Below, piece by piece: positions 1 through 33,734 of a DNA stretch of 33,734 bases. Origin of the DNA: Acidobacteriota bacterium (GTDB taxonomy: Bacteria > Acidobacteriota > Vicinamibacteria > Vicinamibacterales > UBA2999); NCBI GenBank assembly GCA_022842985.1, contig JALHON010000018.1, positions 1-33,734 on the forward strand, in the 5' to 3' direction. Under the pieces are notes generated by a model that was not told where the DNA came from, ran no database searches, and was given only the letters and a program-made list of their open reading frames with translations. The position numbers were made by a program, and so were the translations under genes. Each line of letters opens with the position of its first letter. The stretch's first letter is position 1.

Positions 1-397
1 CGCGGCAGCGCAGCGGCACGGCGAAGGCCGCGCCCGCCGCCCCGCGGACCCGCAGGTCGTGCCGCAGGTCCTGGCTGGCGAACTCGCGGCCGTGCGAGAG
101 CACCCAGCGGCTCACGGCCGAAGCCGGAGCCGAGAGCGCCGCCGACATGCCACGCGAGGCCATCAGCCCCACCTGGCCGTCCATGTCGACCGCGTACACG
201 GCGAGCGCCGGCGTGCGCAGCCACTGGGCCGCGCTCGTGACGATGAGCTCGCCGATTTCCTCGGGGTCGAGCGTCTCGTGCGCCGACCGCATGAGCGCGA
301 GTTGCACATCAGGTCGGGCCAGTCGCGTCTTGAGGGAACGCTGCGACTGGCGGAGACGGGTCGCGAGGTCGGCGCGGGCAGCTGCTGAAGGTGGCAT
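1..397 (-). CDS. GAF-domain sensor protein, N-terminal part (cut by window edge)
   Basis: The reverse strand is open from an ATG at 397 to the window edge, giving 132 residues; an in-frame TAG lies upstream of the ATG. I translated this frame by hand. It starts MPPSAAARADLATRLRQSQ, then has an amphipathic helix with HETLDPEEIGELIV around residues 41-54 and a strand-rich stretch with LAVYAVDMDGQ and ASRGMSAAL. That pattern is typical of the start of a GAF domain, a small-molecule or light-sensing fold in histidine kinases, diguanylate cyclases and sigma-54 activators. The output domain lies outside the window, so the kind of sensor cannot be told. It is divergent from the foldase gene at 587. 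A TATAGT hexamer on the minus strand (471-466) could be its -10 box. Family assignment is moderately sure; function is not. Confidence 0.6.
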   Translation of the reverse strand, partial: MPPSAAARADLATRLRQSQRSLKTRLARPDVQLALMRSAHETLDPEEIGELIVTSAAQWLRTPALAVYAVDMDGQVGLMASRGMSAALSAPASAVSRWVLSHGREFASQDLRHDLRVRGAAGAAFAVPLRCR

Positions 398-555
398 TGG
401 CTTCAGCCGAGACTGGGGGAGTCTGGGGCGAATTCGGCCCGTTCCGGCACTTGTCTAGTGGCCCGACTATACCACAGCGCCTCGGCCGTCATCGGGGCGA
501 TTTCACGCCCCGGTGCCCCCCGCCGCACGGGGGTGTGGGAATCGGCACGCAACCT

Positions 556-578
556 TGTTAGGATCGACGGTTCAAGGA
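556..578 (+). promoter_or_regulatory. Probable extended -10 promoter and ribosome binding site of the foldase gene
   Basis: TGT-TAGGAT (556-564) fits an extended -10 element (TGn plus TANNNT). The expected transcript start is near 571. AAGGA at 574-578 is a Shine-Dalgarno site 8 nt before the ATG at 587. No convincing -35 box is visible. The site supports the 587 start over the longer open frame upstream. Confidence 0.45.
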
Positions 579-586
579 ACCTACCC

Positions 587-2557
587 ATGACCACGCTCGA
601 CTGGATGCGGCGGCACCGTGGCTGGCTCAAATGGAGCCTGGCCGTCCTCATCATTCCGTTCGCTTTCTTCTTCGTGCCCAACAACAACGTCACCACGGCG
701 GGCATCTCGCCCGATACCGTGCTGGCCGACGTCGAGGGGCAGAGCATCACCGTCGCCGAGTTCCAGCGCCGCTACAACGCCCAGCTCCAGCAGTACCGGA
801 ATGCGTACGGCGGCCAGATCAGCGAGCAGATGCTGCGCCAGCTCGGCATCGACCAGCAGATCCTGCAGTCGCTCGTCGACGAGCAGGCGATGGTGGCCGA
901 GGCGCGGAAGCAGAACCTCACGGTGAGCGACATCGAGGTGCGGCAGCGCATCCTGTCGCTGCCGGCGTTCATGGAGAACGGCCAGTTCATCGGCGAGACG
1001 CGCTACCGCCAGCTGCTGTCGATGCAGAACCCGCCGCTCACCACCCGCGAGTTCGAGGAGCAGCTCCGCCAGGCCATCCTGGCAGAGAAGCTGCGCACCT
1101 CGGTCACCGGCTGGATGTCGGTGACCGATGCCGACGTGGCGCAGGAATTCCGGCAGCGCAACGAGAAGGTGAAGCTCGAGCTCGTGCCGCTCACCGCCGA
1201 CTCGATGAAGAGCCAGGTCACGGTGACCGACGCCGACCTGCAGACGCGCTTCGACGCCAACAAGGAAACCTACCGCATCGGCGAGAAGCGCAAGGTGAAG
1301 TACGCGCTGCTCGAGGTCGAGAAGGTGCGCGAGACGGTGCAGGTGCCCGACGCCGATGTCGAGGCCTTCTACACGCAGAACAAGGCGCAGTACACGACCG
1401 AAGGCCGCGTGCGCGCCAGCCACATCCTGCTGAAGACCGAGGGCAAGGACGAAGCGGCCGTGAAGGCGAAGGCCGAAGCGGTGCTCGCCCAGGTCAAGGC
1501 GCCGGGCGCCGACTTCGCCGCGCTGGCCAAGGCCAACTCGGAAGACGAGGGCTCGGCCGTGAACGGCGGCGACCTGAACTACTTCGGCAAGGGGCAGATG
1601 GTGCCGGAGTTCGAGCAGGCCGCCTTCGGGCTCAAGGCCGGTGAGGTGAGCGGCCTCGTGAAGACCACGTTCGGCTTCCACATCATCAAGGTGATCGACA
1701 GCCAGCCCGAGACGTCGCGGCCGGTGGCCGAGGTGAAACCCGAGATCGTCGATCAGCTCAAGTGGCAGAAGGCCCAGCAGGAGGCCGAGCAGATCGCCAA
1801 GGCCATGGAAGCGGCCATCAAGTCGCCGGCCGACATGGAGAAGGTGGCGAAGGAACGCGGCGTGACGGTCGTGGAATCCCCGCTCTTCCTGCGCGACGAA
1901 CCGATCGGCGAGCTCGGCGCGGCGCCCGACGTCGCCGCCCGTGCGTTCACGATGAAGGACGGCGAAATCACGCCGGCCCTGCGCGTGTCGCGCGGCTGGG
2001 TGTTCGCGACGCCGGCCGGCAGGCAGGACTCCTACATCCCGCAGCTCGCCGAAGTGACGGCGCGGGTGCGCGAGGACGTCGTGCGCGAGAAGGCGGCCGA
2101 GCTGGTGAAGACGCGCGCCGCCGCCATCGCCGCCGACCTGCGCACGGCGACCGACTTCGCCGCCGCGGTGAAGAAGGCCGGCCTCGAGACCAAGCCGACG
2201 GAGCTCATCGCCCGTGGCGCGGCGCTGCCCGACATCGGCCCGAACGCCGAGGTCGAGAAAGCGGTCTTCGCACTGCCGCAGGGCGGCGTGACCGGCGCCA
2301 TCACGACGCCGAACGGCGCCGTCATCGCGCGCGTGGTCGAACGGGCCGACGTGACCGACCAGCAGCTGGCCGACGGCCGCGACGCGCTGCGCGAGGAACT
2401 CACGAACCAGCGCCGCGACCGCTTCTTCAGCGCCTACATGCAGAAGGCCAAGACGTCGCTCGCCATCGCCGTGAAGCAGGACGTGCTCACGCAGCTGATG
2501 GGCCCGATGCCCGCCGCCCCGGCGTTCCCCGCGCCGGTGCCCGGCACGATGCAGTAA
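587..2557 (+). CDS. PpiD/SurA-like membrane-anchored peptidyl-prolyl isomerase
   Basis: The product is 656 residues. A short basic N-terminus is followed by one membrane helix (about residues 14-31, WSLAVLIIPFAFFFVP), which would anchor the protein in the inner membrane with the bulk in the periplasm. Residues 45-200 form a SurA/PpiD-type N-terminal chaperone domain (ADVEGQSITVAEFQRRYNAQ). A parvulin-type PpiC rotamase domain lies at about 275-370, with RASHILLKT, GGDLNYFGKGQMVPEFE and TTFGFHIIKV. A helical C-terminal region follows. The architecture and length match PpiD (623 residues in E. coli), which helps outer-membrane and secreted proteins fold as they leave the Sec translocon. The open frame extends upstream to 458, but the ATG at 587 has the Shine-Dalgarno site and puts the membrane helix at the N-terminus. 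In PpiD of enterobacteria the rotamase domain is inactive; activity here cannot be judged. Confidence 0.88.
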   Translation: MTTLDWMRRHRGWLKWSLAVLIIPFAFFFVPNNNVTTAGISPDTVLADVEGQSITVAEFQRRYNAQLQQYRNAYGGQISEQMLRQLGIDQQILQSLVDEQAMVAEARKQNLTVSDIEVRQRILSLPAFMENGQFIGETRYRQLLSMQNPPLTTREFEEQLRQAILAEKLRTSVTGWMSVTDADVAQEFRQRNEKVKLELVPLTADSMKSQVTVTDADLQTRFDANKETYRIGEKRKVKYALLEVEKVRETVQVPDADVEAFYTQNKAQYTTEGRVRASHILLKTEGKDEAAVKAKAEAVLAQVKAPGADFAALAKANSEDEGSAVNGGDLNYFGKGQMVPEFEQAAFGLKAGEVSGLVKTTFGFHIIKVIDSQPETSRPVAEVKPEIVDQLKWQKAQQEAEQIAKAMEAAIKSPADMEKVAKERGVTVVESPLFLRDEPIGELGAAPDVAARAFTMKDGEITPALRVSRGWVFATPAGRQDSYIPQLAEVTARVREDVVREKAAELVKTRAAAIAADLRTATDFAAAVKKAGLETKPTELIARGAALPDIGPNAEVEKAVFALPQGGVTGAITTPNGAVIARVVERADVTDQQLADGRDALREELTNQRRDRFFSAYMQKAKTSLAIAVKQDVLTQLMGPMPAAPAFPAPVPGTMQ

Positions 2558-2570
2558 CCCACCCGCACGG

Positions 2571-2595
2571 CCGGCGGTCCCTCAGGGGCCGCCGG
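2571..2595 (+). terminator. Strong GC hairpin after the foldase gene
   Basis: CCGGCGGTCCC (2571-2581) pairs with GGGGCCGCCGG (2585-2595) over 11 bp with one T-G wobble and a TCA loop, 13 nt after the foldase stop. There is no T-tract, so it is a candidate non-canonical terminator or 3'-end protector. The C-rich stretch that follows (2596-2655) holds nothing else I recognise. Confidence 0.4.
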
Positions 2596-2658
2596 TCGCG
2601 TCGCTCCCGCTCCGGCCCCGCACTCCCCCGCCCGCCCGTTCGCTCCCGCCCCCCGCGC

Positions 2659-2727
2659 TCAGCCGCGAAACACGAAGTAGACCGCGCCCACCAGGCACAG
2701 CGCCGCCCACAGGAAGTCGAGCGTCAT
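2659..2727 (-). CDS. Possible 22-residue membrane mini-protein
   Basis: A very short reading frame starts 22 nt after the stop of the sortilin-like gene, in the same direction. Its product is MTLDFLWAALCLVGAVYFVFRG: an acidic-first N-terminus, one hydrophobic helix of about 16 residues and a final Arg-Gly, the layout of a single-pass mini-membrane protein. AGGCGG sits 6 nt before the ATG as a possible ribosome binding site. Its start resembles small membrane subunits such as KdpF only loosely, and no kdp genes are nearby. At this length chance cannot be excluded, so it is listed at low confidence. Confidence 0.3.
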   Translation of the reverse strand: MTLDFLWAALCLVGAVYFVFRG

Positions 2728-2749
2728 CGGCTGCCGCCTGTATCGACGC

Positions 2750-5749
2750 CTACTTCCCCGCCGCCCACGCGGCGAGGGCCGCGTCGATGGCGGCCGACGT
2801 CTCCTTCCACGCCGTGAGCATCTGCGGAGTGGGCGGAAGGTCGGCCCCCTCGACGAGGCCGAAGAGCTGCGTCGCCTGCCCCTGCGCGCGGGTGAGCGCC
2901 GTCTCGGCGGCGCGGGCGCGCGTAGCCGCCTCGCCGCCACCGGCCATCGCCGCGCGCACCTCGGTGAGCGCCGTGGCGACGCGCCGGAGCGCGGCGTCGA
3001 TCGCCCGTGACGTCGCGTACTGCTGCGTGAGCCCGGCCGGCGTCGTCTTCACGCGCGGATCCATGCGCACCGTGAGCAGCGCCGTCTGCACCGCGCCGTC
3101 CACGGTGAGACGCACCGTGTAGCGCCCGGGCAGGACGACCGTGCCGCGCGGCACCTGCGGCGTGGCCCGGAAGGTCGCGGCGATCGGATAGGAGAACGAC
3201 GCCACGGCCGGCGGGTCGTGGCGCAGGTCCCACACGAAGCGGTGCAGGCCCGCCGAGGCGGCGAGCGCCTGCGGCGCCCCCAGCCAGTAGTCGGGCGTGT
3301 TGCGCCCGGCCACCGGCGGCACCGGCGTATCGCGATTCGTGTAGCGGCGCACGACCGCGCCGGCGCCGTCGAGCACCTCGAGCGAGACGTCGCGCGCCGC
3401 GCCCGTCAGCCGGTAGTGGATGAGCGCGCCATCCGCCGGGTTCTGCCCCGCCGGTTCGTCCGGCGGCAGCGGCGTGTCGGTGTTGGTGTTGAAGCGCCAG
3501 CGCCAGGCGGCCTGCGGCTCGAAGAGATGCGTGCCGCGGGCGAGCGCGCCGGCCGCGATCTGACGGAGCGGCGTGATGTCGTCGAGGATCCAGAACGAGC
3601 GGCCGTGTGTGCCGACGACCAGATCGTCGTCCTTCACGACGAGGTCGCGGATCGATGTCGCCGGCATGTTCACGCGCAGCGACTGCCAGCGGTCGCCGTC
3701 GTCGAACGACACGTACACGGCCTGCTCCGAGCCGGCAAAGAGCAGCCCGCGCTGCTTCGGGTCTTCGCGCACCACGTTGATGATGCCGCCATCGGGAATG
3801 CCGGTGACGATCTCGGTCCACGTCTTGCCGCCGTCGCGGGTGCGGAAGATGTGCGGGCGCAGATCGTCGAGACGGATCGTGTTCACGGCCGCGTAGGCCG
3901 TCTGCGGATCGACGTGCGAGGCGTCCATGAGCGACACCTTCCACCACGGCCCGAGCGCCGGCGGCGTCACGTCGGTCCAGCGGGCGCCGCCGTCACGCGT
4001 CACGTGAATGAGCCCGTCGTCGGTGCCCACCCAGATCGTCTTCTCGTCGAGCGGCGAGGGCGCGATCGTGTAGATGACGCCGCGCCTCGTCGGTGCCGCT
4101 TCGGGCGCGCCGCGGTAGACGCCGACGTTTGCCGGCACCTCCCAGCGTTCGCGCGTGAGATCCGGGCTCACCTGGGTCCACTGCTGCCCGCCGTCGAGCG
4201 TCTGCCAGAGCACGTTCGACGCGAAGTAGAGCTTCCGCGGATTCACCGGCGAGAAGAGCACCGGCATCGTGCGCACGACGCGGTAGTCGGCCGCGCGCAG
4301 CGCCTTCGGGCCGACCTGCTGCACCTGACCGGTGCGGCGGTCGTAGCGGCTCACCTTGCCGCCGTAGACGATGTCGGGATTCAGCGGGTCCGGCGCCACG
4401 TAGCCGTATTCCTCGACCCCCACCGGATGCCACTCACGGAACGTGATCTGGCCGTCGTCGCCGCGGCTCGCGATACAGGCCGAGCCGCTTTCCTGCTGGC
4501 CGCCGCAGACGCGGTACGGGAAGGCGTTGTCCGTCGACACGTGATAGAACGCCGCCGTCGGCTGGTTGTACCAGCTGCTCCACGACGCGCCACCGTTCAG
4601 GCTGATGATGGCGCCCTGATCCGACGACATCGCCATCACGTCGGGATTCTGCGGATTGATCCAGAGTTCCTGGTAGTCGTCGCCGCCCGGAGCGCCGCGG
4701 AACGCGGTGAAGGTTCTGCCACCGTCCACCGATTTCCACGCCACGATCGTCGGCACGAACACCACGTCCGGCTTCGTCGGGTGCACCTGGATGTCGGCGG
4801 CATCCGACGGCCGCGCCACCACGCGCGGATCGCTGTTCACGCGGTACCAGCTCTCGCCGGCATCGTCCGAGCGATAGATGCCCTCGCCCTCGCGGGCCTC
4901 GACCACGGCGTAGAGCCGCGACGGCAGCGTGGGCGCCACGGTGACGCCGATGCGGCCGAGCCGCCCCTGCTCCCAGCTCGGCAGGCCCTTCGTGAGCGGC
5001 CGCCACGTCGTGCCGCCGTCGGTGGACTTGAAGAGCCCGGTGCCGGCGCCGCGGAAGTCGCCGTTCTCCCACGGCCCCTGCCGCGCCTGCCAGAGCGCCG
5101 CGTAGAGCACGTCCGGGTTCTCGGGATCCATGGTTACGTCGGCCGCGCCGGTGTTCTCGTCTTTGTAGAGCACACGCTCGAACGTCTGGCCGCCATCGCG
5201 CGAGCGAAACACGCCGCGCTCGGTATTGGGACCGTAGGGATGCCCGAGCGCCGCGACATAGAGGTGCCGCGGATCGCGCGGATGTACGACGATCGCCGTC
5301 ACCTGCTGCGTGTCGCGCAGCTGCGGCAGATGGGTCCACGTGCGGCCGGCGTCGGTCGAGGCATAGATGCCGTTCCCCACCGAGAGATCCGGCCGCTGGT
5401 GCGCTTCGCCGGTGCCCACGTAGAGCACGCGCGGATCGGACGGTGCCACGGCGATGGCACCGGTGGAGCCGGTGCTCTCGCGGTCGAAGATCGGCGCCCA
5501 CGTGCGGCCGGCATCGGTCGTCTTCCAGACGCCGCCATTCGAGACGCCGATGTAGAACGTGTGCGGCTCCTGGACGACACCGGTCATGGCGCGGGTGCGG
5601 CTGGCGCGATGCGGGCCGATGTTCCGCCACGTGAGCTCGGCGAAGAGGGCCGGATCGACCGAGGCGGGACCGGCCGACGGCGGCTGCGCGTGCGGCGCGG
5701 CGGCCAGGCCGCACAGGAGAACGCTCAGGAAGACCAGGGAACGACGCAT
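2750..5749 (-). CDS. Secreted sortilin/VPS10-like BNR-repeat protein
   Basis: The 999-residue product starts with a Sec signal peptide (MRRSLVFLSVLLCGLAAAPHA, likely cut near Ala-Gln). Many Asp-box (BNR) motifs, S/T-x-D-x-G-x-T-W/F, follow across about residues 75-680: KTTDAGRTW, ASTDAGRTW, RSRDGGQTF, KSTDGGTTW, RSDDAGESW, KSVDGGRTF, QTLDGGQQW, TRDGGARW, RTRDGGKTW, SFDDGDRW. This predicts one or more beta-propellers, as in sortilin/VPS10 and sialidase folds. The C-terminal part has an immunoglobulin-like region and then a helical segment. Such proteins are often annotated as glycosyl hydrolases, but no catalytic pair is evident and no substrate can be named. The start is supported by AGGAGA 5 nt before the ATG. 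The gene is 57 nt downstream of the LysR gene on the same strand. It is an extracytoplasmic protein of unknown ligand, of a type abundant in Acidobacteriota. Confidence 0.85.
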   Translation of the reverse strand: MRRSLVFLSVLLCGLAAAPHAQPPSAGPASVDPALFAELTWRNIGPHRASRTRAMTGVVQEPHTFYIGVSNGGVWKTTDAGRTWAPIFDRESTGSTGAIAVAPSDPRVLYVGTGEAHQRPDLSVGNGIYASTDAGRTWTHLPQLRDTQQVTAIVVHPRDPRHLYVAALGHPYGPNTERGVFRSRDGGQTFERVLYKDENTGAADVTMDPENPDVLYAALWQARQGPWENGDFRGAGTGLFKSTDGGTTWRPLTKGLPSWEQGRLGRIGVTVAPTLPSRLYAVVEAREGEGIYRSDDAGESWYRVNSDPRVVARPSDAADIQVHPTKPDVVFVPTIVAWKSVDGGRTFTAFRGAPGGDDYQELWINPQNPDVMAMSSDQGAIISLNGGASWSSWYNQPTAAFYHVSTDNAFPYRVCGGQQESGSACIASRGDDGQITFREWHPVGVEEYGYVAPDPLNPDIVYGGKVSRYDRRTGQVQQVGPKALRAADYRVVRTMPVLFSPVNPRKLYFASNVLWQTLDGGQQWTQVSPDLTRERWEVPANVGVYRGAPEAAPTRRGVIYTIAPSPLDEKTIWVGTDDGLIHVTRDGGARWTDVTPPALGPWWKVSLMDASHVDPQTAYAAVNTIRLDDLRPHIFRTRDGGKTWTEIVTGIPDGGIINVVREDPKQRGLLFAGSEQAVYVSFDDGDRWQSLRVNMPATSIRDLVVKDDDLVVGTHGRSFWILDDITPLRQIAAGALARGTHLFEPQAAWRWRFNTNTDTPLPPDEPAGQNPADGALIHYRLTGAARDVSLEVLDGAGAVVRRYTNRDTPVPPVAGRNTPDYWLGAPQALAASAGLHRFVWDLRHDPPAVASFSYPIAATFRATPQVPRGTVVLPGRYTVRLTVDGAVQTALLTVRMDPRVKTTPAGLTQQYATSRAIDAALRRVATALTEVRAAMAGGGEAATRARAAETALTRAQGQATQLFGLVEGADLPPTPQMLTAWKETSAAIDAALAAWAAGK

Positions 5750-5774
5750 GCAACTCTCCTCGACGAAGACGGAC

Positions 5775-5789
5775 GCGGGACGGCCCCGC
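5775..5789 (-). terminator. Short hairpin between LysR gene and BNR-protein gene
   Basis: On the minus strand GCGGGG-CCG-TCCCGC forms a 6-bp stem with a 3-nt loop (one G-T pair) in the 57-nt gap. It has no T-tract. It may reduce read-through from the LysR gene, or be chance in GC-rich DNA. Confidence 0.2.
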
Positions 5790-5806
5790 CGACAATGGCC
5801 TGCGGC

Positions 5807-6721
5807 CTATTCGTTCACGAACGAGTAGGCGCCCTTCGCGGTGGTGGCATGGTGCTCGGCCACCGACAGGAAGGCGCGCACCGCGTGCGACAGCTCGCCG
5901 TCGCGGCGCAGCACGAGGCGCAGCGGACGCTCCATCGCCAGCTCCGGCACGGGCACGCGCACGAGTTCGCCGCGCCGCAGTTCATCTTCCACACTGATCC
6001 CGGGCAGGAGCGCCACGCCGTGGCCGAGCGCGACGAAGCGCTTGATGGCATCGATCGTAGGCATCTCGACCGGCATCTGCAGCGTGACCCGATGGGCGCG
6101 GAACGCCTCGACGACGCGGTCGCGGAATGGCGATGCCACGTGGTGCGCCACGAACGACTCGGAGCCGAGCATGCTGATGCTGACCTCCGCACGCCGCGCC
6201 AGCGGATGCGACGGCGGCACGACGAACAGGAGCTGGTCGCGGTAGACGACGATGGTGCGCAGGCCGGGCTCGGCCGGCCGATAGGTGGTGACGCCGAGAT
6301 CCACGGCGTAGTCGAGCACGCCGGCCGGCACCCGGCTCGCGAGCGAGCGCTGCACCGTCACCGACACCCCGGGGTAGAGCCGCCGGAACTGGTCGAGCAC
6401 CGGCAGCAGATAGAGACAGGTCAGCTCGTTGGCGGCAATGGCGAGGCGCCCGGCCCTGAGCGCCCGGACGTCTTCGAGCGCCACCCGCGCCTGCTCGCGC
6501 ACGGTGATGAGGCGCTGGGCGTACTCGACGAGCGCTTTGCCGGCATCCGTCATGCCGCCCCGGCGTGCCGGCCGCTCGAAGAGGCGCTGCCCCAGCTCGT
6601 CTTCCAGGCGCCCGATGACCTGACTCACCGCCGGCTGCGTCCGGCCCAGTGCCTTGGCAGCCCCGGAGAAGCTGCCTTCCTCGACCACCGCCAGGAAGGT
6701 TTCCAGCTGATGTATGTCCAT
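5807..6721 (-). CDS. LysR-family transcriptional regulator, divergent from leuA
   Basis: The 304-residue protein has the standard LysR layout. A winged helix-turn-helix fills residues 1-62 (MDIHQLETFLAVVEEGSF, AAKALGRTQPAVSQVIGRLE, LGQRLFER), followed by a linker helix and a periplasmic-binding-protein-like effector domain (about 90-295). Length is normal. It is transcribed divergently from the leucine operon with 113 bp between the start codons, the usual arrangement for a LysR protein that controls the neighbouring operon and itself. The natural hypothesis is therefore a leucine-pathway regulator sensing a pathway intermediate; this is inference from position. TACAAT lies 8 nt before the ATG on the minus strand and there is no Shine-Dalgarno site, so the mRNA may be leaderless. 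The distal BNR-protein gene could be co-transcribed. Confidence 0.88.
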   Translation of the reverse strand: MDIHQLETFLAVVEEGSFSGAAKALGRTQPAVSQVIGRLEDELGQRLFERPARRGGMTDAGKALVEYAQRLITVREQARVALEDVRALRAGRLAIAANELTCLYLLPVLDQFRRLYPGVSVTVQRSLASRVPAGVLDYAVDLGVTTYRPAEPGLRTIVVYRDQLLFVVPPSHPLARRAEVSISMLGSESFVAHHVASPFRDRVVEAFRAHRVTLQMPVEMPTIDAIKRFVALGHGVALLPGISVEDELRRGELVRVPVPELAMERPLRLVLRRDGELSHAVRAFLSVAEHHATTAKGAYSFVNE

Positions 6722-6729
6722 AACTGACT

Positions 6730-6760
6730 ATTGTAACAAGTGTTCAGAACAATCGTTCAA
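6730..6760 (-). promoter_or_regulatory. lysR promoter with embedded LysR-type operator
   Basis: Read on the minus strand, TTGAAC (6760-6755) and TACAAT (6735-6730) are separated by 19 nt, with 8 nt from TACAAT to the LysR ATG. Inside the spacer is a perfect dyad, TGTTC-A-GAACA (6741-6751), and an outer ATTGT...ACAAT pair (6730-6734 with 6749-6753). LysR proteins bind interrupted dyads of this type, and the position fits autorepression plus control of leuA. Confidence 0.5.
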
Positions 6761-6798
6761 TCACAGCCAAGCTTATCAAATATAAACTATGCGTCATC

Positions 6799-6827
6799 TT
6801 GACTTATCGTGCAAAGTCGTGTGACAT
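6799..6827 (+). promoter_or_regulatory. Probable leuA promoter giving a leaderless transcript
   Basis: TTGACT (6799-6804, 5 of 6 to the -35 consensus) is 17 nt from TGACAT (6822-6827), a weak -10. The leuA ATG at 6835 is 7 nt further on, where the transcript would begin. No Shine-Dalgarno site precedes that ATG. A weak -10 downstream of a good -35 is typical of activator-dependent promoters. Confidence 0.4.
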
Positions 6828-6834
6828 CAACGTC

Positions 6835-8079
6835 ATGGGAACCAGCGCCCGCCCCGCCATTCGGATCTTCGACACGACGCTTCGTGACGGCGAACAGGCC
6901 CCCGGCTTCAGCATGAGCCCGGCGGACAAGGTCCGCCTGGCAGGACAGCTGGAGAAACTGGGCGTGGACATCATCGAGGCCGGCTTCCCCATCGCCTCGG
7001 CCGCGGACTTCGAAGGCGTGGCCGCGGTGGCGCGTGCCGTGCGCACGCCGATCATCGCCGCGCTCGCCCGCGCGGTGCCCGAAGACGTGACGGCGGCGTG
7101 GGAAGCCGTACGCCAGGCCGCGCGGCCGCGCATTCACGTGTTCCTCGCGACCTCCGACCTGCATCTCTCGGCCAAGCTCCGTATCACGCGCGAAGAATGC
7201 ATCACGCGCTCGGTGGCCGCCGTGCGTCAGGCCGTGGCGCTCTGCCCGGACGTGGAGTTCTCGGCGGAAGACGCCACGCGCAGCGATCTCGACTTCCTGT
7301 GCGATGTCGCCGCGGCGGTGGCCGAGGCCGGCGCGACCACGATCAACCTGCCCGACACGGTCGGTTACGCCCTGCCCGACGACATCCGCCGGATGTTCTC
7401 GGCGGTGGCGGCGCGTGTGGGCAGCGGCATCGTGCTCTCGTCGCACTGCCACAACGACCTCGGCCTCGCCGTAGCCAATTCGCTCGCCGCCATCGAAGCC
7501 GGCGCGCGCCAGGTCGAGTGCACGATGAACGGCATCGGCGAACGCGCCGGCAATGCCGCGCTCGAAGAGATCGTCATGGCGATCGACGTCCGCGGCGACA
7601 CGCTGGGCTGCCGCACGCGCATCCACACGGAAGAGCTCTACCCGACGAGCCGGGCGCTCTCGGCCGTGGTCTCGGTGCCGGTGCAGCCGAACAAGGCGAT
7701 CGTCGGCGACAACGCCTTCGCGCACGAAGCGGGCATCCACCAGGACGGCATGGTGAAGAACCCGCTCACCTACGAAATCATGCGCCCGGAATCGGTCGGC
7801 GCGCCGGCGACGAAGCTGGTGCTCGGCCGTCATTCGGGCCTCCGCGGCCTCGATGCGCGGTGCCGGGCCCTCGGCCACCGGCTGCGCGTCGAAGACCTGC
7901 GGCGCCTCTACACCAAGATGCTCGAGATTACGGACTACGCGAAGTCGGTGGACGACACCGAACTCGTCGGCCTCATCCGCGATCTCGACGCGCCCGGACT
8001 CGACGCGGCATTCGACGCCGTGGGCGCGAGCGTGCGAGACTCCCACGATGAAACTTCGACTGGTCACACTCGCTGGTGA
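6835..8079 (+). CDS. leuA: 2-isopropylmalate synthase lacking the regulatory domain
   Basis: The enzyme condenses acetyl-CoA with 2-oxoisovalerate, the first committed step of leucine synthesis. The 414-residue product has the HMGL-like TIM barrel: TTLRDGEQAPGFS with Arg17 and Asp18, the metal ligands His204 and His206 in SHCHNDLG, and Asn240 in GERAGN. The linker region then has GIHQDGMVKNPLTYEIM and GRHSG. Bacterial LeuA proteins are usually about 510-560 residues and end in a leucine-binding dimer domain. Here the protein stops after the linker helices, and leuB begins inside its last codons, so no hidden regulatory domain follows. Feedback control by leucine through that domain is therefore not expected. 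The ATG at 6835 is preferred over the TTG at 6799, which is part of the -35 box. Citramalate or homocitrate synthase activity is less likely given the complete leuBCD context. Confidence 0.9.
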   Translation: MGTSARPAIRIFDTTLRDGEQAPGFSMSPADKVRLAGQLEKLGVDIIEAGFPIASAADFEGVAAVARAVRTPIIAALARAVPEDVTAAWEAVRQAARPRIHVFLATSDLHLSAKLRITREECITRSVAAVRQAVALCPDVEFSAEDATRSDLDFLCDVAAAVAEAGATTINLPDTVGYALPDDIRRMFSAVAARVGSGIVLSSHCHNDLGLAVANSLAAIEAGARQVECTMNGIGERAGNAALEEIVMAIDVRGDTLGCRTRIHTEELYPTSRALSAVVSVPVQPNKAIVGDNAFAHEAGIHQDGMVKNPLTYEIMRPESVGAPATKLVLGRHSGLRGLDARCRALGHRLRVEDLRRLYTKMLEITDYAKSVDDTELVGLIRDLDAPGLDAAFDAVGASVRDSHDETSTGHTRW

Positions 8080-9148
8080 CGGGATCGGCCCGGAGGTCAC
8101 CCGTCAGGCAATGCGGGTGCTCCATGCCGTGGCCGCCGTTACCGGCCTCAAGGTAGACGTCACCGAACATCCCGTCGGCGCCGCCGCCATCCGCAGCACG
8201 GGCGTGCCGCTGCCCGAGAGCACCCTGGCGGCGTGTCTCGCGGCGGATGCCGTGTTCCTCGGCGCCGTCGGCGATCCGGCCTTCGATCAGAATCCCCTGC
8301 ACCTCAGACCCGAGGCCGGCCTGCTGCAGCTGCGCACGGCGCTCGGCGGCTTCGCGAACCTGCGTCCCGCCGTGGCCTTCGAGCCGGTGCTCGACGTCTC
8401 GCCGCTCAAGGCGGAGCGCGTGCGCGGGGCCGATGTGCTCGTCGTGCGCGAGCTGCTCGGCGGCCTGTACTTCGGCGAACCGCGCGGCCGCGATGCCGAC
8501 GGGCAGGGCGCCTTCAACACGCTGCGCTACAGCGTCTCGGAAGTCGAGCGCCTGGCGCACATCGCCTTCCAGCAGGCACGCCTGCGCCGCCACCTCGTCA
8601 CGTCGGTGGACAAGGCGAACGTGCTCGAGGTGTCGCGGCTCTGGCGCGAGACCGTCACGCGCGTCGGCCTCGACTACCCCGACGTCACGCTCAAGCACAT
8701 GTACGTGGACTCATTCGCGATGCGCCTTGCCACGGCGCCCACCGAGTTCGACGTGGTCGTCACCGACAACCTCTTCGGCGACATCCTGAGCGACGAAGCC
8801 GCCGTCATCTCGGGCTCGCTCGGCCTGCTGCCCTCGGCCACCATCGGTGGCAAGGTGGCGCTCTACGAACCCGTGCACGGCTCGGCGCCCGACATCGCCG
8901 GCAAGGACATCGCCAACCCGATCGGCGCCATCGGCTGCATCGCGCTGCTGCTCCGGCACACGAAGCACATGCCGCGCGAGGCCGACGCCATCGACGCCGC
9001 CACACGCGAAGTGCTCGCCCACGGCATGCGCCCGGCGGATCTGGCCCGCCCGGGTGAATCGGTCACGAGCACCTCGGAGATCGGCCACGCCATCGAACGC
9101 GCGGTCACCGACGCCCTCGAACGGCACTGGTCCTACCATGGCGTCTAG
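8048..9148 (+). CDS. leuB: 3-isopropylmalate dehydrogenase
   Basis: NAD-dependent oxidative decarboxylation of 3-isopropylmalate, the third leucine step, in the cytoplasm. The 366-residue length is typical. Family features are visible along the protein: N-terminal [10 protein letters not shown], the substrate-binding arginines around [11 protein letters not shown] and [26 protein letters not shown], the lysine in [10 protein letters not shown], the metal-binding aspartates in [15 protein letters not shown], and the NAD-binding [20 protein letters not shown]. The ATG lies 32 nt inside the end of leuA in another frame, which implies translational coupling. It overlaps the leuC start by 11 nt at its own end. 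Nothing looks damaged. Confidence 0.96.
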
Positions 9149-10550
9149 TCCGCGTACGCTGCTCGACAAGCTCTGGGACGCGCACGTCGTCGACCATCTG
9201 GACGGCGGCCGCGACCTCCTCTACATCGACCTGCACCTCATCCACGAAGTCACGACGCCGCAGGCGTTCGAAGGGCTGCGCCTGGCCGGACGCCGCGTGC
9301 GCAGGCCGGATCGCACGGTGGCGACGCTCGATCACAACATCTCGACCGGGCCGCGGCACCTGCCGCTCGTGGATCAACTCGCCGCCGCCCAGCTCGACGC
9401 GCTGCGCAGGAACTGCGCCGAACACGGCATCGTGCTGCACGACCTCGATTCGCCGGCGCAGGGCATCGTGCACGTGATCGGCCCGGAGCAGGGCCTCACG
9501 CAGCCCGGCATGACCATCGTGTGCGGCGACAGCCACACGACCACGCACGGGGCGTTCGGCGCGCTGGCCTTCGGGATCGGCACCTCCGAAGTGGAGCACG
9601 TGCTGGCCACGCAGTGCCTGGCCCTCACGAAGCCGAAGGCCATGGAAGTGCGCGTCACCGGCACGCTCGCACCCGGGGTCACCGCGAAGGATCTGGCGCT
9701 CGCCGTCATCGGCGAGATCACGTGCGCCGGCGGCACCGGCTACACCATCGAGTTCACGGGCGACACCATCCGCGGGCTCTCGATGGAAGGCCGCATGACG
9801 CTCTGCAACATGAGCATCGAGGCCGGCGCGCGCTCGAGCCTCGTGGCCGTCGACGACACCACCATCGACTACCTGCGCGGCCGGAAACACGCGCCGCAGG
9901 GCGACGCGTGGACGGCGGCCGTGGCCCGCTGGCGCGGGCTCACGACAGACCCGGGCGCCACGTTCGACCGCGTCATCACGCTCGATGCCTCAGCGGTCGT
10001 GCCGCTCGTGACCTGGGGCACGCGTCCCGACATGGTCGTGCCGGTTACCGGCGCCGTGCCCGATCCGGCCGCGCTCGCCGGGTCGGCCCGCACGAGCTTC
10101 GAACAGGCCCTCGCCTACATGGGCCTGGCGCCCGGCACGAAGATCGACGGCATTCCGGTGGACCGCGTGTTCATCGGGTCGTGCACGAACGCCCGCCTCG
10201 AAGATCTGCGGGAGGCCGCGCGCGTGGCCAGGGGGCACCACGTGGCGCCGAACGTCCGCGCGATGGTCGTGCCCGGATCGCAGCCCGTCAAGAAGGCCGC
10301 CGAGGCCGAGGGCCTGCACGAGGTCCTGCGCGCCGCCGGCTTCGAGTGGCGCGAACCCGGCTGCTCGATGTGCCTCGGCATGAACGACGACGTGCTCGAT
10401 GCCGGTCAGCGCTGCGCCTCCACCAGCAACCGCAACTTCGAAGGGCGCCAGGGCCGGGGCGGACGCACGCACCTCGTGAGCCCGGCGATGGCGGCCGCGG
10501 CCGCCATCCGCGGCCACTTCACCGACATCCGCGACTGGACGTACCGGTAG
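9138..10550 (+). CDS. leuC: 3-isopropylmalate dehydratase large subunit
   Basis: The aconitase-family large subunit binds the [4Fe-4S] cluster and, with LeuD, isomerises 2- to 3-isopropylmalate. The product is 470 residues, the normal length for the bacterial LeuC type. The three cluster cysteines are in place: Cys349 (FIGSCTNAR) and Cys409 and Cys412 (GCSMCLGMN), at nearly the same numbers as in E. coli LeuC. Other landmarks are [39 protein letters not shown] in pieces along residues 125-160, and [19 protein letters not shown] near the end. The ATG at 9138 overlaps the end of leuB by 11 nt, and leuD follows 11 nt after the stop. Confidence 0.96.
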
Positions 10551-10561
10551 GCCCGGACCTG

Positions 10562-11143
10562 ATGCAGCCCTTTCACGCACACACCGGCATCGTGGCGCCG
10601 CTCGCCCGGCCCGACATCGACACCGACCAGATCATCCCGAAGCAGTTCCTGAAGCGGCTCGGCCGCACGGGCTACGCCGATGCGCTCTTCTACGACTGGC
10701 GCACGAACGGCGAGAACTTCGTGCTGAACGATCCCCGCTACGCCGGGGCGTCGGTCCTCGTCGGCGGACCGAACTTCGGCTGCGGCTCGTCGCGCGAACA
10801 CGCGGTGTGGGCGCTCAACGACTACGGCTTCCGCGTCGTGCTCGCGCCCTCTTTCGCCGACATCTTCGCAAGCAACGCCGTCGCCAACGGCTTCCTGGCC
10901 GCCCGTATCGATGCCGCCACGGTGACGGCGCTCGTGCGCGCCGCCGAGGCCGCGCCCGGATGCCAGGTGACGGTGGACCTGGAGGCGTGCCGCGTCACCG
11001 GTCCGGGCGGACTCGACGCGCCGATCATGGTGGACGAACGCGCGCGCCAGCGGCTGCTCGCCGGGCTCGACGACATCGGCCTCATCCTGCAGCACGAAGA
11101 CGCCATCCGCCGCTATGAAGCGGCGCACGACGCCGCCCGCTAA
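10562..11143 (+). CDS. leuD: 3-isopropylmalate dehydratase small subunit
   Basis: The swivel-domain partner of LeuC. The 193-residue protein shows DIDTDQIIPKQFLKR near the start, the NFGCGSSREHAVWAL active-site loop around residues 73-87, and SFADIFASNAVANGFL. It completes a minimal leuABCD set in one direction with gaps of at most 11 nt, so all four genes should lie on a single mRNA. Its stop codon (TAA, 11141-11143) overlaps the stop codon of the convergent uridine kinase gene, so there is no room for an ordinary terminator between them. Confidence 0.96.
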   Translation: MQPFHAHTGIVAPLARPDIDTDQIIPKQFLKRLGRTGYADALFYDWRTNGENFVLNDPRYAGASVLVGGPNFGCGSSREHAVWALNDYGFRVVLAPSFADIFASNAVANGFLAARIDAATVTALVRAAEAAPGCQVTVDLEACRVTGPGGLDAPIMVDERARQRLLAGLDDIGLILQHEDAIRRYEAAHDAAR

Positions 11144-11763
11144 CGGCCGGCGCCGGTCACGCTGCGAATCAGCGACAGCAGCAGATCGACCGCCACGGCG
11201 TTGTGGCCGCCGACCGGCACGATGATGTCGGCGTAGCGTTTGCTCGGCTCCACGAACTCGAGGTGCATCGGCTTCACCGTGCCGAGGTACTGCTCGATGA
11301 CCGAGTCCATCGTGCGGCCGCGTTCGGCCACATCGCGCTGCAGGCGGCGAATCACCCGCGTGTCGTCGTCGGTATCGACGAAGACCTTGATGTCCATGAG
11401 CGGGCGCAGCGACGGGTCGGCGAAGATGAGGATGCCTTCGACGATGAGCGCGCGGCGCGGGACGACGCGGTGTGTGACCGCCGTGCGCGCGTGGCGCGCG
11501 AAATCGTAGACCGGTGCTTCGACGGCCTCGCCGTTCCTGAGCGCGTGCACGTGGCGCACGAGCAGGTCGGTTTCGAGCGAATCGGGATGGTCGTAGTTGA
11601 GGGCGGCGCGTTCCTCGAGGCGCAGGTCGTTGCGGTCGCGGTAGTAGCGGTCGTGTTCGAGCACGCTGACCTGGTCGTCGCCCAGACTGTCGACGATGCG
11701 CCGCACGACCGTGGACTTGCCCGACCCGGATCCCCCGGCCACACCAATCACGATGGGAGTCAT
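11140..11763 (-). CDS. udk: Uridine kinase
   Basis: Phosphorylates uridine and cytidine to UMP and CMP in the pyrimidine salvage pathway. The 207-residue protein has a Walker A loop, GVAGGSGSGKST, at residues 7-18, the HDRYYRD motif, NYDHPDS, the PVYDF segment, VEGILIF (Walker B-like) and RRLQRDVAERGR, all standard for Udk (213 residues in E. coli). The start is the ATG at 11763. It lacks a Shine-Dalgarno site, but TATCGT (11776-11771, minus strand) lies 7 nt before it, which again suggests a leaderless transcript. The gene converges on leuD with a 4-nt stop-codon overlap. Confidence 0.93.
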   Translation of the reverse strand: MTPIVIGVAGGSGSGKSTVVRRIVDSLGDDQVSVLEHDRYYRDRNDLRLEERAALNYDHPDSLETDLLVRHVHALRNGEAVEAPVYDFARHARTAVTHRVVPRRALIVEGILIFADPSLRPLMDIKVFVDTDDDTRVIRRLQRDVAERGRTMDSVIEQYLGTVKPMHLEFVEPSKRYADIIVPVGGHNAVAVDLLLSLIRSVTGAGR

Positions 11764-11832
11764 CGCCCGGACGATAACACGGCCGCCGGGCGGGTCCGGG
11801 CCATGGCACATGCCTTGCGATGTCAGGCTGGC

Positions 11833-12093
11833 ATGGGACGACGACTCGGCACTGTGGACCTCTCGCACGAACAGCTGCTGGAGGCGGTGAGCCTGCTCAA
11901 TCGGATCGAACGCGCCACGGCCGACATCGCGCGCGACAAGCCGGAACTCGATGAATTCGTGGGCGATGTCCGCCTGTGGCTGCGCGAAGTGCGCACCATC
12001 TTCCGCACGCCGCACACCGAGTCGCACGCCATGCTGCTGCGCCGGCTGCTGGACGAGGTCGACGCGATCGACCGCCGGCTCGCGGTCCACTGA
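11833..12093 (+). CDS. Small helical protein of unknown function
   Basis: An 86-residue reading frame starting MGRRLGTVDLSHEQLLEAV. It is almost entirely charged and leucine-rich helix (LLNRIERATADIARD, LRRLLDEVDAIDRRL), with no signal peptide, membrane segment or cysteines, so it is probably a soluble helical hairpin or coiled coil. The third codon positions are strongly G/C and no competing frame is convincing, which supports a real gene. It lies divergent from udk (69 nt between starts) and upstream of the beta-propeller gene. I do not recognise the family. A GTG two codons after Thr7 is an alternative start. Confidence 0.55.
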   Translation: MGRRLGTVDLSHEQLLEAVSLLNRIERATADIARDKPELDEFVGDVRLWLREVRTIFRTPHTESHAMLLRRLLDEVDAIDRRLAVH

Positions 12094-12094
12094 T

Positions 12095-12129
12095 GTGCTG
12101 ATTCAGCACGGTGCCCGAGACACCGTGCT
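12095..12129 (+). promoter_or_regulatory. Two overlapping, mutually exclusive hairpins
   Basis: GTGCTGA-T-TCAGCAC (12095-12109) is a perfect dyad. AGCACGGTG (12105-12113) also pairs perfectly with CACCGTGCT (12121-12129), a 9-bp stem with a 7-nt loop followed by CCGTTTC. The two share AGCAC, so only one can form at a time. It could be a terminator for the small gene with a competing fold. Confidence 0.4.
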
Positions 12130-12162
12130 CCGTTTCTGAACACTGGGCCCTCGCCTGTACGG

Positions 12163-12168
12163 TATACA
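12163..12168 (+). promoter_or_regulatory. -10 box of the TolB-like gene
   Basis: TATACA ends 5 nt before the ATG at 12174. No Shine-Dalgarno site fits in between, so transcription would start at or next to the start codon. Confidence 0.4.
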
Positions 12169-12173
12169 CAGGG

Positions 12174-13160
12174 ATGGCCTCCGCGAGCCGCGCCCGGCGC
12201 CTCGCCGCACTCATCGCGGTGCTGCTCGCCGGTGTGCCCGGACTGCCGCACGCGCAGACGCCCCGCCTGCCCGCACCCGCGACGCCCTTCCCGCCCGGCC
12301 TTTCGGGCATGCTCGTCTTCGAGTCGGACATCGCCGGCCGGCCCGGCCTCTATACACTCGACCTCGTGCGCGGGGCCGTGACACGCCTGACCGGCGACGG
12401 CACCGCCACGGAACAGACGCCGCGCTGGTCGCCCGATGGCCGCCAGGTCGTGTTCGCCTCGAACCGGGCGCATTACGGTGGCGCCACGCGAGAGAGCGGC
12501 ACGCCGGACCTCGACATCTGGATCGTGAACGCCGACGGCACGAACGCGCGCCGCCTCACGACCGATCCCGCGCAGGACTCCGACCCGGCGTGGACGCCCG
12601 ATGGCACCGGCGTGGTGTTCTCGTCCGACCGCGACAGCCGCGGCGATCTCTATCTGCTCACGCTCGCGACCGGCGCCACCGTGCGCCTCACGCGCCACTT
12701 CGTGGGCCGCGCGATCATGCCGAGTGTCTCGCCGGCACCGTCACGCACCGCCTTCGCCGCGCAGACACTGCGCGTCGGCGCCTTCTGGGATTTCCAGGTG
12801 CACGTGCGTGACGCACGCGGCGCCATCGTGCCCGTGCCCGCCACCGCCGGCGCGTGCTGGCCGCGCTGGTCGCCCGATGGCCGCCGCCTCGCGCATGTGC
12901 GCCTCGGCGCGAACGAACGCTCCACGCTCGAAGTGCGCGACGGCGCGACGCTGCAGTCGTCGAAGGTGCTGACGGTGCCCGGACTCTGGAGCTACTACCC
13001 CGCCTGGTCGCCCGACATGTCGCGGCTCGTGTTCTCGGTGAGCCCGGAACACCACGAGGGCGAGAACTGGGACCTCGCCGTGATCGACGTCGCCACCGGT
13101 CAGTGGACGCGCCTCACGCAGGGCGCCGGCAACGACCGGCTGCCCGACTGGAAGAAGTAG
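12174..13160 (+). CDS. Secreted TolB-like beta-propeller (PD40) protein
   Basis: The 328-residue product has a signal peptide (MASASRARRLAALIAVLLAG, ending PHAQ near residue 28). WD40-like PD40 repeats follow: TPRWSPDGRQVVFASNRA, DPAWTPDGTGVVFSSDRD, WPRWSPDGRRLAHV and YPAWSPDMSRLVFSVS, each a strand of a TolB-type propeller. TolB proper is longer, has an N-terminal domain, and is encoded beside pal and tolQRA genes; none of these is here, so this is a stand-alone periplasmic propeller that may bind a peptide or envelope protein. The start is the ATG at 12174, because the earlier in-frame GTG at 12111 would bury the signal peptide. The gene ends 20 nt before a mixed region of hairpins and repeats. 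Confidence 0.82.
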   Translation: MASASRARRLAALIAVLLAGVPGLPHAQTPRLPAPATPFPPGLSGMLVFESDIAGRPGLYTLDLVRGAVTRLTGDGTATEQTPRWSPDGRQVVFASNRAHYGGATRESGTPDLDIWIVNADGTNARRLTTDPAQDSDPAWTPDGTGVVFSSDRDSRGDLYLLTLATGATVRLTRHFVGRAIMPSVSPAPSRTAFAAQTLRVGAFWDFQVHVRDARGAIVPVPATAGACWPRWSPDGRRLAHVRLGANERSTLEVRDGATLQSSKVLTVPGLWSYYPAWSPDMSRLVFSVSPEHHEGENWDLAVIDVATGQWTRLTQGAGNDRLPDWKK

Positions 13161-13167
13161 CGCAAGA

Positions 13168-13181
13168 GCGCCCTCGGGCGC
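13168..13181 (+). terminator. GC hairpin after the beta-propeller gene
   Basis: GCGCC-CTCG-GGCGC extended by one C-G pair is a compact stem with a four-base loop, 8 nt after the stop codon. There is no T-tract; it is a candidate transcript end only. Confidence 0.3.
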
Positions 13182-13198
13182 CGCTGCGGTGGTCCAAG

Positions 13199-13290
13199 CG
13201 AAGGCTGAGCCCGAAGCGCGAAGCCAAGCAGTGTGTGGGGGAAGAAAGGACTCGTGCCCGAAGGCCGAGCCCGGAGGGCGACGGCCGAGT
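13199..13290. repeat. Two copies of a palindromic GA-GC-GRA-GC-GA module, 60 bp apart
   Basis: Copy 1 begins at 13199 and copy 2 at 13259. Over their first 27 positions 22 are identical. Each folds as an outer stem (GGCT with AGCC; GGCC with GGCC), flanking GA dinucleotides on both sides, and an inner GC-rich stem around a GAA or GGA turn. The same plan recurs inside rimO at 30510-30564. The outer stems differ between copies yet still pair, which suggests that structure rather than sequence is kept. Confidence 0.5.
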
Positions 13291-13309
13291 GCCTGAGGCT
13301 GGCTTCCGC
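13240..13309 (-). pseudogene. Degenerate tRNA-Leu relic
   Basis: Three blocks of the neighbouring tRNA-Leu recur in the same order and strand. GCGGAAG (the 5' acceptor strand) is at 13309-13303, AGCCTCAGG (anticodon arm with CAG) at 13300-13292, and a 15-nt exact match to the T-arm 3' half plus the 3' acceptor strand (CGAGTCCTTTCTTCC) at 13254-13240. The D-arm is missing, and the variable arm is replaced by the palindromic module. The 3' end reads CCCACA instead of GCACCA. It cannot be a working tRNA. Confidence 0.6.
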
Positions 13310-13337
13310 GCCGCGAAGGAGGCGAAAGCCGACTGAG

Positions 13338-13424
13338 TGGTGCGGAAGAAAGGACTCGAACCTTCACCCGGTTGCCCGGACTAGCTCCTGAGGCTAGCGC
13401 GTCTGCCAATTCCGCCACTTCCGC
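13338..13424 (-). tRNA. tRNA-Leu (anticodon CAG)
   Basis: On the minus strand the 87-nt gene begins GCGGAAGTGGCGG. The acceptor stem is GCGGAAG/CTTCCGC, and the D-arm contains AATTGGCAGA. The anticodon stem CTAGC/GCTAG encloses the loop CTCAGGA, placing CAG at positions 34-36, which reads CUG codons. A long variable arm (class II) holds CCGGGCAACCGG, the T-loop is TTCGAGT, and CCA is encoded (13340-13338). All canonical arms pair. CUG is a heavily used leucine codon in this GC-rich window. Confidence 0.95.
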
Positions 13425-13518
13425 ACAAGAAGAAGGTCGTTTCGACCGGCAGGAACTTCGCATTGTATCCAATCGCCGCCCATGCGGCAAGCCTGCTCGT
13501 CGGCCGCCCGCGTGCCCG

Positions 13519-13524
13519 TACAAT
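13519..13524 (+). promoter_or_regulatory. -10 box of the PLP enzyme gene
   Basis: TACAAT is followed by 7 nt and then the GTG at 13532. It overlaps the ATG at 13523, so if it is a real promoter that ATG cannot be in the transcript. No -35 box is recognisable. Confidence 0.4.
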
Positions 13525-13531
13525 GCCGGCC

Positions 13532-14569
13532 GTGCCGTCCCTCGAACAGCTCACGACGTTTCTCGCCGGCGTCCCCCGCATTCCGCTCGGCACCTTTCCG
13601 ACGCCGCTTGTCCCGCTCGAACGTCTGAGTGCCCGCCTGGGCGTGGACCTGTGGATGAAACGCGACGACTGCTCCGGCGTCGCCCTCGGCGGCAACAAGA
13701 CGCGCAAGCTCGAATACGTGCTGGCGGACGCCCGCGCGAGGGGCTTCACGTCGGTCGTTACACCCGGCCCGCTCACGTCGAACCACACGATGATGACGGC
13801 CACGGCGTGCCGGCGCGTCGGGCTCGACATCCACTGCATCGTGGCCGGCGAGCGGCCAACCGCGTCGCACGAGTGGCACGGCAATCTGCTGCTGCTCGAC
13901 TACCTCGGCGCGCACCTGCACTTCAGCCCGATGAACTTCGCCGACCCCACGCCCGAGGACGGCGCGCGGCTCGACGCCTTCTGCCGGGAGGTCACGGCGA
14001 CGACCGGCGGCTACTTCGTGCCGGGCGGTGGCACCATGCCCGAAGCCGAACCCGGCTACATGCAGTGCATCGCCGAAATCGCCGCGCAGCGCGGCGGTGT
14101 CTTCGACTTCGATCACGTGGTGGTCGCCTACGGCACCGGCTCCACCACCACCGGCATCCTGCTGGGCCTCGCGCTCGGCGGCTTCGGCGCCCGCGTGCAC
14201 CCGATCGCGATCGAAACGCGGTACGCGGTCGAAGAAGCCTTTCGGATGAAGTCGCCGGCCACGCTCTTCCTCGAGTCGGCCGCCCATTTCGGCCTGCCGC
14301 TCACGGCCGCCGACGTGCCGCCGCACGAGGTCGTCTACGGATTCGCCGAGGAAGGCTACGGCATCGCCAATCGCGGCAGCGACGAGGCGATGCGGCTCAT
14401 GGCCGAGGTCGAGGGCTACTTCCTCGATACGGTCTACACGGCCAAGGGTTTCTCGGGCCTGCGCGGGCTCATCGCGCGCGGCGACATCGCGCCCGGCAGC
14501 CGCGTGCTCTTCGTGCACACGGGCGGCCTGTCGATGACGCCGGCCGCCGAGAAGCGCTTCAACGGCTGA
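13532..14569 (+). CDS. D-cysteine desulfhydrase / ACC deaminase family PLP enzyme
   Basis: A PLP-dependent fold-type II enzyme of about 345 residues. The Schiff-base lysine is in GGNKTRKLEY (Lys56 from the GTG start). The family stretches SNHTMMTATACRR and YFVPGGG follow, and VVAYGTGSTTTGILLGL is the glycine-rich phosphate loop. The C-terminus ends VLFVHTGGL, as in D-cysteine desulfhydrase and 1-aminocyclopropane-1-carboxylate deaminase. Members release pyruvate, ammonia and sulfide from D-cysteine, or 2-oxobutyrate and ammonia from ACC; substrate choice cannot be settled by eye. The ATG at 13523 would add MPA, but it lies within the TACAAT hexamer, so I prefer the GTG. The gene converges on the DmpA gene with an 8-nt gap. 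Confidence 0.82.
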   Translation: MPSLEQLTTFLAGVPRIPLGTFPTPLVPLERLSARLGVDLWMKRDDCSGVALGGNKTRKLEYVLADARARGFTSVVTPGPLTSNHTMMTATACRRVGLDIHCIVAGERPTASHEWHGNLLLLDYLGAHLHFSPMNFADPTPEDGARLDAFCREVTATTGGYFVPGGGTMPEAEPGYMQCIAEIAAQRGGVFDFDHVVVAYGTGSTTTGILLGLALGGFGARVHPIAIETRYAVEEAFRMKSPATLFLESAAHFGLPLTAADVPPHEVVYGFAEEGYGIANRGSDEAMRLMAEVEGYFLDTVYTAKGFSGLRGLIARGDIAPGSRVLFVHTGGLSMTPAAEKRFNG

Positions 14570-14577
14570 CGCCGCGC

Positions 14578-15726
14578 CTAGCGGCCGCCGAGGTTGTACT
14601 TCTGCAGGATCGCGCGGACGCGGTCCACGGGCAGCGCGTCCACCGTCGTGCCGCGGCTCGTCGTGGTCGTCGCCCGCAGCAGCGAGTTGTACACAGCCTC
14701 CTCGGTGGCTTCGAGCGCCGCCTGGAAGAGCGGCGAGACGCCGTCGGTCGGCAGCACCGTGCGCGTGGCCGGGGCGTCGGCGCCGAACGTCGTGCGCAGC
14801 GACGGATGCGTCGAGAACGCGATGGCGAAATCGCCGCTGCCGTTGCTGAACGAACTGCCCGTGCGCGCCAGGCCGAAGACAGCGCGCGCGGCGAGGCGCT
14901 TCAGATCGCGCGCGTCGAGTGGCGCGTCGGTGGCCACGACGATCATGCACGAGCCGTCGCCGGCGTCGTTGCCACGCGGGTTCGGCGCATAGGCGTAGCG
15001 GCCGAGCTCGCGCCCCACCGGCGCGCCGCCCATCGTGAGCACGCCGCCATAGTTGCTCTGCACGAGCACACCCACCGTGTAGCCGCCGAGCGCCGCGGTG
15101 AGCCGGCGCGACGAGGTGCCGATGCCGCCCTTCCAGCCGAAGGCCTGCGTGCCCGTGCCGGCGCCCACGCTGCCTTCGGCCACCGCGCCCCCGCGGGCCG
15201 CGCCGATGGCCTCGACCACGTGGTCGGGCCGTACGGCCAGCGCGCGGATGTCGTTCAGCCCGCTGTCGTTCGTCTCGCCCACGAGCGCGTTGACCGAGCG
15301 CACGTTGCCGTTGCCGGTCTGCGCGATCGTCCAGCGCACCACCCCTTCCACGGCCGCGCCCACGCTGAGGGTGTTCGTGAGCACGATCGGCGATTCGATG
15401 GTGCCGAGTTCGTCCACCTGGGTCGAGCCGGCCAGCTTGCCGAAGGCGTTGCCGACGAAGACGGCGCCGGGCACCTTGTCCTGGAAGAGGTTGCCGCCGT
15501 GCGGCACGATGGCCGTGACGCCGGTGCGAATCGTGTCGCCCGTCGCGAGCGTCACGTGCCCCACGCGCACGCCGTCCACGTCGGTGATGGCGTTGAGCGG
15601 CCCGGGCGTGAAGACGCCGGGGGCGAGTCCGAGATCCCGGGCCCGCGGACGCCCCTCCGGCGCCTGCGCCAGCACGCTCACGCCGCACGCCACGAGTCCG
15701 CACACCATCAGTCGCATTGCCGTCAT
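14578..15726 (-). CDS. DmpA-type (S58 family) aminopeptidase, exported
   Basis: The 382-residue product belongs to the DmpA/ornithine acetyltransferase-like Ntn-hydrolases. These cut themselves before a Ser or Thr that then becomes the N-terminal nucleophile of the beta chain. The cleavage site is visible as GDGS-CMIVVATDAPL, with Ser259 as the predicted nucleophile. The alpha part has LNAITDVDGVRVGHVTL and the oxyanion-region asparagines (FVGNAFGK, LTNTLSVG). The N-terminus MTAMRLMVCGLVACGVSVLAQ looks like a signal peptide, and LVAC could even be a lipobox, so the enzyme is probably periplasmic. GGAGGA 5 nt before the ATG at 15726 fixes the start. Family members release N-terminal D- or L-residues, or act on beta-peptides; which applies here is unknown. 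Confidence 0.85.
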   Translation of the reverse strand: MTAMRLMVCGLVACGVSVLAQAPEGRPRARDLGLAPGVFTPGPLNAITDVDGVRVGHVTLATGDTIRTGVTAIVPHGGNLFQDKVPGAVFVGNAFGKLAGSTQVDELGTIESPIVLTNTLSVGAAVEGVVRWTIAQTGNGNVRSVNALVGETNDSGLNDIRALAVRPDHVVEAIGAARGGAVAEGSVGAGTGTQAFGWKGGIGTSSRRLTAALGGYTVGVLVQSNYGGVLTMGGAPVGRELGRYAYAPNPRGNDAGDGSCMIVVATDAPLDARDLKRLAARAVFGLARTGSSFSNGSGDFAIAFSTHPSLRTTFGADAPATRTVLPTDGVSPLFQAALEATEEAVYNSLLRATTTTSRGTTVDALPVDRVRAILQKYNLGGR

Positions 15727-15742
15727 GCTCGTCCTCCGCCGT

Positions 15743-15757
15743 CCGCATTCTATGCGG
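15743..15757 (-). promoter_or_regulatory. DmpA-gene -10 box inside a perfect palindrome
   Basis: CCGCAT-TCT-ATGCGG is a perfect dyad. On the minus strand TAGAAT (15752-15747) lies inside it, about 14 nt upstream of the Shine-Dalgarno-bearing leader of the DmpA gene. A repressor at this dyad would block the promoter. No candidate regulator is encoded next to it. Confidence 0.4.
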
Positions 15758-15805
15758 CGGCGCGTCACCGGAACGACGCGCCGCCCGTGGTACCATCGCG
15801 CACCC

Positions 15806-16783
15806 ATGCGTCACATCCCGATGAGCGCGGTGGAGGACGCCGCGTCGGCCATCTACTCCGCCGTCGTGCGCACGCCGCTCGTGCGCCTGCACGTGCCCGT
15901 CTCGACGCCGGCCGGCGAGCCGGTCGAGATCTACCTGAAGCTCGAATGCCTGCAGCCCATCGGTTCCTTCAAGCTGCGCGGCGCGATGAACGCGGTGCGG
16001 CAGCTGACGCCGGCCGAACTCGCGGACGGTGTGTGGACGGTGAGCGCCGGCAATGCGGCGCAGGGCGTGGCGTTCGCCGCGCGCACCGTCGGCGCGCCGT
16101 GTTCGGTGCTCGTGATGGACACGGCGCCCGAGACCAAGGTGCGGGCCATCGAACGCCTCGGCGCCACGGTCGTGCGCGCCACCTACGACGAGTGCTGGCG
16201 CACGGTGGAAACGCACCGGTCCGACCGCATGCACGGCCACTTCGTGCATCCGTTCGACGACGATGCCTTCATCGCCGGCAACGCCACGGCCGGGCTCGAG
16301 ATCCTCGAAGACCTGCCGGATGTCTCCACCGTGGTGGCGGCGATTGGCGGCGGCGGCCTGCTCTCGGGGCTCGGCGCGGTGATGCACGCGCGGCGCCCCG
16401 ACGTGCGCGTCGTCGCGGCCGAGCCGGAAACCGCCGCCCCGCTCGCGCAGTCGCTCGCGGCCGGCGCGCCGCAACGCTTCGAGGCGTGGCGCGCGTCGTT
16501 CGTCGACGGCGCCGGCGGCAAATCGGTGCTGCCGTCGATGTGGGAATTGCTGCAGCCCACGGTGGCCGAGTCGCTCGTCGTCACCCTCGACGAGGCCGCC
16601 TGCGCCATGGCGCTCGTGGCCGATCGCCTCCACGTCATCATCGAAGGCGCCGCCGCGTGTGCCGCCGCCGCCGCGTTGTCAGGCCGCGCCGGCGCGGGCA
16701 AGGTGGTGGCCGTCGTCTCGGGCGGAAACATCGATCTCTCACGCTTCGCCCTGCTCGTCGGCGCCTGCCCCGGCGCCCGCTGA
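15806..16783 (+). CDS. Threonine/serine dehydratase family PLP enzyme
   Basis: A 325-residue fold-type II PLP enzyme. The cofactor lysine is in PIGSFKLRGA (Lys56). SAGNAAQGVAFAAR follows, with the asparagine that binds the substrate carboxylate. VVAAIGGGGLLSG is the phosphate-binding glycine loop, and VVAVVSGGNID is near the C-terminus. This is the layout of catabolic threonine dehydratases and serine racemases/dehydratases: there is no C-terminal ACT-like domain, so it is not the isoleucine-regulated biosynthetic IlvA. The reaction would give 2-oxobutyrate (or pyruvate) and ammonia. TACCAT (15791-15796) lies 9 nt before the ATG and there is no Shine-Dalgarno site. An ATG five codons later is an alternative start. 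It is divergent from the DmpA gene. Confidence 0.85.
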   Translation: MRHIPMSAVEDAASAIYSAVVRTPLVRLHVPVSTPAGEPVEIYLKLECLQPIGSFKLRGAMNAVRQLTPAELADGVWTVSAGNAAQGVAFAARTVGAPCSVLVMDTAPETKVRAIERLGATVVRATYDECWRTVETHRSDRMHGHFVHPFDDDAFIAGNATAGLEILEDLPDVSTVVAAIGGGGLLSGLGAVMHARRPDVRVVAAEPETAAPLAQSLAAGAPQRFEAWRASFVDGAGGKSVLPSMWELLQPTVAESLVVTLDEAACAMALVADRLHVIIEGAAACAAAAALSGRAGAGKVVAVVSGGNIDLSRFALLVGACPGAR

Positions 16784-16824
16784 CTGCGGTCCTGGCCGCG
16801 ACCAACCGATACTGAGGTGTGCCG

Positions 16825-16847
16825 GGCTGGCGCCTGCGGTGCCAGCC
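16825..16847 (+). terminator. Hairpin after the dehydratase gene
   Basis: GGCTGGC (16825-16831) pairs with GCCAGCC (16841-16847) around a 9-nt loop, 41 nt after the stop. It is followed by TCCCTGTTG, only weakly T-rich. A moderate terminator candidate. Confidence 0.4.
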
Positions 16848-16864
16848 TCCCTGTTGACCGACGT

Positions 16865-16892
16865 CCCGGGCCCCGTGCCCCGAGCCCCGCCA
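16865..16892 (+). repeat. C-rich heptanucleotide array before glgP
   Basis: Four in-phase 7-mers, CCCGGGC, CCCGTGC, CCCGAGC and CCCGCCA, end 4 nt before the glgP ATG. All share CCC and most the pattern CCCGNGC. The same unit is found before rimO and inside rimO. It replaces the place where a ribosome binding site would be expected. Confidence 0.5.
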
Positions 16893-16896
16893 CGAT

Positions 16897-19023
16897 ATGG
16901 AACGTTTCGCCATTCCTTTCCCCAGCCGCATCCACCGCATCGGCGAACTCGCCACCGACGTCTGGTGGAGCTGGCAGCCCGGCGCCCGCCAGCTCTTCCG
17001 CCAGCTCGACCTCGCGGCGTGGCGCTCCACCGCCCACAACCCGGCGCGCATGCTGCGCACGATCGGCGCCGAGACGCTGCAGCGCGCGGCGGACGATCCG
17101 GCATTCGTGAAGATGTACGACGCGGCCATCAGCGGCCTCGACGCGGCCCGGCACCCGGAACAGTCGTGGTGGAAGTCCGAGGGGCCGGACCTCGGCGGCA
17201 AGGTCATCGCCTACTTCTCGGCCGAGTTCGCCCTGCACCAGTCGCTGCCGATCTACGCCGGCGGCCTCGGCGTGCTGGCCGGCGACCACTGCAAGGAAGC
17301 CAGCGACCTCGGCGTGCCGCTCGTCGGCATCGGGTTCATGTACCCGCAGGGCTACTTCCATCAGCGCGTCTCGACCGACGGCTGGCAGCAGGAACACTAC
17401 GAGCGCATCAACTGGGCCGATGCGCCGATTGAGACGGCCATCACGCCCGATGGCAAGCCCTGCATCACGGCCGTGCCGCTCGGCGACCGCACGGTGCTCG
17501 CCGCCGTGTGGCGCGTGCGCGTCGGCCACGTGCGCCTCTTCCTGCTCGACACCGACCTCGAAGAGAACGCGCCGTGGGACCGCGAGCTCTCGGCGCGCCT
17601 CTACGGCGGCGACCGCGAGACGCGCATCCAGCAGGAAGTCATCCTCGGCATCGGCGGCGTGCGCGTGCTGCGCGCGATGGGCCTCGAACCCGCCGTCTGG
17701 CATCTGAACGAAGGCCACGCCGCTTTCGTCGTGCTGCAGCGCATCCGCGAACACATCGAACAGGGCCTGTCGTTCGACGACGCCCTCGAGATGGTGCGCA
17801 AGAGCACCGTGTTCACCACGCACACGCCGGTGCCGGCCGGTCACGACGCCTTCCCCTACCATCTGGTCGAGAAGCACCTCGCCGGCTGCTGGGGCGATCT
17901 CGGCCAGCATCGCGCCCGCTTCCTCGCGCTCGGCGAACACGACAGCGGCCACGGCTCGATGTTCAACATGACGGCGCTCGCCATGCGGGCGGCCGGCGGC
18001 ATCAACGCCGTGAGCGAGCTGCACGGCCACGTCACGCGCGAGATGTGGCAGGGCATGTGGCCCGGCCGGCCGGTGGACGCGGTGCCGGTGCAGGCCATCA
18101 CCAACGGCGTGCACGTGCCGACGTGGGTGGCGGCCAACGTCCGCGATCTGCTCACCGACCACCTCGGCGAAGACTGGATCCGCCGCGTGGACGACCCGGC
18201 CACGTGGCAGCGCTTCGACGCGATTCCCGACGCCGAGCTGTGGCGCGTGCGATTGACGCTGCGTGACGCGCTCTTCGCCTGGATCCGCGAGCGCGCCCGC
18301 CAGCGCTGGACGATCGAACGCGTGGCTCCGCCGCGCGTCGTCACGCACGGAGCGATGCTCGACCCCGACGCGCTCACGATCGGCTACGCGCGGCGTTTCG
18401 CGCAGTACAAGCGCCCCGAGCTCATCTTCCACGACGTCGAGCGCCTGGCCCGCATCCTGACCGCGCCCGGCCGCCCCGTGCAGATCGTGTTCGCCGGCAA
18501 GGCGCATCCGGCCGACGACCCGGCCAAGCACCATCTGCAGCGCGTCTTCCGCCGCGCCCTCGATCCGATGTTCGGCGGCCGCGTCGCCTTCATCGACGAC
18601 TATGACCTGCACGTCGCCCACCTGCTCGTGCAGGGCTGCGACGTGTGGCTCAACAACCCCCGCAAGCCGCTCGAGGCGAGCGGCACGAGCGGCATGAAGG
18701 CGGCCCTGAACGGCGTGCCGCACCTGAGCATCGGCGACGGCTGGTGGGCCGAAGGCTACACCGGCGACAACGGCTGGCTCATCGAAGGCGGCGCCAACGC
18801 CAACGACCACGACGCGGCCGACCGGGCCGACGCCGAGGCCCTCTACACCCTGCTCGAACGCGACGTCGTGCCGGCCTTCTACGACCGCGACCAGGCGGGC
18901 GTGCCGGCGGCGTGGATGCGGGTCGTGCGTGAAGCCATGCGCACGAACCTGCCACGCTTCTCCACGGCGCGCATGCTGAAGGAATACGTGCGCCGGCTGT
19001 ACGCGCCGGCGGCGTCGCGGTAG
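16897..19023 (+). CDS. glgP: Alpha-glucan (glycogen/maltodextrin) phosphorylase, GT35
   Basis: Releases glucose 1-phosphate from the non-reducing ends of alpha-1,4-glucans. At 708 residues it belongs to the short bacterial/archaeal subfamily, not the roughly 800-residue MalP/GlgP type. It starts with the subfamily's IGELATDVWWSWQPGARQLF segment. IAYFSAEFALHQSLPIYAGGLGVLAGDH in pieces around residues 106-135 is the conserved N-terminal core. WHLNEGHAAF and HTPVPAGHDAF follow, and the PLP lysine is Lys601 in EASGTSGMKAALNG, with NNPRKPLEASGTS just before it. All expected catalytic features are present. There is no Shine-Dalgarno site: the ATG follows a heptanucleotide array. The neighbours are not glycogen genes, so its supply of glucan must come from elsewhere. 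Confidence 0.92.
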   Translation: MERFAIPFPSRIHRIGELATDVWWSWQPGARQLFRQLDLAAWRSTAHNPARMLRTIGAETLQRAADDPAFVKMYDAAISGLDAARHPEQSWWKSEGPDLGGKVIAYFSAEFALHQSLPIYAGGLGVLAGDHCKEASDLGVPLVGIGFMYPQGYFHQRVSTDGWQQEHYERINWADAPIETAITPDGKPCITAVPLGDRTVLAAVWRVRVGHVRLFLLDTDLEENAPWDRELSARLYGGDRETRIQQEVILGIGGVRVLRAMGLEPAVWHLNEGHAAFVVLQRIREHIEQGLSFDDALEMVRKSTVFTTHTPVPAGHDAFPYHLVEKHLAGCWGDLGQHRARFLALGEHDSGHGSMFNMTALAMRAAGGINAVSELHGHVTREMWQGMWPGRPVDAVPVQAITNGVHVPTWVAANVRDLLTDHLGEDWIRRVDDPATWQRFDAIPDAELWRVRLTLRDALFAWIRERARQRWTIERVAPPRVVTHGAMLDPDALTIGYARRFAQYKRPELIFHDVERLARILTAPGRPVQIVFAGKAHPADDPAKHHLQRVFRRALDPMFGGRVAFIDDYDLHVAHLLVQGCDVWLNNPRKPLEASGTSGMKAALNGVPHLSIGDGWWAEGYTGDNGWLIEGGANANDHDAADRADAEALYTLLERDVVPAFYDRDQAGVPAAWMRVVREAMRTNLPRFSTARMLKEYVRRLYAPAASR

Positions 19024-19034
19024 GTCATGGCCGA

Positions 19035-19064
19035 TTGCGCTCGCCGGCGGGCGGCCGGTACAAT
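19035..19064 (+). promoter_or_regulatory. Promoter of the zinc-ribbon gene, predicted leaderless
   Basis: TTGCGC (19035-19040), an 18-nt spacer and TACAAT (19059-19064), then 6 nt to the ATG at 19071. This is one of the clearest cases in the window of a promoter that starts the mRNA at the start codon. Confidence 0.55.
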
Positions 19065-19070
19065 GGTCTG

Positions 19071-19532
19071 ATGTCCCGCAAGACCACGAGCAACAAGGTG
19101 CACTGCGCGCTCTGCGGCGCCAAGGACGTCACCGAACCCAAAGGCGAGGAGCGCTACTGCGCCGATTGCTGGGACAAGAAGATCGCGGTCGAGGAGATCG
19201 TGGCGCGCGAGTTCGTGCTCAAGCGCTACATCCGCGCGCACAGCGCCGAGAAGTACCTCATCTACCACTCGACCCAGAAGCCGCCGTGCGGGCAGCTCAT
19301 CGTGGTGGACGACGGCTACGACCTCTTCCTCACGATGACGCTCTACCCCAACTTCTCGTGGGACGATCCGGCCTATCATCTGGAGGGCGACCCCGAGGGC
19401 CGCACCTTCGCCGAACTGCTCGTGGACGTGGTGGCCACCGAGGTCATCGAGCCCTGGGGCGGCGGCAAGTGGCATCTGGAGGTCTTCCGCTCGGCCACGG
19501 CCGAACCGGAGGACTGGAACGGCGAGATGTAA
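19071..19532 (+). CDS. Zinc-ribbon protein of unknown function
   Basis: A 153-residue cytoplasmic protein. Near the N-terminus is a compact four-cysteine knuckle, CALCG then, 14 residues later, CADCW, the spacing of a small zinc ribbon. A basic helix follows (EIVAREFVLKRYIRAHS), then a mixed alpha/beta domain rich in aromatic and acidic residues (YLIYHSTQKPPCGQLIVVDD, LTMTLYPNFSWDDPAYHLE) and ending EPWGGGKWHLEVFRS. There is no signal peptide or membrane segment. I do not recognise the family. It stands alone between glgP and a small secreted protein, with its own promoter. The ribbon could bind nucleic acid or a protein; neither is shown. Confidence 0.75.
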   Translation: MSRKTTSNKVHCALCGAKDVTEPKGEERYCADCWDKKIAVEEIVAREFVLKRYIRAHSAEKYLIYHSTQKPPCGQLIVVDDGYDLFLTMTLYPNFSWDDPAYHLEGDPEGRTFAELLVDVVATEVIEPWGGGKWHLEVFRSATAEPEDWNGEM

Positions 19533-19547
19533 GGGACAGGGTCTGGC

Positions 19548-19558
19548 TGCTATATACT
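19548..19558 (+). promoter_or_regulatory. Extended -10 promoter of the small secreted-protein gene
   Basis: TGC followed by TATATACT gives either TGn-TATATA or TATACT (19553-19558). The transcript would begin about 45 nt before the ATG at 19610 and carry GGAGGA (19597-19602), a strong ribosome binding site 7 nt before that ATG. Confidence 0.5.
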
Positions 19559-19609
19559 CCACACCAGCTGGCGGCCACGGGAGCCGTCGCACGATCGGAG
19601 GAAATGTCG

Positions 19610-20044
19610 ATGAAGCGCTTTGGGCAGTTCATGTTGGCCGTTGCAGTCGCGGGCCTGGTCACCGGTGAGGCCTCGGCCCAGGAGCGCAAGCTCATTCCGC
19701 CGATTCGGGGCGAGGCGACGCTGGACATCACCAAGCCGAACACGAAGCTGTCGGGCACCGAGGTGGTGACGGTCATCACCGTGCGCAACCCGGCAACCAC
19801 CGGCGCCATCGCCGGTCTCAAGGTCGAAGAGAACTGGTACGACAAGAAGCGCAACCCCGTGGGTGGCGACGTCTACCGGCACCGCAGCCCGCTCAAGGCC
19901 GGTGAGACCGTGACCATCACGCTGCGCACGCCGCGCAATCCGAACATGGACACGAACCAGTACCAGTTCACGCACGCCAACGGCACCATCAAGACGAACG
20001 TCGTGCCGAAGATCGACGTGCCCGCCGCGACGCCGCCGAAGTAA
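19610..20044 (+). CDS. Small secreted FxLYD-like beta-sandwich protein
   Basis: The 144-residue product has a signal peptide (MKRFGQFMLAVAVAGLVTGE, cleaved near ASA-QE). The rest is an all-beta domain: VVTVITVRNPATTGAIAGLKVEENWYD, a polar turn, then YRHRSPLKAGETVTITLRTP. This resembles FxLYD/immunoglobulin-like domains that carry a W/Y-Y-D strand and a hydrophobic 'AGET' strand. It probably acts in the periplasm or at the cell surface; no partner is evident. The start is the second of two ATGs (19610, not 19604), because GGAGGA is correctly spaced only from it. A perfect terminator follows 23 nt after the stop. Confidence 0.75.
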   Translation: MKRFGQFMLAVAVAGLVTGEASAQERKLIPPIRGEATLDITKPNTKLSGTEVVTVITVRNPATTGAIAGLKVEENWYDKKRNPVGGDVYRHRSPLKAGETVTITLRTPRNPNMDTNQYQFTHANGTIKTNVVPKIDVPAATPPK

Positions 20045-20067
20045 CACGGCCCGGCGCAGTACACGAC

Positions 20068-20104
20068 ACGGCCCGCGGATGCGATGCATCCGCGGGCCGT
20101 TTGT
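20068..20104 (+). terminator. Rho-independent terminator
   Basis: ACGGCCCGCGGATGC (20068-20082) pairs perfectly over 15 bp with 20086-20100 around a GAT loop. The final T of the stem and the next bases read TTTGTCTGT. It ends the small secreted-protein transcript and sits between convergent genes, so the stem may also stop the VWFA mRNA. Confidence 0.9.
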
Positions 20105-20122
20105 CTGTACCGTGCGCCCGGC

Positions 20123-22207
20123 TCAGCGCGTCGGCGGCGCCAGCACGCGCAACACCGTCTCGCGCGTCACCTGTTCCTGGTCGCCGATGCGCGCCTTGCC
20201 GGTCACCCGCAGCACGTAGAGGCCCGGCGGCACCTCCTTGAGCGGCACGCGCGCCGTGAAGCCGTAGCCGCCGGGGCCACCGGCCAGCTCGCTGCTGTCA
20301 CGCTCTTCCTTCGTCTCGAACACGGCCTGGCCGCCTTCCGAGCGCAGGCTGGTTTCGATGTCCACCTTGTGGGCCTGCTTGATGTTGTCGTAGAGCTCGG
20401 CGAAGAGCGCGATCTCGTCACCCTGGACGAAGTCGCGCCAGGTCGTCATGGGCCCGGGCAGCATCTTCGCCAGCGGATCCTTCGGCCGGGCCGTGGGCAC
20501 GAGCCCACTCGTCGCCGAGGTGAGCGCGAGGCCGCTCAGGGCCAGCTTCTCCTTCGTGAAGTCCGGCACGTCGAGGTCGTAGACCACCGACCCGGCGCGC
20601 TTCGTGTTGCTCTCGCGCGCCGCCACGCGCAGCTGGTAGCGGCCGGGCGGCAGGTCGATCGAGTTGAGGATGCGGAAGCCGCCGGCCCGCAGACGCTGCA
20701 CCGAATCGGGCTTCATGGCCAGGGTCAGCGTGGCCCGATCGCCCGGGAACGTCTTGCCGCCGTAGTCCGCGGCGGTGACGATGATCTCGAGCTGGTTGTT
20801 GAAGAGGCCATCTTTCTCGACGAGGTCGAGGTCGCGGGCCGCGATGAGCGTCGAGAGCACGACCGCGCCCTTGCCGGCGCCGCCCTTGAACACCGCGGCG
20901 GCGAGCGCCAGGGGCAGGGCCGACGTCGGCAGCGGGCTCGTCAGCGCGGCGCGCAGTTCCGGCGCCGTCCTGCCGTCGTCCTTCACCTCGCTGCGGCCGC
21001 GCGCCGCGACATACCCCTTGCGCGAGCGCACCGTGAGCCCGGGCCGCGTCACCTTGACCTCGATCTTGCGGAACCTGCCGTCGCGGCGTTCGTTGCTCGA
21101 GTAGTAGCCGAGCAGGTAGTAGGCGCTGTTGTCGGCCACCACGCGCTCGAAGGCCGTGGCCATGTCGTTCTGGTTCACCACGGCGAAGCCGCCGGTCTCG
21201 GTCGACAACACCCGCAGGCTGTCCTGCGATCGCTGCACCTCGTTGCCGAACGTCGTCAGCCCGAGGTTGAGCGACATGTCCTGCGGCGTATCCTGCACCT
21301 CGATCAAGTCGTCGCCGCCGGCGCCGAGGCCGCGCGGGTCGATGCCGTAGATCGACACGTTGGCGCGCGTGGCCGCCGCCACCGCGTCGCGCGAGGCCTG
21401 CAGCACGGCCGAGGCGCCGCCCGAGGTGTTGAAGACATCGAAGATGTCGTAGTCGACGCCTTCGCTGAAGTAGATGATCGCCTTGCGGCGGCCGCTGATG
21501 CCGGCCAGGTAGTTCGACAGGTTGCGCAGCGAGTCGAGCGTGGTGCGGGCCATCATGGCGCGTTCCTGATCGAACGGGTCGTCGATGCGATCGCCCTGCT
21601 GCCGCAGGCCGCGTGTGCGCTGCTCTTCGTCGAGCCGCTCGAGCGTGGACGACCGCAGCTTGCGGCCCATGAACTTGTCGACGGCGGCGAGCAGCCGGCG
21701 CTGGCTGTTGGTGAACTCCTGCGCCACGTCCGACCGGCCGCTCGTGTAGACGATGGCCGCCGTGTCGTTGGCGCCCATGTAGCGCGTCACGAACTGCCGG
21801 GCCGCCACCTTGAGGCGCTGGCTGCGCAGCGGATGGGTGTGCTGGTCGTCGAGCACGATGACGTAGACGCGGCCGTCGTAGCCGGTGATGTTGTCGGCGA
21901 CGTCGCGTTCGATGGGCGCCTTGGCGAAGAGCGGGCGCGCCTGGCGCTCGACCGGGATGTTGATGAACGAGAAGGCGTCCACCTTCTGCGGCTTGCCGTC
22001 TTCGAGCACCTGGAAGTCGGCGGCGGTGAGCCCCGGCACGAAGGCGCCCTGCCCGTCGAGCACACGGGCGTCCACCTCGACGTAGTTGATCTCCGACCGG
22101 AAGGTCACCGGCGGCTGGATCGTCTGGTCCTGAGGCGCGCCCTGGGCGCCGAGCGCGACGCCGACCGCGAGAACAGCCGACGTGACGAGCCATGTCGTAC
22201 GAGTCAT
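20123..22207 (-). CDS. VWFA-related protein of the acidobacterial type, secreted
   Basis: The 694-residue protein begins with a signal peptide (MTRTTWLVTSAVLAVGVALG, then AQGAPQ). It continues with the sequence typical of acidobacterial VWFA-related proteins: FRSEINYVEVDARVLDGQGAFVPGLTAADFQVLEDGKPQKVDAF in pieces around residues 35-80, YVIVLDDQHTH (where a metal-binding DxSxS would lie in true VWA domains), and FSEGVDYD. YYLLGYYSS and RKGYVAARGR close the VWA part at about residue 385-425. A C-terminal half with beta-sandwich strands (PGRYQLRVAARESN, PPGLYVLRVTGKARIG) follows. The role is extracytoplasmic, probably adhesion or protein-protein contact; no partner is known. AGGA 8 nt before the ATG at 22207 decides this start over three upstream in-frame ATGs. 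Confidence 0.88.
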   Translation of the reverse strand: MTRTTWLVTSAVLAVGVALGAQGAPQDQTIQPPVTFRSEINYVEVDARVLDGQGAFVPGLTAADFQVLEDGKPQKVDAFSFINIPVERQARPLFAKAPIERDVADNITGYDGRVYVIVLDDQHTHPLRSQRLKVAARQFVTRYMGANDTAAIVYTSGRSDVAQEFTNSQRRLLAAVDKFMGRKLRSSTLERLDEEQRTRGLRQQGDRIDDPFDQERAMMARTTLDSLRNLSNYLAGISGRRKAIIYFSEGVDYDIFDVFNTSGGASAVLQASRDAVAAATRANVSIYGIDPRGLGAGGDDLIEVQDTPQDMSLNLGLTTFGNEVQRSQDSLRVLSTETGGFAVVNQNDMATAFERVVADNSAYYLLGYYSSNERRDGRFRKIEVKVTRPGLTVRSRKGYVAARGRSEVKDDGRTAPELRAALTSPLPTSALPLALAAAVFKGGAGKGAVVLSTLIAARDLDLVEKDGLFNNQLEIIVTAADYGGKTFPGDRATLTLAMKPDSVQRLRAGGFRILNSIDLPPGRYQLRVAARESNTKRAGSVVYDLDVPDFTKEKLALSGLALTSATSGLVPTARPKDPLAKMLPGPMTTWRDFVQGDEIALFAELYDNIKQAHKVDIETSLRSEGGQAVFETKEERDSSELAGGPGGYGFTARVPLKEVPPGLYVLRVTGKARIGDQEQVTRETVLRVLAPPTR

Positions 22208-22292
22208 GCGCATGATCCTGGGTTGAGGCAGAGACATCACCGGACGCGGCCCGCGTCGGGGTGGCGGCCGGGTGCACGGCGCGGCACTGCTA

Positions 22293-22298
22293 AGTATA
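22293..22298 (-). promoter_or_regulatory. -10 box of the VWFA gene
   Basis: TATACT on the minus strand would start a transcript near 22286 with a leader of about 80 nt. No -35 box is clear. Between it and the opposite promoter (22299-22455) I see only GC-rich sequence with no recognisable element. Confidence 0.35.
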
Positions 22299-22455
22299 GG
22301 ACGGCGGACGGCGCGGGCCGGTTGCCCGTCGCCGGGAGCGCGGCAGAGGCGGCGGCCCGGGCCGGCGAAAACTTTCAGCGGCCGGGCTGCGTCCTAGCTG
22401 GTAGCGGCGTCGGCTCGTGGCCCGGAGTGCCCCGGCCGGACCGCGACAAACCGGC

Positions 22456-22461
22456 TATACT
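22456..22461 (+). promoter_or_regulatory. -10 box of the M24 peptidase operon
   Basis: TATACT lies 10 nt before the ATG at 22472, leaving a leader of only about 3-5 nt and no Shine-Dalgarno site. It would drive the compact operon that runs to asnS. Confidence 0.45.
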
Positions 22462-22471
22462 CGAAATTCGT

Positions 22472-23653
22472 ATGTCCCTTGACGTACCCGCCATACAGGC
22501 GGCCCTCCGCGCGTCCCGCCTCGACGGCTGGCTGCTCTACGATTTCCACGGCTCGAATCCCGTCTCGCGGCGGGTCGCCGGTCTCGGCACGACCGGGCAC
22601 ATGACCACGCGGCGGTGGTTCTACCTGGTGCCGGCCGAGGGTGAACCCCGGGGCCTCGTCCACAAGATCGAGAAGCGCACCCTGGCGCACCTGCCAGGCC
22701 GCACGATCGAGTACGCGGGCCGGGTCGAACTCGACGCCGGGCTGCGCCAGCTCCTCGCCGGGTGCGGCACGGTGGCGATGGAGTACTCGCCGCGCGCCGC
22801 CATCCCCTATGTGTCGCGGGTCGATGCCGGCACGATCGAGCTCGTGCGCGACTGCGGCGCCGCCGTGGTGTCGTCGGGCGACCTCGTGCAGCAGTTCGAG
22901 GCCATCTGGCCGGAGGGCGGGCTCACCACCCACCGTGCCGCGTCCGCGGCGCTCTACCGCATCAAGGACCGCGCCTTCGACCTCATCGCCAAGCGCCTGC
23001 GCGACCGCGTGCCGACGACCGAATACGACGTCCAGTCGGCGATGATGACGTGGTTCGGCGAGGAGGGTCTTCTGACCGACTCGGCGCCGATCGTCGCCTC
23101 GCAGGAAAACGCCGGCGATCCGCACTACCAGCCCACCGCCACCGCCGCGCGGCCGATCGGCCCGAACGAAGTGGTGCTGCTCGACCTCTGGGGCAAACAG
23201 ACGACGCCGCGCGCCGTCTACGCCGACATCAGCTGGATGGGCTTCACCGGTCCGGCCATTCCGGCGCCGGTCGAGGCCGCCTTCACGGCCATCCGCGATG
23301 CCCGCGACGCCGCCGTGGACCTCGTGACCTCGGCCGCCGCGGCCGGACGCGAGGTGCGCGGCTACGAGGCCGACGCCGCCGCGCGGGCCGTGCTGCAGCA
23401 GCGCGGCTTCGGCGGGGCCATCCTGCATCGCACGGGACACAGCCTCGGAGAAGAGGTGCACGGCAACGGCGCGCACCTCGATGACTACGAAACGAAGGAC
23501 GAACGCCGGCTGCTTCCCGGCACGGGCTTCACGATCGAGCCCGGCCTCTACTTCCCGACGTTCGGCGTGCGCACGGAAATCAATATCGCCTGGGGCCCGG
23601 CCGGCCCCGAGGTGACGGGCCCGCGGCAGACCGCCGTGGTGCCGCTGGTGTAG
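22472..23653 (+). CDS. M24-family metallopeptidase (Xaa-Pro aminopeptidase-like)
   Basis: A 393-residue cytoplasmic protein with a creatinase-like N-terminal domain (about 1-150) and a pita-bread M24 domain. All five metal ligands are visible: Asp238 (VLLDLWG), Asp252 (YADISW), His323 (HRTGHSLG), Glu356 (TIEPGLY) and Glu369 (RTEINI). Glu and His residues around HGNGAHLDDYE form the usual active-site rim. This supports an active dinuclear metallopeptidase that removes N-terminal residues before proline; creatinase-type activity is a less likely alternative. It is first in a seven-gene run, with 12 nt between its stop and the htrA ATG. Confidence 0.85.
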   Translation: MSLDVPAIQAALRASRLDGWLLYDFHGSNPVSRRVAGLGTTGHMTTRRWFYLVPAEGEPRGLVHKIEKRTLAHLPGRTIEYAGRVELDAGLRQLLAGCGTVAMEYSPRAAIPYVSRVDAGTIELVRDCGAAVVSSGDLVQQFEAIWPEGGLTTHRAASAALYRIKDRAFDLIAKRLRDRVPTTEYDVQSAMMTWFGEEGLLTDSAPIVASQENAGDPHYQPTATAARPIGPNEVVLLDLWGKQTTPRAVYADISWMGFTGPAIPAPVEAAFTAIRDARDAAVDLVTSAAAAGREVRGYEADAAARAVLQQRGFGGAILHRTGHSLGEEVHGNGAHLDDYETKDERRLLPGTGFTIEPGLYFPTFGVRTEINIAWGPAGPEVTGPRQTAVVPLV

Positions 23654-23665
23654 GTGGAGGACTCG

Positions 23666-25219
23666 ATGTCGACCCGCAAAACCACGCTGTTCTATGCCCT
23701 GCTCATCGCCGTCGCGTCGGCCGCGGTCGGGATGGTCATCGCGTCGAAACTGGAACTCGCGCCCACCTCGTCCGCGCAGAGCGTGACGGCGGGTGTGCCG
23801 CCGGCGAACAGCGCCCCGCTCACCGGTCCGGTGGATGCCTCGACCTTCCGGACGATTGCCAAGTCGATGAGCCCGGCGGTGGTCAACATCCGCACCGAGT
23901 CGCGCCAGAAGCAGTCGCAGATGACGCAGTTCTTCGGCGGCGACGACGACCTGCTCGAGCGCTTCTTCGGCGGCGGTCAGGGCGGCCAGCGCGGCGGCCG
24001 GCAGCAGGAGCGGCCGCAGGTCACCCAGGCGGCCGGCACCGGCTTCATCATCAGCGCGAAGGATGGCCTCATCCTGACCAACAACCACGTCGTCGAGGAC
24101 GCCACGAAGATCCAGGTCTCGTTCTACGGCGACGACCCCGACGTCAGCTACCTCGCCAGGGTCGTCGGCCGCGACCAGCTCACCGACAGCGCCCTCATCG
24201 AGCTCACCGAGAAGCCGAAGCGCGAGCTGACCGAGGTGAAGTTCGGCGACTCGGCGCAGATGCAGCCCGGCGACTGGGTGATGGCCATCGGCAACCCGTT
24301 CGGCCTGGCGCACACGGTGAGCGTCGGCGTCATCAGCGCCACCGAGCGCCCCTTCCCCATCACCGACGGCCGCAGCCAGGACGTGCTGCAGACCGATGCC
24401 GCCATCAACCCCGGGAACTCCGGCGGGCCGCTGCTGAACGTGCGCGGCGAAGTCGTCGGCGTCAACACCGCCATCTACACCGACTCGCGTCAGGCCGGCA
24501 ACATCGGCATCGGCTTCGCGGTGCCCATCAACACCGTGCGTGAACTGCTGCCGCAGCTGCGCACCGGCAAGGTGACGCGCGGCGTCATCGGCGTGTCGGT
24601 GGGCGCCATCCCGCTCGACTCGCTCGAGATGCTCGGCCTCAAGGAACGCACCGGCGCGCTCGTCTCGTCGGTGAACGCGGGCGGGCCGGCCGCCAAGGCC
24701 GGCATCGAGCCCGGCGACATCATCATCGAGTTCAACGGCAAGACGGTGAAGAACCGCGACGAGCTCGTGGGCTACGTCACCCGCACGGCGCCCGGCTCCA
24801 CGGTGCCCGTGAAGGTGCTGCGCGACAAGGTCGAGAAGCGCCTCAGCATCACGATCGACGAGCTGAACCTCGACGCCGAGTCCGCCCGCGCCTCGCGCGA
24901 CACGAACGAACCCGAGCCGGAAGAACAGGCCGGTGAGGGCTTCGGGATGACCGTGGGCACGCTCACGCAGGAGATGGCGCGCCGCCTGCGCCTGCCGTCG
25001 GGCACCGAAGGCGTCATCATCACCGACATCGAAGCCGGCAGCCCGGCGCAGCGCGGCGGCCTCGCCCGCGGCGACGTGCTGCTCCAGGTGAACCGCCGCC
25101 CGGTCGCCACCGTGGCCGACGCGGCCCGCGAGCTCGGCAAGGTCGGCTCGGGCTCCACCGCCTTCCTGCTCGTGCTCCGCAACGGCCAGGAAAGCTTCGT
25201 CACCGTCCGCAAGGAGTAG
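23666..25219 (+). CDS. HtrA/DegP-type periplasmic serine protease
   Basis: The 517-residue protein has an N-terminal signal or anchor (YALLIAVASAAVGMVIAS, residues 9-26), a trypsin-like domain and two PDZ domains. The catalytic triad is His141 (TNNHVVED), Asp174 (LTDSALIEL) and Ser252 (GNSGGPLL). Between the signal and the protease lies a glycine/glutamine-rich LA-loop (FFGGGQGGQRGGRQQ, about 95-115), as in DegP/DegQ. PDZ1 spans about 295-385 (GALVSSVNAGGPAAKAGIEPGD) and PDZ2 about 420-510 (GVIITDIEAGSPAQRGGLARGD), joined by an acidic linker. Such proteases degrade or refold misfolded envelope proteins under stress. GGAGG 5 nt before the ATG at 23666 decides the start; a GTG 12 nt earlier lies within that site. 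Confidence 0.95.
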   Translation: MSTRKTTLFYALLIAVASAAVGMVIASKLELAPTSSAQSVTAGVPPANSAPLTGPVDASTFRTIAKSMSPAVVNIRTESRQKQSQMTQFFGGDDDLLERFFGGGQGGQRGGRQQERPQVTQAAGTGFIISAKDGLILTNNHVVEDATKIQVSFYGDDPDVSYLARVVGRDQLTDSALIELTEKPKRELTEVKFGDSAQMQPGDWVMAIGNPFGLAHTVSVGVISATERPFPITDGRSQDVLQTDAAINPGNSGGPLLNVRGEVVGVNTAIYTDSRQAGNIGIGFAVPINTVRELLPQLRTGKVTRGVIGVSVGAIPLDSLEMLGLKERTGALVSSVNAGGPAAKAGIEPGDIIIEFNGKTVKNRDELVGYVTRTAPGSTVPVKVLRDKVEKRLSITIDELNLDAESARASRDTNEPEPEEQAGEGFGMTVGTLTQEMARRLRLPSGTEGVIITDIEAGSPAQRGGLARGDVLLQVNRRPVATVADAARELGKVGSGSTAFLLVLRNGQESFVTVRKE

Positions 25220-25222
25220 GCG

Positions 25223-25783
25223 CTGGCCGACGGCGTCGAACGCGAAGTCAAGCTGCGTGTGCCCAGCGCCGAGGCGGCCCGTACCCGGGTCCTCGCGCTG
25301 GGCGCCACGCCGCGCCGGGCGCGGCGTCTGCAGCGTGACGTCATCGTCGACACGGCCGACGGCGCGCTCGTCTCGCGCGGCTGCGCGCTGCGCGTGCGCG
25401 ACGACGATGGCCACGCCTATCTGACCTACAAGGGCGCGGTGGTGCCCGGCCCCCTCAAGGTGCGCGAGGAACTCGAGACCTCGGCGGCGAGCGCCGAACG
25501 GCTGCTCCGCATCCTCGCCGCGCTCGGCTACCAGCCGATCTTCCGCTACGAGAAGTACCGCGAGGAACTCGCCGTGCCCGGCGCCCTCATCGCCATCGAC
25601 GAGACACCTATCGGGACGTTCCTCGAAATCGAAGGCCAGGACGCGGCCATTCACGACTGGGCGGCGCGCCTCGGCTTCTCCCCCGCCGACTACATCACCG
25701 CGTCGTATCGCAGTCTCTGGGTGGCCGCTGGCGGCGAGGCCGCCCGCGCCGGCGACATGACCTTCGGTGCCGGTCCGTCGTGA
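25223..25783 (+). CDS. CYTH-domain protein (class IV adenylate cyclase / triphosphatase family), CTG start
   Basis: The 186-residue product carries the CYTH signature ExExK (Glu6, Glu8, Lys10 in VEREVKLRV). VIVDTADGALVSRGCALRVRDD, LTYKGAV, KVREELET, RYEKYREEL and a C-terminal IDETPIGTFLEIEG follow: the charged strands that line the triphosphate tunnel. Members hydrolyse inorganic or organic triphosphates, or make cAMP. An in-frame TAG (25217-25219, the htrA stop) blocks any earlier start, and the first ATG/GTG option, GTG at 25259, would remove the essential ExExK strand. CTG at 25223 has AAGGAG ideally spaced before it (6 nt) and keeps the signature, so it is the most likely start. The gene ends overlapping murU by 4 nt. 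Confidence 0.8.
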   Translation: MADGVEREVKLRVPSAEAARTRVLALGATPRRARRLQRDVIVDTADGALVSRGCALRVRDDDGHAYLTYKGAVVPGPLKVREELETSAASAERLLRILAALGYQPIFRYEKYREELAVPGALIAIDETPIGTFLEIEGQDAAIHDWAARLGFSPADYITASYRSLWVAAGGEAARAGDMTFGAGPS

Positions 25784-26760
25784 TCGACGCCGCCATCCTG
25801 CTGGCCGCCGGCTACGGCACGCGCCTCGCACCGCTCTCGTGGGTGCGCGCGAAAGCCGCGCTGCCGGTGGCCGGCGAGCCGATCATCCGCCGGCAGATCC
25901 GCTGGCTCGCTGCCGCCGGCGTGCGCCGCGTGGTCGTCAACCTGCACCACCTGCCGTCCAGCATCACGGGCCTCGTCGGGCACGGCCGCGATCTCGACGT
26001 GGACGTGCGCTACTCGTGGGAGCCGATCGTGCTCGGCTCGGGTGGCGGGCCGCGGCGCGCCTTCGACCTGCTCGACCGCGACCGCGCGTTCATCGTCAAC
26101 GGGGACACGCTGACCGATCTGGACCTCGGCGCTCTGGCGGCCGCCCACGCGGCCCACCGGCCGCTCGTCACGATGGCCTCGACGCCCGACGCCCGGCCCG
26201 GCTACAACGCGCTGGCCGTGACCGTCGACGGACGCTTCGCCGGCGTCACCCGGGCCGGCCACGCGCCCGCACCCGCGCTGGCTGACCTGCGGCACGTGCA
26301 CTTCATCGGCGTCCAGGTGGCGGAACGTACGGCCTTCGCGGCGGCCTCGCCGGATGTCCCGTCCGAAACCCTGAAGACGCTGTATCCGGCGCTCATCGCC
26401 CAGGATCCCGCCAGCGTGCGGGTGTGGCCGAGCGCGGTCACCTTCCACGACATCGGCACCCCGGCCGATTACCTGGCCACGGTGCGGACCGTGGCCGCCG
26501 CCGAAGGCCGCGCCCTCGTTCGCGGCGACGACGTGACGCTTGCCGAGGACGCCGACGTCACGGGCACGGTCATCTGGAACGACGTCACGGTCGGCGCAGG
26601 CGCCGTCGTGCGCGACTGCGTGCTCGCCGACGGCGTCACCGTACCGCCCGGCCGCCACTTCTCGCGCGTGGCCGTGGTGCCGCGCGCCCTCGTACCACCG
26701 GGCGGACGCGGCGAGGCCGAGGGCGATCTCTGGATCGCGCCGCTCGACGTCCCCAGATAG
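25780..26760 (+). CDS. murU: MurU-like sugar-1-phosphate nucleotidyltransferase with C-terminal repeat domain
   Basis: The 326-residue protein starts with the nucleotidyltransferase signature ILLAAGYGTRLAPLS and the lysine motif KAALPVAGEPII. VNGDTLTDLD holds the metal-binding aspartate, and FHDIGTPADYLATVR the second metal-binding aspartate. Its neighbour is an AmgK-like kinase, and the pair AmgK-MurU converts MurNAc to UDP-MurNAc in peptidoglycan recycling, bypassing fosfomycin-sensitive de novo synthesis. That pairing is the main reason for the symbol. Known MurU is about 220 residues; here residues 245-320 add a left-handed-helix-like repeat (LAEDADVTGTVIWNDVTV, GAGAVVRDCVLADGVTV) usually seen in mannose-1-phosphate guanylyltransferases and GlmU. 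Another sugar 1-phosphate therefore remains possible. GTGA overlap couples it to the CYTH gene. Confidence 0.7.
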   Translation: MIDAAILLAAGYGTRLAPLSWVRAKAALPVAGEPIIRRQIRWLAAAGVRRVVVNLHHLPSSITGLVGHGRDLDVDVRYSWEPIVLGSGGGPRRAFDLLDRDRAFIVNGDTLTDLDLGALAAAHAAHRPLVTMASTPDARPGYNALAVTVDGRFAGVTRAGHAPAPALADLRHVHFIGVQVAERTAFAAASPDVPSETLKTLYPALIAQDPASVRVWPSAVTFHDIGTPADYLATVRTVAAAEGRALVRGDDVTLAEDADVTGTVIWNDVTVGAGAVVRDCVLADGVTVPPGRHFSRVAVVPRALVPPGGRGEAEGDLWIAPLDVPR

Positions 26761-26763
26761 AAT
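26758..26763 (+). promoter_or_regulatory. Possible internal promoter before amgK
   Basis: TAGAAT, whose first three bases are also the murU stop codon, lies 8 nt before the amgK ATG. No Shine-Dalgarno site is present in the 11-nt gap. It may drive an internal leaderless mRNA, or be chance. Confidence 0.3.
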
Positions 26764-26771
26764 TCCCCGCG

Positions 26772-27806
26772 ATGTCCGCCGATCTCGACCAGCGCGTCGC
26801 CGCGTACCTCGACCTCCACGGCCTGACGGCCGACGTGCAGCGCACGGTGCTGCTCACGGGCGACGCCTCCGACCGCCGCTATGTGCGTGTGCTCATGCGC
26901 GGCCGGCCGTCGATCGTCCTGAGCGTGCACGCCGGCCCGATCGACTACGCCACGTCGCCGTTCGTGCGTGTCGCCGAACTCTTCGCCGCCATGCCGGTGC
27001 CAATCCCGGCGCTGCTGCACCACGACGACGCCCTCGGCATCCTCGCGCAGCAGGACCTCGGCGACGTGACGCTGCAGGCGCACCTGGGCGGCGCCTCGTC
27101 CACCGAACGGGCCGCGCGCTACCGCGAGGCCGTCGGCCTCATCGTGCGCATCCAGCAGCGCGGCGCGGCGCTCGCCTCGGAGGCCTATCCCCCGTACGGC
27201 GTCGCGTTCGACCGCGAGAAGCTCACCTGGGAACTCGAGTTCTTCGTGCGGCACTTCCTGCTCGCGTACCGCGGCGCCGTGCCGGAGGAGCCGATCCGCG
27301 AGGCGCTGCGCGCCGAGTGGGCGCTCATCGTGGACGAACTCGCGGCCGAGCCGCGCGTGCTCTGCCACCGCGACTACCACAGCCGGAATCTCATGTGGCA
27401 CGACGGCGCCCTGCACGTCATCGACTTCCAGGACGCGCGCATGGGGCCCGATACGTACGATCTCGTCTCGCTGCTGCGCGATTCCTACGTCGATCTGCCC
27501 GACGCCGCGGTGGACGATCTCATCGACTACTACTACGCGCTCTCGCGCGGCACGGCGGCGACACCGGCCGAGAGCGCCGAGTTCCGGCGCCGCTTCGACC
27601 TGATGGCGCTGCAGCGCAACCTGAAGGCGCTCGGCACCTTCGGCTACCAGACGACGACGCGCGGCAATCCCGTCTACATGCAGTACGTCCCGCGCACGCT
27701 GACGTACGTGAAGCGCACGCTCGGCCGCGATCCCCGTTTCGGCCGCCTGGCCGGGCTGCTCGGCGGCCTCGTCGACGAGCTGCGGTACAATTCCGGCCCA
27801 TCGTGA
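26772..27806 (+). CDS. amgK: AmgK-like N-acetylmuramate/N-acetylglucosamine kinase
   Basis: A 344-residue aminoglycoside-phosphotransferase-fold kinase. The N-lobe has LTGDASDRRYVRV, the AmgK-type phosphate loop. The catalytic loop is CHRDYHSRNLMW (near residue 200), and the metal-binding aspartate is in IDFQDARMGPDTYDLVSLLRDS (near 218), both highly characteristic of the AmgK group. The C-terminal helices include LMALQRNLKALGTFGYQ. AmgK phosphorylates the anomeric position of MurNAc or GlcNAc to give the 1-phosphate used by MurU. It follows the MurU-like gene by 11 nt and overlaps the next gene by 4 nt. The specificity is inferred from motif similarity and gene pairing. Confidence 0.8.
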   Translation: MSADLDQRVAAYLDLHGLTADVQRTVLLTGDASDRRYVRVLMRGRPSIVLSVHAGPIDYATSPFVRVAELFAAMPVPIPALLHHDDALGILAQQDLGDVTLQAHLGGASSTERAARYREAVGLIVRIQQRGAALASEAYPPYGVAFDREKLTWELEFFVRHFLLAYRGAVPEEPIREALRAEWALIVDELAAEPRVLCHRDYHSRNLMWHDGALHVIDFQDARMGPDTYDLVSLLRDSYVDLPDAAVDDLIDYYYALSRGTAATPAESAEFRRRFDLMALQRNLKALGTFGYQTTTRGNPVYMQYVPRTLTYVKRTLGRDPRFGRLAGLLGGLVDELRYNSGPS

Positions 27807-28666
27807 GCGCCGCCCGCTTCAGCGTGTCCACGTATCTGTTCCACCAGGGCCGCCTCGACCGCGAGCACCTGGTGGAGGTCGCGGCGCATGGCTTCGACGC
27901 CATCGAGCTCTTCGCCCTGAAGTCGCACTTCGATTACACCGATCCGGCCGCCGTGCAGCAGCTCGGCGAGTGGCTCGACGACACGCGGCTCACGCTCTCG
28001 GCCGTGCATGCGCCGACGGCGCTCGCCTACGACGGGCGCTGGCACGGCACGCTGTCGCTCGCCGCCCGCGACGGCGCCGCCCGCTCGGCGGCGGTGGAAG
28101 AAACCCGCGCCGCGCTCGACGTGGCGCGCACGCTGCGCGTCGATACGCTCGTCGTGCACCTCGGCCTGCCGGAGCATGTCGCCACGGCCGGCGACAACGA
28201 CGCCGCGGCTGCCAGGAGCAGCCTCGACGTGCTGATGCCCTACGCCGGCGAACGCGGCGTGCAGGTGGCGCTCGAGGTGCAGACCAACCGCCTCTCGACC
28301 CCAGACGCGCTCGTGGCGCTCATCGAAGACGCCGCCGACTGGCCGGTGGCCGGCATCTGCCTCGACACCGGCCACGCCCGGCTGCTCGGCGATCCAGCGG
28401 ACGCGATCGAGTCGGCCTCCGGCCACATCATCGCCACGCACGTGAACGACAACCGCGGATCGCGTGACGACCATCTCGTGCCCTACGACGGTTCGATCGA
28501 CTGGGCCCGCACCTTGCTGGCCTTTCTCAAAGTGGGTTACGCCGGGCCCTGGACGTTCGAACTCGCGTCGGCGGCCTCGCCCGTCGCCGTGCTGGCGCGC
28601 GCCGCCCAGGCCCGCCAGCGCTTCGAGCAGGCGCTCGGCATCAACGACGAGCTGATGAGCCAATGA
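27803..28666 (+). CDS. Sugar phosphate isomerase/epimerase family TIM-barrel protein
   Basis: The 287-residue protein has the AP-endonuclease-2-like TIM barrel. It begins [20 protein letters not shown], continues [57 protein letters not shown] and [26 protein letters not shown], and ends with a Glu strand WTFELAS. The His, Glu, Asp and His residues at the ends of the strands form the expected metal site, so it is probably an active metal-dependent isomerase, epimerase or dehydratase of unknown substrate. The start is GTG within the amgK stop (GTGA), and it overlaps asnS by 4 nt (ATGA). Position next to the MurNAc genes suggests sugar metabolism, but that is only context. Confidence 0.78.
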
Positions 28667-29964
28667 GCATCCCGACCATCTCCATCCACCGCATCGGCGA
28701 ACACGCCGGCCAGGACGTCCAGATCAAGGGCTGGCTGCACAACCGCCGCTCGAGCGGCAAGATTCACTTCCTCGTGGTGCGCGACGGCACCGGCTTCCTC
28801 CAGGTCGTGATGGGCAAGAACGACGTCGGCGAAGACGCCTTCAAGGCCGCCGACCACCTGGCGCAGGAAACCTCGATCATCGTGCGCGGCAACGTGCGGG
28901 CCGATGCGCGCGCGAAGGGCGGCTACGAACTCGTGGCCTCCGGCTTCGAGGTCGTGGGCGTGTCGCACGACTACCCCATCACGCCCAAGGAACACGGCGT
29001 GGACTACCTGATGGACCGCCGCCATCTGTGGATCCGGGCCGAGCGGCAGACGGCCATCCTGAAGGTGCGCCACGAAGTGGTGAACGCCGTCCGCGACTTC
29101 TTCAACAGCGAAGGCTTCATCCTCGCCGACACGCCGATCTTCACGCCGGCGGCCTGCGAAGGCACGACCACGCTCTTCCCCGTGCAGTACTTCGACGACA
29201 CCACGGCCTACCTCACGCAGAGCGGACAGCTCTATAACGAGGCCAACGCGATGGCGCTCGGCAAGGTCTACTGCTTCGGCCCGACGTTCCGCGCCGAGAA
29301 GAGCAAGACGCGCCGGCATCTCACCGAGTTCTGGATGGTCGAGCCCGAGATGGCGTACGCCGACCTGAACGACGTCATCAACCTGGCCGAGCGTCTGGTG
29401 ACGAGCGTGGTCGCGCGCGTGCTCGACAAACGGGCGGCGGAACTGAAGTTCCTCGAACGCGACACGACGAAGCTCGAAGCGGTGAAGACGCCGTTCCCGC
29501 GCATGACCTACGACGATGCGGCGAAGCTGCTCGTCGAGAAGGGCCTGCCCTTCCAGCACGGCACGGACCTCGGCGGCACGGATGAAACCGTGCTCTCGCA
29601 GCAGTTCGACGCGCCGCTCTGCGTCACGCACTACCCGGCGGCCGTGAAGGCGTTCTACATGAAGTCGGATCCGCAGCAGCCCGACAAGGCGCTCTGCGTG
29701 GACGTGCTTGCGCCGGAGGGCTACGGCGAGATCATCGGCGGCGGCCAGCGCCTCGACGATCTGGACATCCTGATCCAGCGCATCAAGGACCACGAGCTGC
29801 CGCAGGAAGCCTTCGAGTGGTATCTCGACCTGCGCCGCTACGGCACCGTGCCGCACGGCGGCTTCGGCATGGGCATCGAACGCGTGGTCACGTGGATCTG
29901 CGGCCTCGACCACCTGCGCGAGACCATCCCGTATCCGCGCATGCTCTACCGCATCTACCCGTAA
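28663..29964 (+). CDS. asnS: Asparaginyl-tRNA synthetase
   Basis: Charges tRNA-Asn with asparagine. The 433-residue class IIb synthetase has an N-terminal OB-fold anticodon-binding domain ([23 protein letters not shown]) and the catalytic core. Motif 2 is [21 protein letters not shown] and motif 3 [13 protein letters not shown]. The WMVEPEMAY sequence and absence of an AspRS insertion domain favour AsnRS over AspRS. Its presence implies direct asparaginylation, though the GatCAB route may coexist. It is the last gene of the overlapping operon (ATGA overlap with the TIM-barrel gene). A hairpin lies 8 nt after its stop. Confidence 0.95.
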
Positions 29965-29972
29965 CCAGGGGT

Positions 29973-30011
29973 GCCGCCCGCCCGCCGCGGAGTGCCGGGC
30001 GTTCGGGCGGC
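29973..30011 (+). terminator. GC hairpin after asnS
   Basis: GCCGCCCG (29973-29980) pairs with CGGGCGGC (30004-30011), and CCCG (29981-29984) with CGGG (29996-29999), leaving CGTT bulged. No T-tract follows. It probably separates the asnS operon from the rimO promoter. Confidence 0.4.
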
Positions 30012-30025
30012 GGCCCGGGCCGGTG

Positions 30026-30031
30026 TACAGT
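30026..30031 (+). promoter_or_regulatory. -10 box of the rimO leader transcript
   Basis: TACAGT is followed by 6 nt and an ATG at 30038, the same spacing as at the zinc-ribbon gene. TTCGGG (30002-30007), 18 nt upstream, is a poor -35. It predicts a leaderless mRNA beginning with the leader ORF. Confidence 0.35.
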
Positions 30032-30037
30032 GGTGGG

Positions 30038-30112
30038 ATGTCCCGAGACGCCGCCCGCCGGCATGACGCCGTCCCCGAGCCCCGGGACCCGAGCCCCGAG
30101 CCCCGCCTGTGA
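30038..30112 (+). CDS. Candidate 24-codon leader peptide upstream of rimO
   Basis: Starting at ATG 30038, the frame encodes MSRDAARRHDAVPEPRDPSP and four further residues. Its second half is the heptanucleotide array in translation. Its TGA overlaps the rimO GTG (GTGA), so ribosomes leaving it could restart on rimO, which has no Shine-Dalgarno site of its own. There is no sign of conservation to lean on; it may be only a landing path for ribosomes. Confidence 0.35.
   Translation: MSRDAARRHDAVPEPRDPSPEPRL
30074..30108 (+). repeat. C-rich heptanucleotide array before rimO
   Basis: Five in-phase 7-mers: CCCGAGC, CCCGGGA, CCCGAGC, CCCGAGC and CCCGCCT, ending directly at the rimO GTG. Three of the five are identical. 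Confidence 0.6.
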
Positions 30113-31593
30113 AAATCGGCTTCGTTTCCCTCGGCTGCCCCAAGAACCTCGTCGACTCCGAGGTGATGCTCGGCACGGCTGAGCAGGCCGGCCACGAAAT
30201 CACGACCGACGCCGACGGCGCCGACGTGGTCATCGTGAACACCTGCGCCTTCATCGACCGCGCCAAGCAGGAGTCGATCGACACGATTCTCGAGATGGCG
30301 GCGAAGAAGAAGGCCACCGGCGGACGCCTGGTTGTCACCGGCTGCCTGGCCGAACGCTACCGCGACAGCCTGCAGAAGGAAATCCCTGAGATCGACGCCA
30401 TCCTCGGCACCGGCGACGTCCCGAACATCCTCGAAGCGATCCAGCCCGGCTCCACGGCCGCGAGAGCGACGGGCGCTGCGCCGCTGACGTTCTACAAGAG
30501 GGATCCGAAGCCGGCGAGCGGAGCGATGCCGGCACAGGGGACGCCGAGCGAAGCGACGGCGTCCGCAGCGGGACACGCGCACGCCCCAGCCCCCAGCCCC
30601 GAGCCCCCAGCCCCGGTCTTCGGCGTGGATCTGCCCACATATCTTTACGGTGCCGACACGCCACGCCGCCTTTCGACCCCCGGCCACTACGCCTACGTGA
30701 AGATCGCCGAGGGTTGCGACTACAAGTGCGCGTTCTGCGTGATCCCGAAGATGCGCGGCCACTACCGCAGCCGCAGCATCGAGTCGGTCGTGGCCGAAGC
30801 GCACCAGCTGGCCGCCCGCGGCGTGAAGGAACTGCTGCTCGTCTCGCAGGACACGACCTTCTACGGCATCGACCGCAAGGAACGCGACGCGCTGCCGCGC
30901 CTCATCGAGGCGCTCGACCAGGTGGACGGCATCGAGTGGGTGCGCCTGCTCTACCTCTACCCGACCACCATCACCGACGCCACCATCGACGCCATCGCCG
31001 CCAGCCGCAAGGTGGTCCGCTACATCGACCTGCCGCTGCAGCACGCGTCAGACGCCGTGCTGAAGCGCATGAAGCGCCCCGGCACGCGCGCCTCCTACGA
31101 ACGGCTGCTCGGCAACATCCGCGCGAAGATGCCCGACGTGGCCCTGCGCACCACCTTCATCGTGGGGTTCCCCGGCGAGACCGAGGCCGACGTCGAGGAG
31201 CTGCTGGCCTTCATCACGGCCGTCGGCTTCGACCACGTGGGCGTCTTCACCTACAGCCACGAGGAAGACACCTCGGCCTTCGACCTCGTGGACGACGTGC
31301 CGGCGGCCGAGAAGACCCGCCGCCAGAAGCGGGTCATGGCCCTCCAGAAGCGGCTGGTGGCGAAACGGCAGAAGGCGAAGGTGGGCGCCCGCGTCCGCAT
31401 GGTCGTGGACGGGCCGTCGCCGGAGCACGAATGGGTGTTCACGGGCCGGCTGCCGGGCCAGGCCCCCGAAATCGACCCGCAGGTCTACCTGACCGACGCC
31501 GATCCGGCCACACTTTCGCCCGGCCAGTTCCTGGAGGTCGAAATCGTGGGGGCCGAGGGCTACGATCTGGTCGCCCGGCCTCTGGACCTCTGA
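30109..31593 (+). CDS. rimO: Ribosomal protein S12 methylthiotransferase RimO with a repeat-derived insert
   Basis: A radical-SAM enzyme that methylthiolates an aspartate of ribosomal protein S12. The 494-residue protein has the N-terminal MTTase domain with cluster cysteines Cys10, Cys46 and Cys79 and starts KIGFVSLGCPKNLVDSE, as RimO does. The radical-SAM motif CDYKCAFC gives Cys203, Cys207 and Cys210. A C-terminal TRAM domain lies at about 425-490. E. coli RimO is 441 residues; the excess of about 53 residues falls in the linker between the two cluster domains (about 114-172), a low-complexity stretch rich in Ala, Pro, Gly and Ser. At DNA level this stretch is palindromic modules plus a heptanucleotide array, so it looks like repeat DNA accepted in frame. 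All catalytic residues are intact. The start is GTG, since the RimO consensus begins right there. Confidence 0.93.
   Translation: MKIGFVSLGCPKNLVDSEVMLGTAEQAGHEITTDADGADVVIVNTCAFIDRAKQESIDTILEMAAKKKATGGRLVVTGCLAERYRDSLQKEIPEIDAILGTGDVPNILEAIQPGSTAARATGAAPLTFYKRDPKPASGAMPAQGTPSEATASAAGHAHAPAPSPEPPAPVFGVDLPTYLYGADTPRRLSTPGHYAYVKIAEGCDYKCAFCVIPKMRGHYRSRSIESVVAEAHQLAARGVKELLLVSQDTTFYGIDRKERDALPRLIEALDQVDGIEWVRLLYLYPTTITDATIDAIAASRKVVRYIDLPLQHASDAVLKRMKRPGTRASYERLLGNIRAKMPDVALRTTFIVGFPGETEADVEELLAFITAVGFDHVGVFTYSHEEDTSAFDLVDDVPAAEKTRRQKRVMALQKRLVAKRQKAKVGARVRMVVDGPSPEHEWVFTGRLPGQAPEIDPQVYLTDADPATLSPGQFLEVEIVGAEGYDLVARPLDL
30510..30564. repeat. Two palindromic GA-GC-GRA-GC-GA modules inside rimO
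   Basis: Module A is GCCGGC (30510-30515), then GAGCGGAGCGAT, then GCCGGC (30528-30533). Module B is GACGCCG (30540-30546), then AGCGAAGCGA, then CGGCGTC (30557-30563), extended by one more G-C pair. The outer stems differ, but both keep GA-GC-GRA-GC-GA in the middle, the plan seen beside tRNA-Leu. Confidence 0.55.
30584..30618. repeat. C-rich heptanucleotide array inside rimO
   Basis: Five in-phase 7-mers, CCCCAGC, CCCCAGC, CCCGAGC, CCCCAGC and CCCGGTC. They encode the Pro/Ala-rich end of the RimO linker insert. Confidence 0.6.
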
Positions 31594-31603
31594 GCTTCCC
31601 GGA

Positions 31604-31612
31604 TGCTAGACT
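31604..31612 (+). promoter_or_regulatory. Promoter of the rimP-nusA-infB operon
   Basis: TGC-TAGACT is an extended -10 just after the rimO stop. TGGACC (31583-31588, inside the rimO end), 18 nt upstream of the hexamer, could be the -35. The transcript would begin near 31619, ahead of the leader terminator. Confidence 0.45.
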
Positions 31613-31629
31613 TAACGGTCCGGTGCTGA

Positions 31630-31668
31630 TCTGGCAAAACCAGAGTGGGCTGTAGCCCACTCTTTTTT
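31630..31668 (+). terminator. Leader terminator/attenuator before rimP
   Basis: GAGTGGGC (31643-31650), loop TGTA and GCCCACTC (31655-31662) are followed by six Ts (31663-31668): a textbook intrinsic terminator ending 15 nt before rimP. A smaller hairpin, TCTGG-CAAAA-CCAGA (31630-31644), shares its last bases with the start of the terminator stem. It can end rimO transcripts and, because a promoter lies between it and rimO, attenuate the operon that contains nusA. Confidence 0.85.
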
Positions 31669-31683
31669 GTTTCTGGGTAAGTC

Positions 31684-32160
31684 GTGCTGCCACTTGAACG
31701 GATTCGGGAGCTCGCGGCGGGAATCGCCGGGGCGTATGGCCTCGAGCTGTTCGATGTGACGTACGGGCGTGAAGCCGGCCGGAACGTACTGCGGGTCGTG
31801 CTCGACAGGCCTGGCCCCTCGGCCACCGCCGAGGATAGCGTGAGTCTGGAGCATTGCCAGAAGGTGAGTGAAGAACTGAGCGCGGTGCTCGACGTCGATG
31901 ACGTCGTGCCCGACGAGTACACGTTGGAGGTGTCGTCGCCGGGGCTCGACAGACCGCTCCGGTCGCGCGACGACTACCAGCGGTTTGCGGGACGGCTGGC
32001 GAAGATCGTCACCGCCGAACCCATCGCCCGGCAGACGGCCTTCGCGGGTCACCTGCGGGGTGTGGATGGCGACGACGTGCTGTTCGAGAACCAGGGCGGC
32101 AAGCTGATTCGGCTGCCGCTGGGGCTCATCCGGCGCGCCCGTCTCGAAGTGGAGTTTTGA
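31684..32160 (+). CDS. rimP: Ribosome maturation factor RimP
   Basis: Helps assemble the 30S ribosomal subunit. The 158-residue product shows the RimP landmarks: AYGLELFDVTYGREAG near the start, LRVVLDRPG, VSLEHCQKVSEELSAVLDVDD, the highly conserved YTLEVSSPGLDRPLRSRDDYQRF (residues 79-101), and a C-terminal SH3-like domain with LFENQGGKLIRLPLGLIRRARLE. The start is GTG at 31684. It stands in the universal rimP-nusA-infB order, with the nusA ATG 5 nt after its TGA. Confidence 0.95.
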   Translation: MLPLERIRELAAGIAGAYGLELFDVTYGREAGRNVLRVVLDRPGPSATAEDSVSLEHCQKVSEELSAVLDVDDVVPDEYTLEVSSPGLDRPLRSRDDYQRFAGRLAKIVTAEPIARQTAFAGHLRGVDGDDVLFENQGGKLIRLPLGLIRRARLEVEF

Positions 32161-32165
32161 GGAAC

Positions 32166-33356
<1,191 letters not shown>

Positions 33357-33383
33357 GTCGGTACGTCTTTTCAGGGGTGACTG

Positions 33384-33734
33384 TTGGCCACTGTCCGGAT
33401 CTTCAAAGTCGCAGAGCTGCTGGGCACGACCAGCCAGGAAGTCCTCCAGCTGCTCAAGCAGAACCACGGCATCGAGCTGAAGAGCGCCTCGAGCACCGTG
33501 GAGGAGATCGTGGCGCGCCAGTTCGTCGAACGACTGGCGCGGCAGCGCGGGATCGAGCTGCCGAAGGGCGACATCTTCTCGGAGACGGCGGTCAAGGCCG
33601 CCAAGGCCAAGACGGCGTCCACCAAGAAGGGCCAGGCGCCCGAGCCGCCGAAGCCGACCGGCCCGCCCCTGCCGCCGCCCCGTCTCATCCGCACCCAGCG
33701 CCCGCCGACGGCGCCCGGACACGACGCGCCCGGT
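33384..33734 (+). CDS. infB: Translation initiation factor IF-2, N-terminal part (cut by window edge)
   Basis: The frame is open from a TTG at 33384 to the window end (117 codons). The residues after the start, ATVRIFKVAELLGTTSQEVL, continue QLLKQNHGIELKSASSTVEE and are the IF2_N domain that opens bacterial IF-2. A lysine/alanine/proline-rich linker follows (KAAKAKTASTKKG, then PEPPKPTGPP). GGGGTGA (33374-33380) is positioned a few nt before the TTG, and no ATG or GTG fits the family start better, so TTG is the likely initiator. The gene follows nusA by 27 nt. The G domain lies outside the window. Confidence 0.9.
   Translation, partial: MATVRIFKVAELLGTTSQEVLQLLKQNHGIELKSASSTVEEIVARQFVERLARQRGIELPKGDIFSETAVKAAKAKTASTKKGQAPEPPKPTGPPLPPPRLIRTQRPPTAPGHDAPG

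Follow-up and report, generated by a model that had tools for sequence, protein, structure and literature searches.

Two genes of an acidobacterial genome, glgP and rimO, are each preceded by a tandem array of C-rich seven-nucleotide units that ends almost at the start codon, and a third array lies inside rimO. This raises the question of whether the arrays are devices of the start codons that they adjoin, or members of a family with a wider placement. The window, that is, the whole stretch of 33,734 nucleotides analysed here, is contig C18 of a MAG of 4.97 Mb in 469 contigs, and the features that bear on the question are the following:

16865 to 16889, plus strand: C-rich heptamer array of 3.6 units, ending 7 nt 5' of the glgP ATG
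16897 to 19023, plus strand: glgP, alpha-glucan phosphorylase (TIGR02094, 831 bits)
30073 to 30105, plus strand: C-rich heptamer array of 4.7 units, ending 3 nt 5' of the rimO GTG
30109 to 31593, plus strand: rimO, ribosomal protein S12 methylthiotransferase (TIGR01125, 521 bits)
30584 to 30614, plus strand: in-frame heptamer array of the RimO linker, with CCCCAGC as its main unit

The identity of the upstream asnS is well supported, and the closest relatives of this RimO come from 'Acidobacteria' MAGs (top identity 91%), with one Vicinamibacterales-titled record at 69%. Three further loci, titled Cyanobacteria, Bifidobacterium breve and Acidimicrobiia (L017, L028 and L047), have a rimO that is 60–67% identical to that of the window, which suggests, from sequence similarity, mislabelled or mixed MAGs.

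All three arrays of the original prediction are present, with boundaries that differ by 1–4 nt in TRF, and they are the only period-7 arrays of the window at a detector score of at least 10. Their frequency is above chance, a check that had been proposed for them: at a score of at least 12 there are three against 0.08 expected, and none of 200 order-3 Markov simulations of the window reached three, while at a score of at least 10 the simulated mean was 0.47 and three were reached in 4 of 200. Computation also confirmed that CCCGAGC reads as a seven-residue cycle in every frame and has no stops on either strand. As a description of the arrays this unit holds for the one 5' of rimO, but not for the one inside rimO, where CCCCAGC predominates. 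Reversal of CCCGAGC yields a rotation of its own cycle, and the pattern C4N3C4N3C4 is identical when reversed, so that pattern reversal is no valid control for either.

In the genome as a whole, C4N3C4N3C4 has 154 matches, compared with 8 for the 8-nt analogue and 12 for the 6-nt analogue, patterns which, like those run on relatives with 8-nt units, match poly-C runs too. In 754 kb of unselected stretches we found five intergenic period-7 arrays versus 0.2 simulated (score at least 12), and among the other intergenic periods from 4 to 15 there were four arrays of period 14, one of period 8 and none of the rest. At the same score, five arrays lie in 88 kb of intergenic DNA and five in the remaining 666 kb, an intergenic over-representation that depends on the split made by the first gene caller, which wrongly labelled several arrays as coding. 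For the analysis of position and polarity, 69 arrays were taken from the unselected stretches and from loci picked by the C4 pattern, the latter drawn from the first 100 of its 154 places; the sample covers about 17% of the genome, is partly pattern-chosen, and has its gene ends from a home-made, self-trained dicodon gene caller. Rounded to whole units, 26 of the 69 have four units and another 26 have five. Fifty-five are intergenic, and leaving out the 14 in predicted coding sequence and one without a known edge gave 54 arrays.

In 46 of these 54 arrays (p = 1.4e-7) the C-rich strand points towards the nearer ORF edge, with a median gap of 6 nt ahead versus 71 nt behind. Array-free ORF edges showed no comparable skew, the only signals there being a Shine-Dalgarno (SD) bump at −10 to −6 and, over the 5 nt directly preceding starts, a bias towards C, and background skew was rejected on this ground as the source of the polarity. 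Arrays were found in 3 of 82 divergent, 31 of 195 co-directional and 6 of 38 convergent regions, in a sample partly chosen for arrays. The edge ahead of the array is a stop codon in 28 cases and a start codon in 26, and within 10 nt the counts are 26 for a stop ahead, 9 for a start ahead, 6 for a stop behind and 2 for a start behind. The arrays thus prefer one orientation relative to the ORF edge that they adjoin, and this edge may be a stop as well as a start.

These counts bear directly on the proposal that slippage, by changing the number of units before a start codon, adjusts translation of the gene downstream. There are indeed arrays before start codons, as had been claimed, both in the window (7 nt from glgP, 3 nt from rimO) and among the 26 with a start ahead, but this is only half of the pattern. 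A start-codon-specific role is unsupported because 28 of the 54 arrays have a stop ahead, stops being also the commoner edge at close range, and start-codon specificity was rejected. The lack of an SD site at the starts next to the arrays, which had been brought in as an argument, would be ordinary: in unselected stretches of the genome the SD core is absent from 397 of 611 predicted genes (an SD-like core precedes 214 of 611; two control windows gave counts of 60 and 62), and SD-less starts are the norm.

The rimO start has a context of its own, in which we identified two further elements:

30026 to 30031, plus strand: TACAGT, a candidate −10-like box 5' of the leader ORF, in similar context in 5/5 genus members
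30038 to 30112, plus strand: putative 24-codon leader ORF, its TGA overlapping the rimO GTG, its frame kept in 5/5 genus members

The leader ORF starts 6 nt after TACAGT, its ATG being preceded in all five genus members by a context of the tgtacagtg.. or agtacagtg.. type, and it is perhaps leaderless; it encloses the array at 30073–30105. From ATG to GTG it measures 71, 65, 71, 71 and 80 nt in the five genomes, and the overlap, kept although the length differs by −6 and +9 nt, is suggestive of coupling between the putative leader ORF and rimO. The rimO array would then lie in a 5' leader, perhaps within a small ORF coupled to rimO, and might affect rimO translation, but such an effect would not be the reason for the array family.

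The overlap of the putative leader ORF with the rimO start in all five genus members is what a translational device could use, but the ORF stays in frame despite these same length changes, which speaks against fast slippage as a means of tuning. The same is true of glgP, whose upstream region measures 113, 113, 113, 92 and 82 nt in the five genomes: in the three closest (G000, G003 and G004) the intergenic region is 113 nt in each, and no unit-number change of the phase-variation type was seen there. With stops as frequent as starts ahead of the arrays and SD-less starts usual, we regard tuning by unit number as very improbable.

Within the genus the arrays are nevertheless not static. Before glgP, period 7 is clear in three of the five genomes (G000, G003 and G004; 0/500 shuffles), weak in G001 (8/500) and indistinguishable from shuffled sequence in G002 (107/500), and upstream of rimO it is clear in G000, G003 and G001 (0/500) and weak in G004 (26/500) and G002 (37/500). 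The unit itself has been swapped 5' of rimO, which has the CCCTGGT type in G003 and CCCGAGC in the window. Syntenic pieces of the genus have detector arrays at sites matching those of the window, together with two further period-7 segments of non-C4 type (L230 11131–11148 and L232 7585–7604). Inheritance of the arrays within the genus is partial.

The third array of the window has counterparts in another protein and in other lineages. The linker that joins the UPF0004 and radical SAM domains of RimO contains 23 period-7 arrays in 9.9 kb compared with 2 in 50 kb elsewhere in the gene, a count for which 46 of 80 rimO loci were used and 5 of 47 orthologues were dropped, as the boundary motifs were absent. 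Linker arrays are present in 17 of 42 orthologues, with lineage-specific units, and several linkers contain G-then-C pairs. In the linker of the window the array is preceded by another element:

30512 to 30564, plus strand: a pair of similar palindromic segments around CGAGCGNAGCGA, 5' of the array within the RimO linker

The candidate CGAGCGNAGCGA was rejected as a genome-wide partner of the arrays: 1.8 occurrences are expected in 754 kb and five were found, of which rimO holds two. A second protein, a DnaE2-type error-prone polymerase of 1233 aa (L151:2388-6089, contig C106 of G000; NF004225, 1206 bits), has six in-frame heptamer arrays, and its orthologues have other low-complexity, variable peptides in the corresponding loops, some of them heptamer-derived as judged by eye. 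The RimO linker and the DnaE2 loops look like permissive sites that have been filled repeatedly, and in these bacteria the linker peptides of both proteins should be read with the warning that they are often repeat-derived. The original prediction is supported in that in-phase heptamers are dispersed far above chance and are tolerated inside coding DNA. As for the suggested neutral replicator, pure neutrality alone leaves the strand polarity unexplained.

Beyond the genus the habit persists with different words. In 295 kb of sequence around rimO from other genera (44 loci) we counted 22 intergenic period-7 arrays versus 0.1 simulated, which become 14 once a C/G difference of at least 3 and both edges are required, along with five arrays of period 8, five of period 9 and 16 of period 14, the latter largely repeating those of period 7. 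Their units differ, including CCAGTCA, CAGCCAT, CCCTTGC, CAATCCC and others, and in several relatives (L026, L191, L201 and L206, by eye) the gap before rimO is occupied from stop to start by an inverted pair. At five other loci (L020, L022, L037, L193 and L200) heptamers are replaced before rimO by inverted repeat pairs of about 9 nt, similar to CACGAAGG or CACGGAGGA. Across 80 genomes of the phylum, surveyed with patterns that mostly avoid poly-C, C4 heptamers are patchy, with 116 in the genome of the window, 540 in G106, 259 in G118 and at most 10 in 68 of the 80; the period-8 control, of the same kind, gave 2 in the genome of the window, 36 in G106 and 67 in G060. G106 and G118 are distant members of the phylum with units of their own; that of G106, among the matches listed, is mostly CCCCGAA. 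Three genomes of the order (G029, G033 and G052) use 8-nt units as much as or more than 7-nt ones, for example CCCCCGAT in G052.

The polarity in other genera is informative on the idea that the G-rich strand forms a G-quadruplex near gene ends and thereby modulates transcription or replication. Four or more C3 tracts are present in 63 of our 69 arrays, and the Xanthomonas and Nostoc units form quadruplexes in vitro (PMC4692102). In other genera, however, 21 of 24 arrays show the polarity (period-7 and period-8 arrays pooled from rimO, glgP and dnaE2 loci, with duplicates merged), and among those whose detected segment has at most three C3 tracts the figure is 17 of 19, where several with three tracts may borrow a nearby fourth and others have none. 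Quadruplex capacity seems not to set the polarity, because these low-tract arrays are still polar, and we find the quadruplex explanation rather unlikely.

Arrays also tend to occur in pairs: among neighbours at most 300 nt apart, a G arm is followed by a C arm in 13 cases, the order is reversed in two and the arrangement is tandem in one. Paired arms could form a transcript stem that insulates or stabilises neighbouring cistrons, as the 13 to 2 excess would suggest, and two-armed co-directional regions of the genome have a mean folding energy of −0.578 per nt versus −0.405 in array-free ones. On the other hand, in two-armed co-directional regions the sense strand is no better folded than the antisense (three lower and three higher in the genome, two lower and four higher in relatives), and most array-bearing regions contain a single arm, both being found by the detector in 9 of 40 such regions of the genome. 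Selection for a hairpin at the RNA level was rejected, given the lack of a sense/antisense folding signal in two-armed regions, and a role as transcript stem appears improbable.

A different view of the pairs is that whole modules, each with a G arm, a hairpin spacer and a C arm, spread to new sites by copying, also in frame into genes, in the manner of MITE/REP or Rickettsia palindromic elements. The array ends are partly conserved in sequence, and the stop codon ahead of the array is TAG in 20 of 26 cases versus 206 of 617 genes, two observations that suit copied modules better than slippage. In addition, hairpins between the arms are common to L151 and L161, one of them also to L131, six in-frame arrays occur within the single dnaE2 gene, and in a translated search an insert peptide of DnaE2 gave a match to the C170 element. 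Against this, shared hairpins near arrays were found at three loci only (7 of 9 hits), and TAG is frequent behind the array too (5 of 8). The evidence of unit order for array copying is also weak, and was rejected as proof: GGG stands beside GGG three times, versus 6.9 expected from shuffles across arrays (3.4% as low) and 4.2 from shuffles within arrays (26% as low). The TAG enrichment, the partly conserved ends and the shared hairpins are a hint of copied modules, beyond slippage, but as a full account copying of whole modules is, in our view, a possibility on the unlikely side.

The reading that we consider probable, with moderate confidence, is that the arrays form a genome-wide polar heptamer family with turnover at the DNA level at protein-neutral sites, equivalent in acidobacteria to the G-rich heptamers that Xanthomonas and Nostoc carry at gene edges. 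Arrays would arise and be rewritten at the DNA level by 7-nt slippage and by copying between arrays or hairpin arms, and would persist where proteins stay unspoiled, that is, just outside ORFs, in the leader and in interdomain loops. Slippage by itself accounts neither for the polarity nor for the closeness of 6 nt to the edges, and the polarity could come either from selection acting on transcripts that run through the arrays or from the copying process. A bolder idea, which we offer as a long shot, is that a protein- or RNA-templated copying process writes a lineage-specific word of 7–8 nt, always in the same strand direction, both at ORF edges and in loops of conserved proteins across the acidobacterial order, in which case site, period and polarity, and not the sequence, would be inherited, and quadruplex capacity would be incidental. 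Gene-edge heptamers have so far been interpreted as quadruplex elements or start-codon regulators. In the relatives studied here, position and polarity are kept without four C3 tracts, and matching loops carry different words. As position and polarity are kept with other units, the rule is separated from the sequence, and the sources of period 7 and of polarity thus become comparable across genomes.

Tandem heptamers are known from cyanobacteria as STRR sequences, and Rickettsia palindromic elements are an example of repeats tolerated in frame inside conserved proteins, from which our case differs in that heptamer arrays of variable unit are the carrier. A literature search of limited range gave no description of acidobacterial heptamers. 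The string 'Acidobacteri' is absent from the main text of PMC4692102 and of PMC4679880, and a repeat survey across phyla (PMC4060949) has, in the part used here, Acidobacteria as a table column. In the corresponding parts of the other reports, four-heptamer elements of the unit GGGACCG are described between and inside genes of Geobacter metallireducens, as an aligned family of 49 predicted regulatory elements (PMC2700814), and the portion compared contains no description of edge polarity. The TAACTGA repeats of marine Beggiatoaceae, many of them just 5' of start codons and a few inside ORFs (MacGregor 2015, PMC4679880), have one unit, one orientation and mainly starts as neighbours, whereas our arrays adjoin stops as much as starts and vary in unit. 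The closest likeness is to the G-rich heptamers GGGNATC and GGGGA(C/T)T of Xanthomonas and Nostoc, whose function was left open in the text used here (Rehm et al. 2015, PMC4692102), and the comparison with heptamers of other bacteria made in the original prediction fits these gene-edge repeats. Both sets are tandem 7-nt units, mostly intergenic and with inverted pairs, in both the nearer ORF is located 5' of the array, as read on the G-rich strand, regardless of ORF direction (46 of 54 here), and both are rare between divergent ORFs (3 of 82 here). Our arrays differ in having other units in another phylum, in the polarity of relatives without four G tracts, and in the in-frame arrays that recur in given protein loops with different units. 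The Xanthomonas and Nostoc repeats clearly prefer four units; of our 69 arrays, 26 have four and 26 five. The arrays of this lineage look like a known, unexplained gene-edge heptamer habit in a new group, and one that is wider than first noted.
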